NCBI RefSeq assembly: GCF_014699035.1
Contig: NZ_JACXAA010000004.1
Span: 372,001-436,000, forward strand
Reading direction: 5' to 3'
DNA: 64,000 bases
Source: Spirosoma validum
GTDB taxonomy: Bacteria; Bacteroidota; Bacteroidia; Cytophagales; Spirosomataceae
Part shown: positions 1 to 64,000 of the stretch, piece after piece
Position numbering within the stretch: the stretch's first letter is position 1
How the letters are laid out: each line of letters opens with the position of its first letter
Program-made: the position numbers and the translations under genes
The notes under the pieces: generated by a model
The model's database searches: none
Told to the model about the DNA's origin: nothing
Seen by the model: the letters and a program-made list of their open reading frames with translations, nothing else

Positions 1-185
1 GATAAGCCAACGATAGCATCAATGCGGTCTATTTTTAAGTCGTCCTGAACCTGGTCGCGGTCATAGCGAGAGCCACCGTATTGTGGAGGACGGTTGTCAA
101 ACGGTTTTGAGTATACGCCTTGAGCGAAGGTTACACTGGTTGCTAAGCTGAAGAGAGTGATGGCGGCAATGATTGTCTTTTTCAT
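1..185 (-). CDS. Secreted protein of unknown function, N-terminal part only
   Basis: This gene is cut by the left edge of the window; only its first 61 or so codons are present. The start is an ATG (reverse complement of 183-185). The protein begins MKKTIIAAITLFSLATS and runs to VTFAQG, a typical Sec signal peptide with likely cleavage after the AxA-like FAQ. The mature part is polar and rich in Asp, Arg and Pro (KPFDNRPPQYGGSRYDRD), with no domain I recognise in the visible part. The reading frame is open to the edge. Function unknown. Confidence 0.7.
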   Translation of the reverse strand, partial: MKKTIIAAITLFSLATSVTFAQGVYSKPFDNRPPQYGGSRYDRDQVQDDLKIDRIDAIVGL

Positions 186-305
186 GTCAGTACGTTGTTT
201 ATTTGTGCGTTACTGATTCTTAGAAGGCAATCCCGTCGTTGCGTTTAATCAAGGTATAGAGGCTTCTGGCTGAATGCCTGTTTTTAGCTATCGAATTCGG
301 CTAAA

Positions 306-1322
306 TCACTTCTGAATGACCTCATATTTTTCTTTTTGCCGCTGTGCCATCGACTGAGCAATGATGCTGGCGACAATCAGTTGCAGCGCGTGGTACATCA
401 TAATCGGTAAGAGCGCTACGCCAGCCATATTACCTGGAAATAGTACGTTGGCCATCACGCTGCCTTGTACCAGCGATTTCTTGGAGCCACAGAACAAGGC
501 CGTAATACGGTCTTCCCGATTGAAGTTCAGTAATCGGCTGAGTAACGTAATCAAACCGAACATCAGAAAGAATAATCCCAGCATAAGCCCGGCCAGCCAC
601 AAAAGATCATCCACTGAAATTTTCTCGAACGAATGGAGCGCGAACGATTCGCAGAAAGCGGTGTACACGATGAGCAGAATGGTAATCTGGTCGAAATACC
701 GTAACGAGGTTTTAAATCGGGCTGCCAGCCAACCCAGCCGCTGATTCAATAACAAACCCAATATAACCGGCAGAATGACCTGAAGCGTCAGTTTCCCAAT
801 CACATCCGTAAGATCGTATTGCCCGTTTGTGCTGGTTAATAGATAACTCATCCAGATGGGTGTAATGAATACGCCAATCAGGCTTGAAATGCTGGCATTG
901 AAAATAGCCGCCGGAATATTGCCACCCGCAATCGACACCATCACCACCGACGACGAAACCGTTGACGGCAAGGCTGCTACGTAGAAAATGCCCAGCCACA
1001 GCAATTCGGTATCGGGCGTAAGGAACAGCGAACGGGCGGCCAGCACAACGGCCGGGAAGACCACAAACGTAGTGAGGTGAATGACCAGATGCAGCCGATA
1101 ATTCCGTAAGCCTTCCCGCAACTGACTGAAATTCAGCTTTAATCCATAAAAGAAAAAGATTAGGGAGACGCCATACGTAGCCAGCGACGATAACGAAAAA
1201 AGACCTTCCTGAATGCCGGGCTCAGGCCAGAGCTTAGCCAAACCAATCATAGCCAGGAGGGCCACTATAAACCAATCGAGCCCAACCCGAGCCAGTAGCG
1301 TACTCAACGACGTTTTAGCCAT
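306..1322 (-). CDS. SBF-like (bile acid:sodium symporter family) membrane transporter
   Basis: A 338-residue polytopic inner-membrane protein resembling the YfeH/SBF-like branch of the bile acid:sodium symporter superfamily. The substrate in this branch is mostly unknown, so bile acid should not be assumed. About nine to ten hydrophobic segments are visible, starting with LDWFIVALLAMIGLAKLW and including LIFFFYGLKLNFSQL and the conserved-looking ALFCGSKKSLVQGSVMANVL, typical of this family near the C-terminus. The frame is open for 50 more codons upstream, but that stretch would run through the palindromic repeat at 1344-1405 and into icmF. The ATG at 1322 (MAKTSLSTLL) is therefore preferred. 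It lies downstream of icmF on the same strand. Confidence 0.85.
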   Translation of the reverse strand: MAKTSLSTLLARVGLDWFIVALLAMIGLAKLWPEPGIQEGLFSLSSLATYGVSLIFFFYGLKLNFSQLREGLRNYRLHLVIHLTTFVVFPAVVLAARSLFLTPDTELLWLGIFYVAALPSTVSSSVVMVSIAGGNIPAAIFNASISSLIGVFITPIWMSYLLTSTNGQYDLTDVIGKLTLQVILPVILGLLLNQRLGWLAARFKTSLRYFDQITILLIVYTAFCESFALHSFEKISVDDLLWLAGLMLGLFFLMFGLITLLSRLLNFNREDRITALFCGSKKSLVQGSVMANVLFPGNMAGVALLPIMMYHALQLIVASIIAQSMAQRQKEKYEVIQK

Positions 1323-1343
1323 AATGAATACTAACCTGATAAA

Positions 1344-1405
1344 GGTATCACGGGTTTCAACCCGTCTGGGGATGGTCTGAAAAACGGGTTGAAACCCGTA
1401 ATACC
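1344..1405. repeat. Double-hairpin intergenic repeat, copy 1
   Basis: Two 22-nt arms (1344-1365 and 1384-1405) are inverted copies with one mismatch. Each arm begins or ends with GGTATCA or TAATACC and carries its own small palindrome, CGGGTTTCAACCCG in the left arm and CGGGTTGAAACCCG in the right. The element ends at the base before the icmF stop codon and fills most of the gap before the transporter. Related copies are at 5851-5945, 10144-10218 and 20767-20829. Confidence 0.85.
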
Positions 1406-4400
1406 TTACATATTTCGTCGGTACTGGCCACCGACGGCGTAAAGTGCGTTCGATAATTGACCCAGCGAACATACTTTGGTGGCCTCCATCAGGCTCTCAA
1501 AGATGTTTTCGTTGGCCAACGCGGTGGCTTTCAGGTTAGCAAGTGCTACGTCAGCTTCCGCGCGATGGGCATTCTGGAAGGCCTGGCACGCGTCAACCTG
1601 AAAGCGTTTTTCGTCGTCGGTTGATCGGATCAATTCGGCGGGAACGATGGTTGGCGAACCGGCCGGATCGAGAAACGTATTGACGCCAACGATGGGTAAA
1701 TCGCCATTATGTTTCAGCGTCTCGTAATACATCGACTCTTCCTGAATTTTGCTACGTTGATACATCCGTTCCATTGCGCCCAATACGCCCCCGCGCTCGT
1801 TAATGGCCAGAAATTCCTGATAAACAGCTTCTTCAACCAAATCGGTTAACTCTTCGACCACAAAAGCGCCTTGTAGTGGATTCTCGTTCTTAGTTAAGCC
1901 AAATTCTCGGTTGATGATCAGTTGAATAGCCATCGCCCGTCGGACCGACTCTTCCGTCGGTGTGGTAATGGCTTCGTCGTAGGCGTTGGTATGCAGTGAG
2001 TTGCAATTGTCGTAAATCGCTAGTAAAGCTTGCAGTGTCGTGCGAATGTCGTTGAATGCAATTTCCTGCGCGTGCAAACTCCGACCCGAAGTTTGAATGT
2101 GATATTTCAGTTTCTGTGAGCGTTCGTTCGCTTTGTATTTATGCTTCATCGCCTTCGCCCAGATTCGTCGGGCAACACGCCCCAGCACGGTATACTCCGG
2201 GTCCATGCCGTTCGAGAAAAAGAATGATAGGTTGGGGGCAAAGCCGTCTACGTTCAGACCTCGGCTGAGGTAATATTCCACGAACGTAAAGCCATTGGAA
2301 AGCGTGAACGCCAGTTGCGAAATTGGGTTGGCGCCCGCTTCAGCAATGTGATAGCCCGAGATTGAAACCGAATAAAAATTCTGAATCCGATTGTCGATGA
2401 AATAAGCCTGAATATCGCCCATCATTTTGAGCGCAAATTCCGTCGAGAAAATGCAGGTGTTCTGCGCCTGATCTTCCTTCAGAATATCAGCCTGTACCGT
2501 ACCGCGGACTTTGCGCAACGTATCCGCTTTGATCTGTTCATAAACCGCTTTGGGTACTACTTTATCGCCCGTCGTACCAAGTAGCAGTAGGCCCAGGCCG
2601 TCATTGCTATCGGGTAGGGGGCCGTTGTAGCGCGGGGCATGGGCCATGGAGCTTGGGGCGTAGGGAAGCGTAACATCGACATTCACCCCATGCTCCTTGC
2701 TCCCTGCACCTTGCTGGCGCAGCCATTTCTCACACTGCTGATCAATGGCTGCGTTCAGAAAAAAGCCGAGAAGCATGGGCGCGGGGCCATTAATGGTCAT
2801 GGAAACCGACGTAGCCGGGTCGCAAAGATCGAAGCCGGAGTAGAGTTTCTTGGCATCGTCGAGGGTACAAATGCTTACGCCTGAGTTACCGACTTTGCCG
2901 AAAATATCCGGTCGCAGGGCCGGGTCTTCGCCGTAAAGCGTAACCGAGTCGAATGCTGTCGAAAGTCGTTTGGCGGGCAATCCTTTCGATACGTAGTGAA
3001 ACCGGCGATTGGTCCGTTCTGGGCCACCTTCGCCAGCAAACATGCGCGTGGGATCTTCACCTTCTCGTTTGAGCGGAAAGACACCCGCCGTGTAGGGAAA
3101 CTCGCCCGGTACGTTTTCGGTGAGCAACCAGCGCAGAATGTCGCCCCAGTCGTGGTATTTTGGCAGGCTAACCTTCGGAATTTTCAGATTCGACAGCGTT
3201 TCAGAATACAGCGGTTGTCGGATGATCTTGTCCCGAACTTTAAATTCATAAAATTCCGCAACGTAACGTTTTTGGATGTCGGGCCACTGTTCCAGCCAGG
3301 TTCGGCATTCGTTGGAAAGCCGGGATTCCAGGTCGGCCTGTAATTTTTGCAACTCTTCTTTCGCTGACTCACTCGTCACGATCTTCAGGACTCCGTCAAG
3401 CTGATACAGCTGCCTTGCCAGAGTAGTTTGTTCGGTTACGAACGTAGCATAACGGCGGCTTTCATCCACAATCTCAGCCAGATAACGGACTCGGTCAGAA
3501 GGGATAATGGCGTGGGGCAGAGGGCGTGGGGCTGAGGGCAAAGCAGCATCAACGTTTTCCCTTCGCTCTAACCCCTCTGCCACAGGCCCCATGCCCACTA
3601 ACCTCATTATCTGATCAAACAGCGCGTTCATCCCCGCATCATTGAACTGAGCGGCAATCGTTCCAACGATTGGCAATTCGTCATCTGCTACGTCCCAGCG
3701 GTTATGATTTCGTCGGTATTGTTTCCGGACATCGCGCAGGGCATCCAGCGAGCCGCGTTTGTCGAATTTGTTGATGGCTATTACGTCGGCGAAATCGAGC
3801 ATGTCGATTTTTTCCAACTGCGTAGCCGCACCGTATTCGGCGGTCATCACGTAGAGCGTTTTGTCGGCATGATCAGTAATTTCCGTATCCGACTGGCCAA
3901 TGCCTGATGTTTCGACAAGAATCAGATCAAACTGAGCGGCTTTGCAGATATCAATCGCATCCTGAACGTAACGGCTCAGTGCCAGATTCGACTGCCGTGT
4001 TGCCAGCGAACGCATGTACACCCGTGGCGCAGCGTCGGCTGGCGAATTGATGGCGTTCATCCGAATGCGGTCGCCGAGAAGTGCCCCGCCCGTTTTCCGT
4101 TTCGACGGATCAACGGAAATAATCGCCAGTGTTTTATCGGGAAATGTTCGCAGAAAACGTAGCACCAACTCATCAACCAGCGACGATTTCCCCGCGCCCC
4201 CGGTTCCGGTGATGCCGAGGACGGGAGCATAGTGCGTGGAGGTAGGAGCAGGGAGTTGACCAGGATATTTATCTGGATGGTTTTCGGCGGTGGTGATTAG
4301 CCGGGCGATTACGTCTGTATTTTTTGGAAATACATTTCCCGTATTCGCTGTTTTCAGTGGAGAGGCCGGGGGTAGGGTAAAATCGCACTGACGTAACAGA

Positions 4401-4834
4401 TCGTCAATCATGCCCTGCAAACCCATCGTCCGGCCGTCGTCGGGGGAGTAAATGCGCGTAATGCCGTACGCGTGCAGCTCTTCGATCTCTGAGGGCAGAA
4501 TCGTCCCACCGCCCCCGCCGAAGATGTTGATATGACCAGCTCCTCGTTCGTGAAGCAGGTCATACATGTACTTGAAAAACTCCAGATGCCCACCTTGATA
4601 GCTCGTTACGGCAATGCCCTGAACATCTTCCTGAATCGCACAATCTACAATTTCGGCTACGGATCGATTATGGCCCAGGTGAATCACTTCAGCCCCCGAT
4701 GCCTGCATTAGCCGACGCATCAGGTTAATGGCGGCATCGTGCCCATCGAACAACGAAGCCGCCGTAACGATGCGGATTTTATTTGTGAAGGCCAATGGCT
4801 GCGAAGAAACTGGTCTAGGTTGTTGAGCAATCAT
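1406..4834 (-). CDS. icmF: Fused isobutyryl-CoA mutase IcmF (B12 domain - G-protein chaperone - mutase)
   Basis: A 1142-residue adenosylcobalamin enzyme predicted to interconvert isobutyryl-CoA and n-butyryl-CoA. The order is: B12-binding domain (about residues 15-150, with [11 protein letters not shown] supplying the cobalt-ligand His32), a MeaB/ArgK-like G-protein chaperone domain (P-loop [12 protein letters not shown] near 207-220, then [20 protein letters not shown]), a linker, and the mutase domain (about 550-1142). The motif [20 protein letters not shown] marks an IcmF rather than a methylmalonyl-CoA mutase. The frame extends 13 codons upstream to a TTG at 4873, but a -7-like box overlaps that codon, so ATG 4834 is preferred. 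Two low-complexity segments (about residues 413-442 and 707-735) coincide with repeat-element DNA; see the repeats at 2632-2715 and 3509-3598. Related pivalyl-CoA or other acyl-CoA mutase specificity cannot be excluded. Confidence 0.93.
2632..2715. repeat. GGGGCATGG/CCCATGC-type repeat lying in frame inside icmF
   Basis: The plus strand has a G-rich half (GCGGGGCATGGGCCATGGAG, then CTTGGGGCGTAGGGAAG) followed by a C-rich half (CACCCCATGCTCCTTGCTCC, then CTGCACCTTGC). The pattern resembles the intergenic element at 49821-49898. It is translated in icmF as a Gly/Ser/Ala/Pro/His-rich loop, about residues 707-735, between QCEKWL and RYNGPLPD. The length keeps the frame. That it is an inserted repeat is inferred from resemblance. 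Confidence 0.6.
3509..3598. repeat. GGGGCAGAGGG-type inverted repeat lying in frame inside icmF
   Basis: The plus strand reads GGCGTGGGGCAGAGGG, then CGTGGGGCTGAGGGCAAAG, and after a short loop CCCCTCTGCCACAGGCCCCA TGCC. This is an imperfect inverted repeat closely matching the intergenic copy at 49821-49898. It encodes the Pro/Ala/Arg-rich linker of icmF (about residues 413-442, including [12 protein letters not shown]) between the G domain and the mutase domain. Confidence 0.65.
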
Positions 4835-4870
4835 AGGTTTAGGAATTCCGTTAGGTAAAGCCGGGTAGGT

Positions 4871-4903
4871 CAAAGTTACGAAGCAAAATGGAATGTAACT
4901 TTG
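4871..4903. promoter_or_regulatory. Divergent -7-like boxes between icmF and the TraB gene
   Basis: CAAAGTTA at 4871-4878 and TAACTTTG at 4896-4903 are exact inverted copies and match the Bacteroidota -7 consensus TAnnTTTG on each strand. The minus-strand box would start transcription near 4865, downstream of the TTG at 4873, so icmF translation most likely starts at ATG 4834. The plus-strand box would serve the gene at 4963. No clear -33 TTTG is seen at the expected distance for either, so this is a moderate call. The pair could also be a dimeric operator. Confidence 0.45.
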
Positions 4904-4962
4904 CCTGGTAAAGCCGTAGCTTTTCTCACTAGTGTAAAGGCATACTTGCCCAACTGTTAACG

Positions 4963-5844
4963 ATGATGATAAAACGTATTACCACTCAACTCGCTCTGTC
5001 TGGCCTGTTACTAGCAGGAACTTTACTCAATACACAGGCACAGGACAACGCGCTTCTGTATGAAGTTACGGGACCGGGTCTATCGAAGCCATCGTATCTC
5101 TACGGTACGTTCCATCTGGTTTGCCCAGCGGATTTAACGATTACCGATGCCATTAAGAAATCGATTGGCGAGAGTCAGCAGGTGTATTTGGAACTCGACA
5201 TGGACGACCCGAACATGATGATGGACATGCAGAAAGCCATGATGATGCCCGCCGGGAAAACGATAAAGGATCTACTCAAACCCGAAGACTATACGGTACT
5301 GGACAACTACCTGAATCAGAAAATGCACATGGGCCTGGCGCAGATGGGCATGCTTAAGCCAATTGCATTGCTCTCGATGATGTACATGACCGTATTGCCC
5401 TGCCAGCCAGCTTCGTATGATCTGACGTTTGCGCAGATGGCGGCCAGTGAAAAGAAAGAAGTGCTGGGCTTAGAGAACTTATCAACTCAACTGAATGCGA
5501 TCGATAAGATTCCCATGCAGGAGCAATTAAAAGGATTGGTCGATATGGCTAAAAAGCCCGAGGAAGCGAAGAAAGAATTCACCGACTTCATTACGTTGTA
5601 CAAAAGCCATGACCTCGCCAAACTGATGAATGCTATGAAAACCAGCGAGTTCAGCGGGGGCGACTTTTCGCAGTATGAAGAAAGTCTGTTAAACGAACGT
5701 AACGCCAGCTGGATTCCGGTGATCGAAAAAGCGGCAAAGGAAAAGTCAACGTTTTTTGCCTTCGGCGCTGGTCATCTGGGCAATGATAAAGGGGTAATTA
5801 GTCTGCTCCGAAAAAAAGGCTATACCGTCAAGCCATTGGAGTGA
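4963..5844 (+). CDS. TraB/GumN family secreted protein
   Basis: A 293-residue protein with a Sec signal peptide ([18 protein letters not shown], cleavage after AQA/Q). It carries the two hallmark parts of the TraB/GumN (PF01963) fold: [14 protein letters not shown] near the N-terminus, with the conserved GTFH, and [15 protein letters not shown] near the C-terminus, with GxGHL, ending [10 protein letters not shown]. Members are thought to be metal-dependent hydrolases or peptidases (Tiki-like), but the substrate here is unknown. The middle is rich in Met ([17 protein letters not shown]), unusual but in frame. It is monocistronic, divergent from icmF, and followed by the hairpin repeat at 5851-5945. 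The second codon is also ATG (4966), so the start could be one codon later. Confidence 0.85.
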
Positions 5845-5850
5845 TTCGTT

Positions 5851-5945
5851 TTGGTATCGTGGACTTTAGTCCGCATAGCCGTAGGCTAAATTGTAGTTAT
5901 TGATGATCTGCCTACAGCCTTGCGGACTAAAGTCCGCGATACCAA
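5851..5945. repeat. Double-hairpin intergenic repeat, copy 2
   Basis: The arms 5853-5874 and 5922-5943 are inverted copies with one mismatch, flanked by TT and AA that extend the pairing. The inner palindromes are GGACTTTAGTCC (left) and GGACTAAAGTCC (right). The loop itself has a secondary stem (GCCGTAGGC and GCCTACAGC). It lies just after the TraB gene and may double as its transcription end. Confidence 0.85.
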
Positions 5946-6049
5946 ATTGAACACATAGTTAGACCCAGTGCTAAACACGCTTTTGTCAGGATATAATGTG
6001 GGAAACCTACAAACGGTTTCCATCACTCGAATAAATCACGGCAAAAGTT

Positions 6050-8800
6050 ATGGTTTCATCTCTATTTAACTACGTATCGCTGGGTAGTGCTTTATTGGGT
6101 CTGCTTGCTCCCTTAGGGAGTTTGGTTGAGAAACCTGACCAGCCGTTACGTCAATCCGCAACGGTTGCGATCGATACCGCCAATCGGCCGGAAGAAAACC
6201 GGTTTACGAAAACAATCCTCTCCAACGACCTTAACGAGCCGATGGAACTGGCCGTAGCGCCCGATGGTCGCGTGTTCTTCGTCGAGCGGCACGGTAAGTT
6301 CTATATGTACGATCCCGTCCAGAAGAAAACCCGATTGCTGCACGATTTTCCGGTGAAAGCCGTCGAGAAATACCTGAATGGGTTGCTGGGGATGACCATT
6401 GACCCGAATTTCAAGCAGAATCATTATCTCTACTTTTTCTACACCATTCAGGATAACAACCAGACCAAACAACGTATCGCCCGGTTTAAAATCAACGACG
6501 ACAGTACGTTGGATCTGGCCAGCGAGAAGCCCATTATCGAATTTCCGATCGATCTGGAAGTCAGTGCACATACGGGCGGTTCGATGACCTGGGACACGCA
6601 CGGCAACCTCTTTATTTCAACAGGTGATAATACGGTGCCGTTTGAGTCAAGCGGCTTTTCACCGACCGATTGGCGACAGGATCGGCTGACATTTGATGCG
6701 GCCCGGTCAGCCGGAAACCCGAACGACTTACGAGGCAAAATTCTGCGCATACACGTTGAGTCCGATGGTTCCTACACGATTCCAGAAGGCAATCTGTTTC
6801 CAAAAGGCACCACCGGAACCCGGCCCGAAATTTACGTAATGGGGTGTCGTAACCCGTACCGCATTTCGGTCGACCCGGCTACGTCAATTGTATACTGGGG
6901 CGAAATTGGGCCGGACTCCGGTGTCGATGGACCGCAGGGACCTCGTGGATACGATGAATTTAACCAGGCGAAAAAGCCCGGCAATTATGGTTGGCCATTC
7001 TTTGTGGGCGATAGCAAACCCTATCACCAGTATGATTTCGCCACGAAAGCGGTGGGTAATTTGTTCGATCCACAGACACCTGTCAACAATTCGCCCAACA
7101 ATACGGGGGCGAAACAATTACCCCCCACGACTAAGGCTATGGTCTGGTATCCGTATAACAAATCCGACGAATTTCCTGAGCTGGGTGTTGGTGGTCGTTG
7201 TGCGATGGGCGGCCCGGTTTATCACTACAATGCCGCGCTTCAGTCGAAAACAAAGATGCCCGCTTATTACGACAGGGCACTGTTTATGTACGACTGGATG
7301 CGTAACTGGGTGTTTGCGGTACGCTTAGATGACCAGCAGAATTACCAGTACATGGAGCGGTTCATGCCGACGCGGGGAGACTTTCGGCGACCGGTCGATA
7401 TGGAAATTGGGCCGGAGGGATCGTTTTACATGCTGGAGTACGGCTCGGTTTATGGCATCGACAACGAAGATGCTCGGCTGGTACGTATCGATTTCAACCC
7501 AGGTAACCGCGCTCCTATTGCTCAAATCACTGCTAAAGACACGATTGGCCTGACTCCGCTGAAAGTGACTTTTACGAACACAAGTTACGATTACGATAAA
7601 GATCAGTTACGGTATCAATGGCGGTTTGAGGGCAATACGGTGGCCTCAACCGAAGCGACACCAACGTACACGTTCAAAAAGAATGGTATTTACAAAGCTG
7701 TTCTGACCGTAACGGACCCCGCTGGTCAGAAAGCGACCGATACGTTAACGATCAAAGTTGGCAATACGACGCCGACCGTTGCGATTGCCACAACGGATAA
7801 CAGTACGTTCTTCTTCCCGAATCAGACGCCCCTAAATTATTCAGTGGCTGTAAGCGACAGAGAAGATAAAGCGATTGATAAGAAAAACCTGAAGATTGCC
7901 CTAACGTACATCCCGAAAGTGGCCGGGAATGAGCAGCAGATGGGTCACCAGCAGATTTCGGCCTCGTATAACCTGGGTAAATCGCTGATTGCGGGTAGTG
8001 ACTGTAAAGCCTGTCACCAAGTAGCCGCCAAGTCGGTTGGTCCATCGTTTACCGACATTGCCAAACGGTATCAGGGTGACAAAACGGCTACGGCGAAGCT
8101 GGCGAACAAAATCATTACGGGGGGCGGTGGCGTCTGGGGCGAACACGCCATGAGTGCACACCCGCAACTCTCGCGCGATGAGACCACGGAAATGGTGAAA
8201 TACATTTTCTCGCTGGGTGTTCAGCCTACTAATAATCAGTTGCCTCAACAGGGAAGTTTGACTCTGAAAGATCACCTTGGCAACGACCAGTCGAGCCGGT
8301 ATATTCTGACGGCTTCGTATCTGGATAAAGGCAGCGCGGGCGGAGCGCAGCCCAAACTGGCGCTGATGAAAAGTGATGCGTTGGTGTTACGTCCGACCAA
8401 ATTGATGGTGACCGAAGCCGATTCTCTGTATAAAATCTCGAAGCAGGGAAGACGCTTAAATAGCATTAACGATCAGTCGTATTTTATTCTGAAGGCAATT
8501 GATCTGAAAGGCATCGATCAGCTAACGTATCACTACGCATCGAAGGACCAGAGCGCTACCATTGAGGTACGTACCGATTCACCAACGGGTCCGGTCATTA
8601 GCACCGTCAGCACAACCGCAACTGGCGATAACCGCAAATATGCCGACGTAACAGCGCCGATTCAGAATTCGGGCGGCAAACACGATTTGTACTTCGTCTT
8701 CGTCAAACCCGACGGGAAGAATTTGCTCGCACTGGAATGGATCGCGTTCCAGCGGAAAGGCGACCCCATTCCGGAAGAAAAGCCGCAACCGGGAAGGTAA
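6050..8800 (+). CDS. PQQ-type sugar dehydrogenase with PKD, cytochrome c and C-terminal carbohydrate-binding-like modules
   Basis: A 916-residue secreted modular protein. An N-terminal hydrophobic segment (YVSLGSALLGLLAPLGSL) is a probable signal peptide. Residues of about 45-480 form a glucose/sorbosone dehydrogenase-type beta-propeller (ELAVAPDGRVFFVERHGKFY, GLLGMTIDPNF, LRGKILRIH, RNPYRISVDP). A PKD domain follows (APIAQITAKDTIGLTPLKVT, about 482-572). A class I cytochrome c module carries the haem motif CKACH (about 650-653) and a later Met in HAMSAHP as possible sixth ligand. The last 150 residues look like a CBM6-type sandwich (LKGIDQLTYHYASKDQSATI). The predicted role is periplasmic or surface sugar oxidation with electrons passed to the attached haem. 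Similar architectures often sit beside ThuA or glycoside hydrolase genes; here it stands alone. Substrate unknown. Confidence 0.87.
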   Translation: MVSSLFNYVSLGSALLGLLAPLGSLVEKPDQPLRQSATVAIDTANRPEENRFTKTILSNDLNEPMELAVAPDGRVFFVERHGKFYMYDPVQKKTRLLHDFPVKAVEKYLNGLLGMTIDPNFKQNHYLYFFYTIQDNNQTKQRIARFKINDDSTLDLASEKPIIEFPIDLEVSAHTGGSMTWDTHGNLFISTGDNTVPFESSGFSPTDWRQDRLTFDAARSAGNPNDLRGKILRIHVESDGSYTIPEGNLFPKGTTGTRPEIYVMGCRNPYRISVDPATSIVYWGEIGPDSGVDGPQGPRGYDEFNQAKKPGNYGWPFFVGDSKPYHQYDFATKAVGNLFDPQTPVNNSPNNTGAKQLPPTTKAMVWYPYNKSDEFPELGVGGRCAMGGPVYHYNAALQSKTKMPAYYDRALFMYDWMRNWVFAVRLDDQQNYQYMERFMPTRGDFRRPVDMEIGPEGSFYMLEYGSVYGIDNEDARLVRIDFNPGNRAPIAQITAKDTIGLTPLKVTFTNTSYDYDKDQLRYQWRFEGNTVASTEATPTYTFKKNGIYKAVLTVTDPAGQKATDTLTIKVGNTTPTVAIATTDNSTFFFPNQTPLNYSVAVSDREDKAIDKKNLKIALTYIPKVAGNEQQMGHQQISASYNLGKSLIAGSDCKACHQVAAKSVGPSFTDIAKRYQGDKTATAKLANKIITGGGGVWGEHAMSAHPQLSRDETTEMVKYIFSLGVQPTNNQLPQQGSLTLKDHLGNDQSSRYILTASYLDKGSAGGAQPKLALMKSDALVLRPTKLMVTEADSLYKISKQGRRLNSINDQSYFILKAIDLKGIDQLTYHYASKDQSATIEVRTDSPTGPVISTVSTTATGDNRKYADVTAPIQNSGGKHDLYFVFVKPDGKNLLALEWIAFQRKGDPIPEEKPQPGR

Positions 8801-8812
8801 CAGGCATTGATA

Positions 8813-8874
8813 CAATTTAGTCAACACGCCCGACTCGTCAGCTTACTGGACGGGGCGGGCGTGTTGCTAAATTG
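8813..8874 (+). terminator. Hairpin terminator after the sugar dehydrogenase gene
   Basis: The arms 8813-8832 and 8856-8874 pair almost perfectly (CAATTTAGTCAACACGCCCG against CGGGCGTGTTGCTAAATTG, one bulge) and are followed by TTTTCT. The position 12 nt after the stop codon fits a rho-independent terminator. Confidence 0.8.
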
Positions 8875-8982
8875 TTTTCTGAATTGCAGACAAAGTTGAT
8901 ATTTAACGTAACCTGTATTGTCTTTTGAATTGTATTAAAAAGCCTATAATTTTCGATTCGATAAAAACAGGAGCCTCTAAAC

Positions 8983-10110
8983 ATGATGACTTTGAAGCAC
9001 TTTTTTCGCTCTCTATCCTTACGCTTCCTCTTCGTAAGCCTTATCTGCTTTACAATCTTTTCCTGCACTGACCATGTCAATCCGCCCGAAGAGCCGGATG
9101 AGGATGAAACCGTTTACGTTGGTGGTAGTCTTGAAAGTAAACTTTACGCTTTCAACGCGGCAACAGGTACTAAAAAATGGGAATTTTTAGCGGGAGATTT
9201 AATTTTTTCAAGTCCGACAGTCGCCAGTGGGATCGTCTATATAGGAAGTGCTGATGGAAGACTATACGCTGTCGATGCAGTAACGGGCATAAAAAAATGG
9301 GAGTTTATAGCGGGCTACAACATTCTATCTTGTCCTACTGTAACTAATGGTTTGGTGTATTTTGGAAGTGATAAACTTTATGCTCTTGATGCGCTGACTG
9401 GTGTGAAAAAATGGGAGTTTGATCAATCAATCTACAAAACCTGGTTTAATCCAACGGTATCTAATGATATTGTCTATGCAATAGATTACCGTAAACTATA
9501 CGCCCTGAATGCAAAGACGGGAGGTAAAATATGGGAATTCACATCTGTCGAAGGGTTTGCGCCTAATCCCACCGTAGTCAACGGAGTAGTTTATGTAGGA
9601 GGGGATAAACTCTACGCACTTGATGCACAGACAGGGATTAAAAAATGGGAATTTATGATAGGGACTTTTTTTCAGGACAGAAATTTCATAGGTAATCCTA
9701 CAGTAGCTAATGGAATTGTTTATGTTACAACTCCCTTTAATTTATATGCACTTGATGCGTTGACTGGTACAAAAAAATGGGAGCTTGGGAGAGATGTTGG
9801 AAGAAGTTCAAGCCCCATTGTAGCGAATGGAATAGTTTATTCAGGTAATGGTTCTAAATTATATGCGGTTGATGCACTGACTGGCGCTGAAAAATGGAAA
9901 TTCACTGCAGGAGATTTTGTCAAGGACCCCACAATAGGGAATGGAGTCGTTTATGTAAGTAGTGAAGATCGAAAACTATATGCTATAGATGCGATAACAG
10001 GAGCAAAAAAATGGGAATCTATCACAGGTGATAAACTATACTCTTCTCCCTGTGTCGTAACTAAGAAAGGAGTTGTTTATCATCCCGGCCTTAGTGGCGA
10101 TCAGCAGTAA
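8983..10110 (+). CDS. PQQ-like (BamB-like) beta-propeller lipoprotein
   Basis: A 375-residue protein made of tandem propeller repeats with the refrain KLYALDALTGxKKWEF, recurring about every 38-42 residues some eight times. Variants include RLYAVDAVTGIKKWEF and KLYALNAKTGGKIWEF. This is the PQQ_2 / BamB-like repeat. The N-terminus is a lipoprotein signal (FVSLICFTIFSC, lipobox Cys near residue 28), followed by an acidic tether (EEPDEDE). There are two adjacent ATGs (8983, 8986) and the start cannot be decided between them. The gene is AT-richer than its neighbours, suggesting different ancestry or recent repeat expansion. It stands alone, so a BAM-complex role is not implied. No substrate can be named. 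Confidence 0.8.
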   Translation: MMTLKHFFRSLSLRFLFVSLICFTIFSCTDHVNPPEEPDEDETVYVGGSLESKLYAFNAATGTKKWEFLAGDLIFSSPTVASGIVYIGSADGRLYAVDAVTGIKKWEFIAGYNILSCPTVTNGLVYFGSDKLYALDALTGVKKWEFDQSIYKTWFNPTVSNDIVYAIDYRKLYALNAKTGGKIWEFTSVEGFAPNPTVVNGVVYVGGDKLYALDAQTGIKKWEFMIGTFFQDRNFIGNPTVANGIVYVTTPFNLYALDALTGTKKWELGRDVGRSSSPIVANGIVYSGNGSKLYAVDALTGAEKWKFTAGDFVKDPTIGNGVVYVSSEDRKLYAIDAITGAKKWESITGDKLYSSPCVVTKKGVVYHPGLSGDQQ

Positions 10111-10143
10111 GACGTGAGTTTTATTAACTGCTCGAGTAAAAAC

Positions 10144-10218
10144 GGTATCGCGGACTTCAGTCCGTTAAGGTAGTTAATTATCGGCTTCCACTCCTAACGG
10201 ACTAAAGTCCGTGGTACC
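10144..10218. repeat. Double-hairpin intergenic repeat, copy 3
   Basis: The arms 10144-10165 and 10197-10218 begin GGTATCGCGGACT and end AGTCCGTGGTACC. The inner palindromes are GGACTTCAGTCC (left) and GGACTAAAGTCC (right). It sits between two convergent genes (the propeller lipoprotein and the alpha-galactosidase) and ends three bases before the stop codon of the latter. Confidence 0.85.
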
Positions 10219-10220
10219 TT

Positions 10221-12413
10221 TTATTTTACCTCACTCACTTCCAGTACCACACTCTCCCGCCGAGAACTTACCTGGGGGTTAAAACCAATTGTCATGAGGT
10301 AATTGCCGGAGTACGTTGCGGTTGATGGGTTAACTGCCGACTTCGTGCCGGGATAGACGTTCAACTCCTGAATTTTATAGGTCTTGTCGGGGTTGAGTCC
10401 TTTCAGTTTGATCGGCGCTACGCTGCCTGCTTTGTACCGGTTTTTGACCAGATACGTAAACCAAACGGCCCGGTCCTGCGCTTCGTTGACGTACAGGAGT
10501 GACGCTACGTCGCTGGTGTAGGGTGAGGCTAACCGGAACTGGTCGCCCTGCCAGATGATGGGTTTGATTCGGTCGTAAGTTTTCAGGGCTTCCTGACTGA
10601 ATTGCAGTTCAGGTTCGGTGAGTTTGCTGACGACGATATCGTACCCGATTTTACCCATCATCGCTACGTCGGTGCGGAACTTGATCGGTTGTTTGCCCCA
10701 GTCCGTTACGTGGTTGCAACTCGCGATAGCCGGGAAGAAGTACGAATAATTCCACTGAATAAATACCCGCTCCAGTCCGTCGGTGTTATCGCTGGGCCAG
10801 TATTCGGTAAAGTAACGTAGCGCGCCGTAATCCACGCGGCCACCACCCCCCGAACAGAGCATCATCGGCAGGGTAGGGTACTTCGCCCGAATGCGCTCGA
10901 CTACTTTGTACAGCCCCTGAACATAATCGACGTAGAGGTTCGATTGATTTTGGCTGGTAGACGAGTAAGCGTTGTAAATCACCGCGTTGCAATCCCACTT
11001 AATATAGCTTAGCGTCGGATTTTTGGTCATGATGCCATTCACGACTTCATAGACAAAATCCTGCACTTTCGGGTTCGTCAGATCGAGCACCAACTGATTC
11101 CGGAAGTAATATTCCTGGCGATTCGGCAGCTTAATGACCCAGTCCGGATGTTTTTCGTACAGCTCACTTATCGGGCTAACCATCTCCGGTTCCAGCCAGA
11201 TGCCGAATTTGATACCCGAACTTTCCGCTTCTTTTACCAGGTATCCCAGGCCATGAGGTAGTTTTTTGGCGTTCTCCTGCCAGTCACCCAAACTCGTGTG
11301 GTCGTCGTTACGGGGATACTTGTTACCGAACCAGCCGTCATCCAGAAGGAACAAATCGACGCCTAGTTTTTTGCCGTCTTTGATAAGCGTTGAGAGCTTT
11401 TCCTCGTTGAAATCGAAATACGTCGCTTCCCAGTTGTTGAGCAGCGTCAAGCGGTTGCCCTGTCCCTGCGGAATACGGTGTTTGCGTGCCCAGCGATGCA
11501 GGCTTCGGCTGGCCACACCCGTTCCCTGTTGCGAATACGTGAACAGAAAGGCGGGCGTGGTAAACTCCTGATTGGGCGCTAACATATAGGCCGATGCGTA
11601 TGGGTTAATGCCCGGAATAATCCGTAGGTTATGCAGTGGATCGACTTCAAACGCCAGCTGGTAATTTCCCGACCAGGCCAGCGTACCGGCAATTACCTCG
11701 CCCCGATCTTCGTCGGCAGGTTGGTTGAGCGACACCAGAAATGACGGTGGCTGGAACAAGTCGGCGCGCGTACCCAGCTTTGTGTCCAGTACTTTAATCC
11801 CTTCGGTAAGCTGGATCTCCGACGGATTCATTTCATTGGCCCAGTCGCCGTGGAAATGCGTCAGGTAGTATTTTTCGGCGGGAATATAGAGGTTCGCCGA
11901 CGCATATTTCTGCATGGTTATCGGCTTTTTCTCCGCATGGCGAATCGTGGCCCACTGCTCAATAACGTCTTCTTTCTGATACGCTTTGTAATACAGCGTT
12001 ACGTCAAATGGATACTGTGGGTCTTTCAGGTACACTTTCGTTAGCACAATGCCATCGCCTGCGGGTTGGGTTTCGTGCCGAACGTAGTGAAGGTCGAGCG
12101 AAGGATTGCCGTCGGCATGGGTCACCTGAATGGCGGGTTCCAGTAAATTTCGGCTACCAGCGGGCGTATAGACTGAATTATAAATGCCGGTATAATCCTC
12201 GCCCCGCTTGCCGTTTTGAGGAATGGCTCCGTACTCAGCCGTGTTACGTAGTTTAGCTCCCAGATGCACCAGCGTCGGTATCTGCTCTTTATCGACCCGG
12301 ATCACCAGGGCGGTCTGCTGGGTTTCAATCACAATGTGGGTATCACCGGGAGCGGCTTTGGTGGGTAAAACCATCAGTAAAAAAAGCGATAGCGCCAGAA
12401 AAGATTGTTTCAT
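10221..12413 (-). CDS. Alpha-galactosidase, glycoside hydrolase family 36
   Basis: A 730-residue secreted GH36 enzyme that would release terminal alpha-1,6-galactose from galactomannan side chains or raffinose-type sugars. The signal peptide is SFLALSLFLLMVLPTKA. The N-terminal beta-sandwich covers about 25-320. The TIM barrel carries LFLLDDGWFG (residues 355-363), GIWLEPEM, the nucleophile Asp474 in SYIKWDCN, CSGGGGRVDYG (520-530) and the acid/base Asp542 in EYWPSDNTD. A C-terminal beta-domain follows. The length is normal for the family. The start is ATG at 12413. It is 33 nt downstream of the isochorismatase-family gene on the same strand. It may serve the GH26 mannanase locus 20 kb away, but that link is only functional inference. 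Confidence 0.94.
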   Translation of the reverse strand: MKQSFLALSLFLLMVLPTKAAPGDTHIVIETQQTALVIRVDKEQIPTLVHLGAKLRNTAEYGAIPQNGKRGEDYTGIYNSVYTPAGSRNLLEPAIQVTHADGNPSLDLHYVRHETQPAGDGIVLTKVYLKDPQYPFDVTLYYKAYQKEDVIEQWATIRHAEKKPITMQKYASANLYIPAEKYYLTHFHGDWANEMNPSEIQLTEGIKVLDTKLGTRADLFQPPSFLVSLNQPADEDRGEVIAGTLAWSGNYQLAFEVDPLHNLRIIPGINPYASAYMLAPNQEFTTPAFLFTYSQQGTGVASRSLHRWARKHRIPQGQGNRLTLLNNWEATYFDFNEEKLSTLIKDGKKLGVDLFLLDDGWFGNKYPRNDDHTSLGDWQENAKKLPHGLGYLVKEAESSGIKFGIWLEPEMVSPISELYEKHPDWVIKLPNRQEYYFRNQLVLDLTNPKVQDFVYEVVNGIMTKNPTLSYIKWDCNAVIYNAYSSTSQNQSNLYVDYVQGLYKVVERIRAKYPTLPMMLCSGGGGRVDYGALRYFTEYWPSDNTDGLERVFIQWNYSYFFPAIASCNHVTDWGKQPIKFRTDVAMMGKIGYDIVVSKLTEPELQFSQEALKTYDRIKPIIWQGDQFRLASPYTSDVASLLYVNEAQDRAVWFTYLVKNRYKAGSVAPIKLKGLNPDKTYKIQELNVYPGTKSAVNPSTATYSGNYLMTIGFNPQVSSRRESVVLEVSEVK

Positions 12414-12444
12414 TGGTACTGCGGGAAGGGATTGATTTTACGAA

Positions 12445-13068
12445 TTAAACAAGCGATACATCCTGGCAGAGTGTGGCCAGATCAAGTTGGCTGGACGGGG
12501 TTACATCTGCTCCCAGCAGCCGCTTCATATATGCAAGCGCATCGTTCGTATAGGTAGGTTTGATGGCGGCTACACAATCGGATGGGATGCTGATGTTGAA
12601 GTCACGCATGTACGCGTCGTTAGCGGTGAAAAGGATGCATGAGTCCGTCGTCATTCCTGTCAGAATCAGATGTTTGGTCTGAAGGTAGACGAGCAGTGTA
12701 TCCAGTGTAGTTACGTAAAAAGACGAGTGTTTTGGTTTTAAAACGACATAATCGTCAGATTCCGGACTGAGAATACTGGCCAGAAATTCTCCGCGAACCC
12801 CGTCGTTTCGAACGTGATCGACGGCTTCTTTGAAGTCGGATCGCCACCGGCCAAAATTATCATTGACGTAGATGACGGGAATACCCAGCGCTTTTGCCCG
12901 GCGTTTCAGGACGGCAATATGCTCGGCAGCTACGCGGGCGGGCTCGGCTAATTCGTCTCCGCCCGGAAATTCCAGGTCGTTAATCATATCGATGATCAAT
13001 AAAGCCACCGGAGACGTATCGGGAACGTTGCCGTGTAAATCGGTATCCTTCGGATTCATAGTTTTCAT
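12445..13068 (-). CDS. Isochorismatase-family cysteine hydrolase
   Basis: A 207-residue cytoplasmic hydrolase of the isochorismatase/nicotinamidase superfamily. The catalytic triad can be assigned as Asp27 (ALLIIDMIND), Lys113 (KPKHSSF) and Cys144 (GMTTDSCILFTAND), with the usual cis-peptide neighbourhood before the Cys. No isochorismate pathway genes are nearby, so the substrate is unknown. Ureidoacrylate, nicotinamide-like amides and others occur in the family. An alternative ATG lies three codons downstream (MNPKDTD). It lies directly upstream of the GH36 gene, possibly co-transcribed. Confidence 0.85.
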   Translation of the reverse strand: MKTMNPKDTDLHGNVPDTSPVALLIIDMINDLEFPGGDELAEPARVAAEHIAVLKRRAKALGIPVIYVNDNFGRWRSDFKEAVDHVRNDGVRGEFLASILSPESDDYVVLKPKHSSFYVTTLDTLLVYLQTKHLILTGMTTDSCILFTANDAYMRDFNISIPSDCVAAIKPTYTNDALAYMKRLLGADVTPSSQLDLATLCQDVSLV

Positions 13069-13111
13069 CTACCGTTAAGCCCATAAACCTGCCTGTAAGG
13101 AGAACTTCTCG

Positions 13112-13903
13112 CTAAGGATTCGGTTTGGTTGTATATTCCTGAAATCGATACACTTCCTGCCGTACTACGTCGAAAGTCGGCGCTAGTTGCGTGCGTGACT
13201 GTTTATAAGACGGGTCAGCAACGGCGTTCATAGTTGATACGTAGTTAGTTGTGCTAAATTCATATTCCTTCTCGCTGCCGTTGGGAATCAGCAAGGCCGA
13301 GAAGTCCCAGCCCAGGAGTGTATTTTGTTTGATACGTTCTTCGCCTAACCGCTTCATCTGGCTTAATGAACTCTGATAATCAGCACCCGGATTTCGGCGA
13401 CGCATTCGGTCGATAATCATCAGGTTGGAACTGCCGGGAGCAAAGGCTGGTGCAAACGTATCTTCCATGGTTTCCCAGATTTCCATTTTAACCACTGGGG
13501 CTGTAGCCCGGTCGCGTCGTTGTAGATCAGCCATTTTCGCCTGAATACTATCGCCATAGATACGGGTCATCGCTTCGGGTGATGCGCCTTTAATCGCCAT
13601 TTCCCGCGAAACGATCTTTGTTACGTAGTCATACTCGGTTTGGTTCGGATTCGACGTAAACTGCTTGACCGTCATATACCAGCCTTCGAGCTTACCTTCA
13701 TCAACAGCCGCCTGATTAATCTTTTTCCACTCCCGCTCAACCGGCAATGCGTCCTGGATCGTCAGGCCGGGATTCAGTTTGTGATAAATCAGAAAGGTGT
13801 AGGTTTTGACCGGAGCTTTCGACTGAGCTATCGCACCAGAAACACAAGCCAGAAAAAAGCCGGAGAGGAAGATCGTATTCCGGATAAAGGATAAAAAGGG
13901 CAT
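13112..13903 (-). CDS. Secreted protein of unknown function
   Basis: A 263-residue protein with a clear Sec signal peptide (NTIFLSGFFLACVSGAIAQS, cleavage after AIA). The mature part is mixed alpha/beta and polar, with paired segments resembling each other weakly (LEGWYMTVKQF near 75 and LLGWDFSALLIP near 200). I recognise no family. These may be two ferredoxin-like halves, but that is a guess. It lies 43 nt upstream of the isochorismatase gene on the same strand, so it could be the first gene of a three-gene unit with the hydrolase and GH36. Confidence 0.65.
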   Translation of the reverse strand: MPFLSFIRNTIFLSGFFLACVSGAIAQSKAPVKTYTFLIYHKLNPGLTIQDALPVEREWKKINQAAVDEGKLEGWYMTVKQFTSNPNQTEYDYVTKIVSREMAIKGASPEAMTRIYGDSIQAKMADLQRRDRATAPVVKMEIWETMEDTFAPAFAPGSSNLMIIDRMRRRNPGADYQSSLSQMKRLGEERIKQNTLLGWDFSALLIPNGSEKEYEFSTTNYVSTMNAVADPSYKQSRTQLAPTFDVVRQEVYRFQEYTTKPNP

Positions 13904-14065
13904 GGTAAAGACTTGGCTTTGGGATGGTGATCAATGTACGTCTGGAAAAGGGAATGCGAATCAAGGATTACCTATTTGTATTTTGCATTTTGTAAATAAA
14001 AAATTAAAATCAACTGGGGGATTTTTCTGACCTACTTGTCTTATGGATATAAACCTTCCGATCTG

Positions 14066-14749
14066 ATGCCTGCTAACGCATTTTCAGTTCATCGTTCTAC
14101 CGACCCGCTACCAACTGGTCCAGCACCTTTGCCGCAGACTGACGCCCATGCGTCAACGTTATTGACGGCTACTAACGGCGAGCTGTTTATTCGGAATACG
14201 TTTGCTGCCGATCCAAAACTAGGGTGTGAACTGCTTTTTCGGCAATATTTCGCGCCGTTGTGTAGCCACGCTGTTCGGTTTGTCTATGATCGGCAGTTGG
14301 CCGAAGACATCGTTGCTGACCTGTTTTTTACCTTTTATCAGAAGGAGCTTTACCGGCAAATCACAGGGTCGTATCGGGCCTATCTGTATCAGGCGGTACG
14401 TAATCGGGCGTATAATAGCCTGCGTTGGGAAATGGGGCGGCAGGAGACCTTGCCCGACGATCTGGATCGACCGGATCTAGACGCTTCGCAACCGGACCGA
14501 CTGATGCAGCAGGATGAATTGTATCGGGCGCTGGAACAGGCTGTGCAGCAACTGTCTCCGCAACAGCAACGCGTCTTTTTGCTGAACCGGTTTGAAGGGA
14601 AATCCTATAAGGAAATCGCAGAAGCGCTGGATCTAGCTCCTAAAACCGTTGAAAACCACTTGTTACGGGCTGTTTCGACCGTACGGCAATTGCTGCGTCA
14701 ACAAAAACTGATTAGCTGTGGGCTGCTACTATTGGCGACACTAGCATAG
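14066..14749 (+). CDS. FecI-type ECF RNA polymerase sigma factor
   Basis: A sigma-70 family protein of 227 residues. Region 2 is CELLFRQYFAPLCSHAVRFV with DRQLAEDIVADLFFTFYQK. Region 4 is LSPQQQRVFLLNRFEGKSYK followed by the helix-turn-helix EIAEALDLAPKTVENHLLRA. The frame is open to a TTG at 14036, ten codons further upstream; the first in-frame ATG, 14066, is given here but the choice is uncertain. The gene is followed 22 nt later by a FecR-type anti-sigma gene and then by a SusC with an STN signalling domain. This is the classical cell-surface signalling arrangement: ligand at SusC, signal to FecR, release of sigma, transcription of the locus. Confidence 0.88.
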   Translation: MPANAFSVHRSTDPLPTGPAPLPQTDAHASTLLTATNGELFIRNTFAADPKLGCELLFRQYFAPLCSHAVRFVYDRQLAEDIVADLFFTFYQKELYRQITGSYRAYLYQAVRNRAYNSLRWEMGRQETLPDDLDRPDLDASQPDRLMQQDELYRALEQAVQQLSPQQQRVFLLNRFEGKSYKEIAEALDLAPKTVENHLLRAVSTVRQLLRQQKLISCGLLLLATLA

Positions 14750-14771
14750 GCTTCAAGTAAGACATCACATC

Positions 14772-15797
14772 ATGGAACCTTCTAAAGAAGTAGTATTCAG
14801 CTATTTTGCTGGACAGGCAACGTCGGTTCAGCAGAACGTAATCCGCGAATGGCTGGCTCGACCAGAAAACCGGGAGACGTATTTTCAGTGGCTCGATGAG
14901 TGGGAACGATTGTTTCCCCAATACGCGCCCAACGTAGCACACCACGTAGCGCAACTTCGACACCGACTTGATTCGCCGGATGAAAACCAGCCTATGCCAA
15001 TACGTCCCATCGTTAATGAGCCGCGTTCCTACTGGACGCTGGGACGGTGGTTAGTAGCTGCTTCGATTGCGTTTGCCTTTGCTTTACTTACCGGAGGCTT
15101 GCTGCTACGTGAACGATTGTTCTACAGGACGATTGCTGCTGGCTCCGGTCAACTTCGTTCGCTGAAGCTTTCCGACGGGTCAACGGTTGCGCTCAACAGT
15201 AATTCGGCGATTCGCATACCCCGGGTGGGTTACGGATGGCTTTCGCGCCAGGTCTCCTTGACGGGCGATGCGGTTTTTGATGTAAAACATCTGCCCAACG
15301 ACCAGCCATTCGTTGTTCAAACTGCTGATGGGCTATCAATAGAAGTATTAGGAACGGAGTTTTCGATACGTAGTCACTCCGCGCGCACCGAGGTGGTCCT
15401 GAAACGCGGGCGGGTAAACCTCCATTATGCAACTGCCGACCGACCGGGGCAGGATGTGATGATGAAGCCTGGCGATCAGGTCACACTCGACGCCCAGGGG
15501 GCCTTACAGCTTCGGCCACAGGTCGATACCACCCGGTTTGCCCAATGGCGTTACCGGCAGTTTCGTTTCAATGATACGCCCTTGCGGGAGGTAGCACGTC
15601 AGATTCAGAACGTATTTGGCGTAACGGTGCAACTGTCCGACCCGGCATTGGCGCGCCGAACGCTCACCGGCACTATCCGCGCGGGTTCGTCTGACGAACT
15701 CGCCGAAGCCCTCGCCGAACTGCTGAACCTGCACGTGATTCACCGTGATCAACAACTCGTTTTTTCAACAACTTCTGAATCCCAAATCGCTCAATGA
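14772..15797 (+). CDS. FecR-family anti-sigma factor with DUF4974 domain
   Basis: A 341-residue inner-membrane regulator. The N-terminal cytoplasmic part (VFSYFAGQATSVQQNVIREW) binds the sigma factor in this family. One membrane segment follows (WLVAASIAFAFALLTGGLLL, about 93-112), then the periplasmic FecR domain (LSDGSTVALNSNSAIRIP, VSLTGDAVFDV, VEVLGTEFSIRS) and a C-terminal DUF4974/STN-contact domain (FNDTPLREVARQIQNVFGV). Its last codons overlap the SusC start by 4 nt (ATGA at 15794), so the two are translationally coupled. It is expected to keep the upstream sigma factor inactive until the STN domain of SusC signals. Confidence 0.92.
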   Translation: MEPSKEVVFSYFAGQATSVQQNVIREWLARPENRETYFQWLDEWERLFPQYAPNVAHHVAQLRHRLDSPDENQPMPIRPIVNEPRSYWTLGRWLVAASIAFAFALLTGGLLLRERLFYRTIAAGSGQLRSLKLSDGSTVALNSNSAIRIPRVGYGWLSRQVSLTGDAVFDVKHLPNDQPFVVQTADGLSIEVLGTEFSIRSHSARTEVVLKRGRVNLHYATADRPGQDVMMKPGDQVTLDAQGALQLRPQVDTTRFAQWRYRQFRFNDTPLREVARQIQNVFGVTVQLSDPALARRTLTGTIRAGSSDELAEALAELLNLHVIHRDQQLVFSTTSESQIAQ

Positions 15798-18700
15798 GAA
15801 AATCATTACCTCTTGCATTAACAGCGGGTTGGTTGCTTGGCGTAGGCTACGGTCCTACATCAGCCCAAACGCTGGCGTTTGCCCGAACCACCCAGCTTAC
15901 CACCAAAAGCCAGTCGGGCAAGCCGAACAGCTTGCCGACAGCCCATCAGGCGCTTAAACAGACGCTTTTACAACTGAAAGATCACTACGGAGTTGATATT
16001 CTGTTCGAAGAATCGGTCGTGTCGAGTCACTTAATTTCGCTGGAATCGCTTGACTTGAACGCTCGTCTGGAAACAAATCTGAATGCGATTCTGAAACCGT
16101 ATGGAATGCGGTTCAAAAAAATGCGTTCTGGAGCTTATTTGATTCTGCCGCCCAAAAACAGCGATAAAGCACCGGCTAACGTAGCAGAGTCGGCAACGGC
16201 GGCTGTCTCGGCGCCAGTTCCGTTGTTCGGCTTAATGACCCTGCCGGGTCTTCACGTGAGCGAGTCTGTTCCGGCTGACGTTCGGGTATCGGGTCGCGTA
16301 ACGGGCGAAACGGACGAAACGCTGCCGGGGGTGAGTGTGGTAGTAAAAGGATCGCCCAGAGGAACAACGACCGACGCCCAGGGACGCTACCAGATCAACG
16401 TACCGAACGACCGTAGCGATGTTACGTTGGTCTTCAGCTTTGTGGGGTATGTGAGTCAGGAGATGCCGGTGCGGAATCGCTCAACGATCGACGTGCAATT
16501 AGTGCCCGATACCAAAGCCTTGAACGAGGTGGTAGTCGTGGGATATGGCCAGGTCAAGAAAAGCGATTTGACGGGCGCTGTCGCGACCGTTCCCGTGGAA
16601 GAGATTCGGAAAGTGGCCGTTACGTCGCTTGATCAGGCGTTGCAGGGCCGGGCCGCAGGCGTACAGATTACGCAGAACTCCGGGGCACCGGGCGGTACCA
16701 CCAGCATCCGCATTCGGGGGGGTAACTCGATTCAGGGGGATAACGAACCGTTATACGTCATCGACGGGATTCCGTTCAAGAATGATGGCGCTGGTAGCGG
16801 ATCGAATTTCAACGTATTGAGCACCCTCAATCCCAGCGATATTGAGTCGATGTCGGTTCTGAAAGACGCGTCATCGACGGCGATTTATGGGTCGCGCGGG
16901 TCCAATGGAGTTGTGATCATCACCACCAAACGGGGTAAGGCGGGTAAGTCGACGATCAATTTTGACGCGTATTACGGAATTCAGAACGTGCGCCGGAAAT
17001 ATCCAGTCCTGAATGGGCGGGAATACGCACAGTTTGTCAACGACGCCAACACCAACGAAGGTCGTCCGGGAGTGTACACGCAGGCTCAGATTGACGCGTT
17101 TGGCACAGGCACCGACTGGCAGGACGAAATTTTCCGTCAGGCACCCATGTCGAACTACCAGCTGTCGATGAGCGGGGGCGATGAGCGAACGCAGTACGCC
17201 GTTTCGGGCGGTTATTTCAAACAGAACGGAATTGTGGTTAACTCCGATTTTGACCGCTATTCTTTCCGGGTCAATCTGGATCGGAAACTGACTAATAAAA
17301 TTAAAGTAGGCAATAGCCTGACCGTGAGCCGGACCGTGACAAATCAGGCCCGTACCGACGGCGATCTAGGCAGCGCCGGTTTAGTGACAATTGCTGCTCT
17401 ACAGTTTCCACCGATTCTGCCGGTACGTAGTGCCGACGGAAATTACCTGATCACCGATCCAGCGCTGGCTTTTACGGCCGACAATCCCGTGGCTTTGGCG
17501 CGTGATAATAAAAACCGGAACACCGCCTACCGGGTCTTCGGCAATGTTTTTGGCGATTATCAAATCATTGATGGGCTGAATCTACGCGTTTCGCTGGGAA
17601 TCGACGGTGTTTTACAGAAGCAGGATTCGTATCTGCCGCGCTCCGTGTCAAGTGGCTTGGCGCAGGGTGGAGCGGCTTCCATATATAACTCCCAGTCCAT
17701 TACGTGGCTGAATGAAAATCTGCTTACGTATACCCGCACGGTCAATACCGTTCACAACGTAACGGTGTTGCTGGGCTACACGCAGCAGGGGAACCGTACG
17801 GAAAGCAGCACTGCGTCGGCCCGGAATTTTGTCAACGATAATCTGGGATCAGGGAATCTGGGTTCGGGTTCTGTACCCTTGACACCTAGTTCGGGCATCG
17901 GCACCTGGGGACTCGAATCGTACCTGTCCCGAATTAACTACGGCTACAAGGACAAATACCTGCTGACGGCCTCGTTCCGTGCCGATGGGTCCTCGCGTTT
18001 TGGGTCCAATAAACAGTATGGTTATTTCCCGTCTGTTGCGTTGGCCTGGCGGGTTTCGGAAGAAAGCTTCCTGAAAAACAACCGGGTCATCAACGACCTG
18101 AAACTTCGGGCAACGTATGGCTCCACCGGTAACCAGGATGGCGTCGGTAATTATCCGGCCTATTCGTTGTTGGGTACGCAAAACTACGTCTTTGGCAATG
18201 TCGTGTCGACCGGACTTGGACCCAATCAGATTGCGAACCCGGATCTGTCCTGGGAAACGACGACGCAGGCTGACGTGGGGGTGGATGTTGGTTTCCTGAA
18301 CAACCGCATTACGTTGACCGCCGACGCGTACCTGAAACGAACCAAAGACCTGCTACTGAACGTAACGATTCCGAGCACGTCGGGCTATTCAAGTGCGATT
18401 AAAAACTTAGGTCGGGTCGAGAATAAAGGGATTGAGTTGGGCATTTCGTCGCGCAATATCGATGGTGATTTTAAATGGAGTACCGACGTAAACTTCGCCC
18501 TCAACCGGAATAACGTACTGGATATTGGCGGAGCTCCGCAGATTTTCGCGGGTAACGTAGCGAACATCGGCCAGAACCTCAATTCGGGCATCATCCGGGT
18601 AGGGGAACCGCTGGGTTCGTTCTATGGATACGTAACGAATGGGTTGTATCAGACGACCGATGAACTGACCGCCCTGAGCGATCCACAGGCCCGGAAACCC

Positions 18701-19273
18701 GGCGACCGGAAATACCTCGACCTCAATGGTGATAAGAAAATCGACGATAACGACCGGACGATCATCGGTCGCGCGCAGCCCAAATTCATTGGTGGGATCA
18801 GCAATACGTTCTCGTACAAAGGCGTGGAGCTTACCGCGTTTTTTCAGGGCGTATATGGTAACAACATCCTGAATGCGAACCGGTTTGAGTTGGAATACCT
18901 GAATGCTACGACCAACCAGGACCGCGACGTACTGAGCCGCTGGACCCCGACAAATACGAATACCGATATGCCACGGGCGTCGACAACCCGGCCCGCTAAC
19001 CGCATCTCGACCCGGCAGATTGAAGACGGTTCGTATCTCCGGCTGAAAAATATTCAACTGGCGTATAACCTGCCGGCATCGGTGCTGAAAAGTCTGAAAA
19101 TTCAGTCGTTACGGGTGTATGCGACGGCACAGAACTACCTGACCTGGACTAGTTATTCGGGCTACGATCCGGAAGTGAATCGCTTTGGTCAGGACAGCCG
19201 GAGCCAGGGTTTCGACTACGCCAGTTACCCATCGGCTAAGACAATCCTCTTCGGCCTAAACGTTGGTTTCTAA
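15794..19273 (+). CDS. SusC/RagA TonB-dependent outer-membrane transporter with N-terminal STN signalling domain
   Basis: A 1159-residue TonB-dependent receptor. A signal peptide (LPLALTAGWLLGVGYGPTSA) is followed by a Secretin/TonB STN domain (about 55-115, LKQTLLQLKDHYGVDILFEE), a carboxypeptidase-regulatory-like domain (RVSGRVTGETDETLPGVSVV, about 165-245), the SusC motif EVVVVGYGQVKKSDLTGAVA, the plug (LQGRAAGVQITQNSG, VIDGIPFKN, DASSTAIYGSRGSNGVVIIT) and a barrel ending in an aromatic residue (LFGLNVGF). The STN domain makes it the sensing partner of the FecR protein with which it overlaps. The substrate is not evident from the locus, since no glycoside hydrolase is adjacent. Confidence 0.95.
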   Translation: MRKSLPLALTAGWLLGVGYGPTSAQTLAFARTTQLTTKSQSGKPNSLPTAHQALKQTLLQLKDHYGVDILFEESVVSSHLISLESLDLNARLETNLNAILKPYGMRFKKMRSGAYLILPPKNSDKAPANVAESATAAVSAPVPLFGLMTLPGLHVSESVPADVRVSGRVTGETDETLPGVSVVVKGSPRGTTTDAQGRYQINVPNDRSDVTLVFSFVGYVSQEMPVRNRSTIDVQLVPDTKALNEVVVVGYGQVKKSDLTGAVATVPVEEIRKVAVTSLDQALQGRAAGVQITQNSGAPGGTTSIRIRGGNSIQGDNEPLYVIDGIPFKNDGAGSGSNFNVLSTLNPSDIESMSVLKDASSTAIYGSRGSNGVVIITTKRGKAGKSTINFDAYYGIQNVRRKYPVLNGREYAQFVNDANTNEGRPGVYTQAQIDAFGTGTDWQDEIFRQAPMSNYQLSMSGGDERTQYAVSGGYFKQNGIVVNSDFDRYSFRVNLDRKLTNKIKVGNSLTVSRTVTNQARTDGDLGSAGLVTIAALQFPPILPVRSADGNYLITDPALAFTADNPVALARDNKNRNTAYRVFGNVFGDYQIIDGLNLRVSLGIDGVLQKQDSYLPRSVSSGLAQGGAASIYNSQSITWLNENLLTYTRTVNTVHNVTVLLGYTQQGNRTESSTASARNFVNDNLGSGNLGSGSVPLTPSSGIGTWGLESYLSRINYGYKDKYLLTASFRADGSSRFGSNKQYGYFPSVALAWRVSEESFLKNNRVINDLKLRATYGSTGNQDGVGNYPAYSLLGTQNYVFGNVVSTGLGPNQIANPDLSWETTTQADVGVDVGFLNNRITLTADAYLKRTKDLLLNVTIPSTSGYSSAIKNLGRVENKGIELGISSRNIDGDFKWSTDVNFALNRNNVLDIGGAPQIFAGNVANIGQNLNSGIIRVGEPLGSFYGYVTNGLYQTTDELTALSDPQARKPGDRKYLDLNGDKKIDDNDRTIIGRAQPKFIGGISNTFSYKGVELTAFFQGVYGNNILNANRFELEYLNATTNQDRDVLSRWTPTNTNTDMPRASTTRPANRISTRQIEDGSYLRLKNIQLAYNLPASVLKSLKIQSLRVYATAQNYLTWTSYSGYDPEVNRFGQDSRSQGFDYASYPSAKTILFGLNVGF

Positions 19274-19291
19274 CCCTCAACACGAACTTTC

Positions 19292-20725
19292 ATGAAAAAG
19301 ACCATATTGCTTGTCGGCCTTTTGTTCAGCGCGATGACATCCTGCGAAGTGCTGAACCAGACGCCTGAATCCAATTTTACCCCGACGAATTTTTATAAGA
19401 ACGCCGACGATGCCAAAGCTGCCGTCAGTGCGGTTTATGATCCGTTGAACTCCTCGAATCTGTATGCGCAGGTGATGTGGATTTTGCAGGATCAGGCGAC
19501 CGACGACGCTGAATGGGGCAACGGGCGGTCGACGGCCAACCAGCCCAAGAATGACCTCGACAAATACACGTTCACACCAGCCACCGTTACGTTCCAATCC
19601 ATCTGGTCGACCGTTTATTCGGCCATTAACCGGGCCAATACGGTGATCACTCGTGTGCCGGGAATTGCGATGGACGAGAGTCTGAAAGCGCGTTACGTTG
19701 CCGAGGCTAAATTCATGCGGGCGTTCTATTATTTTACGCTGGTTCGATTGTTTGGGGACGTACCAATCATTACCGCTGAAACTACTTCGCTCAGCAATCT
19801 GAACGTAGCGCGGGCGCCGTTGAATGATGTGTATACCCTGATCATCCAGGATTTTACCGAAGCGGAGACTATTCTGCCCACGACGTATTCCACCGCCGAC
19901 CGGGGACGGGCCACGAAGGGAGCCGCCAAAGCATTTCTGGCTAAAGTGTACCTGACACGCCAGGACTGGGCCAAGGCGTCGGCCAAAGCCAAAGAAGTGA
20001 TGGACCTGAATGCGTATGACCTTTGGGCCAACTTTGCCGACGCCTTTCTGATTGCCAATAAAAATGGGAAGGAAGCGGTATTTGAAATGCAGGCACTCAG
20101 CGGTGGTTTTAACGAAGGTAGCTGGATGCAGGGCTACATGCGCCCCAATTTCGACCGGGTGAATGGGATTTCCGGTTTTGGTGATGATCCCCCAACCGAA
20201 AACCTGTATCGGGCGTATCGCGCGGATGATAAACGCCGAAACGTTACGTTGCGACTCTACTCCGCTACGTCCACGCCGGCAGCTCCGGCGAGTGTGTTGT
20301 TTCCGTGTTACGTCTACAAATACCTCGATCCAACCGCAACCGGTAACGGCGATGGCGGAAATAATTACCCCATTATCCGGTATCCCGACGTCATGCTAAT
20401 GTATGCGGAAGCGCTGAACGAACAGGCTGCGAATAGTGCCGATGCCTACACCATGATGAACCGGATTCGCAACCGGGCTGGGTTACCCAATCTAACGCCA
20501 AATCTGAGTCAGGCCCAGTTTCGGGATAGCGTGTTGTTGGAGCGTCGGCTGGAGCTAGCCTTCGAAGGGCATCGCTGGTATGATCTGGCTCGCACAAAAA
20601 AGCTGATCGGTGCTATAAAAGCACAGAACCCGACGATTGCCATAGATGAACACCACTATCTGTTCCCGATTCCGCAAACGGAGCGCGACGTAAATTCGCA
20701 ACTAACCCAAAATCCGGGGTACTAA
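19292..20725 (+). CDS. SusD/RagB outer-membrane nutrient-binding lipoprotein
   Basis: A 477-residue lipoprotein (LLVGLLFSAMTSC, lipidated Cys near residue 18). SusD features are: the N-terminal helix TPTNFYKNADDAKAAVSAVY, the TPR-like EAKFMRAFYYFTLVRLFGDV, AAKAFLAKVYL, and the C-terminal YPDVMLMYAEALNE, LERRLELAFEGHRWYDLART and HHYLFPIPQTERDVN. It sits 18 nt after the SusC gene and should form the lid of that transporter. The glycan or other ligand is unknown. Confidence 0.94.
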   Translation: MKKTILLVGLLFSAMTSCEVLNQTPESNFTPTNFYKNADDAKAAVSAVYDPLNSSNLYAQVMWILQDQATDDAEWGNGRSTANQPKNDLDKYTFTPATVTFQSIWSTVYSAINRANTVITRVPGIAMDESLKARYVAEAKFMRAFYYFTLVRLFGDVPIITAETTSLSNLNVARAPLNDVYTLIIQDFTEAETILPTTYSTADRGRATKGAAKAFLAKVYLTRQDWAKASAKAKEVMDLNAYDLWANFADAFLIANKNGKEAVFEMQALSGGFNEGSWMQGYMRPNFDRVNGISGFGDDPPTENLYRAYRADDKRRNVTLRLYSATSTPAAPASVLFPCYVYKYLDPTATGNGDGGNNYPIIRYPDVMLMYAEALNEQAANSADAYTMMNRIRNRAGLPNLTPNLSQAQFRDSVLLERRLELAFEGHRWYDLARTKKLIGAIKAQNPTIAIDEHHYLFPIPQTERDVNSQLTQNPGY

Positions 20726-20766
20726 GGCTGGCCGGAGCCAGCATAGCGCCTTAACTATGTTGAGTG

Positions 20767-20829
20767 GGTACCACGGGCTTTAGCCCGTATCGGATGCCAG
20801 GCGCTGTACGGACTAAAGTCCGTGGTACC
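20767..20829. repeat. Double-hairpin intergenic repeat, copy 4
   Basis: The arms are 20767-20788 (GGTACCACGGGCTTTAGCCC, then GT) and 20808-20829 (ending AGTCCGTGGTACC). Compared with each other the arms differ at two positions, but inside each arm the change is compensated: GGGC/GCCC on the left, GGAC/GTCC on the right. It lies between the SusD gene and the FAD oxidoreductase gene. Confidence 0.85.
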
Positions 20830-20867
20830 TATCGGATCATTTAGTTCGCCTTAACTTTTATTCACGC

Positions 20868-22877
20868 ATGAAAAAACGACTTATTCTTTTCACTGTCGTT
20901 ACGTTCTATACCCTGATCTCGTTTGCCCAGACCGCGCCCGTTACGGTTGATGTGTGCGTATATGGAGGCTCGTCGGCGGGTGTGATTGCCGCTTACACCG
21001 CTAAAAAAATGGGAAAATCGGTAATCCTGATTGAACCGGGCCGGCACCTCGGCGGACTGACGACGGGCGGCCTGGGGTATACCGATATCGGCAACAAATA
21101 CGCTATTTCGGGTATTGCCCGTGATTATTATCGACGTATCGGAAAGCATTACGGCAAGTTCGAGCAGTGGATTTTTGAGCCACACGTAGCGGAAGATTTG
21201 TACAGGGAATACGTCAAACGCGCTGATGTAAACGTAGTGTATTCGTATCGGCTGGTGTCGGTAAAGAAGCAAAATGGCAGTATTCAGAGCATTACGCTGG
21301 AACCGTCAACGGCTCAGTCGGGTGGCAATCGAACTCTCAACGCGAAGATGTTTCTCGACTGTACGTATGAGGGAGATCTGATGGCGAAAGCGGGCGTTAG
21401 CTATACCGTCGGGCGGGAAGACAACAAGATGTACAACGAAACTTTCAACGGTTTTCAACTGCTCAATAAGCACCAGTTTGTGGATGGGGTAGACCCGTAT
21501 AAAATTCCCGGCAAGCCCGAAAGTGGGTTATTGTGGGGCATCAGTACGGGAAAGGTTTTACCCGCAGGAACGGGGAATAAACAGGTGCAGGCGTATAACT
21601 TTCGCATTTGCCTGACGAGCGATCCCGCTAATCGGATTCCCATCACAAAACCCGAAGGCTACGATTCGACTCGCTATGAACTGTTGTTGCGGGCCATCGA
21701 CAAGAATCCGAAACTGGCGTTCAACACGATCCTGAAACCCGACAAGATGCCGAATCAGAAAACGGACATCAACAACAACGGTCCCTTTTCCACGGATATG
21801 ATCGGCGTGAACTACGATTTCCCCGAAGCGAGTTATGAACGGCGGGCTGAGATTCAGCGGGAACATGAGCTGTACAATAAAGGGCTGCTGTACTTTATCG
21901 GGCATGATCCCCGCATGCGCAAAGACATCCAGACTGAAATGCTCAAATACGGGTATCCGAAAGATGAATACACCGATTCTGGTAACTGGTCGACGCAGAT
22001 GTACGTGCGCGAAGCCCGGCGCATGATCGGTGAATACGTCATGACGCAGGCCAACTGTCAGGGGCGCGAGGTGGTTTCAGATGGCGTTGGCATGGCGGCC
22101 TACACGATGGACTCGCACAATTGCCAGCGGATCGTGATCGAGAAAGATGGTCAGAAGATGGTCAAGAATGAGGGGAACGTAGAGGAAGGTGGATTTCCGC
22201 CCTATCCAATCTCGTACCGTTGCTTAATCCCGAAAGCGAGCGAGTGTAAAAATCTGTTGGTACCAGTCTGTTTGTCGGCCAGCCATATTGCTTATGGATC
22301 GATTCGGATGGAACCGGTTTTCATGGTGCTGGCCCAATCGTCGGCCATAGCGGCCAGTATGGCGATTGACGGTAAGACGTCGGTGCAGGCTGTAGACGTA
22401 GCGAAACTACAAAATACGTTGAAAGCTAACCCATTAGCGGATGGCAGTACGCCCGAAATTCTGGTCGATAACGATGACGAAGCCCACGTGACCCGCACCG
22501 GCGACTGGACGCGAGACAATAATCCTAAAGGCGCTTATGGACCCAGTTATTTTACGACGAAAGGCGCAGGGGAAGCGCTAAAAACGATACGGTTTACGCC
22601 CGACGTAGCGAAAGCCGGCATGTATCAGGTGTACATGTATTTCCCGAAATTGGCTGGTGCGTCACCCACGACAACGATTACCGTATCTGACGGAAACCAA
22701 ACGAAAAACTTGACCATCCGTGAATCCGATATTCGGGTCGAAGGGCAAACCTCGGGCGAATGGGTATCGCTGGGATCAGTTAACCTGTCATCCGGCAAGA
22801 AAAGTTATGTAGACGTATCCACCAAAGACACCAACGGAATTGTCGTAGCCGACGCCGTATTGTTCGTGCCGAAATAA
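20868..22877 (+). CDS. Secreted FAD-dependent oxidoreductase with C-terminal golvesin/xanthan-lyase-like domain
   Basis: A 669-residue exported flavoprotein. The signal peptide (ILFTVVTFYTLISFAQ) is followed by a Rossmann FAD site (VDVCVYGGSSAGVIAAYTAK) and the PF12831-type continuation LIEPGRHLGGLTTGGLGYTD. The family motif CTYEGDLMAKAG lies near 165, and the flavin fold closes around HIAYGSIRMEPVFMVLAQS. About 540-668 is a beta-sandwich (DWTRDNNPKGAYGPSYFTTK, AGMYQVYMYFPKL) of the golvesin / xanthan lyase C-terminal type, perhaps carbohydrate binding. Homologues are commonly annotated as xanthan lyase or FAD oxidoreductase, and their reaction is not established. It follows the SusCD pair and probably acts on its substrate. 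Confidence 0.87.
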   Translation: MKKRLILFTVVTFYTLISFAQTAPVTVDVCVYGGSSAGVIAAYTAKKMGKSVILIEPGRHLGGLTTGGLGYTDIGNKYAISGIARDYYRRIGKHYGKFEQWIFEPHVAEDLYREYVKRADVNVVYSYRLVSVKKQNGSIQSITLEPSTAQSGGNRTLNAKMFLDCTYEGDLMAKAGVSYTVGREDNKMYNETFNGFQLLNKHQFVDGVDPYKIPGKPESGLLWGISTGKVLPAGTGNKQVQAYNFRICLTSDPANRIPITKPEGYDSTRYELLLRAIDKNPKLAFNTILKPDKMPNQKTDINNNGPFSTDMIGVNYDFPEASYERRAEIQREHELYNKGLLYFIGHDPRMRKDIQTEMLKYGYPKDEYTDSGNWSTQMYVREARRMIGEYVMTQANCQGREVVSDGVGMAAYTMDSHNCQRIVIEKDGQKMVKNEGNVEEGGFPPYPISYRCLIPKASECKNLLVPVCLSASHIAYGSIRMEPVFMVLAQSSAIAASMAIDGKTSVQAVDVAKLQNTLKANPLADGSTPEILVDNDDEAHVTRTGDWTRDNNPKGAYGPSYFTTKGAGEALKTIRFTPDVAKAGMYQVYMYFPKLAGASPTTTITVSDGNQTKNLTIRESDIRVEGQTSGEWVSLGSVNLSSGKKSYVDVSTKDTNGIVVADAVLFVPK

Positions 22878-22895
22878 ACAGAACGGTTTCTTTTT

Positions 22896-22945
22896 GCATA
22901 ACCCCGCTGGGACGGTTGCAGCCGACCGTTCCAGCGGGGTTATGC
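22896..22945 (+). terminator. Strong hairpin terminator after the FAD oxidoreductase gene
   Basis: Arms of 21 nt (22896-22916 and 22925-22945; GCATAACCCCGCTGGGACGG and its complement with one G-T pair) and an 8-nt loop, followed by ATTT. It closes the sigma-FecR-SusCD-oxidoreductase locus. Confidence 0.8.
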
Positions 22946-23075
22946 TATTTAGTCCAATTCGATGGGCCCTGATTAGGACATTCGGGTAATTGAAAGACCT
23001 GTCGTAACCTCCCCAGCGTTCGCTTTGTTTGTAGGGTTTTCCCTAAGTTTATATAAAATCGGGTTTTCACTATTC

Positions 23076-23104
23076 TTTGATCGGTACACTTAGTCCTACT
23101 TTTG
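23076..23104 (+). promoter_or_regulatory. Bacteroidota-type promoter for the two-component/SusCD locus
   Basis: TTTG at 23076-23079 and TACTTTTG at 23097-23104 match the -33 (TTTG) and -7 (TAnnTTTG) elements, spaced 17 nt apart. The expected transcription start is near 23110, leaving about 108 nt of leader before the response regulator. The remaining intergenic sequence, 22946-23218, is AT-rich and shows no other feature. Confidence 0.7.
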
Positions 23105-23218
23105 CTAAACAAAGTTCTATTTAATAAGATTGTTCAACTATTTAATTGACCAGTCAAATTAAAAAGGGACATAACGGGTTTTTTCTTTGAAAGAACCAAT
23201 ACGTAGCAACGTCACTTC

Positions 23219-23860
23219 ATGATACGGGTACTGATAGCGGATGATCATAATGTCTTTGTCGAGGGAATCGAGTCGCTGATTTCCGGCTCTCCGGAAATTG
23301 AAGTAACCCATCGGTGTTATAGCGTATCATCGGTCATCGAACAACTGGCCCGTAATACAATCGACGTTGTGTTACTGGATATGTCGTTCCCCCACATTGA
23401 CGACGGCCTTGGGCTTTGCGAGTACATTACCCGCACGTACCCAATGACGAGTGCGATTGCGCTGACCATGCACGACGATGCCAGCTTAATCAAACGGGTG
23501 GTAAAGAAAGGCGCCAAGGGCTATTTACTGAAGAATACAACGAAGACAGAATTGCTGCAGGCCATTCACACCGTTTATCAGGGGAAGCACTATTTCAACG
23601 AAACCATTACGTCGATTCTTCTCCATGAGGGACCTCGAGCGAGGAAATCGTCGGCAGGTGTAAAACCAAACCTGACGCCCCGCGAGTCGGAAGTACTGAC
23701 GCTTATGGCGCAGGGACTGACAACTCAACAAATGGCCACGCAATTGTTTGTGAGCGCCAAAGCGGTTGAGTTTCATCGAAGCAGTTTGTTAATGAAGTTC
23801 AGTGTTCCCAACACGGCCCTGCTGATCAAGACCGCGATGGAAATGCAATACATTGACTAA
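23219..23860 (+). CDS. NarL/LuxR-type response regulator
   Basis: A 213-residue DNA-binding response regulator. The receiver domain (1-120) has the acidic pocket DD at 8-9, phospho-acceptor Asp54 (DVVLLDMSFPH) and the conserved Lys in KKGAKGYLLKNT. The C-terminal LuxR helix-turn-helix is LTPRESEVLTLMAQGLTTQQ with VSAKAVEFHRSSLLMKF. It is 30 nt upstream of a histidine kinase of the matching HisKA_3 type, forming a NarX/NarL-like pair. Because the pair leads directly into SusC, SusD and GH26 genes, it is the likely regulator of that locus. Most glycan loci use a hybrid one-protein system or a sigma factor instead. Confidence 0.93.
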   Translation: MIRVLIADDHNVFVEGIESLISGSPEIEVTHRCYSVSSVIEQLARNTIDVVLLDMSFPHIDDGLGLCEYITRTYPMTSAIALTMHDDASLIKRVVKKGAKGYLLKNTTKTELLQAIHTVYQGKHYFNETITSILLHEGPRARKSSAGVKPNLTPRESEVLTLMAQGLTTQQMATQLFVSAKAVEFHRSSLLMKFSVPNTALLIKTAMEMQYID

Positions 23861-23890
23861 TCACCGAATCCAATTAGCGATCAATCACCA

Positions 23891-25669
23891 ATGACGGTTG
23901 ACACTACGTTCTTTCTGCTGCGAAAAACAGGACTAGGGGCTCTATTGCTCGTAGCGATGACTGTTTTAGGGCAGGAAGGGAGAGCCATAGCCCAGACGCC
24001 AACCATTGACAGTCTCAAAAAAGAAATCAAACAACTGGTGTTGGCTAAAAACTATGGTCCGGCAGCCAAAGCGTATGAGCAGTTGGGCGGCTTTTACCAT
24101 CAGCTGTATGGCTACAATAAGTACACACTGGACTCGTATTTCAACGGCCTGAAATATTACAACCTGACGGGCGACTCGGCAGGCTATTACAATGCGCACA
24201 TCGCGATCGGGGATTACTACACGCATGATTATTTTATGCAGGCGTCTGCGGAGAAGTACATAAAAAAAGCACGTCAGTTTTTCGAGCGGACACGTAACAT
24301 GCCCAAGGTCATTGAGTGCCGGCTGGGTCTGGCGAACATCGCCCAGAAAAAAGAACCTATACCAACGAATTTAGCAACGGAATTGCGCGAAACCGAACGC
24401 ATGAGTGTCCAGTATAAGCAAGCCTTTTCACAGGCGTTTGCCCTGAACCTGCTAGCCAATACGTATTCGCGGATCAAAAATCCCGATTCCGCGCAGTATT
24501 TCGCCAGCCGGAGCTTAGCGATCTCTCAGCGCCTGAACGTCAGTTGGCTGATCAGCCTGAATTACTTTTATCTGGGCATTGTCGAACAGTTCAGGAACCA
24601 TTCGCAGGTTGCCATCGATACATACCAGAAAAGCTATAAACTGGCCGAAGCGGAGAAAAACGTAGGGATGTTACGGGAATTGTCCAAGCATTCCGCCGAC
24701 GCCTATTCGCGCATGGGCGATTACAGGCAAGCGTATGCCTGGGCCTTGAAGACGGCGGCCTTTGCGAATCAGTTTTATGAATCGGAGCAGACAAAAAGCA
24801 TCCGGTTGCAGGAATTGGACAGTCAGATCAAAACCCTGGCCGTTGAGAAACAACTGGCCGAGGAGCAAAGTCAGAGTCAGCGTTTTCTGAATTCGATGCT
24901 GGTCGGTATTCTGGTCATCAGTATCGTAGGCGTAGCCGCTTTGGTGTACTTACGGCGGCAGCAGAAGTTGATAGCGCGCCAGCAGGCCGTGATTGCCCAG
25001 CAGCAGATCCGGCAACTGGAACTGAAGTCATTACGGGCTATGATCGAAGGGCAGGAGGGTGAACGGAGCCGGATTGCCCGCGATTTACACGATGGTCTGG
25101 GGATTCAGTTGTCACGAATTAAGCTGTTTGTTGAAGCCCATCAGGAGCAGTTGCCGTTGTCGGTGAAAGAGCCACTGAACCAGTTTCTGGACGAAGCCTG
25201 TACCGAAACTCGCTTGATTTCCAATGATTTACGGCCGTATGCGCTGTCGACGTTTGGACTCATTCCTGCGCTGGAGGATCTGGTGCAAAAGCTTAATTTA
25301 GTCAACGAAACAACGCTGGTACTGGAGCATTACGGCGAATTACCAACCTTAGGTGAAGAGGCCTCTGCTATGATGTATCGGGTAATTCAGGAACTACTGA
25401 ACAATGCCCTGAAACATGCTCATGCACAGACAATTACAATACAGATTATGACCAACGATGAAACCGCTCTAATCAGCGTCGATGATGATGGGCAGGGCGG
25501 TAATTTTTCGGAAGAACCCACCAGTGGCAATGGCTTGGCGAACATTAAATCACGAATTGCCTACCTCGGCGGGCAGGTCATGTGGCAGAGTGAAGAGGGA
25601 AAAGGCACGTCGGTCATGATCTCGCTCCCCATGCATAAACTAATCAAAACGGCTCCAGCTATCGCTTAA
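23891..25669 (+). CDS. TPR-containing histidine kinase (HisKA_3 type)
   Basis: A 592-residue sensor kinase. The signal sequence or first membrane segment (TGLGALLLVAMTVLG) precedes an all-helical region with tetratricopeptide repeats (about 40-300), presumably periplasmic. One membrane segment follows (SMLVGILVISIVGVAALVYL, 335-354), then a Gln-rich coiled coil. The dimerisation/phospho-acceptor box is GERSRIARDLHDGLGIQLSR with His400. The ATPase domain has IQELLNNALKHA (N box), DDDGQGG and GNGLANIKSRI. It is the partner of the response regulator immediately upstream. The sensed signal is unknown but is presumably linked to the mannan locus that follows. Confidence 0.92.
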   Translation: MTVDTTFFLLRKTGLGALLLVAMTVLGQEGRAIAQTPTIDSLKKEIKQLVLAKNYGPAAKAYEQLGGFYHQLYGYNKYTLDSYFNGLKYYNLTGDSAGYYNAHIAIGDYYTHDYFMQASAEKYIKKARQFFERTRNMPKVIECRLGLANIAQKKEPIPTNLATELRETERMSVQYKQAFSQAFALNLLANTYSRIKNPDSAQYFASRSLAISQRLNVSWLISLNYFYLGIVEQFRNHSQVAIDTYQKSYKLAEAEKNVGMLRELSKHSADAYSRMGDYRQAYAWALKTAAFANQFYESEQTKSIRLQELDSQIKTLAVEKQLAEEQSQSQRFLNSMLVGILVISIVGVAALVYLRRQQKLIARQQAVIAQQQIRQLELKSLRAMIEGQEGERSRIARDLHDGLGIQLSRIKLFVEAHQEQLPLSVKEPLNQFLDEACTETRLISNDLRPYALSTFGLIPALEDLVQKLNLVNETTLVLEHYGELPTLGEEASAMMYRVIQELLNNALKHAHAQTITIQIMTNDETALISVDDDGQGGNFSEEPTSGNGLANIKSRIAYLGGQVMWQSEEGKGTSVMISLPMHKLIKTAPAIA

Positions 25670-25762
25670 ACGAACGGCTAACATAATAGGCTGACAGCCA
25701 CACAATAAGCTAAATAATCCACTAACTCTATTACCTAAGTTCACAATTAATTTCTATTGTAT

Positions 25763-28700
25763 ATGATCAAACATGTGCTTTCGGGGGCTTTCATCCTGAG
25801 CAGCTGGATAAGCGTCCACGCGCAGGAACGAGCCATGACCAATGCAGCCCTGGATAAAAACCAGACTGCACTGGCGAGCATAAAAGCGGCTAAAACCATG
25901 GCGAATGGGCCATCGGATGCCAAAGCGTTGATAAAAGGAACGATATCTGACGAAAAAGGAAGTCCGCTCCCGGGCGCGACGGTATCAGTGAAAGGCACTA
26001 CGCTCGGAACGACTACAAACGTTAACGGAGAGTTTTCAATTAATCTGCCTGCCGGATCAAAAACGCTGGTTATTTCCTTTATCGGGATGAAAACGCAGGA
26101 AGTCGAGGTTGGCTCGAAAACTACGTTGAACATTACGCTCCAAACGGGCGATCAATCGCTCGACGAAGTTGTTGTTCGGATTGGGTACGGTACCGCGAAG
26201 CGTTCGGATGTTACGTCATCGATCACCACGGTGAAAGCGGCTGATCTGAAAGACATTCCGGCGGCTGGTATCGATCAGCTTTTACAGGGTAAAGCGGCTG
26301 GGGTAACGGTTACCAGCAATGGCGGCCAGCCGGGCGGTGGCGTATCGATCCAGGTACGTGGTGTTACGTCGATCAACAGCAACGACCCGCTATTCGTGAT
26401 TGATGGGGTACCGTTTGTGCGGGGCAACACGTCGTCCAGCACAGGGTATGCAGGTCTGGGCGGTGGCGACGGACAAACCGGAAATAGCGTCATGGCCATG
26501 CTGAACCCCAACGACATTGAGAGCATCGACGTACTGAAAGATGCGTCGGCACAGGCTATTTACGGGTCACAGGCGGCCAACGGGGTCATTCTGGTGACGA
26601 CGAAAAAAGGCAAGCAGGGCGAAGGCAAGATCAACTACGAAATGTACACCGGCGTTTCGGAAGTGGCCAAGCGGCTGAACCTGATGGATCTGCGGGACTT
26701 CGCCCGGTATCAGAACGAAGTACTACCGATCATTGGTAATCCGGTGTCGGATGAGTTTAGAAACCCGGATTTACTGGGTACGGGTACCGACTGGCAGGAA
26801 GCGATGTTCCAGCATGGAAAAATCAACAACCACCAACTGAGCTTTTCGGGCGGGAAAGACAAAACTACGTACTACCTCTCGCTGAATTATTTCGATAATA
26901 AAGGGATTCTGCTCGGATCAGATTTCAAGCGGTATTCGAGTCGGTTCAGCATCGACAGCCAGTTGAAAAGCTGGGTGAAAGTCGGTATCAGCGCCAACGT
27001 ATCGCGTAGTATTCAGAACGTATCGCTGGCCGATGCGGCCGAAGGAACGATCTGGTGGGGTGCGTCGACCAGTCCGCTGACACCCGTGAAAAATCTGGAT
27101 GGCACCTGGGGTGGCGGTCAGACGGTTGGAGGTGTTCAATACAACGGCTCGAATCTCGTCGGCAATAGTGAGTTCCGGGGCAATACCAAAACCTCGAACA
27201 ATGTCTTCGGAAGTTTATATGCCGAAGTGCAATTATTGAAAGACCTCTCGCTACGGAACGAACTGTCGTATTCGCTGGGTCAGGATAATAACATTGCGTT
27301 TCAGAAAGCGGGTAACGTAGGCAGTACGGCGTTCCGCAGCAAACTGATCGACTCTCGTTCTGATAGCTATTACTGGTCGCTGACGAACTACCTGACGTAC
27401 AACAAGAACCTACAGAAACACGGCTTCCAGGCCACAGTAGGTCACCAGGTTCAGAACTCGTACTACCAGTCGATTTCGGGTACGAAAGTGGATTTGCAAG
27501 CCAATATTTTTGACCTCAGCACCGGTAGCGCCGACCAGACAACCTGGGGGCTGAGCGGGGGCAAAGGCCAATGGGCGATGGAGTCATATTTCGCCCGCGC
27601 CAACTATACGTACGATGATCGGTACTCGCTGTCGGCCAGTTTCCGGGCGGATGGTTCCTCGAACTTCGGGCCAAACAACCGGTGGGGGTATTTCCCCGGT
27701 GTATCGGCGGGCTGGACGATTTCGAACGAGAAGTTCATGAAAGGAGCGGTGTCGAACGTATTGAGCTACGCTAAACTACGGGTCGGCTACGGGCTGGTGG
27801 GTAACCAGAACTTCCCTGGTGGCGCGCCTAACCCGGCTTACGTCGGAGCGGTACAATTCTTCTCCGGTCCGGTTGGTTTTGGTTCCTCGAACATGATCAA
27901 CGGGATTCCAAACCCGAATCTGAAATGGGAGTCGGTCAGAACGACTAACGCCGGGGTTGACCTGGGCTTCTTTGGAGGACGTATCGACGCGACGATTGAT
28001 GTCTACAAAAAGGTAACGTCCGACATGATCATCTTCCTGACCGGCCCGAACCTGATTGGCGTGGGCGATCAGTGGGACGATCTGAAAGCACCTCTCGGTA
28101 ACGCTGGCCAGATGACCAACACAGGTGTTGATATTGGCCTGACAACCACCAACATCCAGAAAGGCAATTTTAGCTGGAAGACCAACGTCGTGTTCACGCA
28201 ATATACCAACAGCTACGACAAAGCAGCGAGTGCGGCTTCAGCGCTGGATGGCAAGGTATATTACAACAACTATTTGATTACGCATACGACGCCTGGCAAT
28301 CCGGTGGGTTCGTTCTGGGGGTTGAAAACAGATGGACTGTTCCGCACGCCGGCTGAGCTGGACGCCAGTCTCCCGCAGTTTGGCTACAAGGTAAATTCGA
28401 CCGAAACCTGGCTGGGCGACATTCGCTTCAAAGACATCAACGGCGACAAGAAAATCGACGCGCAGGACTACACGTTCATTGGCAGTCCATTACCGAAGTT
28501 CACTTGGGGCTTCACCAATACGTTGAATTACGGCGATCTGGACTTCTCGATCTTCCTGCAGGGCAGTCAGGGTGCCAAGGCGTTTAACTTCCTGCGCTGG
28601 CAGCTGGAAGGCCTGAACAATGCCTATACTAACCAATTGAAAACAGTGAATGATCGGTACACGGAAGCCAACCCGAACGGTGCGTTGCCCCGGTTCACAA

Positions 28701-28993
28701 ATACGAACAAGAATAACACAGCCATGTCGGATCGCTACGTAGAAGATGCGTCCTACGCCCGGATTCAGAACATTACATTAGGCTACCGGCTTCCAAAGAC
28801 GCTGCTTAACAAAGTGAAGATTCAAAACCTGCGGGTTTATGGCTCGATTCAGAACCTGAAAACCTTCACAAATTATTCCGGCTACGACCCCGAAATCGGC
28901 GCGTTCAACAACAGCATCAAGCTGATGAACGTCGACACGGGCCACTATCCGAATCCACGTACGTTCACGGTAGGCGCCAATCTGCAATTCTAA
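25763..28993 (+). CDS. SusC/RagA TonB-dependent transporter (mannan locus)
   Basis: A 1076-residue outer-membrane transporter without an STN domain, consistent with control by the adjacent two-component pair rather than a sigma factor. The signal peptide is HVLSGAFILSSWISVHAQ. A carboxypeptidase-regulatory-like domain follows (IKGTISDEKGSPLPGATVSV, about 53-130), then the TonB-box-adjacent motif EVVVRIGYGTAKRSDVTSSI. This motif has one residue more than the usual EVVVVGYG. The plug (LLQGKAAGVTVTSNGGQPGG, VIDGVPFVRG, DASAQAIYGSQAANGVILVT) and a barrel ending TVGANLQF come after. The frame also reads from a TTG at 25757, but ATG 25763 is preferred. Confidence 0.94.
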   Translation: MIKHVLSGAFILSSWISVHAQERAMTNAALDKNQTALASIKAAKTMANGPSDAKALIKGTISDEKGSPLPGATVSVKGTTLGTTTNVNGEFSINLPAGSKTLVISFIGMKTQEVEVGSKTTLNITLQTGDQSLDEVVVRIGYGTAKRSDVTSSITTVKAADLKDIPAAGIDQLLQGKAAGVTVTSNGGQPGGGVSIQVRGVTSINSNDPLFVIDGVPFVRGNTSSSTGYAGLGGGDGQTGNSVMAMLNPNDIESIDVLKDASAQAIYGSQAANGVILVTTKKGKQGEGKINYEMYTGVSEVAKRLNLMDLRDFARYQNEVLPIIGNPVSDEFRNPDLLGTGTDWQEAMFQHGKINNHQLSFSGGKDKTTYYLSLNYFDNKGILLGSDFKRYSSRFSIDSQLKSWVKVGISANVSRSIQNVSLADAAEGTIWWGASTSPLTPVKNLDGTWGGGQTVGGVQYNGSNLVGNSEFRGNTKTSNNVFGSLYAEVQLLKDLSLRNELSYSLGQDNNIAFQKAGNVGSTAFRSKLIDSRSDSYYWSLTNYLTYNKNLQKHGFQATVGHQVQNSYYQSISGTKVDLQANIFDLSTGSADQTTWGLSGGKGQWAMESYFARANYTYDDRYSLSASFRADGSSNFGPNNRWGYFPGVSAGWTISNEKFMKGAVSNVLSYAKLRVGYGLVGNQNFPGGAPNPAYVGAVQFFSGPVGFGSSNMINGIPNPNLKWESVRTTNAGVDLGFFGGRIDATIDVYKKVTSDMIIFLTGPNLIGVGDQWDDLKAPLGNAGQMTNTGVDIGLTTTNIQKGNFSWKTNVVFTQYTNSYDKAASAASALDGKVYYNNYLITHTTPGNPVGSFWGLKTDGLFRTPAELDASLPQFGYKVNSTETWLGDIRFKDINGDKKIDAQDYTFIGSPLPKFTWGFTNTLNYGDLDFSIFLQGSQGAKAFNFLRWQLEGLNNAYTNQLKTVNDRYTEANPNGALPRFTNTNKNNTAMSDRYVEDASYARIQNITLGYRLPKTLLNKVKIQNLRVYGSIQNLKTFTNYSGYDPEIGAFNNSIKLMNVDTGHYPNPRTFTVGANLQF

Positions 28994-29088
28994 TGTCAAG
29001 ATACAAGACAAGAGACGTAAGACACAAGACGTAAGAATCACCAGATCTTTCATCTAACGTCTATTCTCTTTCTTCAAATTAAATCAAC

Positions 29089-30657
29089 ATGAAACTTAAG
29101 CCACTATATGCCCTCATGCTTCCGGCGGTGCTGTTGTCTTCCTGCACGAAAGACTTCATTGACCGGCCTTCGCTGTCGGGCACCACAACCGGAAACTATT
29201 ACAACAACGCGGAGGAAGTCCGGGCCGCGACCAGTACGCTCTACAGTGGGTTGCCCTGGCGCAACTACGAAAGCCGGGCGCAGGATGCCATCGGCGACGT
29301 AATGGGCGGCAACATGTTTACCTATACCGACGTCGAATACCTGAACTTCACGGTTTCGTCGGCGTCTGACCGGATCGGGGCAGCCTGGGGAGCGTTTTAC
29401 AAGATCATTGGCTATTCCAACGTCATGATCAAAACGTTCGAAGAAAAGAAAGCGGCCGGTGGCGGTGCGGCTTATCTGGACCCGGCCATTGCCGAATGCC
29501 ATTTCATTCGTGGTATGATTTACTTCTACATCGCCCGTACGTGGGGAGCTGCGCCGATCATAACTGATCCGGGCGCAACAGCCCTCTCGGGTAATTTCAA
29601 CATCCCGCGTTATCTGCAAAAAGACGTATTACGGTTTGCCCTCGAAGAACTGAAAATGGCCGAAGCGGGATTGCCCGAATCGGACGTAGCGGGTCGGGTG
29701 ACAAAGGCCGCAGCCAAGGGCCTGATGGCCAAAATGTATCTGTACAGCAAAGATTACGCGAACGCCAAAGCAAAGGCCGACGAAGTGATCAGTTCGGGTA
29801 AATATAGCCTGGTTACCGATTACACGGGTATGTTCACCAAAATGAGCATGAACAACAATGCCGAGGCCATCTTTTCAATTCAGCACCAGTTTGCTGCAGA
29901 CCCCTGGGGAACGGGCAACATCAAAAACCCGGATCGCGGGGCTGGAGCGCTACGTACCTCGGAAGCAGATGCGTGGGAAATGTACGTACCCACGCTGGAC
30001 ATGCTGAAAGAATACGAATTCGGTGATCTGCGTCGGAGATGGTCGGTGATGGAACAGGGCTGGACCAACCCAAGCTGGAAACCCCAGCGTGCGAACATGC
30101 CTAAATACAACGCGTTTATGGCCAACGGATTCAAATACGATACGTTGCAGCCGACGGCCGATGGCGGTAGCATGAGTCCTACCCGCGCCAACATCGTCAA
30201 ATACTTCGCCGGTCCGGGGAAGGGATTTGGTGGAGAACCCGTGCTGGGTCAGAATTCGGGCAACAACGTCGTGTTGTTACGTTACGCCGACATTCTGTTA
30301 ATCTACGCCGAAGCTACGTTGGCGGGGGCTGCCTCGACGACGGATGCCAAAGCACTTGAGGCTCTGAATAAGGTTAGAGTCCGGGCCGGTCTGTCGCCGA
30401 AGACGTCGTTTACCAACGATGATATTCTGCACGAACGTCGGGTAGAATTCGCGTTCGAAGGCGACTACTGGTACGATGTTCAGCGGCAGGGTTTCGCCAA
30501 AGCGAAGACGATTATCGAGAAACAAAACCGGGGAACAGTAACAGGCGCTACGTACCTCACTAATTTCACGGAAGACAAGATGTTTCTGCCGATTCCGGCG
30601 GGTGAGATCGTACAAGATCCTGAGTTAGGCAAAGAGCCCGTTCCGTACTATAACTAA
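29089..30657 (+). CDS. SusD/RagB outer-membrane glycan-binding lipoprotein (mannan locus)
   Basis: A 522-residue lipoprotein (LMLPAVLLSSCTKDF, lipidated Cys near residue 19). SusD hallmarks are: NYYNNAEEVRAATSTLYSGL, ECHFIRGMIYFYIARTWGAA, AAKGLMAKMYLYS, RYADILLIYAEATLAG, HERRVEFAFEGDYWYDVQRQ and KMFLPIPAGEIVQDP. It is preceded by 95 nt of non-coding DNA after SusC. It should cap the SusC at 25763 and bind mannan-type oligosaccharides, judging from the GH26 two genes downstream. Confidence 0.94.
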   Translation: MKLKPLYALMLPAVLLSSCTKDFIDRPSLSGTTTGNYYNNAEEVRAATSTLYSGLPWRNYESRAQDAIGDVMGGNMFTYTDVEYLNFTVSSASDRIGAAWGAFYKIIGYSNVMIKTFEEKKAAGGGAAYLDPAIAECHFIRGMIYFYIARTWGAAPIITDPGATALSGNFNIPRYLQKDVLRFALEELKMAEAGLPESDVAGRVTKAAAKGLMAKMYLYSKDYANAKAKADEVISSGKYSLVTDYTGMFTKMSMNNNAEAIFSIQHQFAADPWGTGNIKNPDRGAGALRTSEADAWEMYVPTLDMLKEYEFGDLRRRWSVMEQGWTNPSWKPQRANMPKYNAFMANGFKYDTLQPTADGGSMSPTRANIVKYFAGPGKGFGGEPVLGQNSGNNVVLLRYADILLIYAEATLAGAASTTDAKALEALNKVRVRAGLSPKTSFTNDDILHERRVEFAFEGDYWYDVQRQGFAKAKTIIEKQNRGTVTGATYLTNFTEDKMFLPIPAGEIVQDPELGKEPVPYYN

Positions 30658-30675
30658 TTTCCACTGAGTAAGCCA

Positions 30676-31770
30676 ATGAAATTCAACAAAATAAACCGAA
30701 TAGCAGGCTTGGCCTTCCTGACCGTAGTTACCGGTTTCTGGATGAGCGCCTGCACAAAAGATACCGACGGGAGCCCGCAGATCGCACCGGGTAATCCCGT
30801 AGCGACGAAGATTATGCCGGACTCGGCCGCTGGGGGTGGACTGGTTACGTTGACCGGTACGGGCCTGGGCGACATTCGCAGCATTGTGTTCGAGAAACAG
30901 AACGTACCGGCTGGATTTCAGCCCACTCTCAACACCGATAACGTACTGATTTTTCGGGTACCTACCGACGTGCTGGGTGGGAAACAGAACATCACGTTCA
31001 CTAACAGTGCGGGTAATACGCTGACAGTTCCGTTTAAAGCGCTGGCGTACCCAACGGTGACGTCGGTCTCGAACTACAACTTCACGAAAGGGACGGTCAT
31101 TACGCTCACGGGCAATAACTTCGACGACGTAACGGCGGTGGCCATTGCCGATTCAGTGAAGGGAATTTCGGATGCCGCCATTGTTGTCTCGAAAGCGAAA
31201 ACGCAACTGGTCGTTCAAATGCCGACCACTACGTTAACGCGTGGTACGCTCAGTATCACGAACAGTACGGGTCGGATGCGGACCAAGCAGGAATTTGTAA
31301 ACGTCGACAAAGCGTATCAAATCTTCACCGATGCCTACGGGGCTGGTTTTGCCGATGGCTCCTGGGGTGATGCTGCCGCCATATCGACGAAAGAGTTTGC
31401 AAGCGGAAAAGCTTCAATCGGTAAAAATTTCCAGAAAGGAAACTGGCATTTGATTGCGTTTGCCAACTGGTCGTCGTCGGCCATTCCGTACTCGACGGAT
31501 TATACGTACGTAACGGGCTGGATCAAAGGCGCTTCGGCTGATTATTCGCTCTATCTGACTACCGATGCTGGAAAAGCAGGCTTTGGCGACTTTGTAGAAG
31601 CGAACAAAGTCGATGTGAAAGCGGGTGTCTGGAACTACTTCAAGATCAAGCTGTCTGATATGGATTTCTGGGTAGCGGGCAAAACGCTGAAGCAGGTTGG
31701 TTTCCGCATCAAAGGGCCTGATAAACAAGATGAAACATTCTATTTTGATGACCTGATGCTGGTGAAATAA
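30676..31770 (+). CDS. Surface glycan-binding lipoprotein with IPT/TIG domains
   Basis: A 364-residue lipoprotein (VTGFWMSACTKDTDG, lipobox Cys near 26). Two IPT/TIG immunoglobulin-like domains follow (PDSAAGGGLVTLTGTGLGDI, about 45-125; SNYNFTKGTVITLTGNNFDD, about 130-210). The C-terminal part looks like a beta-sandwich carbohydrate-binding domain (ADGSWGDAAAISTKEFASGK, IKGASADYSLYLTTDAGKAG, ending ETFYFDDLMLVK). This order is that of SusE-like surface glycan-binding proteins with a C-terminal ligand domain. It is 18 nt after SusD and 227 nt before GH26, and is probably the third surface component of the locus. Confidence 0.85.
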   Translation: MKFNKINRIAGLAFLTVVTGFWMSACTKDTDGSPQIAPGNPVATKIMPDSAAGGGLVTLTGTGLGDIRSIVFEKQNVPAGFQPTLNTDNVLIFRVPTDVLGGKQNITFTNSAGNTLTVPFKALAYPTVTSVSNYNFTKGTVITLTGNNFDDVTAVAIADSVKGISDAAIVVSKAKTQLVVQMPTTTLTRGTLSITNSTGRMRTKQEFVNVDKAYQIFTDAYGAGFADGSWGDAAAISTKEFASGKASIGKNFQKGNWHLIAFANWSSSAIPYSTDYTYVTGWIKGASADYSLYLTTDAGKAGFGDFVEANKVDVKAGVWNYFKIKLSDMDFWVAGKTLKQVGFRIKGPDKQDETFYFDDLMLVK

Positions 31771-31817
31771 CCAGAAGGTTGTAGCCAGTTGTCTGGAACC
31801 AACCTAGAATACGTAGC

Positions 31818-31960
31818 AGTCGCGTAGCGACGGAATGTTTGTAGATGAAGCTAGGGTCAGATTCTGACAACGTAGCGCTCCAACAATTGTCCAGTCGCTA
31901 CGCGACTAACTCCACTGAACGGACAATCTGTTTTCTATAAACCTCCCGTTACTACGCGAC
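31818..31960. repeat. Inverted and direct repeats AGTCGCGTAGCGAC between the glycan-binding and GH26 genes
   Basis: AGTCGCGTAGCGAC at 31818-31831 is exactly complementary to GTCGCTACGCGACT at 31894-31907. A third, partial copy (ACTACGCGACTTTT) starts at 31951. Between them AACGTAGCGCTCC also occurs. The arms are 62 nt apart, too far for an obvious terminator, so this looks like a dispersed repeat. It may also end transcription of the SusCD unit. Confidence 0.6.
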
Positions 31961-31997
31961 TTTTATTTGCCCGAAATGACGTAACTCGTTTACCTAT

Positions 31998-33116
31998 ATG
32001 CCATTACGTTTACCAACTGACCTGAATCGTTTTTGTCAAAAACTCCCTGTTTTTCTACTGAGTATGTGCCTGATTGGTAGTCTTTCGAGTTGCAAAGCCG
32101 CTGAACCGCTGACCGTGGCGGATACCGTGCAGAAACCGACAAATCCGGCGTCCCCCCTCAAACCCTCAAGTCAGCTCAGGGATAGCCAGGCGACGGCTTC
32201 CACGAAAGGTCTATTCGCCTATTTGATTGAGCAGTACGGACGTAAAGTCATCTCAGGTCAGCAGGACGATGTGGAATACGTACTGGAAAAAACCGGTAAA
32301 GAACCCGCCATCGGCGCCTTCGATTTAATCGATTACTCACCTAGTCGGGTTCAGTTTGGTGGTAAACCACTACGTACCAGCGAGGCCTGTATTGATTGGG
32401 CGAAGAAGGGGGAGGGCCGGGGCATTATTAGTCTGTGCTGGCACTGGAACGCACCTACCGATCTGATTAACCAGGCCCCCGACAAACTGTGGTGGAGCGG
32501 CTTTTATACGAGAGCCACTACGTTCGATCTGGCAGCTGCCTTAGTCGACAAAAACGGCGAACGGTACAAACTTCTACTCCGTGACATCGACGCCATTGCG
32601 GGACAGCTTAAAAAGTTTCAGGATGCCGACGTACCGGTGCTCTGGCGACCATTGCACGAAGCGCCCGGCGGTTGGTTCTGGTGGGGTGCCAAAGGTGCCG
32701 GGCCCTTCAAAGAACTCTGGCAAATTCTATACGACCGCCTGACCAATTACCACCAGCTACACAATCTGATCTGGGTCTACACGGGCACCGACACCATCAA
32801 CCCGGACTGGTATCCCGGCGATCAATACGTCGACATCGTTGGTTTAGATATTTACACCGAGGCTACGGCTACTCTAGGCCTCAACTGGACGAATGCACAG
32901 ACTGCCTTTAACGGCAAAAAACTACTGACGCTCTCGGAAGTAGGCCACTTGCCCAAGCCGGATAACGTCCGTACGTTAAATACATGGTGGTCCTGGTTCG
33001 CCGTCTGGACTGGCTCCGACTGGATCAAAAAACAACCGCTCGAAGCGTTGAAAGCTGTGTATACAGACACCGACGTCATCACACGTGACGAATTGCCCGA
33101 TTGGAGAAAGCGATGA
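31998..33116 (+). CDS. Beta-mannanase, glycoside hydrolase family 26
   Basis: A 372-residue surface lipoprotein enzyme (MCLIGSLSSCKAAE, lipidated Cys32) predicted to cut beta-1,4-mannan or galactomannan internally. The GH26 (beta/alpha)8 fold covers about 65-370. The acid/base is Glu221 in WRPLHEAPGGWFWWG and the nucleophile Glu314 in LTLSEVGHLPK. Family residues around substrate are visible in SLCWHWNAP (145-152) and DIVGLDIYTEA. The length is typical for a single-domain GH26. It is the only glycoside hydrolase of the locus and gives the substrate prediction for the preceding SusCD. The 294 bases after it are AT-rich and hold no gene or clear hairpin. Confidence 0.93.
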   Translation: MPLRLPTDLNRFCQKLPVFLLSMCLIGSLSSCKAAEPLTVADTVQKPTNPASPLKPSSQLRDSQATASTKGLFAYLIEQYGRKVISGQQDDVEYVLEKTGKEPAIGAFDLIDYSPSRVQFGGKPLRTSEACIDWAKKGEGRGIISLCWHWNAPTDLINQAPDKLWWSGFYTRATTFDLAAALVDKNGERYKLLLRDIDAIAGQLKKFQDADVPVLWRPLHEAPGGWFWWGAKGAGPFKELWQILYDRLTNYHQLHNLIWVYTGTDTINPDWYPGDQYVDIVGLDIYTEATATLGLNWTNAQTAFNGKKLLTLSEVGHLPKPDNVRTLNTWWSWFAVWTGSDWIKKQPLEALKAVYTDTDVITRDELPDWRKR

Positions 33117-33410
33117 ATAAGTAGGGAGTCGATAGTCTACAAAGAGACGCAGACAGATTATAGGTAATATCGGCTATTTCTATCCAGACAAAAATAAGTT
33201 TATATTCGCTGTTACCTTGACTGTCATAGCTGGCATGATACAGCTATATGGATATTAACTCTCGCCAGACAGGTTTGAGTTTATATGGCAGACAGGTCAA
33301 TTCAGTATAAAACTTATTTTCAGGCTTCAACGTCTGATTTGACGCTGCAACAGGTCATCCCTGACAGAGTATGCAACGAAATCTGACGCTTATGGCCAAT
33401 CCATACCGTG

Positions 33411-34700
33411 ATGAAATTAGTTTCGCGAGCCACGTCTGGGCTACTGCTTCTCCTCTGCTTAGTATTCGTTCGGTGTAGTGTAACGCCCAATACACCCCAA
33501 CTGCCCAAGAGCTCAACAAAGACGTTCACTGATCCTATTGTTGACGGGTTAAGTGGTGCATCCTCAATGTATGATGCCAGCACGTTCACCTATACTGTGA
33601 CAGTACCCTTTGGTACCGACGTAACAGCTCTTAAGCTCAGCTTTATTTTCCCAACCAAAGCAACGGCTAAACCAACTTCCGGTAGTGTGCAGAATTTTAC
33701 TAATCCGATCCTTTACACAATTACCGCTGAGGACGGCAGTGCGCAGACGTATACGGTAAAGATGGTGGTGGCAGGACCACCTAAATCGTCTGAAAAGCAA
33801 ATCACAGATTTCAGGTTTGCCACTCTCAGCCCGGTTGTTTCGGCAACGGTCGACCAGACGACGCGTAAAATTGCGGCTATAGTACCGGGAAGCACAAGTT
33901 TGACAACCTTAGTCCCAACCATCGCATTTTCCGCTAAAGCAACTGTTTCGCCCACTTCGGGACAGGTCCAGAACTTTACCAATCCAGTAATTTACACCGT
34001 TACGGCTGAAGATGGCAGTACACAGACCTATGAAGTAGCCGTAAAGGCGGAGGTAAAAGTCGATCCACCCGTCAGTAATTCGGTGATCGCCTATTTTTCG
34101 TTTGATCAGAATGATTGCCGAAATGACAATGGGCCGGAGAGTGGTGGTACGCTGAAAGGGAACGCGAGCTTCGCAAACGGTGTGAAGGGCAGATGCCTGC
34201 TGCTAGACGGTTCCGGCGACTATGCGGAACTAGGTAGAGGTTACCGTCTTTCCAACTCGTTTGCGATTACGGGCTGGATCAATCCGGACGAAGTGAACCG
34301 GATGTATGCCTCCATTTTTGCTAAATATGAAACAGTTAATTACGGTCCGTATGATTTTTATTTGAATACCAATCATGCGGCCTTCTGGATTTCTGATGGT
34401 TTGGGACTTAATAGAGAGGTTCTTTCGAAGGGGACCGTCAAGGCCAATCAATGGACACACGTAGTGTGGGTAGCTGATAACAGAAAAATAAGGATATATA
34501 TCAATGGTGTTCTGGACAATGAAGAAGCGATCATCGCTATGACGTCAAATAATGACCTGGTGACTATCGGGCGGAATGCCTTTGTGCCGCTATTGGGGGC
34601 AGCTTCGGACTTTAAAGGTAAAATTGACGAGCTGAGAATTTTTAATCGCGCGCTGACTACGGCTGAAGTTCAACAACTCTATGCATCTGAGAAGCCCTGA
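33411..34700 (+). CDS. Lipoprotein with two DUF5018-like repeats and a LamG/concanavalin-like domain
   Basis: A 429-residue lipoprotein (LLLLLCLVFVRCSVTP, Cys near 22). Two similar beta-rich repeats follow (about 35-120 and 122-215), each ending in a near-identical pair of motifs: KPTSGSVQNFTNPILYTITA with EDGSAQTYTV, and SPTSGQVQNFTNPVIYTVTA with EDGSTQTYEV. Residues of about 225-428 form a LamG-like jelly roll (VIAYFSFDQNDCRNDNGPES, SNSFAITGWINPDEV, QWTHVVWVADNRKIRIYING, GKIDELRIFNRALTTAEVQQ). This fold often binds glycans. The frame begins at a GTG (33408) directly before ATG 33411; the ATG is preferred. It follows the GH26 gene and may belong to the same locus, but the 294-nt gap leaves this open. 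Confidence 0.82.
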   Translation: MKLVSRATSGLLLLLCLVFVRCSVTPNTPQLPKSSTKTFTDPIVDGLSGASSMYDASTFTYTVTVPFGTDVTALKLSFIFPTKATAKPTSGSVQNFTNPILYTITAEDGSAQTYTVKMVVAGPPKSSEKQITDFRFATLSPVVSATVDQTTRKIAAIVPGSTSLTTLVPTIAFSAKATVSPTSGQVQNFTNPVIYTVTAEDGSTQTYEVAVKAEVKVDPPVSNSVIAYFSFDQNDCRNDNGPESGGTLKGNASFANGVKGRCLLLDGSGDYAELGRGYRLSNSFAITGWINPDEVNRMYASIFAKYETVNYGPYDFYLNTNHAAFWISDGLGLNREVLSKGTVKANQWTHVVWVADNRKIRIYINGVLDNEEAIIAMTSNNDLVTIGRNAFVPLLGAASDFKGKIDELRIFNRALTTAEVQQLYASEKP

Positions 34701-34770
34701 CCGCAATAAATATACAGCAAAATAGTTTACCTGGTAAAAGACAAAGACGATTCTATCCTGGACAACTCGT

Positions 34771-35184
34771 ATGAAATCCGTATCAGCGAAAATGGGTGTC
34801 AAATCAGGTGCCCGGGCGATATTGATCAACGCGCCCGCCGACGCCATTGACGCCATCGATCTGCCAGATCTTGATCTTGACACTAGCTTGAGTGGTGATT
34901 TTGACTACATTCACCTTTTTGCAACGACTCAGGCTGAGCTTCATGAGAAATTTTCAATCCTGAAAGCGCATTTAAAGCCAACCGGTAATCTTTGGGTTTC
35001 CTGGCCGAAGGCAGGTCAGCAGGGAACGGATCTTGTCCTGACAAAAGTGATTGAAATAGGTTATGACTATGGGCTTGTCGAAAGTAAAACACTGAGCATA
35101 AACTCGACTTGGTCGGCCATAAAGTTTACACACCCTCAGAAGGGAAAAGTATATGCGAACAGTTACGGAAAACTTAAATTGTGA
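34771..35184 (+). CDS. DUF3052-like protein
   Basis: A 137-residue cytoplasmic protein resembling the DUF3052 family: SAKMGVKSGARAILINAPAD at the start, DFDYIHLFATTQAELHEKF in the middle, then LKPTGNLWVSWPKAGQQGTD and STWSAIKFTHP. These match the family pattern of a small methyltransferase-like alpha/beta fold that lacks a SAM-binding glycine loop. Function unknown. The start at ATG 34771 gives the usual family length. It is separated by 70 nt from the LamG lipoprotein and by 71 nt from the aminotransferase. Confidence 0.78.
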   Translation: MKSVSAKMGVKSGARAILINAPADAIDAIDLPDLDLDTSLSGDFDYIHLFATTQAELHEKFSILKAHLKPTGNLWVSWPKAGQQGTDLVLTKVIEIGYDYGLVESKTLSINSTWSAIKFTHPQKGKVYANSYGKLKL

Positions 35185-35243
35185 AGGAAACAATAGGATA
35201 AATCAAGTGAAAAGCCACAACGGATAAGTTGCTTTAGTTTCTG

Positions 35244-35258
35244 TACTTTTGCAGTATG
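35244..35258 (+). promoter_or_regulatory. -7 box directly before the aminotransferase start (possible leaderless mRNA)
   Basis: TACTTTTG at 35244-35251 is a perfect TAnnTTTG box ending 5 nt before ATG 35256. The 14-mer TTTTGCAGTATGGA occurs here and again at the dCMP deaminase start (55655-55668). Either the mRNA starts at or next to the ATG, or translation begins at the later ATG 35310. No good TTTG element is seen at the -33 position. Confidence 0.5.
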
Positions 35259-36521
35259 GAAGTAGATTACATCGACGTAGACGTACCTGAAGTAGTAGAA
35301 GTGCCTGGAATGGAAATCCTGAAAAGTGACCGACTCACGCATCTGAAATACGATATTCGCGGCCCGATTTATGAGAAATCGCTTGAATTGGAAAGCCAGG
35401 GGTATAAAATCATCAGCCTGAATATTGGTAATCCCGCTACGTTCGGCTTCGATGCACCCGACGAAATTGTCCACGATATTATTCTGAATATACGTAACGC
35501 GCAGGGCTATTCTGACTCGCGGGGCCTGTTTGCGGCCCGGAAAGCGGTGATGCACCATACGCAGAACATCGGTTTGCCGGGTATTACGATCAACGATATT
35601 TACATTGGTAATGGCGTCAGTGAGCTAATCATGCTGTCGATGCAGGCATTGCTCAACGAAGGTGACGAAGTATTAGTACCCTCGCCCGATTACCCGCTCT
35701 GGACGGCATCCGTTGCCTTTTGTGGTGGCAAGCCCGTGCATTACATCTGCGACGAAGCCTCTGACTGGAATCCCGACCTGGCTGATCTGGAACGGAGAAT
35801 TACGCCCCGGACACGCGCCATTGTCGTTATTAATCCCAACAATCCGACCGGTGCAGTTTACGAAAAAGATGTGCTCGAAGGCATTGCCCGACTGGCGGAG
35901 CGACACAAGCTGATCGTATTTTCCGATGAGATTTACGACCGGATTCTCTATGACGGGGCCGTACATTATCCGATTTCCAAAATGATTCAGTACACACTCT
36001 GCATCACGATGGGCGGCTTGTCGAAAAATTACCGGGCCGCTGGTTTTCGGGGTGGCTGGATGATTCTTAGTGGAGCGCGTCAGCGGGCAAAATCGTATAT
36101 TGAAGGACTGACTTTACTGGCTAGTATGCGGCTCTGCGCCAACGTACCGACACAGTATGCTATTCAGACGGCATTGGGTGGTTATCAGAGCATTAACGAT
36201 CTGGTTATGCCAACGGGGCGTCTGCACAAACAGATGATGCTGGCTTATGAACGCATGATCGCGATTCCGGGGGTTACGTGTGTGAAGCCCAAAGGCGCTT
36301 TGTACATTTTCCCAAAAATCGATCTGACGCAGTTCCGATTAGCCAGCGATGACGACTTTGTTTACAACCTGCTCACCGAGCAAAAAGTACTGGTTGTCTC
36401 CGGCAATGGCTTCAACTATATTCACAACGATCATTTTCGCATTGTCTGCCTACCAACCGTTGATGAACTGAACGTAGCGTTAGACCGGATTGAAGGCTTT
36501 CTGGAAAGCCGACGGAAGTAA
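35256..36521 (+). CDS. AlaA-like PLP-dependent aminotransferase (class I/II)
   Basis: A 421-residue fold-type I aminotransferase very close in sequence pattern to E. coli AlaA, which makes alanine from pyruvate with glutamate. Visible are KYDIRGPIYEKSLELESQGY, LNIGNPATFGFDAPDEIV, GNGVSELIMLSMQALL, the PLP ring contacts in VLVPSPDYPLWTA and INPNNPTGAVY, EIYDRILYDG, and the Schiff-base lysine in GGLSKNYRAAGFRGGWM. The C-terminal domain has VKPKGALYIFPKID and FRIVCLP. The first 18 residues (MEVDYIDVDVPEVVEVPG) are acidic and absent from E. coli AlaA as I recall it, so ATG 35310 is an alternative start. The promoter box at 35244 bears on this choice. A terminator follows. Confidence 0.9.
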   Translation: MEVDYIDVDVPEVVEVPGMEILKSDRLTHLKYDIRGPIYEKSLELESQGYKIISLNIGNPATFGFDAPDEIVHDIILNIRNAQGYSDSRGLFAARKAVMHHTQNIGLPGITINDIYIGNGVSELIMLSMQALLNEGDEVLVPSPDYPLWTASVAFCGGKPVHYICDEASDWNPDLADLERRITPRTRAIVVINPNNPTGAVYEKDVLEGIARLAERHKLIVFSDEIYDRILYDGAVHYPISKMIQYTLCITMGGLSKNYRAAGFRGGWMILSGARQRAKSYIEGLTLLASMRLCANVPTQYAIQTALGGYQSINDLVMPTGRLHKQMMLAYERMIAIPGVTCVKPKGALYIFPKIDLTQFRLASDDDFVYNLLTEQKVLVVSGNGFNYIHNDHFRIVCLPTVDELNVALDRIEGFLESRRK

Positions 36522-36545
36522 GCTTTTTTATTGACGTTCCCGATT

Positions 36546-36599
36546 GCTAAACAACGTAGAGCGAGCTTTTTCTTAGAAGCTCGCTCTACGTTGTTTAGC
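36546..36599. terminator. Perfect 23-bp bidirectional hairpin terminator
   Basis: The arms 36546-36568 and 36577-36599 are perfectly complementary (GCTAAACAACGTAGAGCGAG, then CTT), with an 8-nt T-rich loop. It sits between two convergent genes, 24 nt after the aminotransferase stop and 47 nt after the stop of the minus-strand gene. Each arm contains the hexamer ACGTAG or its complement. Confidence 0.85.
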
Positions 36600-36646
36600 T
36601 TATTATTTTACCTGCCGATGGCAGTCACTTTTATGACAATAGGTCC

Positions 36647-38137
36647 TTACTGCGGGAAGTAATCAATTTTGTCCGCATCAATATTATTCGTGATTTTAGC
36701 CTCGCCACCACTACCACCAAGAATTACCGAGCTGATCGTGACAACTCCCGCCGTAGCATTAGGAGTCAATAAACCATCCAGGCCAAAAGAGAGCTTATCG
36801 CCAGCGGCAACAGCCTGCGTAGTGGTTAGTACGTAGTACGTTGGATTGGATGCATCAAAATTCCACACATTGTTCTGTACGGATCGACCTCCTACTGAGC
36901 TGGTTCCGCTATTGAAAGTGAGATTAATCATAAGATCTTTGGTGATCTTGACGGTAATCAGTCCCGTCGTAGCGACGGAATTCAATTCAATTACATCTAC
37001 GACGACAGAGAAGGGCGTGGTACTGTACTGAGTAGAGGGACGGGCATACAGAACTGGCAACAGATCGGGTACTTGGAAAAATGTTTTGGTGTAATAAGAA
37101 AGCGGATCTGTTGCTGAGCCAACCACTGTGGTTGTTAGGCTACGTAACGAACTTGACGGAGTTGGCGAAGGACCCGTGGTTAGAGTACCCGGAGCGCCAA
37201 CATCGGATGTGTTGTATTCCCAGTTTACACTACCCTTCCAGCGGGTAATAAAATGAGGAGACTGATTATTAAAACTTCCGTATTCTGTGCCTGTATCATG
37301 CTGGATGTCAATCGTAGCCTGGGTCGGTGCATCGGCGTAAATGTGCCAGGTACGGTTTGTGCCCTGTGCCAAACCACTTTCATCCGACAGACTTGCTGTA
37401 TGGTCTTGTACACTAACGTGGAAAGTCCCCTCACTAGCGGTGATCTGCACTGGGTTGTAGGTAAATGAATTTTCAAAACCTACCGGAAAGGTGAAGGCTG
37501 ACGACGTAGCACCAAACTGTTTAACCATGTGGCCCATGATACTATTGCTGGTCTGAACGTAACGATTAGGTCGGTACCCAGTAATCGTCGCATCAGCATC
37601 AAATACAAAGTCGTTGCCATTTAACACAACGTCGCCACCATCAAATGCTGCTTGTCCGTTGTCAGATACCAGATTAAAAGCCTTTCCAATTTTCAACGCG
37701 GCTGCCAGGGCTCCACCCGGATTTATACTGCCAAAGCCCGGATCAGGAATGTCCGTCAGCACCATGCTCTGTAAATTATTCATGTCAACATTGACATCCA
37801 TGAAGTTGCCATTATTGCCATCAAGCATCGTTGGGCTGGCCGCACCGCCAGCTTCCTGTGGATTGTAGAAAATAAGTTTGCCGGTTCCGGTCAATGTTGC
37901 GGTTGGGTCAATCCACACATTTTTGCTATATATTTCCCAGGTGCCGTCAATGGTATAGAGGCCCGGCCCCAGATAGAGCGATTCGGATATATCGGTCTGT
38001 AGGCTCGTTATGGTAACTGTTCCACTGTAAGTTGCTGTAGAGCCAGGGGCCTGTGCAAATACACCTGATAACGGCAACCCTACACCCACAAGCGCAGCAA
38101 GTAATAGGTAATGGCGTGCTATTCTAAATTTCTTCAT
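36647..38137 (-). CDS. Large secreted protein of unknown function
   Basis: A 496-residue exported protein (signal peptide LLLAALVGVGLPLSGVFAQ). The mature part is rich in Thr, Ser, Gly and Asn and looks all-beta. An N-terminal part (YLGPGLYTIDGTWEIYSKNV, IDPTATLTGTGKLIFYNP) suggests a right-handed beta-helix start. A middle part follows (SNSIMGHMVKQFGATSSAFT, FPVGFENSFTYNPVQI), similar to surface proteins found across Bacteroidota, and then a C-terminal Ig-like or cohesin-like part (FSVVVDVIELNSVATTGLIT, VKITKDLMINL). No T9SS signal is present at the end. It lies 56 nt downstream of the TMF-type gene on the same strand and is probably co-transcribed. Its role is likely structural or adhesive. 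Confidence 0.7.
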   Translation of the reverse strand: MKKFRIARHYLLLAALVGVGLPLSGVFAQAPGSTATYSGTVTITSLQTDISESLYLGPGLYTIDGTWEIYSKNVWIDPTATLTGTGKLIFYNPQEAGGAASPTMLDGNNGNFMDVNVDMNNLQSMVLTDIPDPGFGSINPGGALAAALKIGKAFNLVSDNGQAAFDGGDVVLNGNDFVFDADATITGYRPNRYVQTSNSIMGHMVKQFGATSSAFTFPVGFENSFTYNPVQITASEGTFHVSVQDHTASLSDESGLAQGTNRTWHIYADAPTQATIDIQHDTGTEYGSFNNQSPHFITRWKGSVNWEYNTSDVGAPGTLTTGPSPTPSSSLRSLTTTVVGSATDPLSYYTKTFFQVPDLLPVLYARPSTQYSTTPFSVVVDVIELNSVATTGLITVKITKDLMINLTFNSGTSSVGGRSVQNNVWNFDASNPTYYVLTTTQAVAAGDKLSFGLDGLLTPNATAGVVTISSVILGGSGGEAKITNNIDADKIDYFPQ

Positions 38138-38193
38138 ACATCAGGGATTGCTAAAGGATGAGACAGGTAGATAAGGTTCTGAAAATGCCCATA

Positions 38194-39408
38194 TCAGTGA
38201 ACAATTTTCAGAACATCGCCCGTGCGATATACGTCGCCTTCCTGTAGGCCAGCCGCCAGCGCTGCTGCATTGTCAGCATACTCCACTACCCCAGTTATCC
38301 GGAGGCCGTTGCCCGTTTTGAGTTGACCGGTAGCATCGACAATCACGGGACGATTACCCGTTCCCGCTAAATCAGCAACCTTAAGGGTATTATTTACGGT
38401 TAGGACCCTGCCTGCTAAATCGCCATCAATCAGGGGGGTATTGGTACTGCTATTATCAATCATTAACCGGTTACTACCTGTATGGTAAGCTCCCGCATTC
38501 GCTCCGAGGGCTATATTCCCACTTCCCTGGCCGTTCGCTCCGCTTTGTGTACCGATATAGGTATTATAACTGGCCGCACCTGAGTTGGCGCTTGCCCCCC
38601 AGCCAAGTACGACGTTTTGTTCTCCGCCTGTGCTGAAAAACATCGCGGCCTGCCCAACCGCTGTATTACGACTTCCGTCGGTCATAGAAGCGCCAGCCAC
38701 ACTACCAAGAAATGTATTCCGGGTGCTACTACCCCCTAAAGAATTACCCGCTTCATACCCTAAGGCTGTATTTTCTGTCGTGTGCGAGCCTGCGCTAACT
38801 GTGCCAATAGCCATGGCATTGTAGCCGATGGCCGTATTTTTTCTATAATCACTTGATGCCAACATCCGGGCTACTACGTCACCACCGGCCCGGTTGCCGA
38901 ACGTAGTATTGAAATCCTGACTTCCTCCGCCCGGATAAGAAGGTAATCCTATATACCCCGAGTGCAAACTATTCACTTTAAATCTGAGCGGCTGCGCATC
39001 GGTCGTTCCCAAATAATTTGTCAGTGGATTCGTGCCGGTATTACCAGTCAGACTCCAGAAATCTCCGCTTGCAGAAGTACCTTTAACGCCTACCCAGCCT
39101 GTTCCATCAAAATAATACTGACCAATTCCGCCAGTAATAATAGGATAAGCAGTATTCGTGCTGGTAACGGCAGCATTGATATTGTAAATACTCATACCAG
39201 CTACAGCAGGTCCATTAAGTCCCCACGTAGTGGTATTGTTCAGCGTAATTCGTGGCAATAGAAGCCCTTTGTTGCTGCTTTCCAGGTCAAGAATTGCTGC
39301 TGAATTGGGGAGAGACGAACTTCCTGTTACGGTGCCGTCCTTGATTTTGGTTTGGGCATACCCGCTCATCGCAGAAAGAACACAGCCCAGTAGGAATAAT
39401 TTTCTCAT
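38194..39408 (-). CDS. Secreted TMF-type protein with trimeric fibre-like head repeats
   Basis: A 404-residue exported protein (signal LFLLGCVLSAMSGYAQ). Residues of about 160-330 contain repeats of the form NTxxGxxAG or NTAxG: NTAIGYNAMAIG, NTALGYEAGNSLGG, NTFLGSVAGASMTDG, NTAVGQAAMFFS, NTYIGTQSGANGQG, NIALGANAGAYHTG. This left-handed parallel roll pattern is known from YadA-type trimeric adhesin heads and phage tail fibres. The N-terminal part ALLDLES-like stretch (SAAILDLESSNKGLLLPRIT) is common in Bacteroidota TMF proteins. There is no coiled-coil chaperone domain at the C-terminus. It is probably a surface adhesin or matrix protein; the anchoring is unknown. Confidence 0.75.
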   Translation of the reverse strand: MRKLFLLGCVLSAMSGYAQTKIKDGTVTGSSSLPNSAAILDLESSNKGLLLPRITLNNTTTWGLNGPAVAGMSIYNINAAVTSTNTAYPIITGGIGQYYFDGTGWVGVKGTSASGDFWSLTGNTGTNPLTNYLGTTDAQPLRFKVNSLHSGYIGLPSYPGGGSQDFNTTFGNRAGGDVVARMLASSDYRKNTAIGYNAMAIGTVSAGSHTTENTALGYEAGNSLGGSSTRNTFLGSVAGASMTDGSRNTAVGQAAMFFSTGGEQNVVLGWGASANSGAASYNTYIGTQSGANGQGSGNIALGANAGAYHTGSNRLMIDNSSTNTPLIDGDLAGRVLTVNNTLKVADLAGTGNRPVIVDATGQLKTGNGLRITGVVEYADNAAALAAGLQEGDVYRTGDVLKIVH

Positions 39409-39773
39409 ATGTAGTTATGTTAAAATTTTCTTTGAGACTGTTGCTGTGAATAGTAGTCACTACTTATTTTATAGCGCTCAGTAGTAATCGAAAATGTTGT
39501 AGGATTTCTGATTGAAAAGGTTTGAGTAGTTTCAATTGTATAATAGGAACCCCGGCGGATCATGTCAATCAAATGATCTAAAGAGAGTAGAGTATTAAAA
39601 TAATTTGTAGAGCAGGATAAGGACAGAAACGTTTTTGATCGTCTGGTCGTTATTACGTTCCGCGAAAACAGGCGTTCTATTGGCTGGAAACTGTTTTTGA
39701 TTAAATTGGGGACTATTTTTTATGATAACGGAGTGAGTACGTTTCGCGCCCACTGCCTTTTTTTACTACGTAC
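39409..39773. other. Intergenic region between divergent surface-protein and LOG genes
   Basis: This 365-bp AT-rich stretch separates two divergent transcription units and should carry both promoters. I found no complete TTTG/TAnnTTTG pair on either strand, no hairpin and no convincing small ORF. Confidence 0.5.
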
Positions 39774-40574
39774 ATGGAAGAAACGAAAGAAAATGTTCAC
39801 CGCTCTGAAACGCAGAGCACCGAACGCATTGCCAACGATTTACCTAAGCGCGACGAGTTACTCTTAACCCCCGACGAACAACGCATCAAAGAAGCTTTTC
39901 AGGATCGTGACTGGAATGAGATCAAGACGGCCGATTCATGGGTTATTTTTAAAGTAATGGCTGAGTTTGTTGAAGGGTTTGACAAACTGGCCAAAATTGG
40001 ACCCTGTGTATCTGTATTTGGTTCGGCACGTACCAAACCCGATCATCCTTACTATAAGATGACCGAAGAAATTTCGGCCAAACTCGTGCGCCATGGGTAC
40101 GGCGTTATCACAGGTGGAGGGCCGGGTATTATGGAAGCGGGTAACAAAGGCGCTTTTGAAGAAGGCGGCAAATCGGTTGGCCTGAACATAAAACTACCGT
40201 TCGAACAACATAGCAACATTTATATTGATCCCGACAAGAGCATCAACTTCGACTTCTTTTTCGTCCGGAAGGTGATGTTTGTAAAATATTCCCAGGGTTT
40301 TATCGTCATGCCGGGGGGAATGGGCACGCTCGACGAACTATTCGAGGCTCTGACTCTGATTCAGACTCGAAAAATTGCCCGTTTTCCCATTGTGCTGGTC
40401 GGCCGGTCGTTCTGGCAGGGGTTAGTGGACTGGATTATGAAAGAAGTACTGGAAGAACAGAACAACATTAATCCGGAAGACATGAAACTGATCAGTATCG
40501 TCGATACGCCGGCAGAAGCAGTAAAAGTCATTGATGATTTCTACAGCCGATACCTCCTGAAACCAAATTTTTAA
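39774..40574 (+). CDS. LOG-family protein (TIGR00730 type)
   Basis: A 266-residue cytoplasmic Rossmann-fold protein of the LOG family, to which cytokinin-nucleotide phosphoribohydrolases and nucleotide 5-monophosphate nucleosidases belong. The core motifs are CVSVFGSARTKPDHPYY, GYGVITGGGPGIMEAGNKGA, and the signature PGGMGTLDELFE with the catalytic Glu. The N-terminal 75 residues are charged (ETKENVHRSETQSTERIAND) and probably disordered. The usual Arg before the second motif (FDFFFVRKVMFVKYS) is present. The natural substrate in bacteria of this group is not settled. It is convergent with dnaB. Confidence 0.88.
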   Translation: MEETKENVHRSETQSTERIANDLPKRDELLLTPDEQRIKEAFQDRDWNEIKTADSWVIFKVMAEFVEGFDKLAKIGPCVSVFGSARTKPDHPYYKMTEEISAKLVRHGYGVITGGGPGIMEAGNKGAFEEGGKSVGLNIKLPFEQHSNIYIDPDKSINFDFFFVRKVMFVKYSQGFIVMPGGMGTLDELFEALTLIQTRKIARFPIVLVGRSFWQGLVDWIMKEVLEEQNNINPEDMKLISIVDTPAEAVKVIDDFYSRYLLKPNF

Positions 40575-40652
40575 CGTAGCGCCGGGTTGGCCAGTCAGCA
40601 AATAAGTTGTTGTAAGCGTAGCACCAGCCCTGATGGACTGGTACTACGTTAG
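40575..40652. repeat. Imperfect inverted repeat between the LOG and dnaB genes
   Basis: Starting at the LOG stop codon, TAACGTAGCGCCGGGTTGG is roughly matched by the complement of the right end, GGACTGGTACTACGTTA. The right half also holds its own palindrome (ACCAGCCCTGATGGACTGGT). It could end both convergent genes. The pairing is imperfect. Confidence 0.4.
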
Positions 40653-42239
40653 TTAAAAGGGTGTCTCCTGGCTAGGGTCAGCATTGCCGAAGTTCGACAT
40701 GTCGTTGGCTTTACTCTTGAAAACGCTGCCCGCCGAGGGTGGTGCCTCAAAACTGCTTAAGCCGTTCACATCCGGTGCAAAACCCTGCGCTTGCACGGGT
40801 TCAAAATACGAGTCAAGGTCGCAGAATTTCGTAAACTTATTGATGAACCGAAGTTGGATCGTATCGAGCGAGCCGCTTCGGTTTTTGGCAATAATAACCT
40901 CCCCAATCCCCGCCGTTGAGTTGCCGTTTTCATCGGCCGTAATGTTGTAATATTCCGGACGGTATAGAAAGCAGACCATATCGGCATCCTGCTCAATCGA
41001 TCCCGATTCCCGAAGGTCAGAGAGCTGCGGTTTTTTGTCACCCCCCCGCGTTTCCACAGCCCGGCTCAACTGCGACAGGGCAATAACCGGTACGTTCAGT
41101 TCCTTGGCCAGGTTCTTGAGCGCTCGGGAAATCGACGCAATTTCCTGTTCGCGGTTACCACCCATACGCCCCGACGTATCGCCCGACATCAACTGGAGAT
41201 AGTCAATCACGACCATCTGAATGTCGTGCTGGGCCTTTAGTCGTCGGCATTTTGCCCGTAGTTCCAGGATGGATAGGGCAGGGGTATCATCAATAAAAAT
41301 AGGGGCTTCGGTCAACCGCTGGATTTTGTGGTGCAACTGCGTCCATTCGTGTGGCGCCAGCGTACCTTTCCGAATTTTCTCCGAATCAATTTCCGCTTCC
41401 GCCGATATAAGACGATTGACCAGCTGTACCGACGACATCTCCAGCGAAAAAATGGCTACCGGTTTGCCATGGTCAACTGCTGCATTTCGAAGGGCAGAAA
41501 CAACGAATGCAGTTTTTCCCATCGCTGGCCTGGCCGCCAGAATAATCAATTCTGTAGGCTGCCAACCCGACGTAACGCGGTCGAGATTCGTGAATCCTGA
41601 CGGTACGCCAGTTAGTCCTTCCTGATTTTTTTTGGTTTCGAGTTCATTAAGCGCCATCCGAACGATGGTACTCATATCGGCGTAGTTCTTCTTGATGTTC
41701 GATTCCGAAATCTTGAAGAGCGACTGCTCGGTTCGGTCGAGAAGCTCAAAAACGTCGGTGGTGTCCTCGTAGGCGTCGCGCAGAATCGTGGACGACATTG
41801 CGATCAGCGCCCGTTTTAGCGCCTGTTCCGACACAATCCGGGCGTGGTACTCAATGTTAGCCGCTGAATTGACCCGGAACGTCAATTCCGAAACAAAGCC
41901 ACCGCCACCAACGAGTTCAATTTCGCCGGTTTTACGAAGTTGCTGCGTAACCGTCAGTAAGTCAATTGGATCAGAATTGCCAAACAGCGTTAGAATGGCC
42001 TGATAAATCCGCTGGTGCGCTTCTTTATAGAATGTTTCAGGCTTAAGAATATCGACAACGGACGAGAGCGCATCTTTCTCGATCATCAGCGCCCCAAGTA
42101 CCGCTTCTTCCAGATCAAGCGCTTGCGGAGGTAATTTACCGAGGCCTGTATCGAGCCAATGATTACCAGCTTGCTGACGACCTCCGGCAAAGGCCGACGG
42201 TTTGCGAAGATGTTGGTTAGGGCGAGCGTTATTTTCCAT
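40653..42239 (-). CDS. dnaB: Replicative DNA helicase DnaB
   Basis: A 528-residue hexameric helicase that unwinds DNA at the replication fork. The N-terminal primase-interacting domain (LPPQALDLEEAVLGALMIEK, about 33-140) is followed by the RecA-type motor domain: Walker A in LAARPAMGKTAFVVSALRN, the region FSLEMSSVQLVNRLISAEAE, Walker B IQMVVIDYLQLMSG, the H3/H4 segment ALSQLSRAVETRGGDKKPQL with SDLRESGSIEQDADMVCFLY, and the arginine-finger region IAKNRSG. The C-terminal 50 residues (VQAQGFAPDVNGLSSFEAPP) are low-complexity and probably flexible. No intein is present. Confidence 0.97.
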   Translation of the reverse strand: MENNARPNQHLRKPSAFAGGRQQAGNHWLDTGLGKLPPQALDLEEAVLGALMIEKDALSSVVDILKPETFYKEAHQRIYQAILTLFGNSDPIDLLTVTQQLRKTGEIELVGGGGFVSELTFRVNSAANIEYHARIVSEQALKRALIAMSSTILRDAYEDTTDVFELLDRTEQSLFKISESNIKKNYADMSTIVRMALNELETKKNQEGLTGVPSGFTNLDRVTSGWQPTELIILAARPAMGKTAFVVSALRNAAVDHGKPVAIFSLEMSSVQLVNRLISAEAEIDSEKIRKGTLAPHEWTQLHHKIQRLTEAPIFIDDTPALSILELRAKCRRLKAQHDIQMVVIDYLQLMSGDTSGRMGGNREQEIASISRALKNLAKELNVPVIALSQLSRAVETRGGDKKPQLSDLRESGSIEQDADMVCFLYRPEYYNITADENGNSTAGIGEVIIAKNRSGSLDTIQLRFINKFTKFCDLDSYFEPVQAQGFAPDVNGLSSFEAPPSAGSVFKSKANDMSNFGNADPSQETPF

Positions 42240-42599
42240 GTCTTACTGCAAGTTTACGCAATCCTGACCGCATAAGGCAAATTTCACCCAGCCAACGTAT
42301 AGCCTGTCTCGGGCATTAAGCAGCCGTAACATTCTGGTAATGTTGATACTATCGAGCCAAAAAAAAACTTCTTTTTTTAAGCAACGATCCGGGGAGAAAC
42401 TTGCGTACATGATATAGGAAATAGACAGTAGACTGTACATCAGCAAGATAGAGATTTATTGCAAAAAAAAGATCGTTTTTTACCAGATTTTAGCTAGAGG
42501 TATGAAATAGATTAAAATGAATAAATTTTTCACAAAACGCGTTGTAAGAGTAAAGAAATCGATTACTTTTCGGAATCACACTTTAACTCTATTTAGCAT
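42240..42599. other. AT-rich intergenic region between dnaB and phoH
   Basis: This 360-bp region separates divergent dnaB and phoH. It has A and T runs and is clearly AT-richer than its surroundings, as expected for promoters, but no complete -33/-7 pair can be named. A 60-codon frame beginning at ATG 42517 runs into phoH and looks spurious. Confidence 0.5.
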
Positions 42600-43565
42600 T
42601 TGGTCGAAAAAGTCATCACCCTCGACAATGTCTCGCTCATCGACTTTCTGGGCGTTGAGAATCACAACATCAAGGAAGTGGCCGCTGCCTTTCCGATGAG
42701 CAAAATTATCTCGCGCGGTAACGAGATCCGGATTAAAGGCACAACACCGGAAATCAGCCGCATCAGCGACATTCTGGATTCGTTGCTGGAACATTACCAG
42801 CGATACGGTAAACTAACCCACGAAAATGTCCAGAACTACATCAGTCATAGTGGGCAACCCACCAACGGGACTACGGTAGCTCCGCCTGTGTTACCCGACG
42901 ATGACGAAGTGCTGGTATATGGAACGCGGGGCGTTGTGGTCCGGGCAAAGACCGATAATCAGAAGCGACTGGTCGAAGCCGCCGAGAAATACGACCTGGT
43001 CTTCGCTATCGGCCCGGCCGGAACGGGTAAAACCTATACGGCAGTAGCAATTGCCGTTCGAGCCCTGAAGAATAAGGAAGTTAAGAAAATCATTATTACC
43101 CGTCCAGCCGTGGAAGCCGGTGAAAATCTGGGGTTTCTGCCGGGCGATCTGAAAGAAAAGATCGATCCGTATCTGCGTCCGATCTACGATGCGCTCGATG
43201 ACATGATTCCGGCCGAAAAACTAAAGTTCTACACCGAAAATCGGATCATTGAAATTGCGCCGTTGGCGTACATGCGTGGGCGAACGTTGAACAACGCGTT
43301 TATTCTGCTGGATGAAGCGCAAAACACGACGTCGATGCAGATGAAAATGTTCCTGACGCGGATGGGACCAACGTCGAAAGCCATCATTACCGGCGATAAA
43401 TCGCAGATCGATCTGCCTAATCGTCAGAAATCAGGACTGGTTGAATCGGTGGACATCCTGAAAAACATCAAGGGCATTGCGTTTGTTGAACTCGATGGCC
43501 GCGACGTAGTGCGTCACCGCCTGGTTCGTGAAATTATCACCGCATATGACAAAGCTGGTCAGTAG
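42600..43565 (+). CDS. PhoH-family ATPase
   Basis: A 321-residue PhoH-type P-loop protein, probably an RNA-related ATPase. The N-terminal part (VEKVITLDNVSLIDFLGVEN, then KIISRGNEIRIKGT) is a KH-like domain. The ATPase has GPAGTGKTYTAVAIAVRALK (Walker A), ITRPAVEAGENLGFLPGD, AYMRGRTLNNAFILLDEAQN (Walker B) and ITGDKSQIDLP. The first codon is TTG: a stop lies two codons upstream (42594-42596), and the next in-frame ATG is codon 33, inside the conserved domain. A TTG start is thus well supported. Confidence 0.92.
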   Translation: MVEKVITLDNVSLIDFLGVENHNIKEVAAAFPMSKIISRGNEIRIKGTTPEISRISDILDSLLEHYQRYGKLTHENVQNYISHSGQPTNGTTVAPPVLPDDDEVLVYGTRGVVVRAKTDNQKRLVEAAEKYDLVFAIGPAGTGKTYTAVAIAVRALKNKEVKKIIITRPAVEAGENLGFLPGDLKEKIDPYLRPIYDALDDMIPAEKLKFYTENRIIEIAPLAYMRGRTLNNAFILLDEAQNTTSMQMKMFLTRMGPTSKAIITGDKSQIDLPNRQKSGLVESVDILKNIKGIAFVELDGRDVVRHRLVREIITAYDKAGQ

Positions 43566-43572
43566 TAACCGG

Positions 43573-44898
43573 ATGCTTGTAAAACGAATCGGCTGGTCCT
43601 GGCTGGCCGGTTCGTTTTGTTGTTTACTCATCTCATCGGCAAACGCACAGACGATAGACGAAACGGCGCTGAACCGATGCGGTACGGTCGAACGGGAGCG
43701 TATTCTGCAACAACGGAATCCCAATCGCCTTAGACAGGTTAACGAACTAAATCGCCGTATTGAACAGCTTCAATCGCAGTCAAAAACGCTACGCCAACAG
43801 GCTGATGAAAAGATTTATCGGATTCCGGTAGTCGTTCATGTCGTGCACAGTACCGCATCCGGTCAGATTGGCGGAGCGAACAACATAAACATTTCCGACG
43901 AGCAGATTAATTCTCAGATTCAGGTATTGAATGAAGACTACCGGCGGAAGGAAGGAACAAACGGGTACAATACCAGCTCCATCGGTGCTGACGCGGGCAT
44001 TGAATTTTACCTAGCCACAACCGATCCGAACGGACAGCCTACGAACGGAATTACGCGTCATTACTACGCTCAGAAAGGGTCATTCGACGTTTTCTCCGAT
44101 GATTTGTTGCTATCGCAAATTGCGTATTGGCCTAGCGATCGCTATTTGAATATCTGGGTAACCAGAGTTAATCAATACCTGGGGTTTACTCAGTTTCCGA
44201 CAACAGCTGATACGTTAAAAGGCTTGCCTTCCGACGTAAACGAGTTGACGGACGGTTCGATTATCGACTATCGCTATTTTGGGCGGCAGACTGGAACGGT
44301 TACCAACAATACATATGCGCTGGGACGCACGGCTACCCATGAGATTGGCCATTGGTTAGGACTGATTCATACCTGGGGCGACGGCGATGGCTGCGCCGAA
44401 GACTACGTAGCGGATACCCCACTAACGAAGGCCGCGAATCAAACGACTCAATGTCGGCAGACGTATTCAACCTGTGTGGCTGGTAAGCAAACCCGCGATC
44501 TGACTGAAGATTTCATGGATTATTCGCCGGATGCCTGCATGAATCTGTTCACCGCTGGTCAGGTGGCGCGAATGCGGGCGGTGCTTGCTTTGAGTCCCCG
44601 CCGGGTTAAATTGATTAATTCATCGGCCGGCCCCCTCGCCGAAACCGAAAAACTTACCATCAATCTATACCCAAATCCAACTACTACAGCGCCTTCAATA
44701 GATGTACAACTGAAAGGGAGCCAGTCATTTACGGTCGATCTTTTCGATGCGACTGGACGGCAGCTACGAACGACTACCTATGCAAACTCGCCCAGCAGTC
44801 GTATTTCACTGCCTGTAACGGGCCTGGCGACAGGAATCTATATTGTCCGGGTTAAAACCGATGGCGAAACCGCCAGTAAGCGATTGCTATTACAGTAA
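43573..44898 (+). CDS. Secreted M43-family (pappalysin-like) zinc metalloprotease with T9SS sorting domain
   Basis: A 441-residue secreted protease. The signal peptide is IGWSWLAGSFCCLLISSANAQ. The catalytic domain (about 85-350) has HEIGHWLGLIH with zinc ligands His256, His260 and His266 and Glu257 as base, followed by the Met-turn region DFMDYSPDACMNLFT. The Cys pairs (DGCAED, QCRQTYSTC) fit M43B cytophagalysin/ulilysin-type enzymes. The last 75 residues form a type A T9SS C-terminal domain (INLYPNPTT, FDATGRQLRTT, GLATGIYIVRVKTDG, SKRLLLQ), so it is exported through the type IX system. The frame extends upstream into phoH, but ATG 43573 precedes the signal peptide directly. Confidence 0.92.
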   Translation: MLVKRIGWSWLAGSFCCLLISSANAQTIDETALNRCGTVERERILQQRNPNRLRQVNELNRRIEQLQSQSKTLRQQADEKIYRIPVVVHVVHSTASGQIGGANNINISDEQINSQIQVLNEDYRRKEGTNGYNTSSIGADAGIEFYLATTDPNGQPTNGITRHYYAQKGSFDVFSDDLLLSQIAYWPSDRYLNIWVTRVNQYLGFTQFPTTADTLKGLPSDVNELTDGSIIDYRYFGRQTGTVTNNTYALGRTATHEIGHWLGLIHTWGDGDGCAEDYVADTPLTKAANQTTQCRQTYSTCVAGKQTRDLTEDFMDYSPDACMNLFTAGQVARMRAVLALSPRRVKLINSSAGPLAETEKLTINLYPNPTTTAPSIDVQLKGSQSFTVDLFDATGRQLRTTTYANSPSSRISLPVTGLATGIYIVRVKTDGETASKRLLLQ

Positions 44899-44994
44899 AC
44901 AAACTCCACTGTTTGTCGCTACGTAAGGTTGCCTATGTGTTGCGAACCGCTTTTTATTCGTAATATACAGGCGTGATTATGCCCGTTCTATTCT

Positions 44995-45447
44995 ATGATT
45001 ACCGTTTTGCCAATTTCCAGCCCTTCTGATCTTGAAGCCGCGTTTTCCATTCGTCGACAGGTTTTTGTGGAGGAACAGCATGTTGACGCCAGGGAAGAAT
45101 ACGACGAATTTGAAACCACGAGTGCGCATTTTCTGGCTCGTGTCGATGATGCTCCCGCCGGTACGGCCCGCTGGCGACGTACCTCGAACGGGGTGAAACT
45201 GGAGCGATTTGCGGTGCTGCCCCAGTTCAGGGGATCTGGGGTTGGGAAAGCGCTGGTACGTGCCGTACTTGACGATGTATTTAGTCAGCAGCCAGAACCG
45301 ATTGAACGGATCTATCTTCATGCTCAAGTGACGGCTATGCCGCTGTATACAACCTTTGGCTTCGTACCCGTTGGTCCAATGTTTGAAGAAGCCGGTATTC
45401 AGCATTACAAAATGGTATTGCCTGGATCAGCCTACGCGACGGAATGA
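44995..45447 (+). CDS. GNAT-family N-acetyltransferase
   Basis: A 150-residue acetyltransferase of the ElaA/YjcF-like GNAT group. The N-terminal SDLEAAFSIRRQVFVEEQHV is typical of that group. The acetyl-CoA binding motif A is LERFAVLPQFRGSGVGKALV, and the C-terminal part has LHAQVTAMPLYTTFGF. The acceptor is unknown. The stop codon overlaps the start of comEC by 4 nt (ATGA at 45444), so the pair is translationally coupled. Confidence 0.88.
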   Translation: MITVLPISSPSDLEAAFSIRRQVFVEEQHVDAREEYDEFETTSAHFLARVDDAPAGTARWRRTSNGVKLERFAVLPQFRGSGVGKALVRAVLDDVFSQQPEPIERIYLHAQVTAMPLYTTFGFVPVGPMFEEAGIQHYKMVLPGSAYATE

Positions 45448-47576
45448 AAAGCCAGCCTTTCGCACGTTACGTAGCTGCGCTGATCGCTGGAATTGTGTGC
45501 TACGTTCAACTACCAGAATGGGATGAGCTTCCAATAGCCACCTTGATTATTGGTCTCGCTTTACTCATCTGGGGCTTTCTCCGTAACGCTGGAAAGACAA
45601 TTAAACCGATTCAACTTACGTCCGGTACCGGCGGATTGTTGATTCTGGTGACTCTCGGGTGGGCTATTACGTACCAGCGAACCGCCAGCAACCGATCAGA
45701 TAATCTTGTGCATCTTGCTGATACGTTGCGTGCTTACGAGGGCGTCGTTTCTGCACAACCTGAAGAGCGGGCCAAAACATATCGCGTTGAACTGGAAATT
45801 CGCCGGGGTGAATGGAAAAACGATCAGTCTATAAACCAGTGGCGTCCACTTAGTGGCCGGGTCATTGTGTATCTGGATAAAGCCGATCAGGCGATGCCGA
45901 AGTATGGGGAAGTATGGCTGGTATCCGGGTCGCCCCGCCCGATTGATCCGCCGTTGAATCCTGGCGAATTTAATTACAAGCAATACCTCAGCTACCGGAA
46001 TATCTACCACCAGCAATACCTGCGACCATTTCAGCGGCATATTCTGGGCGTAGCTCCGCCAAATTCTATTACTCAATTGGCCACAGCTGTCAACAGATGG
46101 GCCGATAGTGTATTTACGCATCAGGTTGGTACTCGCGCTGAATTTGGTATTGTTAATGCCATGATTCTGGGTGTTCGGGATGATTTAGATTCTGAACTGT
46201 ACCGTGCATACTCAGCCGCAGGGGCGGTCCATATTCTGTCTGTATCGGGGCTTCATGTCGGTATTTTGTTTGCTGTATTAACATTTCTACTCAGCTTTCT
46301 AATCAAACGGCCGCGCGGAAAACTGCTGATGGCTGTGCTTCAGTTGGCTATCCTGTGGTTTTACGCGCTTATAACCGGTTTTTCTCCACCGGTGTTACGT
46401 TCTGCGGGTATGTTTACTCTGCTGATTCTGGCGAACGCCTTTGGGCGGCAACAGCAGTTGATGAATACATTGGGGGCGTCGGCCTTTTTTATCTTGTGCT
46501 TCGATCCTTACGCGCTGTTCTCGGCGGGCTTTCAACTGTCTTATTTGGCCGTGGCTGGAATCGGGGCCTGGCAGTCGTCGTTTTATCAATCGCTGACCTT
46601 TCGGAACAAATGGGTGAATCGACTGTGGGAGCTGACGGCTGTAGCCATTATTGCCCAGCTTATTACGTTTCCGTTGGGTGTATTCTACTTCCATCAATTC
46701 CCGACCTACTTTCTGCTGGCCAACCCGATCGTTATTGTGATGTCGGAGCTGCTTTTGCCACTGGCCATGGCGACATTAGCCTTTAGTTGGGTGCCTTTTG
46801 TAAGCGACGTATTGGGCTGGCTGTTACAGAAAACGGCCTGTTTGCTCAACTATGCGGTTACGCAAACCAGTCAACTGCCGGGAGCGGCCTGGGATGGATT
46901 GTGGCTTTCGCCGGTGGCAATGCTGTTAACTTATGCCGTCATTCTAACCGGAGTAGCTTTGTTGCTAACCCGTAATCGAACGTATGTATGGGCAACCTGT
47001 ATCACGGCAATGCTGCTGGCTGGCGTAATCCTCTGGGATGAGTATGAGCAAGCGCACCAGCGCCGGTTAGCCGTCCATTTTTTACCGCATCGAACGGCGA
47101 TTAGCCTGACTGATGGACACCGAAGCACGCTCCTCACTGATCTCGACACGGCCGATACGCGCTCTTATGATTTCTACCTGAAGAATACATTTGGGCAATG
47201 GGGCGTTTCAGACCTGGCAGTTGCTCATTTAAGCCGCAATCTCAACGCCGTAGGTGCTCCAGCGAATATTCCCGCTTATTACCAAAATCGTGAATATGCT
47301 TTGTGGGTCTGGCAAGGTAAAACACTGTTATTTGTGAATAAACTGAGTGGCCGAAATCGCTGGCGTCTGCCCGCCGTAATCGATTACCTCATTATCCGAC
47401 GTAACGCCCTTGAAGACTGGAATCAATTGAACGGACGTATTGTCGCGCGGCACATTATCTTCGATGATTCCAATAAAACGCCCCTGACAGACAAGTTATT
47501 AACCGATGCTAAACAACTGGGAATTGCTTGTTATTCAGTACGTCAGATGGGCGCGTATGTAGCCAGTTTGAACTGA
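45444..47576 (+). CDS. comEC: ComEC/Rec2-family competence membrane channel lacking an active metallo-beta-lactamase domain
   Basis: A 710-residue multi-pass protein of the ComEC family, which moves single-stranded DNA across the inner membrane. After two or three N-terminal helices comes a DUF4131/OB-like part (LRAYEGVVSAQPEERAKTYR). The Competence domain follows (YRAYSAAGAVHILSVSGLHV, LIKRPRGKLLMAVLQLAILW, FSPPVLRSAGMFTLLILANA). The C-terminal soluble part (about 545-710) resembles the end of ComEC proteins (AVHFLPHRTAISLTDG) but lacks HxHxDH, so no nuclease activity is expected there. Short or degenerate ends are common in Bacteroidota ComEC, as I recall. Overlaps the GNAT gene. Confidence 0.9.
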   Translation: MKSQPFARYVAALIAGIVCYVQLPEWDELPIATLIIGLALLIWGFLRNAGKTIKPIQLTSGTGGLLILVTLGWAITYQRTASNRSDNLVHLADTLRAYEGVVSAQPEERAKTYRVELEIRRGEWKNDQSINQWRPLSGRVIVYLDKADQAMPKYGEVWLVSGSPRPIDPPLNPGEFNYKQYLSYRNIYHQQYLRPFQRHILGVAPPNSITQLATAVNRWADSVFTHQVGTRAEFGIVNAMILGVRDDLDSELYRAYSAAGAVHILSVSGLHVGILFAVLTFLLSFLIKRPRGKLLMAVLQLAILWFYALITGFSPPVLRSAGMFTLLILANAFGRQQQLMNTLGASAFFILCFDPYALFSAGFQLSYLAVAGIGAWQSSFYQSLTFRNKWVNRLWELTAVAIIAQLITFPLGVFYFHQFPTYFLLANPIVIVMSELLLPLAMATLAFSWVPFVSDVLGWLLQKTACLLNYAVTQTSQLPGAAWDGLWLSPVAMLLTYAVILTGVALLLTRNRTYVWATCITAMLLAGVILWDEYEQAHQRRLAVHFLPHRTAISLTDGHRSTLLTDLDTADTRSYDFYLKNTFGQWGVSDLAVAHLSRNLNAVGAPANIPAYYQNREYALWVWQGKTLLFVNKLSGRNRWRLPAVIDYLIIRRNALEDWNQLNGRIVARHIIFDDSNKTPLTDKLLTDAKQLGIACYSVRQMGAYVASLN

Positions 47577-47612
47577 TTATGCTTATATTCGTGAATTCAT
47601 GAGACTACGGCA

Positions 47613-47841
47613 ATGACACTCAGTATCGCAAACTTACCGGAAGACCAGCGGGCTACAACCGTCGAATTTGCTACTTATCAGATGGACGACGATGCATTTT
47701 ACGATCGGTCCGGTGTTCCGGTTTTGTCGTCAAAATGAATATCTGAAATTTGAGCGCAAGCATACGGATTTTAATTAGCCTCTTGGTGGAGAGGACGTAC
47801 TGCCGGGCTTTATGTTTACCCTACGACTGTTGATCGGTTAA
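47613..47841 (+). pseudogene. Decayed Uma2-family (restriction-endonuclease-fold) gene remnant
   Basis: Three fragments of one protein can be read in order. The first is MTLSIANLPEDQRATTVEFA, continuing TYQMDDDAFYD, from ATG 47613. The frame then shifts: a second frame restores FCRQNEYLKFERKHTDFN, after what looks like an insertion of about 16 nt (CGGTCCGGTGTTCCGG region). It ends at an in-frame TAG. After the TAG the piece GGEDVLPGFMFTLRLLIG matches the usual C-terminal end of Uma2/DUF820 proteins, so the middle 100 or more residues are missing. The 41-codon frame 47613-47738 is the only part with a start and stop. Family assignment is from memory of its N- and C-terminal motifs. Confidence 0.6.
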
Positions 47842-47846
47842 TTTGC

Positions 47847-48431
47847 TCAGGGTTGACCCGGTGCTTTGTTCAACGAATCGGTTCTGACAGTTGGAGCTTT
47901 ATTTAGCGAGTCTTTCTTTGGGGCAGGCGGTCGGAATCCGCCAACAGCCTTCTGCATATCGTCTTTCTTCGACTGATACGTCGTCCATTGCTCGGGTGTC
48001 AGGATGGTTTTGAGCTTATCTTCTTTTTCTTCGTTGAGCATGATCATCATATCCTGAATTTGCTTCCGCGAATCAGGGCCAGGTTTACCACTTGGTCCGA
48101 TAATATCTTTGATGGCATCCTGTTGCTGGCTGGCGTATTCGTTATTGAGGTTTTTAACCTCTTTTAGCTGATCCTTACTTAGCGACAGGTTTTCCTTTAG
48201 CCATTTTGTTTCCTTCTGGGCAATGTCGCCAGCAATGTTTGGGATGGAAGCTCGCGGACTGCTGGACATGGAAGGGTCCATACCACCCATTCGACGACCA
48301 TATCCACCCATACCACCACCATAGCCCCCGCCGTAACCACCATATTGGCCAAAACTCTGATGACTCATCAGCAGGCCAGTGAACAGGACTAAACTGTATA
48401 CCGAGTAGGTTAAACGAAGCTGAAATTTCAT
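47847..48431 (-). CDS. Secreted Spy/CpxP-like protein
   Basis: A 194-residue exported protein. The signal peptide is VYSLVLFTGLLMSHQSFGQ, followed by a Gly/Tyr repeat stretch (GGYGGGYGGGMGGYGRR). A helical part has KWLKENLSLSKDQLKEVKNL and KLKTILTPEQWTTYQSKKDD, the LTxxQ-like pattern of Spy/CpxP and related periplasmic proteins (LSLSKDQ, LTPEQW). The C-terminal tail contains a direct repeat of DSLNKAP. It may be a periplasmic chaperone or envelope-stress protein; this is inferred. ATG 48431 is chosen because it starts the signal peptide; the frame runs 18 codons further upstream. Confidence 0.75.
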   Translation of the reverse strand: MKFQLRLTYSVYSLVLFTGLLMSHQSFGQYGGYGGGYGGGMGGYGRRMGGMDPSMSSSPRASIPNIAGDIAQKETKWLKENLSLSKDQLKEVKNLNNEYASQQQDAIKDIIGPSGKPGPDSRKQIQDMMIMLNEEKEDKLKTILTPEQWTTYQSKKDDMQKAVGGFRPPAPKKDSLNKAPTVRTDSLNKAPGQP

Positions 48432-48482
48432 AGGAATTGCCTGCTGCTTACAGGTACGGTTATAATGACGAATTACGTTTAA

Positions 48483-48490
48483 CAAAGTTA
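48483..48490 (-). promoter_or_regulatory. -7-like box upstream of the Spy-like gene
   Basis: CAAAGTTA on the plus strand reads TAACTTTG on the minus strand, matching TAnnTTTG and identical to the boxes near 4871-4903. It would start transcription about 45 nt before ATG 48431. The -33 element is not clear. Confidence 0.4.
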
Positions 48491-48503
48491 AGGAATTATA
48501 CGA

Positions 48504-49046
48504 TTACCGGACATTGCTTTCCGGCGTTTGGATTCGCACGCGCATGCGGGGCTGCTCACCGTCGGGGACAATGACGACGATGTGATTTGTTACGGTTTCA
48601 CCATTTTCCAGCATGTGACCCGCCTGTACCTGAACGGTATTGACAATTTCTTTGCCTTCTGCGTTTTTCGTAGTTGTCGAATAAGGAACCAGGAAAGGAC
48701 GCGCCCGTACCGTGGCTGTTTTAGAGGTCAGCCGGGCGCCGGTAGCGTTAACACAATCGAAATTGGCCATCAGATCCTGGTTTTGCAGGCCCAATGTTGT
48801 TTGCCGGGGGAAAAATAAGCGGGTGCAGCCACTTTTATTGGTGACGTAAAACGTTACTTCATACCGTTTAAACGTACCCTTATTCCCAATATCTTTTTTG
48901 AGTTCACTCCGTATCGAATAGCCGTATTCGATACCATTATACAGAGCCGGTTCTTTATCCGTAATGTCGTAAGAAGGCTGTGCTTTGGCTAAAAGGGAGA
49001 AACAAATGCCCAGGAAGATCAGTGAGCAGATCGACAGGTGATTCAT
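48504..49046 (-). CDS. Periplasmic protein of unknown function
   Basis: A 180-residue exported protein (signal CSLIFLGICFSLLAKAQ). The mature part is beta-rich with two Cys (SGCTRLFFPRQ and ANFDCVN, about 27 residues apart) that could form a disulfide. Phrases such as RYEVTFYVTNKSGCTRLFFP and LENGETVTNHIVVIVPDGEQ suggest an Ig-like fold. I recognise no family. It lies 72 nt upstream of the Spy-like gene on the same strand, but the box at 48483 gives the latter its own promoter. Confidence 0.65.
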   Translation of the reverse strand: MNHLSICSLIFLGICFSLLAKAQPSYDITDKEPALYNGIEYGYSIRSELKKDIGNKGTFKRYEVTFYVTNKSGCTRLFFPRQTTLGLQNQDLMANFDCVNATGARLTSKTATVRARPFLVPYSTTTKNAEGKEIVNTVQVQAGHMLENGETVTNHIVVIVPDGEQPRMRVRIQTPESNVR

Positions 49047-49161
49047 CTACAGCAGGAGGACTTTTTTAACTCGAAATTTATACTAAAAATGGACTGGAAG
49101 AGACTTGTTTTTGACTAAACGAATATAAACTTTTCTCCCATACACACCGTTCCCTTTATAT

Positions 49162-49821
49162 ATGGAAACGCTCGAAAAAATTCGTAAAGCGTACACGGAG
49201 TACGTACTGGAAAACGGGAAACAACCAACCTCTGTTTTTCAGTTTGCAAAGAAACTGAAAATTGCCGAAGCTGACTTTTACAAAGAATACACGTCGTTCG
49301 ATGCCATCGAGGCCGACATCTGGTTGACCTTTTTTACCGAAGCAAAAACCACTGTCGAAGCCGATGAAACCGCTCAATCATATTCAGTTCGGGAAAAATT
49401 GCTTGCCTTTTATTACACTTGGATTGAGCTGTTAAAAGGACAGCGCAGCTTTGCTGTATACAGCTATGGTCGATTGCGTGAAGCCAGCAAAGGCCAGGGA
49501 GCAAGGGGCATGGGGCGTCAGCAGTCGCAGGTATTCAAGCCATTCAAAGAAGCGTTTTACGACTATGCCCGCGATCTGCTGGCGGAAGGCCGTGAAAGCA
49601 AAGAAGTCGAGCCTCGCCCGTTTATCACGGATCGCTATCCAGATGCACTGTGGGGGCAAACGCTCTATCTGCTCGATTTCTGGATACGTGACGTGAGCAA
49701 AAACTTCGAGAAAACCGACACTGCCATCGAAAAAGCCGTCAATACCTCCTTCGATCTCATTGGTCGATCGCCTTTAGACACGCTATTCGACTTCGCCAAG
49801 TTTATGTACCAAAATAAATAG
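49162..49821 (+). CDS. TetR-like protein
   Basis: A 219-residue helical protein resembling TetR-family regulators with a TetR_C-type ligand domain. The N-terminal helices (LEKIRKAYTEYVLENGKQPT, then VFQFAKKLKIAEADFYKEYT with a following SFDAIEADIW) follow the TetR order, but the HTH is weak. DNA binding is therefore inferred. A low-complexity insertion ASKGQGARGMGRQQSQ (about 112-127) corresponds to GGGGCATGGGGC-type repeat DNA at 49497-49517. It precedes the ABC1 kinase gene and in similar Bacteroidota pairs is annotated with it; the two may work together. Confidence 0.72.
   Translation: METLEKIRKAYTEYVLENGKQPTSVFQFAKKLKIAEADFYKEYTSFDAIEADIWLTFFTEAKTTVEADETAQSYSVREKLLAFYYTWIELLKGQRSFAVYSYGRLREASKGQGARGMGRQQSQVFKPFKEAFYDYARDLLAEGRESKEVEPRPFITDRYPDALWGQTLYLLDFWIRDVSKNFEKTDTAIEKAVNTSFDLIGRSPLDTLFDFAKFMYQNK
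49497..49517. repeat. Short GGGGCATGGGGC-type repeat inside the TetR-like gene
   Basis: GGGAGCAAGGGGCATGGGGC resembles one half of the larger repeat elements at 2632-2715, 3509-3598 and 49821-49898. It encodes Gly/Ala/Arg-rich residues in an otherwise helical protein. Confidence 0.45.
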
Positions 49822-49898
49822 CATGGGGCAGAGGGGTAAGGGCAAAGGGTGTGCGTTAAGTGCCCCATTTCCTCTGCCCCGTGCCCCGTGCCCGCTGC
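49821..49898. repeat. Intergenic GGGGCAGAGGGG-type inverted repeat
   Basis: It fills the gap between the TetR-like and ABC1 kinase genes. The left half is GCATGGGGCAGAGGGGTAAG then GGCAAAGGG. The right half is CCTCTGCCCCGTGCCCCGTG then CCCGC. The halves are imperfect inverted copies, and the left half closely follows the icmF-internal element at 3509 (GTGGGGCAGAGGG, GAGGGCAAAG). Confidence 0.75.
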
Positions 49899-49899
49899 T

Positions 49900-51225
49900 A
49901 TGAAAACCCAAACATCCGTTCCAACGACCAAAGTTGCCCGTGCCAGTCAGTTTGTAAAGGCTGGCGTGAAAGTCGGTGGGAATTATATCAAGCATTACAG
50001 CAAGAAGCTGATTGATCCCAGCTTGTCGAAAGAGGAGTTGCACAAAGACAATGCGGCTGACATCTACGACGCGTTGAGTGAACTGAAAGGTTCGGCGCTG
50101 AAAATGGCGCAGATGCTGAGTATGGATCGGGGGCTACTGCCGGTTGCGTACTCCGATAAATTCGCCATGGCACAGTATTCAGCACCGCCTTTGTCGGGGC
50201 CGCTGGTTGTCAAAACATTCAAGACCTACTTCGGAAAATCACCGGCGCAACTGTTCGATAGATTCGATATCGAAGCGGTCAACGCGGCCAGCATCGGTCA
50301 GGTACACCAGGCCTGGAAAGATGGTAAAAAACTAGCGGTGAAGGTGCAGTATCCGGGCGTAGCTGATGCTGTTAGCTCCGATCTGAAAATTGCCAAACCC
50401 CTGGCGGTGCGGTTGTTGAGTCTGAACGAACGCGACATTGACCGGTACATGGGCGAGGTTGAATCGAAATTGCTGGAGGAGACCGACTACGAGCTGGAAC
50501 TGAAACGATCCATCGAAATTTCACAGGCCTGTGCCGATATTCCCGATCTGGTGTTTCCGAAATACTATCCTGAGTTTTCCTCGAAGCGAATCCTGACGAT
50601 GGACTGGCTGGATGGTTTACACCTGAAAGAATTTCTTCGAACAAATCCGTCGCAGGAAGTACGCGACCGTATCGGCCAGGCTCTCTGGGATTTTTATGAT
50701 TTTCAGATCCATACGCTACGTCAGGTACACGCTGATCCGCATCCGGGTAATTTCCTGATGCGGGCCGATGGGACAATGGGTGTCATCGACTTCGGTTGTG
50801 TAAAAGTCATTCCTGATTTTTATTACGATAATTACTTCCGGCTGATTAATCCCGATACGCTCGAAGATGCCGCATTAACGGAAGAAGTGTTTAATAATCT
50901 GGAGTTTTTGACCCCGGAAGATTCGCCTAAAGACCGTCAGTTTTTCTCTGATCTGTTCAAGGAAATGACCCTGATGCTGGCAGAACCCTTCGCTGTGGAA
51001 GAATTCGATTTTGGCGATGATACGTACTTCAATAAAGTCTATGCGTTTGCCGAAGGTCTGGCTAACGTATCAGAACTGAAAAATTCGAAAGTGGCGCGCG
51101 GATCGCAGGATGGTTTGTACGTTAATCGGACGTATTACGGTCTCTACGCCATGCTGAATGAACTAAAAGCCAAAGTAACGACGACAAGGCCCGAGTGGCT
51201 TCGCTCGAAGAAGCTGGTTGTTTAA
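49900..51225 (+). CDS. ABC1/AarF/UbiB-family atypical kinase
   Basis: A 441-residue UbiB-like atypical kinase. Motifs in order are: the KxGQ-like LKGSALKMAQMLSMDRG, where Gly is replaced by Ala (KMAQ); the Ala-rich loop AVNAASIGQVHQA; the ATP lysine KLAVKVQYPGV; EETDYELELKRS; MDWLDGLHLKEFL; the catalytic loop HADPHPGNFLM; and metal-binding VIDFGCVKV. Members support quinone biosynthesis or lipid metabolism, and the direct target is not known. The frame continues upstream to a GTG at 49849, but that would translate the repeat at 49821-49898, so ATG 49900 is preferred. Confidence 0.9.
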   Translation: MKTQTSVPTTKVARASQFVKAGVKVGGNYIKHYSKKLIDPSLSKEELHKDNAADIYDALSELKGSALKMAQMLSMDRGLLPVAYSDKFAMAQYSAPPLSGPLVVKTFKTYFGKSPAQLFDRFDIEAVNAASIGQVHQAWKDGKKLAVKVQYPGVADAVSSDLKIAKPLAVRLLSLNERDIDRYMGEVESKLLEETDYELELKRSIEISQACADIPDLVFPKYYPEFSSKRILTMDWLDGLHLKEFLRTNPSQEVRDRIGQALWDFYDFQIHTLRQVHADPHPGNFLMRADGTMGVIDFGCVKVIPDFYYDNYFRLINPDTLEDAALTEEVFNNLEFLTPEDSPKDRQFFSDLFKEMTLMLAEPFAVEEFDFGDDTYFNKVYAFAEGLANVSELKNSKVARGSQDGLYVNRTYYGLYAMLNELKAKVTTTRPEWLRSKKLVV

Positions 51226-51233
51226 GAAGGTCT

Positions 51234-51305
51234 TTAACCACAGAGCCACGGAGAACACAGAGAATTTGCTAAAAAACTCTGTGTTCTCCGTGGCTCTGTG
51301 GTTAA
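51234..51305. repeat. Perfect 29-nt inverted repeat (CCACAGAG/CTCTGTGG type)
   Basis: The arms 51234-51262 (TTAACCACAGAGCCACGGAG, then AACACAGAG) and 51277-51305 are perfectly complementary, with a 14-nt AT-rich loop. It lies between the convergent kinase and pirin genes, so it may work as a bidirectional terminator. Its sequence type, based on CCACAGAG, is a repeat I recall from other Bacteroidota and diverse environmental genomes. Confidence 0.85.
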
Positions 51306-51309
51306 ATTC

Positions 51310-52230
51310 TTATGATAATGGCTGGGGTGGAGGGGTCGACGCACCGGCAGGTTTAGATTTATCTTCCGGAAGTGGAACAAACTCTTTATTATCATTCGGC
51401 GGTAACGTAATACGTCCGGCCTGCCAGTCAGCTTTGGCCTGCTCAATCCGATCTTTTCGGGAAGAAACGAAGTTCCACCAAATGAATCGTTCGCCAAGTG
51501 GTTCGCCACCCAATAGCATAATCGTAGTGGTTTCGAGGGCTGTAATCACAGGATCAATTCCGGGTTTGAACACAAGCAACTGACCGGCTCCGTACCGGTT
51601 GCCATTCACGTCTACCGTTCCTTTTGCTACGTAGGTGCCCCGCTCGGGGTAACCCATAGGCGGACCAAACCGAGTACCGGGTTGTAGAACGACATGCAGG
51701 TAAAATAAAGGCGAGTGCGTTTTAACATCGTTACGTAGTCCAAAGGCATTGCCGGCAATCAGTCGCATCCAGACACCTTTATCTGTAAAGATTGGCAGTT
51801 CGTGCGGCTGGTAATTATCGAACGAGGGAGCCTCTTCTTCATCGGTTTCGGGCAGGGCCACCCAGGTCTGAATCATTTCCAGCGTACCACCCGCGAGTGT
51901 AGCCGGATCTTCAAAGCGTTCGGAATGGGCAATGCCACGGCCCGCCGTCATCCAGTTCACTTCGCCGGGACGAATCACCTGTTGAACCCCCAGACTGTCC
52001 CGGTGCGTCACCTGCCCATCGAATAAATAACTGACGGTAGACAGACCAATATGTGGATGCGGCAGTACGTCTATGCTCGGCGCCTGTTCAGGTGCGAACG
52101 TTACCGGACCGCCATGATCCATGAAAATAAACGGGCCGAGCATCCGTCGTAAACGATAGGGAAGAATCCGCCGGACATTGAATCCGTTGCCCAACGAAGC
52201 GGGCCGTGCGTCGATAACTAAATCTAGCAT
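51310..52230 (-). CDS. Pirin-family protein
   Basis: A 306-residue bicupin. The N-terminal cupin has the metal site PHPHIGLSTVSYLFDGQVTH, with its His pair and third His in THRD, and the fourth ligand in GRGIAHSERFED. GPFIFMDHGGP is the usual pirin start. The C-terminal cupin has the RFIWWNFVSSRKDRI end typical of the family. Pirins are iron-binding and some act as quercetin dioxygenases; the substrate here is unknown. The last 35 residues (FVPLPEDKSKPAGASTPPPQ) are Pro-rich. ATG 52230 is chosen over a 17-codon extension without family similarity. Confidence 0.92.
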   Translation of the reverse strand: MLDLVIDARPASLGNGFNVRRILPYRLRRMLGPFIFMDHGGPVTFAPEQAPSIDVLPHPHIGLSTVSYLFDGQVTHRDSLGVQQVIRPGEVNWMTAGRGIAHSERFEDPATLAGGTLEMIQTWVALPETDEEEAPSFDNYQPHELPIFTDKGVWMRLIAGNAFGLRNDVKTHSPLFYLHVVLQPGTRFGPPMGYPERGTYVAKGTVDVNGNRYGAGQLLVFKPGIDPVITALETTTIMLLGGEPLGERFIWWNFVSSRKDRIEQAKADWQAGRITLPPNDNKEFVPLPEDKSKPAGASTPPPQPLS

Positions 52231-52541
52231 ACAATACGTTGTTAATTGTGCCCAACAGGAACTTATACCGTTTGCCGTCAATGTCGATCGTCAAACGGTA
52301 GAGAATAACGAGCCTTACTGCGAATCGACCTTTGGCTCAAAAAATCGATCTCTCATCTATTAAAGTGCTTACTTTTAACCCATTACGGCAAGCATCTATC
52401 CGACATCACTTCCGGTTGGCTTTGGCTTTCTGATTAGGAGAAGGCCTAGCGTACAATGGGGTTCTCCGGAAACAGCTTAGAATCGCATAAAAGTAAAAAC
52501 TCATTTATGATTTTTAGTCACGGGTTTAAACACAACGGCAA

Positions 52542-53354
52542 ATGAATCCGAACAAAGCATTATGGGAAAAGGGGGACTTCACCCAACTTGCCAAAACTAT
52601 GAGGGAAAGTGGCGAGGCATTGGTTGCCAAACTGGGCATTACGAAAGGGCTTAACGTACTTGACCTCGGTTGTGGCGATGGCACTACGGCCATACCGGAA
52701 GCCAAACTTGGCGCTACGGTCTTGGGAGTCGATATAGCCCGGAATCTCGTTGAAGCCGGAAACCGTCGGGCACAGGAAGAAGGACTGGCCAATTGCACCT
52801 TCCAGGAAGGGGATGCCACTGATTTACATGAATTGGCCGATGCGTCGTTTGATCTGGTCGTTAGCATATTTGGCGCTATGTTCGCTCCAAAGCCGTTTGA
52901 TGTGGCCAGGGAAATGGTTCGGGTCACTCGCCCGGGTGGACGGATAATTATGGGAAACTGGATTCCGGGCGACCCGACGTTGGTGGCACAAATACTGAAG
53001 ATCAGCGCGGCCTACACACCGCCACCACCAGAAGGATTTGTTAGCCCTATGTTGTGGGGTGTAGAAGACCATGTCGTAGAACGTTTCGAACAGGCGGGTG
53101 TGGCGAAAGAAAACATAACCTGCGTTAAAGATACCTTCACGTTCAACCCTCCTTATGCACCCGCTGTATTCGTCGAAAAATTCAAGCACTATTACGGTCC
53201 CACCATGAACGCGTTTGAAGCCGCGGAGAAAAATAATAAAGCTGAGGAGCTACAACGTGAATTAACCGCTTTGTTTGAGAGTCAAAACAAAAGCGCAGAC
53301 AAAAACACTACGTCCATACCGGCTACGTACCTAAGAGTGACTGTATTGCGCTGA
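52542..53354 (+). CDS. Class I SAM-dependent methyltransferase
   Basis: A 270-residue methyltransferase. SAM motif I is LNVLDLGCGDGTTAIPEAKL, the acidic end of strand 2 is LGVDIARNLVEAG, and motif II/III are EGDATDL and FDLVVSIFGAMFAP, followed by MVRVTRPGGRIIMGNWIPGD. The pattern fits the UbiE/COQ5-like small-molecule methyltransferases. The substrate is unknown. It stands alone between a pirin gene and an oxidoreductase gene. Confidence 0.88.
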   Translation: MNPNKALWEKGDFTQLAKTMRESGEALVAKLGITKGLNVLDLGCGDGTTAIPEAKLGATVLGVDIARNLVEAGNRRAQEEGLANCTFQEGDATDLHELADASFDLVVSIFGAMFAPKPFDVAREMVRVTRPGGRIIMGNWIPGDPTLVAQILKISAAYTPPPPEGFVSPMLWGVEDHVVERFEQAGVAKENITCVKDTFTFNPPYAPAVFVEKFKHYYGPTMNAFEAAEKNNKAEELQRELTALFESQNKSADKNTTSIPATYLRVTVLR

Positions 53355-53382
53355 TAATCAGATTTAAGTTTCGGGCGCTACG

Positions 53383-54405
53383 TTACCGCTCTGCTGACTG
53401 GTAAATCCGTTCTACGATTTCCTGTAAAACAGCACCCTGTTCGGCGGTGCAAACGGTTGAGGGCTTACCCTGGCAGGCATCCAGAAAAGCTGCGGTGTTT
53501 TTTAGCTGTATATCAACGTCTTCCAGATAGGGGAACTGTACGTCGGCCAGCTCGCCCGCCAGTTCGGTGTGAAGCGAAAAGGGAAACAGCTTCACACCCC
53601 CTTTGCTGCCAAAAACCTCCAGATTGCGGTCCCGCTCGGCCTGCATATTGAGCGCAAACGAAGCCGATAGAATAATGGACGCTTTAGTTGAAAACGATAG
53701 ATAGGCCGTAGCGGCATCTTCTACCTCAAACGTTGATGGATTCCAGGAACCTAACAACCCTTTACCGCCCGCCTTACCGATGAAATCGTACGTATTTCCC
53801 AGAACTTGATCGGGTGTGGGATAGCCAAGTGCATACAGCGCCAGATCGAGAACGTGAACACCCAGATCCATCAGAGCGCCACCGCCCTGCATGGTCTTGT
53901 CCGTAAAATAACCCCATCCCGGAATCCCGCGTCGACGAAGGAAATTAGCCTTGATGTGATAGATATCGCCCAGCAAACCGTCGGCTTTGCAGCGCATCAG
54001 TAATTCCCACTCGCTGGTTTGCCGAAGCTGAAAATTATAGGCTAACGTCAAGCCTTTTTGAGCGGCTAAATCAGCCATTTCCCGAGCGTTCTGTGCGATC
54101 AACGCTGGTGGTTTTTCGCAAAAAACGTGGCAAGTATGGTCCAGTGCTTCCATCGCCTGCGGGTAATGGAGGTTATTAGGCGTGCAGATAACCGCTACGT
54201 CCGGCGCACACTGCTGATACATCGTACCCGTATTGTCAAAAGCGTTGGCGATGCCGTGTTTGTCGGCCAGAGCCTGGGCTTTGGTGAGGTCGCGGCTACA
54301 AACGGCTATAATTTCTACCTGATCAGCCAGCTGTTTAAGAGCCGGGATATGGTTAGTATCCGCAATGTTTCCTCCGCCAATGATGGCTGCTTTGAATCTG
54401 GACAT
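53383..54405 (-). CDS. Gfo/Idh/MocA-family NAD(P)-dependent oxidoreductase
   Basis: A 340-residue dehydrogenase. The nucleotide fold is FKAAIIGGGNIADTNHIPAL, with the signature CHVFCEKPPALIAQNAREMA (the EKP motif with its conserved Lys). The C-terminal substrate domain has GGGALMDLGVHVLDLALYAL, where the conserved Asp and His of the active site are likely. Sugars or cyclitols are usual substrates in the family. ATG 54405 gives the expected N-terminus; the frame runs 9 codons further upstream. It is divergent from glycerate kinase with a 71-nt gap. Confidence 0.92.
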   Translation of the reverse strand: MSRFKAAIIGGGNIADTNHIPALKQLADQVEIIAVCSRDLTKAQALADKHGIANAFDNTGTMYQQCAPDVAVICTPNNLHYPQAMEALDHTCHVFCEKPPALIAQNAREMADLAAQKGLTLAYNFQLRQTSEWELLMRCKADGLLGDIYHIKANFLRRRGIPGWGYFTDKTMQGGGALMDLGVHVLDLALYALGYPTPDQVLGNTYDFIGKAGGKGLLGSWNPSTFEVEDAATAYLSFSTKASIILSASFALNMQAERDRNLEVFGSKGGVKLFPFSLHTELAGELADVQFPYLEDVDIQLKNTAAFLDACQGKPSTVCTAEQGAVLQEIVERIYQSAER

Positions 54406-54476
54406 GGTTGTCAGAAGTTGATAAACGGACAAGTTTACTGACTTACCTGCTAACTTGCCAGCTCAAACGAATCAGT

Positions 54477-55592
54477 ATGAAAATTTTACTTGCCCCTGAT
54501 AAGTTTAAAGGCTCACTAACAGCCTCGGATGTTTGTAAGGCGATGACAGAGGGGATTCAGTTAGCTGATAAATCCGCTGAGATTGTGGCCGTACCGATGG
54601 CTGATGGGGGCGAAGGTACCGCTGACGTACTGACGCAGTCGACCGATGGAATCTGGCATACCGTTACGGTGCAGGACCCGTTGGGACGCCCTGTTCAGGC
54701 GGGCTACGGAATCTCGGGCGACGGCACTACGGCCTTTATCGAAATGGCTCAGGCATCGGGTTTGCGATTGTTGACGTCGTCGGAATTTGATCCGTTCACC
54801 GCCAGTACGTTCGGAACCGGCGAGTTAATCCAACAGGCGATTGAACACAGTGTTGAGCATATTGTACTGGGTATTGGGGGGAGTGCTACCAACGATGCCG
54901 GAACGGGCATGGCGGCTGCTCTGGGCTGGCGTTTTCTGAATCAATCAGGTCAGGAAATACGACCCTGTGGCGGTAATTTAGGCCAGATTTATACGATTGA
55001 GCCGCCTGTTCAGACATGGCATGGAACGGTGGAAGTCGCCTGTGACGTAACCAATCCTCTTGTAGGCCCGCAAGGTGCTACGTTCATCTATGGGCCGCAG
55101 AAAGGGGCAAAACCAGTTGATTTGCCTGTACTCGATGCCGGTATGAAGCATTGGGCGAACATAGTACTGGCTCAGTTTGGTATAGATTTATCCGATATGC
55201 CGGGTGCCGGTGCTGCTGGCGGGTTAGGTGCTGGTGCCGTGCTCTTTCTGAAAGGGCAACTCACCGAAGGTGTTAATCTGCTGATGAAACACACACGGCT
55301 GGCCGAACAACTATCCGGGGCAAATCTGGTGCTTACGGGCGAAGGACGTATCGACAATCAGACCTTGCAGGGAAAATTAATTGCGGGAATCACTCGGTTA
55401 GCCCGCGGACAAAACATTCCGGTAGTGGCACTTTGCGGTTCGTTACAGCTTACGCCAGCCGAACTCACTACGTTAGGATTAACCAGCGCATTTTCCATTA
55501 TGCCCGGCCCCGCCAGTTTAGACGATGCGCTGGCTAATGCCGCAGAGTACGTAAAGCGAACAACTTTTCAGATAATGCAACTAATCCGGTAA
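54477..55592 (+). CDS. Glycerate kinase (GlxK/GarK family)
   Basis: A 371-residue glycerate kinase of the PF02595 family, making phosphoglycerate from glycerate and ATP. Visible are MKILLAPDKFKGSLTASDVC, VPMADGGEGTADVL, GTGELIQQAIEHSVEHIVLG with IGGSATNDAGTGMAAALGW, GAAGGLGAGAVLFLKG and VLTGEGRIDNQTLQGKLIAG, all of them family hallmarks in order. The start at ATG 54477 aligns with the family N-terminus; the frame extends 23 codons upstream without similarity. Whether the product is the 2- or 3-phosphate cannot be read from the sequence. Confidence 0.94.
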   Translation: MKILLAPDKFKGSLTASDVCKAMTEGIQLADKSAEIVAVPMADGGEGTADVLTQSTDGIWHTVTVQDPLGRPVQAGYGISGDGTTAFIEMAQASGLRLLTSSEFDPFTASTFGTGELIQQAIEHSVEHIVLGIGGSATNDAGTGMAAALGWRFLNQSGQEIRPCGGNLGQIYTIEPPVQTWHGTVEVACDVTNPLVGPQGATFIYGPQKGAKPVDLPVLDAGMKHWANIVLAQFGIDLSDMPGAGAAGGLGAGAVLFLKGQLTEGVNLLMKHTRLAEQLSGANLVLTGEGRIDNQTLQGKLIAGITRLARGQNIPVVALCGSLQLTPAELTTLGLTSAFSIMPGPASLDDALANAAEYVKRTTFQIMQLIR

Positions 55593-55651
55593 ATGGTTAT
55601 TGGCCAATTCTGCGTTTTTACTAGTAGAAAAATAACCGCCAAATTTTGTGA

Positions 55652-55668
55652 TATTTTGCAGTATGGAT
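55652..55668 (+). promoter_or_regulatory. -7-like box directly before the dCMP deaminase start
   Basis: TATTTTG at 55652-55658 (one base shorter than TAnnTTTG) ends 5 nt before ATG 55663. The same spacing and the 14-mer TTTTGCAGTATGGA occur at the aminotransferase start at 35256. It suggests a transcript beginning at or very near the ATG. Confidence 0.4.
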
Positions 55669-56205
55669 AGTACAAACGTTGTTAACAAGTCGGCTCCACA
55701 GGCTAAACCACACTTCGATGATATTTTTATGGATTTAGCGGTGAACCTGGCAAAGCGATCCCATTGCATCAAGGCGCAAGTCGGCGCAGTATTGACCCGG
55801 GACACACGAATTATTTCCATTGGTTATAACGGACCACCGGCGGGCACACACAATTGCGACGAAGAATTTCCGGAGGTGGGCTGTCCGCGCGATTCGAAAG
55901 GGTCCTGTTCGCTGGCGTTACATGCCGAGCAAAACGCGATTCTGTATGCGGCCAAAAACGGTTCAGAAATTGAAGGCTCCACCATTTACGTAACGCTGTC
56001 GCCCTGCATCGCCTGCGCCCGAATTATTTACAGCATGAAGATTGCCCGGGTCATTTATTTGCATTCCTACGCTGAATACAAGGGCATTGCTTCCGACGAA
56101 GGGGTTGACTTCCTTCGCCGATTTGGGGTGACGGTCGAGCGATACGTTTCCGGAGGGAGCACTACGTTGTTGTCTGAGCCGCCGATGTCAATGCAAACAC
56201 GATGA
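55663..56205 (+). CDS. dCMP deaminase
   Basis: A 180-residue zinc deaminase of the deoxycytidylate deaminase type, supplying dUMP for thymidylate synthesis. The catalytic motif is LHAEQNAILYAAKNG (zinc His and proton-shuttling Glu), and the other zinc ligands are in LSPCIACARIIYS. The longer Bacteroidota signature FDDIFMDLAVNLAKRSHCIK and IGYNGPPAGTHNCDEEFPEV with GCPRDSKGSCSLA are also present. The start is ATG 55663. The stop overlaps the next start by 4 nt. It is the first gene of a coupled three-gene operon. Confidence 0.93.
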   Translation: MDSTNVVNKSAPQAKPHFDDIFMDLAVNLAKRSHCIKAQVGAVLTRDTRIISIGYNGPPAGTHNCDEEFPEVGCPRDSKGSCSLALHAEQNAILYAAKNGSEIEGSTIYVTLSPCIACARIIYSMKIARVIYLHSYAEYKGIASDEGVDFLRRFGVTVERYVSGGSTTLLSEPPMSMQTR

Positions 56206-56807
56206 ATATTCTGGCGCATGGGTACCTGTCTGGCCGAAACACAGAATTACTCATCGGAAACTTTATCGGTGATTTTATTAAGGGTGATCCGGCCAGCGCG
56301 CGCCATGATCTGACGCCCGGCGAAATCGCGGGGGTTCGACTTCACCGCGCCATCGATACGTTTACCGATGCTCATCCCGACGTAGCCGCCGTGCGCGACC
56401 TGTTGCATCCACGTTGTCATAAGTATGCGGGTGCGGCTGTGGATATTTTTTTCGATCACTTTCTGGCCGCTAACTTTCAGGCGATTACGGGTGAACCCTT
56501 TCCCGTATTTGTGTCGTATTTCTATCAGGCCTTGCAGGACAACGTAGTACGGCTTCCTGCATCGGCTATGCGTATGGCCGATTATATGATCCGGCAGGAT
56601 TGGCTGACGAGTTATCAATATCTGGAAGGCATCGACCGTTCGCTGAAGGGCGTTTCCCGCCGAACCGTGTACCCATCGGGCTTAGATACGGCCATTGAGG
56701 ATTTAGAACAGTATTACGATCAGATTTACAGCCATTTCACGTACTTTTGGACTGCCTTAGTCGAGCATATCCGACCCATACGTACTGCTTTAATCGCTAC
56801 TTTATGA
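56202..56807 (+). CDS. Acyl carrier protein phosphodiesterase (AcpH family)
   Basis: A 201-residue HD-fold protein of the AcpH/PF04336 family, which removes 4-phosphopantetheine from holo-ACP. The conserved core is MNILAHGYLSGRNTELLIGN, IGDFIKGD, GVRLHRAIDTFTDAHPDV and DIFFDHFLAANF, whose His and Asp residues hold the metals. Length and order are normal. Its first and last codons overlap the neighbouring genes by 4 nt (ATGA at 56202 and 56804), so translation is coupled on both sides. Confidence 0.9.
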   Translation: MNILAHGYLSGRNTELLIGNFIGDFIKGDPASARHDLTPGEIAGVRLHRAIDTFTDAHPDVAAVRDLLHPRCHKYAGAAVDIFFDHFLAANFQAITGEPFPVFVSYFYQALQDNVVRLPASAMRMADYMIRQDWLTSYQYLEGIDRSLKGVSRRTVYPSGLDTAIEDLEQYYDQIYSHFTYFWTALVEHIRPIRTALIATL

Positions 56808-57253
56808 ACCCGAAGAAAATAGCCTCCGCACTTGCCGTTCTTGTTGTCGTTGTCCTCACCGTCATTACGCAGATCAGCTGGAAAAATGCCGAGCCCTGGC
56901 GTCCGGATCAGTTAATGGAGCCTGCCGACCTGGCTACAGTTATCACCAGTTCGGATGCGAAAAAACCGCTGATCATCAGCATTGGACCGGCTGCTACGAT
57001 CAAGACGTCCGTAGGGGTTGGTCCCGCCAATGAAGCTGAGAACGTAGCGAAACTGGAAAAACTGCTGAGTAAGGAACCCAAAAACCGGGACATCGTAATT
57101 TACTGTGGATGCTGCCCATTTGCTAAATGTCCGAACGTCCGGCCAGCGTTTACGAAGCTCAACGAAATGGGCTTCAAGAACCACAAGCTGCTGAACATTG
57201 CCAAAAACTTAAAGACCGACTGGCTCGATAAAGGCTACCCCGCCATCGATTAA
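56804..57253 (+). CDS. Membrane-anchored or exported rhodanese-like protein
   Basis: A 149-residue protein with an N-terminal hydrophobic segment (ASALAVLVVVVLTVITQISW) followed by a rhodanese-like domain. The presumed active-site loop is IVIYCGCCPFAKCPNVRPAF. It holds four Cys in 10 residues, more than a standard rhodanese loop (C-x4/5-R), which could allow metal binding or disulfide chemistry. The end LKTDWLDKGYPAID is normal for rhodaneses. It is translationally coupled to AcpH. A longer frame starting at 56747 would overlap AcpH and is not preferred. The function in this operon is unknown. Confidence 0.8.
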   Translation: MNPKKIASALAVLVVVVLTVITQISWKNAEPWRPDQLMEPADLATVITSSDAKKPLIISIGPAATIKTSVGVGPANEAENVAKLEKLLSKEPKNRDIVIYCGCCPFAKCPNVRPAFTKLNEMGFKNHKLLNIAKNLKTDWLDKGYPAID

Positions 57254-57279
57254 GCAAAACCAGGCCACAATCATCAGTC

Positions 57280-57311
57280 AATAAAGGGAACCTAGCCAGG
57301 TTCCCTTTATT
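57280..57311. terminator. Perfect 14-bp hairpin terminator
   Basis: AATAAAGGGAACCT at 57280-57293 pairs perfectly with AGGTTCCCTTTATT at 57298-57311 around a 4-nt loop. It ends the dCMP deaminase operon and, in the other direction, overlaps the stop codon of the small minus-strand ORF at 57307. It could therefore serve both. Confidence 0.85.
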
Positions 57312-57453
57312 CGTCTATCAGGTCGTCCATCTGGCCGAACAGATCTCCTGCCGAAACAAGCCAGTTGTTGTCGAAGGCACCTTCGTCGCCCGTGAACATG
57401 TCGTCATCCTGTAAAAAATCGAGGTCAAGGGATTTACTACGTCCGGTTTTCAT
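57307..57453 (-). CDS. Small acidic 48-residue ORF divergent from the lantibiotic dehydratase gene
   Basis: The frame runs from ATG 57453 to TAA 57307 on the minus strand. The peptide starts MKTGRSKSLDLDFLQDDDMF and ends AGDLFGQMDDLIDE. About a quarter of the residues are Asp or Glu, with no Cys, three Ser and two Thr. A near-consensus box (CAACTTTG on the minus strand, 57478-57485) lies 25 nt upstream and a terminator hairpin overlaps its stop, so it looks like a real transcription unit. The position 222 nt from the dehydratase start raises the idea of a peptide substrate or partner. The lack of Cys argues against a classical lanthipeptide. No family recognised. Confidence 0.45.
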   Translation of the reverse strand: MKTGRSKSLDLDFLQDDDMFTGDEGAFDNNWLVSAGDLFGQMDDLIDE

Positions 57454-57477
57454 GGCATTCGCTGATTTAGTATGAAT

Positions 57478-57485
57478 CAAAGTTG
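57478..57485 (-). promoter_or_regulatory. Near-consensus -7 box for the small acidic ORF
   Basis: On the minus strand this reads CAACTTTG, one base from TAACTTTG. A TTG lies 23 nt further upstream (57509-57511). The rest of 57454-57674 is AT-rich and presumably holds the promoter of the dehydratase gene, for which no clear box is seen. Confidence 0.3.
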
Positions 57486-57674
57486 GCGCTAAACTCCAGC
57501 GTTCACTACAACTACAGGTTATAATTCATACCGCTTACTAACTATGTGAGACAAGCAGGAATGTTTATTAAAATTACATTAAGATAAACTTACACTTGTA
57601 TGATTAACTGAGTATTCCGGTATATTGAGGCTGTTTACGCTATATCCTGATTAGTATCTAATTGTGTGTAACTT

Positions 57675-60600
57675 ATGCGAAAATTAACCTCTACTAGTTA
57701 TTATCTGCTTCGTACGCCATTAAAACCAATCCATACATTAACACTTATCCAAGACGCTTTATCTGACTCAAACCTTACACAAACAGACGAATTAATAGGG
57801 CAACTCTGGGCTGATCCGGAGATACAGGAGGCCATCTACATTGCTTCACCGGAGTTTCATCAGGAAGTAGGCAAATGGCTTCAGCAGGACAATAAAGAGG
57901 GGGAGAAGGGACGGAAAATTCGTACATCATTTTACAAATACGTAACGCGGGCGTGTACCCGATCGACCCCCTACGGGTTATTTGCTGGCTGCGCCACGGG
58001 AACCATCACCGATGCGCCCACACAAGTACGTTTCGCCAACGAGCGTCTGACGCCTATCTCGCGCTTAGACATGCAGTACGTAGCTGAACTGACAGCTCAA
58101 CTCATTAACATCCCCGCCATTCGGAATCAGTTGCGGTTTTACCCAAATACCAGTCTTTACGCCGTCGGGGATACGTATCGATACCTGGAAAGCCGACCAA
58201 TGGATACGAACCGGCGTTATTTTCTCTCCGCCATTAAAAGCACGGATTACGTAACGACTATTCTGCAGGCGGCACAAACCGGACGAACGCTGGACGAGCT
58301 TAAAAACGAACTGCATGATCCCGATTTGACCGATGAACTCATTGTCGATTTTCTGGAACAGTTGGTTGATGCGCAACTGCTGGTCAGTGAGCTGGAACCG
58401 ACCGTAACGGGCGATGAGCCACTCGTTCGCTTGCTACGCCGGTTGAGCGAACTCGAAGAAACAGAGGCTGTAACGACGTGTATCCAAAAAATTCAGTCGC
58501 TGATAAAAAGCGAAGGTTCGTTGATGGAACGAGGTCCGCAGTTGCAGCAACTTATCACAACGAATTTTCCGGGCTGCTCGGGCAAAGATCTGCTTCAGAC
58601 CGATTTGTTTTTTGATACGCAGGCCAATACCCTCAACCAGCAGGTCGTGAACGATATTATTCGACAGGTTGAGCAGGTGTTGCCGCTGTGCCGTATCAGC
58701 CAGACGCCGAGTCTGGAAACGTTCCGACAACAGTTTTACGAACGCTACGAAGAGCAGGAAGTGCCGCTCTTGCTGGTTCTCGACAGTGAATCAGGTATTG
58801 GCTATGGTTCCGAAACTGGCGCGTCGACGGGATACATGCCTCTGCTCGACCGGCTGCAAATGCCGTCATCCTCAACGACCGACCTCAGCGGGGGCTTTTC
58901 CGTGAATAGTTTCAAATACCAGCGGCTGCGTCAACTACTGCGAACCGGAGCACCGGTGGTCACCCTGACGGACGATGATCTCGTTGTCATGAAAGAAGGG
59001 GATCTGGAATCGGTTGCACCCAGCGCCTATCTTTTCGGTACGTTACTGGCCGCTTCCGGCGCGACGGCTGATGCGGGTGATTATCAGTTTCTGCTCAAAG
59101 GGCTGATCGGCCCATCGGCGGCTACGCTTATGGCGCGGTTTTGCCACGGCAGCGAGGCACTAACGGAGCAGTTGAAAGCCAGTCTGGTGTCTGAAGAAGC
59201 GCACTACCCGGATGCCGTTCTGGCCGAGGTCGTGCATCTGCCCGAAGCACGGCATGGAAACATTCTTAGTCGCCCAACGCTACGTCCGTATGAGATTCCG
59301 TATTTGGGGCAGTCGTCGGTTGCGCCGGAGTATCAGATTCCGTTGAACGATCTGTTGGTATCGGTACGGAACGGACGTGTCCGGCTGCGCTCCCGGCGGC
59401 TGGGTCGGGAAGTGATCCCTCGATTGTCGTCGGCGCATAATACGCGAAATGGGGTGGCGGCTTACCAGTTTCTACACGATCTTCAATACCAGCAAACCTT
59501 AGCGCCGTTCCGATGGGATTGGGGCATGTTCAATGACGAGCCGTTTCTGCCCCGAATAGCGTATCAAAAGCTGATTCTGAGTCGGGCGCGCTGGCTGATC
59601 AAACGCGACGAATATGCCCAACGCCTGAAAAAAGCTGCTTCCGCTGACGCCTTGATTACCGAGCTACAAAGGGCATTGAACGTACCTGCCGAAGTCGTAC
59701 TGGCGCAGGGCGACAACGAGTTATGGTTACGATTAGATACCGAAATTGGTCGGCAGATTGTAGCCGATCAACTGCGACAGTCTGATGTTATGTTGTATGA
59801 GCATCTGCAAACGCCTGACCAGTGCTGGGTATCGGACGGGGTTGGGCAGTATGCCAATGAACTCGTCATTCCCGTTCAGCGTCCAGCCGTACTGGAATCG
59901 CCCGTAAAATCTGCCAATACGTCAAGGCCAATGGCTGCACCAACAGCTTCACTAACAGACGTAGTGAAACGCCAGTTTATACCCGGCAGTGAGTGGCTGT
60001 ACGTAAAAGTATACGGCGGGGCCAAAACGCTGGATATATTACTAACGCAGGTGATCTACCCCCTGACGACCCAGATGACGCAGATTGGTCTGATCGATCA
60101 GTGGTTCTACGTCCGGTACAACGACCCCAACTCGCATCTGCGCCTGCGTTTTCACCACAAAACCCAACCGACGTTCTGGATCACCATGCTACAGGCGTTA
60201 CAGATGCATCTTAATCCGTACGTGAACGAAGAAACGGTAGTTTCGATCCAGACCGACACGTATCGGCGGGAACTTGAACGCTACGGAGCCGCCAACATGC
60301 TGGCCAGTGAGCAGTTGTTTCATCAGGATAGCGTTGCCGTTGTATCTATGCTGTCGCAGGTCGAAGCCGACGACGATGAAACGTATCGCTGGCTGATGGC
60401 ACTCCGGGGCGTCGATCAGTTGCTGACGGATTTTCAACTACCGCTGACCGATAAAAAAGCCCTGCTGGAACGACTGCGAGATCAGTTCTTTCGGGAATTC
60501 AATGGCAACGATACGTTGATGCGAAGTTTGAACGACAAATACCGCGAATCCCGTTCGCTGATCAATTACGTCTTTGGCGACGACAGCTCCGACGATAAGA

Positions 60601-60839
60601 TCAGGTATGCGAAAGCTTGTCTAGCAACTCGTTCGGAAAGCCTGCGCTCGCTGGTGCCAGCCATCGAGACGAATCTGGCTGGCATGGGCATGACAAAACA
60701 GGACGTACTGCCGCATTACATCCACATGTTTCTCAATCGATTGTTTATGTCCGAGCAGCGGTTGCATGAATTGATCATTTACCATTACCTGCTCAAACAC
60801 TACACCTCGGAACTAGCCCAGCAACGTCAGACTGCCTAA
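57675..60839 (+). CDS. Full-length lantibiotic dehydratase (LanB-like)
   Basis: A 1054-residue class I lanthipeptide dehydratase-like protein. These use glutamyl-tRNA to glutamylate Ser/Thr of a precursor peptide and then eliminate glutamate to give dehydro-amino acids. The N-terminal (glutamylation) part begins YYLLRTPLKPIHTLTLIQ and has the family motif YKYVTRACTRSTPYGLFAGC near residue 95. It continues through LRPYEIPYLGQSSVAPEYQI with LNDLLVSVRNGRVRLRSRR to about 740. The C-terminal elimination (SpaB_C / thiopeptide-type) domain begins near 770 (SEWLYVKVYGGAKTLDILLT) and has QWFYVRYNDPNSHLRLRFHH and LMRSLNDKYRESRSLINYVF. Both halves are present, so it differs from split or PEARL-type enzymes. 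No LanC cyclase, peptidase, ABC exporter or Cys-containing precursor lies in the surrounding DNA. Confidence 0.9.
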   Translation: MRKLTSTSYYLLRTPLKPIHTLTLIQDALSDSNLTQTDELIGQLWADPEIQEAIYIASPEFHQEVGKWLQQDNKEGEKGRKIRTSFYKYVTRACTRSTPYGLFAGCATGTITDAPTQVRFANERLTPISRLDMQYVAELTAQLINIPAIRNQLRFYPNTSLYAVGDTYRYLESRPMDTNRRYFLSAIKSTDYVTTILQAAQTGRTLDELKNELHDPDLTDELIVDFLEQLVDAQLLVSELEPTVTGDEPLVRLLRRLSELEETEAVTTCIQKIQSLIKSEGSLMERGPQLQQLITTNFPGCSGKDLLQTDLFFDTQANTLNQQVVNDIIRQVEQVLPLCRISQTPSLETFRQQFYERYEEQEVPLLLVLDSESGIGYGSETGASTGYMPLLDRLQMPSSSTTDLSGGFSVNSFKYQRLRQLLRTGAPVVTLTDDDLVVMKEGDLESVAPSAYLFGTLLAASGATADAGDYQFLLKGLIGPSAATLMARFCHGSEALTEQLKASLVSEEAHYPDAVLAEVVHLPEARHGNILSRPTLRPYEIPYLGQSSVAPEYQIPLNDLLVSVRNGRVRLRSRRLGREVIPRLSSAHNTRNGVAAYQFLHDLQYQQTLAPFRWDWGMFNDEPFLPRIAYQKLILSRARWLIKRDEYAQRLKKAASADALITELQRALNVPAEVVLAQGDNELWLRLDTEIGRQIVADQLRQSDVMLYEHLQTPDQCWVSDGVGQYANELVIPVQRPAVLESPVKSANTSRPMAAPTASLTDVVKRQFIPGSEWLYVKVYGGAKTLDILLTQVIYPLTTQMTQIGLIDQWFYVRYNDPNSHLRLRFHHKTQPTFWITMLQALQMHLNPYVNEETVVSIQTDTYRRELERYGAANMLASEQLFHQDSVAVVSMLSQVEADDDETYRWLMALRGVDQLLTDFQLPLTDKKALLERLRDQFFREFNGNDTLMRSLNDKYRESRSLINYVFGDDSSDDKIRYAKACLATRSESLRSLVPAIETNLAGMGMTKQDVLPHYIHMFLNRLFMSEQRLHELIIYHYLLKHYTSELAQQRQTA

Positions 60840-60985
60840 ATGTGGGCGAAATAGGTCAAATAAAGTTGCCGATAGATAAGATCTTATTCGAGCGAAAGCC
60901 CGGTATGGCTTATTTTGAGACGGTAACAATAATCAGCAGTGTGATGTCGCTGGGTTGACGTTGCGTTGCGCAGATTCTCTTCCTC

Positions 60986-62038
60986 ATGAAACCGATCCGT
61001 GTATGCATCTATGGAGGTACCGACCTTCAGGGATCGTCTCCCCAATTTACTGAGGAGCTGGCCTATACCATTCTTAAGTCAATGTCACCAGCCGTGATCA
61101 TTACCGGCGGATTCCTTTATAAAAAGCCTACTGAAGAATCTAACGAAGCCTCACAGGCAATATCCACAGATGTTGCAGCCCTGAACGGAGCGAAACGATA
61201 CACACAAGAGTACGGCGTTGCTTTGAAGGATTGCTTTGAGGCCTGGCTTCCCGACCCTGATCTTGATGATCGACTGGAGAGCGAGGGTGTGGTGAGAATG
61301 AGTGAAGGAGATAAAATCACTGTTCGGATTATGCGGGGAAAAACTCCATTAGGGCGTCGTTTGGCGATGGTTTCTAATGTCAACTTTGTCGTAACTGTTT
61401 CGGGTAGGCGACATACGGAGGTAATCGTTGAACAGGCTCTTGAACTAGGAGTTCCAGTACTACCCATACCTGATTTTGGTGGTGACTCAAAAGAATTGCT
61501 CGAAAAGTATGAGCAACGCATTGCTACCGCCTTCGAATCAGACGCCCTTGCTAATTGTCTCAAAACACTGTCAGAGGAGATGACAAAGGATCGACAAAAA
61601 GCCGTTGGCGCAGTAGTAAATCTAATTCGGACAGCAAAGTTGGGAAAGTGCCTCATTCTAACTCCCTTCGATGATCTGCACAGAAGCTTCTACAAATTAA
61701 CGGTGGAACCATCAGTGGCTAAGCACATGCTGCCAGTTCGCCTGGATGAGATCGCCAGTAGTGACCAGATCAGCCTCAGTTTTGCCGAGGCTGTGCATTC
61801 CTCTTGGGCGATTATCGCTGACATAACTACTATAAATAAAAATGTTATGTACGAGATTGGCTACGCGCACGCTCTCGGACGAATCCCGCTGATGTATACC
61901 CGTGACGAGAAAACCCGCAAAAAACTACCAGTGTATTTTCGAACACTGAACGTACCCGTTGCCACTGGAGATGAGCTGATAGAGCTTATTGAAAAACACC
62001 TTCTTGCTATTAAAGCAAATCGAAGAATCTCTTGGTAA
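60986..62038 (+). CDS. Two-domain protein: SLOG-like nucleotide-sensing domain plus nucleoside deoxyribosyltransferase-like domain
   Basis: A 350-residue cytoplasmic protein. Residues 1-180 look like a SLOG Rossmann domain: IRVCIYGGTDLQGSSPQF, VIITGGFLYKK, LAMVSNVNFVVTVSGRRHTE and ALELGVPVLPIPDFGGDSKE. Residues of about 212-345 look like a nucleoside 2-deoxyribosyltransferase or TIR-like fold: KCLILTPFDDLHRSFYKLTV, HSSWAIIADITTINKNVMYE and IGYAHALGRIPLMYTRDE. The Asp in ADIT and the Glu in MYEIGYA are candidate catalytic residues. SLOG fused to a nucleotide- or NAD-cleaving domain is a layout known from prokaryotic conflict systems. The gene uses more AT-ending codons than its neighbours, which suggests transfer. 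Function is inferred. Confidence 0.65.
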   Translation: MKPIRVCIYGGTDLQGSSPQFTEELAYTILKSMSPAVIITGGFLYKKPTEESNEASQAISTDVAALNGAKRYTQEYGVALKDCFEAWLPDPDLDDRLESEGVVRMSEGDKITVRIMRGKTPLGRRLAMVSNVNFVVTVSGRRHTEVIVEQALELGVPVLPIPDFGGDSKELLEKYEQRIATAFESDALANCLKTLSEEMTKDRQKAVGAVVNLIRTAKLGKCLILTPFDDLHRSFYKLTVEPSVAKHMLPVRLDEIASSDQISLSFAEAVHSSWAIIADITTINKNVMYEIGYAHALGRIPLMYTRDEKTRKKLPVYFRTLNVPVATGDELIELIEKHLLAIKANRRISW

Positions 62039-62218
62039 GATTATTTGCCGACAATCCAAACATTAATGGGAACTTCTTGCTCAATGCGATATAATGAGCC
62101 TTTATTCAAGTTTTATAAAACCTGATCATTCCTTATAACGTCGGGTTATAGCTAACCGTCGGGGCGTCGTGCACTTTTGTCACAGGATTTCTTGCTAATC
62201 TCTAAAGACAAAACGTGT

Positions 62219-62866
62219 ATGAAACGGTTCCTCATTTTTGGCTGGCTCGTCCTCGGGACTTTGACCAGCGCAACGGCCCAGGCCGATCGCTATGCAACGC
62301 AGATGCGTAAGCTGCTCGCCGAAATGGATACAGTGCGTGGCTCCAAATCAACGCAGGAGCTGGCCTATCGTTTTCTACGGGTCGCCACGGCAGAGCAGTC
62401 GAAATGGCTTCCGTACTACTACGCCAGTCTATGCTTTGTGACAGCCGCTTACGAAGAAAAAGACGTAACGAAAATCGACGCGCTCTGCGACGTAGCGCAA
62501 CAATACGTCGAGCGTGCCGACAGCCTCTCGGCGCCGAAAGTTGAATCGCTCTGTCTGAAATCGATGATTCCCCTGGCACGTATATCGGTGGACGTTATGA
62601 AGCGGGGGGCGGCAAACCTGATCGAATCCAAGCAACTTCTTCAGGAAGCCGTGGCGCTGGACAATCGCAATCCCCGCGCGTTCTTCCTGCTCGGTCAGCA
62701 ACTGGCCAACATGCCGACGGCCTTCGGTGGGGGAAAACAAAAAGCCCTGCCTTACTTCCAGAAAGCGTCGCAGCTGTTTGCGGATAAAGTAGCCCAGGAG
62801 GCAACGCTCGACGTTCACTGGGGGCGCGAATCCAACGCCAACATGCTGGCGCTCTGCCAGAAATAG
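62219..62866 (+). CDS. Secreted TPR-like protein at the head of the FabG/ketosynthase cluster
   Basis: A 215-residue exported protein (signal FLIFGWLVLGTLTSATAQ). The helical mature part has TPR-like repeats (LAYRFLRVATAEQSKWLPYY, NPRAFFLLGQQLANMPTAFG, KALPYFQKASQLFADKVAQ). I recall similar secreted helical proteins next to aryl-polyene/flexirubin-type genes, but cannot name a family. ATG 62219 starts the signal peptide; the frame extends 14 codons upstream. CACTTTTG at 62172-62179, near TAnnTTTG, may be its -7 box. Confidence 0.65.
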   Translation: MKRFLIFGWLVLGTLTSATAQADRYATQMRKLLAEMDTVRGSKSTQELAYRFLRVATAEQSKWLPYYYASLCFVTAAYEEKDVTKIDALCDVAQQYVERADSLSAPKVESLCLKSMIPLARISVDVMKRGAANLIESKQLLQEAVALDNRNPRAFFLLGQQLANMPTAFGGGKQKALPYFQKASQLFADKVAQEATLDVHWGRESNANMLALCQK

Positions 62867-62910
62867 AATTCAGTCGACGACCTATTCCTAACCCTTTTTC
62901 TTTTGTTTTT

Positions 62911-63666
62911 ATGCAACCAATAACCGATTCGAAAGTGGTCCTGGTGACCGGTGGTACGCGTGGCATTGGCCGGGCGATCTGCCTCAAGTTAGCGTCGCTG
63001 GGTCATACTGTAGTGTTTACATACATTACCAACGAAGCACTGGCGCAGTCGCTGGTGGAGGAAATCAACGCGATGACCCATGCACCTGTTATGGCTTACC
63101 GCTGTGACATGACCAAACTGCCGGAAGTACAGAAGCTGTTCAAGGAAATCAAAGCGGCCTTCAAACGGGTAGACGCCGTGGTCAACAACGCTGGCATTCT
63201 GGGCGATGGAAAGCCGTTTATGATGTCGCCCGACGCCGACTGGTGGCACGTGTTTCAGACCAACGTATCGAGCGTAACGAATACCTGTCGGGCCGTACTG
63301 GCGACCATGATCAGCCAGCGCAAAGGACGTATTATCAACATTACGTCGTTGTCGGGCCAGAAGGGTAATCCGGGTCAGTCGGCGTATTCGGCCTCTAAAT
63401 CAGCCATTGTTACGTTCTCCCGCTCGCTTTACAAAGAAGTTGGCCAGTTTGGGATTACGGTCAACTGCGTATCGCCCGGCCTGATCGAAACGGATATGAC
63501 GAAGGAACTGAGCGAAGACTATTTCTCGTCGCGGATGTCCAAAACGCCCCTCAAACGCAAAGGCACCCCCGAAGAAGTTGCCAATGTCGTCTCGTACCTG
63601 ATCTGCGAAGCACCGACCTACATGATCGGGCAGGAACTCACCATTGATGGCGGTATCGGCGGTTGA
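62911..63666 (+). CDS. FabG-like 3-oxoacyl-[ACP] reductase (SDR family)
   Basis: A 251-residue short-chain dehydrogenase. The NADPH site is VLVTGGTRGIGRAI (13-20), with the NNAG motif VVNNAGILGD (91-95). The catalytic residues are Ser146 (NITSLSGQ), Tyr159 and Lys163 (YSASKSA). The end GQELTIDGGIGG is typical of FabG. It would reduce 3-oxoacyl-ACP with NADPH. It is followed 38 nt later by a ketoacyl synthase start, so this is a second-set FabG within a biosynthetic cluster rather than a lone dehydrogenase. Confidence 0.92.
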   Translation: MQPITDSKVVLVTGGTRGIGRAICLKLASLGHTVVFTYITNEALAQSLVEEINAMTHAPVMAYRCDMTKLPEVQKLFKEIKAAFKRVDAVVNNAGILGDGKPFMMSPDADWWHVFQTNVSSVTNTCRAVLATMISQRKGRIINITSLSGQKGNPGQSAYSASKSAIVTFSRSLYKEVGQFGITVNCVSPGLIETDMTKELSEDYFSSRMSKTPLKRKGTPEEVANVVSYLICEAPTYMIGQELTIDGGIGG

Positions 63667-63704
63667 TCATCCCCGTTCCATTCACCCTTAAACAGCCAAT
63701 TCTC

Positions 63705-64000
63705 ATGCGTAAACGAGTAGTCATCACGGGTATGGGTGTCAGTAACTCCATTGCCCGCTCCCGCGACGAGTTTCAGTTGAGCCTGCGCGAAGGACGGTCC
63801 GGTCTGAAACCGATTTCGCCCGACCGCTTCCCAACCGACGCCAATTGCTATGCTAATAAACAGGCCTGTACGCTGGATCAGGATCTGTACGAGTCGCTGA
63901 AAGACGAAGACGAAACCATCTTGTCGCGGCTGTCGATGCTGGTCATGCAGGAAGCCCTCGACGATGCAGGCGTTGACCGCACGCAGGTTCAGAGCGACCG
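63705..64000 (+). CDS. Beta-ketoacyl-ACP synthase, N-terminal part only
   Basis: This gene is cut by the right edge; about 98 codons are visible from ATG 63705. The start RKRVVITGMGVSNSIARSRD is the standard FabF-type N-terminus, followed by SLREGRSGLKPISPDRFP and LSMLVMQEALDDAGVDRTQV, the region just before the nucleophile elbow. The active-site Cys-His-His lie beyond the window. With the preceding FabG it marks a fatty-acid, aryl-polyene or flexirubin-type pathway that continues to the right. Confidence 0.88.
   Translation, partial: MRKRVVITGMGVSNSIARSRDEFQLSLREGRSGLKPISPDRFPTDANCYANKQACTLDQDLYESLKDEDETILSRLSMLVMQEALDDAGVDRTQVQSD

Follow-up and report, generated by a model that had tools for sequence, protein, structure and literature searches.

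Two segments of the icmF gene in the DNA analysed here are hairpins read in frame. They are real, exceed chance, and are part of a genus-wide phenomenon that stands near the known heptameric repeats and coding palindromes. In each copy a loop separates a G-rich arm from the C-rich arm that follows; the words are common among copies, and the arms that match are those of one copy. Most of the elements start where the stop codon of a gene lies, and they can provide that codon. The vocabulary at one intergenic junction differs from species to species, and hairpin arms (of all classes) change together in two pairs of sister species. The reading that we favor, with slightly more confidence than doubt, is that hairpins made of GGGNNNN words are turned over in place, with their arms matched by template switching, and are sometimes captured in frame. 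The new part, an in-place and genome-specific rewriting, is also the least proven.

The window (the whole stretch of 64,000 nucleotides that was analysed; G000:C34:372001-436000) comes from a genome of 8.22 Mb in 39 contigs (G000, below the own genome). The following features are used, with window coordinates except for the last:

1406..4873, minus strand: icmF, fused isobutyryl-CoA mutase (B12-binding, MeaB-type GTPase, mutase), 1155 aa (Pfam, 4xc6)
3509..3598: hairpin segment S1, in frame in icmF, with the words GGGGCAGA, GGGCGT and GGGGCTGA
2632..2715: hairpin segment S2, in frame in icmF, with the words GGGGCAT, GGAGCTT and AGGGAGC
49162..49821, plus strand: TetR-like gene (TetR_C_23; ORF, Pfam)
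49483..49515, plus strand: one-armed G-rich word tract, in frame in the TetR-like gene, within an interspecifically variable loop
49819..49899: intergenic hairpin, occupying the entire gap between the TetR-like and ABC1 genes
49900..51225, plus strand: ABC1-type kinase gene (Pfam)
G000:C22:171525-175043: FG-GAP/UnbV gene, a 1173-aa frame with two in-frame hairpin sites

The icmF ORF matches B12-binding, MeaB and MM_CoA_mutase in Pfam. Both of its segments are composed of a G-rich arm and then a C-rich arm and keep the frame of the 1155-aa protein, as an earlier note on this DNA had described. S1 is located directly past the MeaB match, the end of which is residue 425, and S2 is located before the mutase stretch, which begins at residue 785. 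The placement of the two loops is based on these Pfam limits and on the alignment with the 4xc6 chain, whose segment at S1 is about 4 residues shorter than that of icmF and which has 9 residues facing 57 of icmF around S2. An AlphaFold model of icmF (10 sequences; mean pLDDT 39.5) was too poor for use. The palindromy described in the note goes beyond codon shuffling, since 0 of 100 codon shuffles scored as high as S1 and 1 of 100 as high as S2. The further claim that both segments match the intergenic element was correct for S1 (score 18.5, matched by 0 of 500 codon shuffles and 0 of 3160 window segments) and not for S2, whose score of only 9.5 was equalled by 33 of 500 shuffles and 50 of 3160 segments. 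S2 shares words with the piece in the TetR-like gene (score 20.0), and two word sets are recognized: GGGGCAGA/GGGCAT in S1 and the intergenic element, versus GGAGCA-type words in S2 and the TetR piece. The latter, also pointed out before, is a tract of 33 nt that is 88% complementary to icmF 2686-2718; its score with the intergenic element is 12.0, reached by 4 of 500 shuffles, and it has no adjoining C-rich partner arm. The stop codon of the TetR-like gene, TAG, is formed by the first three letters of the hairpin at 49819-49899.

Other repeats were also seen in the window. A palindrome with 35-nt arms, 94% complementary (CACAGAGCCACGGAGAACACAGAG), lies 3' of the ABC1 gene at 51233-51306, a space occupied by other sequences in congeners. 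A distinct REP-like family, whose ends are GGTACC/GGTATC and whose cores resemble CGGACTNNAGTCCG or CGGGTTNNAACCCG, is found at 1342-1407, 5845-5951, 10144-10235 and 20803-20846, and is present at other gene ends in the genome too. Eight direct repeats with a spacing of 114-132 bases extend over 9138-10021, inside an ORF for a repeat protein (8983-10110).

The earlier note had proposed a search for further copies in the genome. With the intergenic element as query, 63 matches with E-values of up to 10 were obtained, representing about 40 separate places by hand count, of which the weakest may be chance; the best match besides the element itself was just 30 nt long. The strict heptad pattern (three GGG and three CCC tracts with a period of seven) gave 58 overlapping matches per strand, at no fewer than 26 distinct places among the matches listed, and the C-first control gave 0; an earlier, wrongly spaced pattern, GGGGCANRGGGGCA, had no matches in the genome. 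When 1.656 Mb (about a fifth of the genome) was read directly, a three-tract G-cluster followed by a C-cluster occurred 22 times and the reverse order 0 times, and five shuffles gave 0-2. With two tracts per arm the excess in the same 1.656 Mb was small (87 G-first and 50 C-first, the shuffles giving 55-80 and 67-82), and over the whole of the own genome a two-tract pattern had 133 G-first versus 7 C-first matches. Tract-based detection was adopted because a strict ungapped inverted-repeat scan yielded a single heptad element in 456 kb. A looser rule resulted in 32 elements: 16 with a period of seven, 14 with a period of nine (GGGAGGAGA, GGGACGAAA) and 2 unclassified. Examples of the heptad units are GGGCATA, GGGGTAA, GGGCAGA and GGGCAAA, and several copies have four GGG tracts within one arm. 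Words and lengths vary among the copies, which have words in common and not their order; a single fixed repeat unit everywhere was rejected, because copies align across one arm at most. Twenty-two of the 27 distinct elements with flanks have no ORF running through them and five lie in such an ORF, three of these five being in genes for which relatives are shown, namely S1 of icmF and the two FG-GAP/UnbV sites.

In the family, the strict heptad pattern is recognized in 20 of 150 genomes and 9 of 36 genera, with up to 109 matches, and the C-first control is non-zero in eight of the 150 genomes (at most 5 matches). Within the genus, a GA-word hairpin pattern is universal: each of the 36 genomes has between 2 and 181 matches, and none has a control match. 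The G-first polarity is not universal, because C-first hairpins are also present in the own genome (4 high-scoring ones in 1.2 Mb of contig C11) and many congeners have two-tract C-first counts equal to or above the G-first ones, for example 105 versus 46 in G003. Among the pattern matches of G001 and G073, the loop core GCTGACGC is common to several hairpins despite different arm vocabularies. At 403-445 kb of C11 lies a series of ORFs about 2.5 kb apart, many with a different nonamer or heptad hairpin at the stop, which forms a natural set for studying hairpin divergence.

Within a copy, the arms match better than between copies. The 16 heptad elements had an own-arm mean of 20.7 versus 11.0 for the arms of other copies, and the own arm was best in 10; for the 14 nonamer elements the corresponding values were 23.1, 15.6 and 5, and each excess was reached in 0 of 2000 permutations. 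These two sets had been selected for palindromy; in 22 elements picked by tracts alone the own-arm mean was 15.8 versus 8.8 between copies (0 of 5000 permutations), with the own arm as the best match in eight. In most of the heptad and nonamer elements scored, the stem sits at the stop. On a fifth of the genome, where ORFs were called mechanically and their borders are thus approximate, 13 of the 16 heptad, 12 of the 14 nonamer and one of the two unclassified elements start within -14 to +15 nt of an ORF stop, compared with 7.2% on random intergenic placement. The stop beside heptad elements is TAG in 9 of 14 cases versus 263 of 1156 overall (Fisher p 0.001), and TAGCA is the common end of several copies. 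Inverted repeats with a score of at least 14 within 150 nt accompany 259 of the 1156 ORFs at the 3' end versus 87 at the 5' side, and a T run (at least 6 T in the 12 nt past the stem) is present in 24 of 109 stop-anchored hairpins.

An icmF match was found in 35 of the 36 genomes of the genus, and 30 loci, the own included, were extracted. Both S1 and S2 are hypervariable among these 30, being occupied by unrelated hairpins or none. Palindromes beyond codon shuffling (at most 1 in 100) are present at S1 in 6 and at S2 in 11 genomes, with GGG heptads at one extreme (G015) and C-first hairpins at the other (G008, G013). By another threshold, 9.5, which is the 99th percentile of 600 control windows elsewhere in icmF, 7 of 30 S1 and 9 of 30 S2 segments score higher; the highest control window reaches 20.0 and exceeds both segments of the own icmF. 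Longer segments have higher palindrome scores (Spearman 0.77 for S1 and also for S2), and repeat-free alleles are shorter, down to 22 aa at S1 and 18 aa at S2. In the sister pair G001 and G022, whose icmF genes are 93.1% identical without the loops, the S1 segment is common, with no mirrored changes clear by eye, and S2 is represented by two different significant hairpins.

A wider set of 80 further icmF loci, all of them used and at least one from a congener (L247, Spirosoma terrae), has 27 aa at S1 in 64 loci and 31 aa at S2 in 61, versus 33 and 35 in the own gene, that is, a net gain of 6 and 4 residues over the usual lengths. No S1 segment of the 80 and two S2 segments, those of Mucilaginibacter L264 (78 aa, 15.0) and Fibrisoma L246 (38 aa, 10.0), score above 9.5, and by eye a CTCTCCC/GGGAGAG hairpin is seen in S2 of Taibaiella L324 (53 aa, score 8.0); from these three loci, S2 is a recurrent site of coding palindromes. 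The L264 and L324 hairpins are of yet another sequence. In L051, the icmF of G023, the match crosses one TAG. The earlier note took the two icmF segments for clean insertions that add loops, and named equally long, unrelated segments in homologues as evidence against this; such near-equal, non-repeat segments are largely what the relatives hold, and clean insertion at the icmF sites was rejected. Because the usual segments in relatives are non-repeat ones of 27 and 31 aa, the hairpins mostly overwrote segments that were already there; the hairpin DNA replaced or refilled variable parts of icmF and did not create two new loops.

With the FG-GAP/UnbV gene, four in-frame hairpin stretches are known in two genes with relatives, two sites in each. 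At the first site of this gene the own genome has 36 residues, against 11 each in G023 and G002 and 19 in the nearest relative, G034, orthology being assigned by best match only. The site is 39 residues long and encoded by its own heptad hairpin in G015, 40 in G003, 26 in G017, and 19 in G022 and G001, which have a one-armed tract, decayed in G001. At the second site hairpin DNA encodes 30 residues; the counterpart is a different sequence of 21-23 residues in seven of eight congeners and is 32 residues long in G034. The suggestion that the element adds loops to proteins agrees with the first FG-GAP site and not with icmF. The tolerance of a dispersed element in coding DNA is borne out by the four stretches, whereas the clean insertion supposed at icmF is not.

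The junction of the TetR-like and ABC1 genes was read in 30 genomes (own included) and four later ones, 34 of the 36 in all, G015 being read after the genome-wide counts were known. Its palindromy is above all 60 shuffles in 21 of the 30; G017, a heptad genome, is among the other nine. GGG heptads with the stop TAG are recognized in the own genome, G007, G017 and G015. GA words mostly go with TGA, the stop in 22 of the 34, and G023 has TAATG words with TAA and G003 GGAGC words with TAG. The four junction-heptad genomes are those with the four largest genome-wide two-tract excesses (G015 162, own 126, G017 86, G007 46; the next is 11), and G006 and G010 have some G3/C3 tracts at the junction and no genome-wide excess. 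On a tree of icmF without the loops, made by a quick method, these four genomes are not neighbors; their distribution requires four gains or losses, the number also obtained with shuffled labels (3.9), and thus the junction heptad trait does not follow descent. In short, junction vocabulary tracks the genome-wide word excess rather than descent. G010 and G028 have a common loop at the junction, and in several words, on both arms, GGG of one genome corresponds to GAG or GTG of the other.

Concerted change of the arms was recognized in two sister pairs, 91.6% and 92.8% identical across 77 and 135 kb. Of 60 inverted repeats in the first genomes of these pairs, 40 were located in the sister; these hairpins are of all classes, with few heptads and none from the own genome. 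Among 866 aligned pairs, 727 were unchanged and 139 changed: 47 compensated, 24 changed to G-T, 65 broken, and 3 changed on both sides without pairing. Double changes were thus complementary in 47 of 50 cases (p about 2e-19 against one third), and the per-site change would give about 4 compensated pairs by an arithmetic estimate. The 65 one-sided breaks indicate that many hairpins decay. Identity was 0.878 in arms, 0.893 in flanks and 0.821 in loops. Among the examples listed, all four changes at G004 169249 are compensated, and at G004 118660 a block is replaced in both arms.

Under the favored reading of in-place turnover, one arm would be recopied from the other by template switching in replication, so that complementarity is kept, words would multiply through slippage and copying between loci, and old hairpins would be overwritten in place. 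At gene ends a hairpin would do no harm or could serve as the 3' end of an mRNA, and coding copies would survive only with an open frame and a permissive protein loop, as at the two sites each of icmF and FG-GAP/UnbV. Template switching, an established process in the accounts of PMC8794818 and PMC6649704, would account for arms that match, for double changes made in one step and for blocks mirrored between arms; by itself it leaves unexplained the sharing of words between loci and the replacement of vocabulary at a site, a step that we infer. No copying event was caught among the hairpins compared. It is doubtful, but conceivable, that competing populations of hairpin words overwrite hairpins at fixed places, so that a site follows the current vocabulary of its genome and not its ancestry. 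If so, the sites overwritten would mainly be gene ends, with an occasional coding loop, and copying would homogenize the hairpins within a genome, with protein editing as a by-product.

A possible, though not probable, explanation is that these are functional RNA hairpins, namely terminators or mRNA 3'-end stabilizers, kept by selection through compensatory mutations, with the words being incidental. The 3' excess of inverted repeats, the anchoring at stops and the compensated changes agree with this, as does a survey in which inverted repeats peak 3' of bacterial stop codons (PMC13155455, in the part bearing on this point), and such selection could also yield the co-change of arms. However, it does not explain the copies within genes, the sharing of words or why strict-pattern matches in the own genome are G-first; moreover, T runs are present in only 24 of the 109 stop-anchored hairpins, and arms diverge about as fast as flanks. 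RNA-hairpin selection may contribute at gene ends, not in icmF.

We consider rather unlikely a mobile palindromic element (of the MITE, REP or Rickettsia-palindromic-element type) that is moved by a transposase in trans, lands near stops or in frame, and diverges copy by copy. The patchy occurrence of strict heptads in the family, the scattering of the four junction-heptad genomes on the tree, the common TAGCA end, an FG-GAP site 17-25 residues longer than in three congeners, and four PF01797 (Y1_Tnp) matches in the own genome are in its favor. But words, and no sequence, are common to all copies, diverged copies with arms still matched are the opposite of decaying insertions, and the icmF segment mostly replaced rather than lengthened protein. 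PF01797 counts also correlate weakly (Spearman 0.31 and 0.28; p 0.07 and 0.10), and 7 of the 36 genomes have no PF01797 match and still contain 9-73 GA-word hairpin matches, so that a Y1/RAYT transposase is disfavored as a required driver. Finally, chance or composition, in the form of flexible Gly/Pro/Ala linkers using GGG and CCC codons, is very improbable: S1 and S2 do lie in variable linkers, the score of S2 against the intergenic element is within background and one icmF control window outscores both segments, but codon shuffles seldom reach the palindrome scores, the words recur at about 40 places, 22 of the 27 elements examined have no ORF running through, and the C-first control is zero.

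In-place turnover of hairpins would link heptameric G-rich repeats, gene-end hairpins and palindromes inside proteins, which are usually treated separately, and would offer a possible route from non-coding DNA to variable protein loops. If arms are rewritten together, compensated changes alone are no proof of functional RNA, for which they are usually used.

Among the literature matches listed, none was on the subject of such elements in Spirosoma or Cytophagales. The nearest descriptions concern the heptanucleotide elements of Geobacter metallireducens and other classes of tandem hepta- and octamers depicted with two strands enclosing a loop (PMC2700814). These belong to another phylum, have consensus words and are read as regulatory RNA or IHF/HU sites, and the passages of PMC2700814 that describe them do not mention a word order mirrored per copy, replacement between species or the supply of stop codons. 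The heptameric quadruplex repeats GGGAATC and GGGGA(C/T)T of Xanthomonas and Nostoc, as presented in part of PMC4692102, have a tandem consensus unit, whereas here mixed words are mirrored per copy, and units such as GGGCATA and GGGGTAA take the place of tandem GGGNATC or GGGGAYT. The fixed palindrome of 20-40 nt of REP/BIME elements is likewise different from the variable words and lengths found here. Rickettsia palindromic elements are similar in being palindromic DNA that exists both between genes and in frame in unrelated protein genes, as is seen here in icmF and FG-GAP/UnbV. They are, however, described as families of about 150 bp with a conserved peptide (PMC10969869), whereas the elements here are shorter and have no family consensus, with arms scoring 8.8 across copies versus 15.8 within and a best match of 30 nt. 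In addition, Rickettsia elements lose arm identity over time, according to a passage in PMC6649704, whereas the arms of hairpins in this genus co-change. The creation and maintenance of RNA hairpins by template switching is the mechanism that we propose for one-step compensated changes; in the relevant part of PMC8794818 it concerns RNA genes and not dispersed elements that also enter proteins. The coding palindromes of nematomorph mitochondria share with ours the inverted repeats inside genes, the concerted arms and the proposal of template switching; those palindromes, in the account of PMC6649704, encode conserved protein regions, whereas here variable loops are filled from a dispersed family of words.
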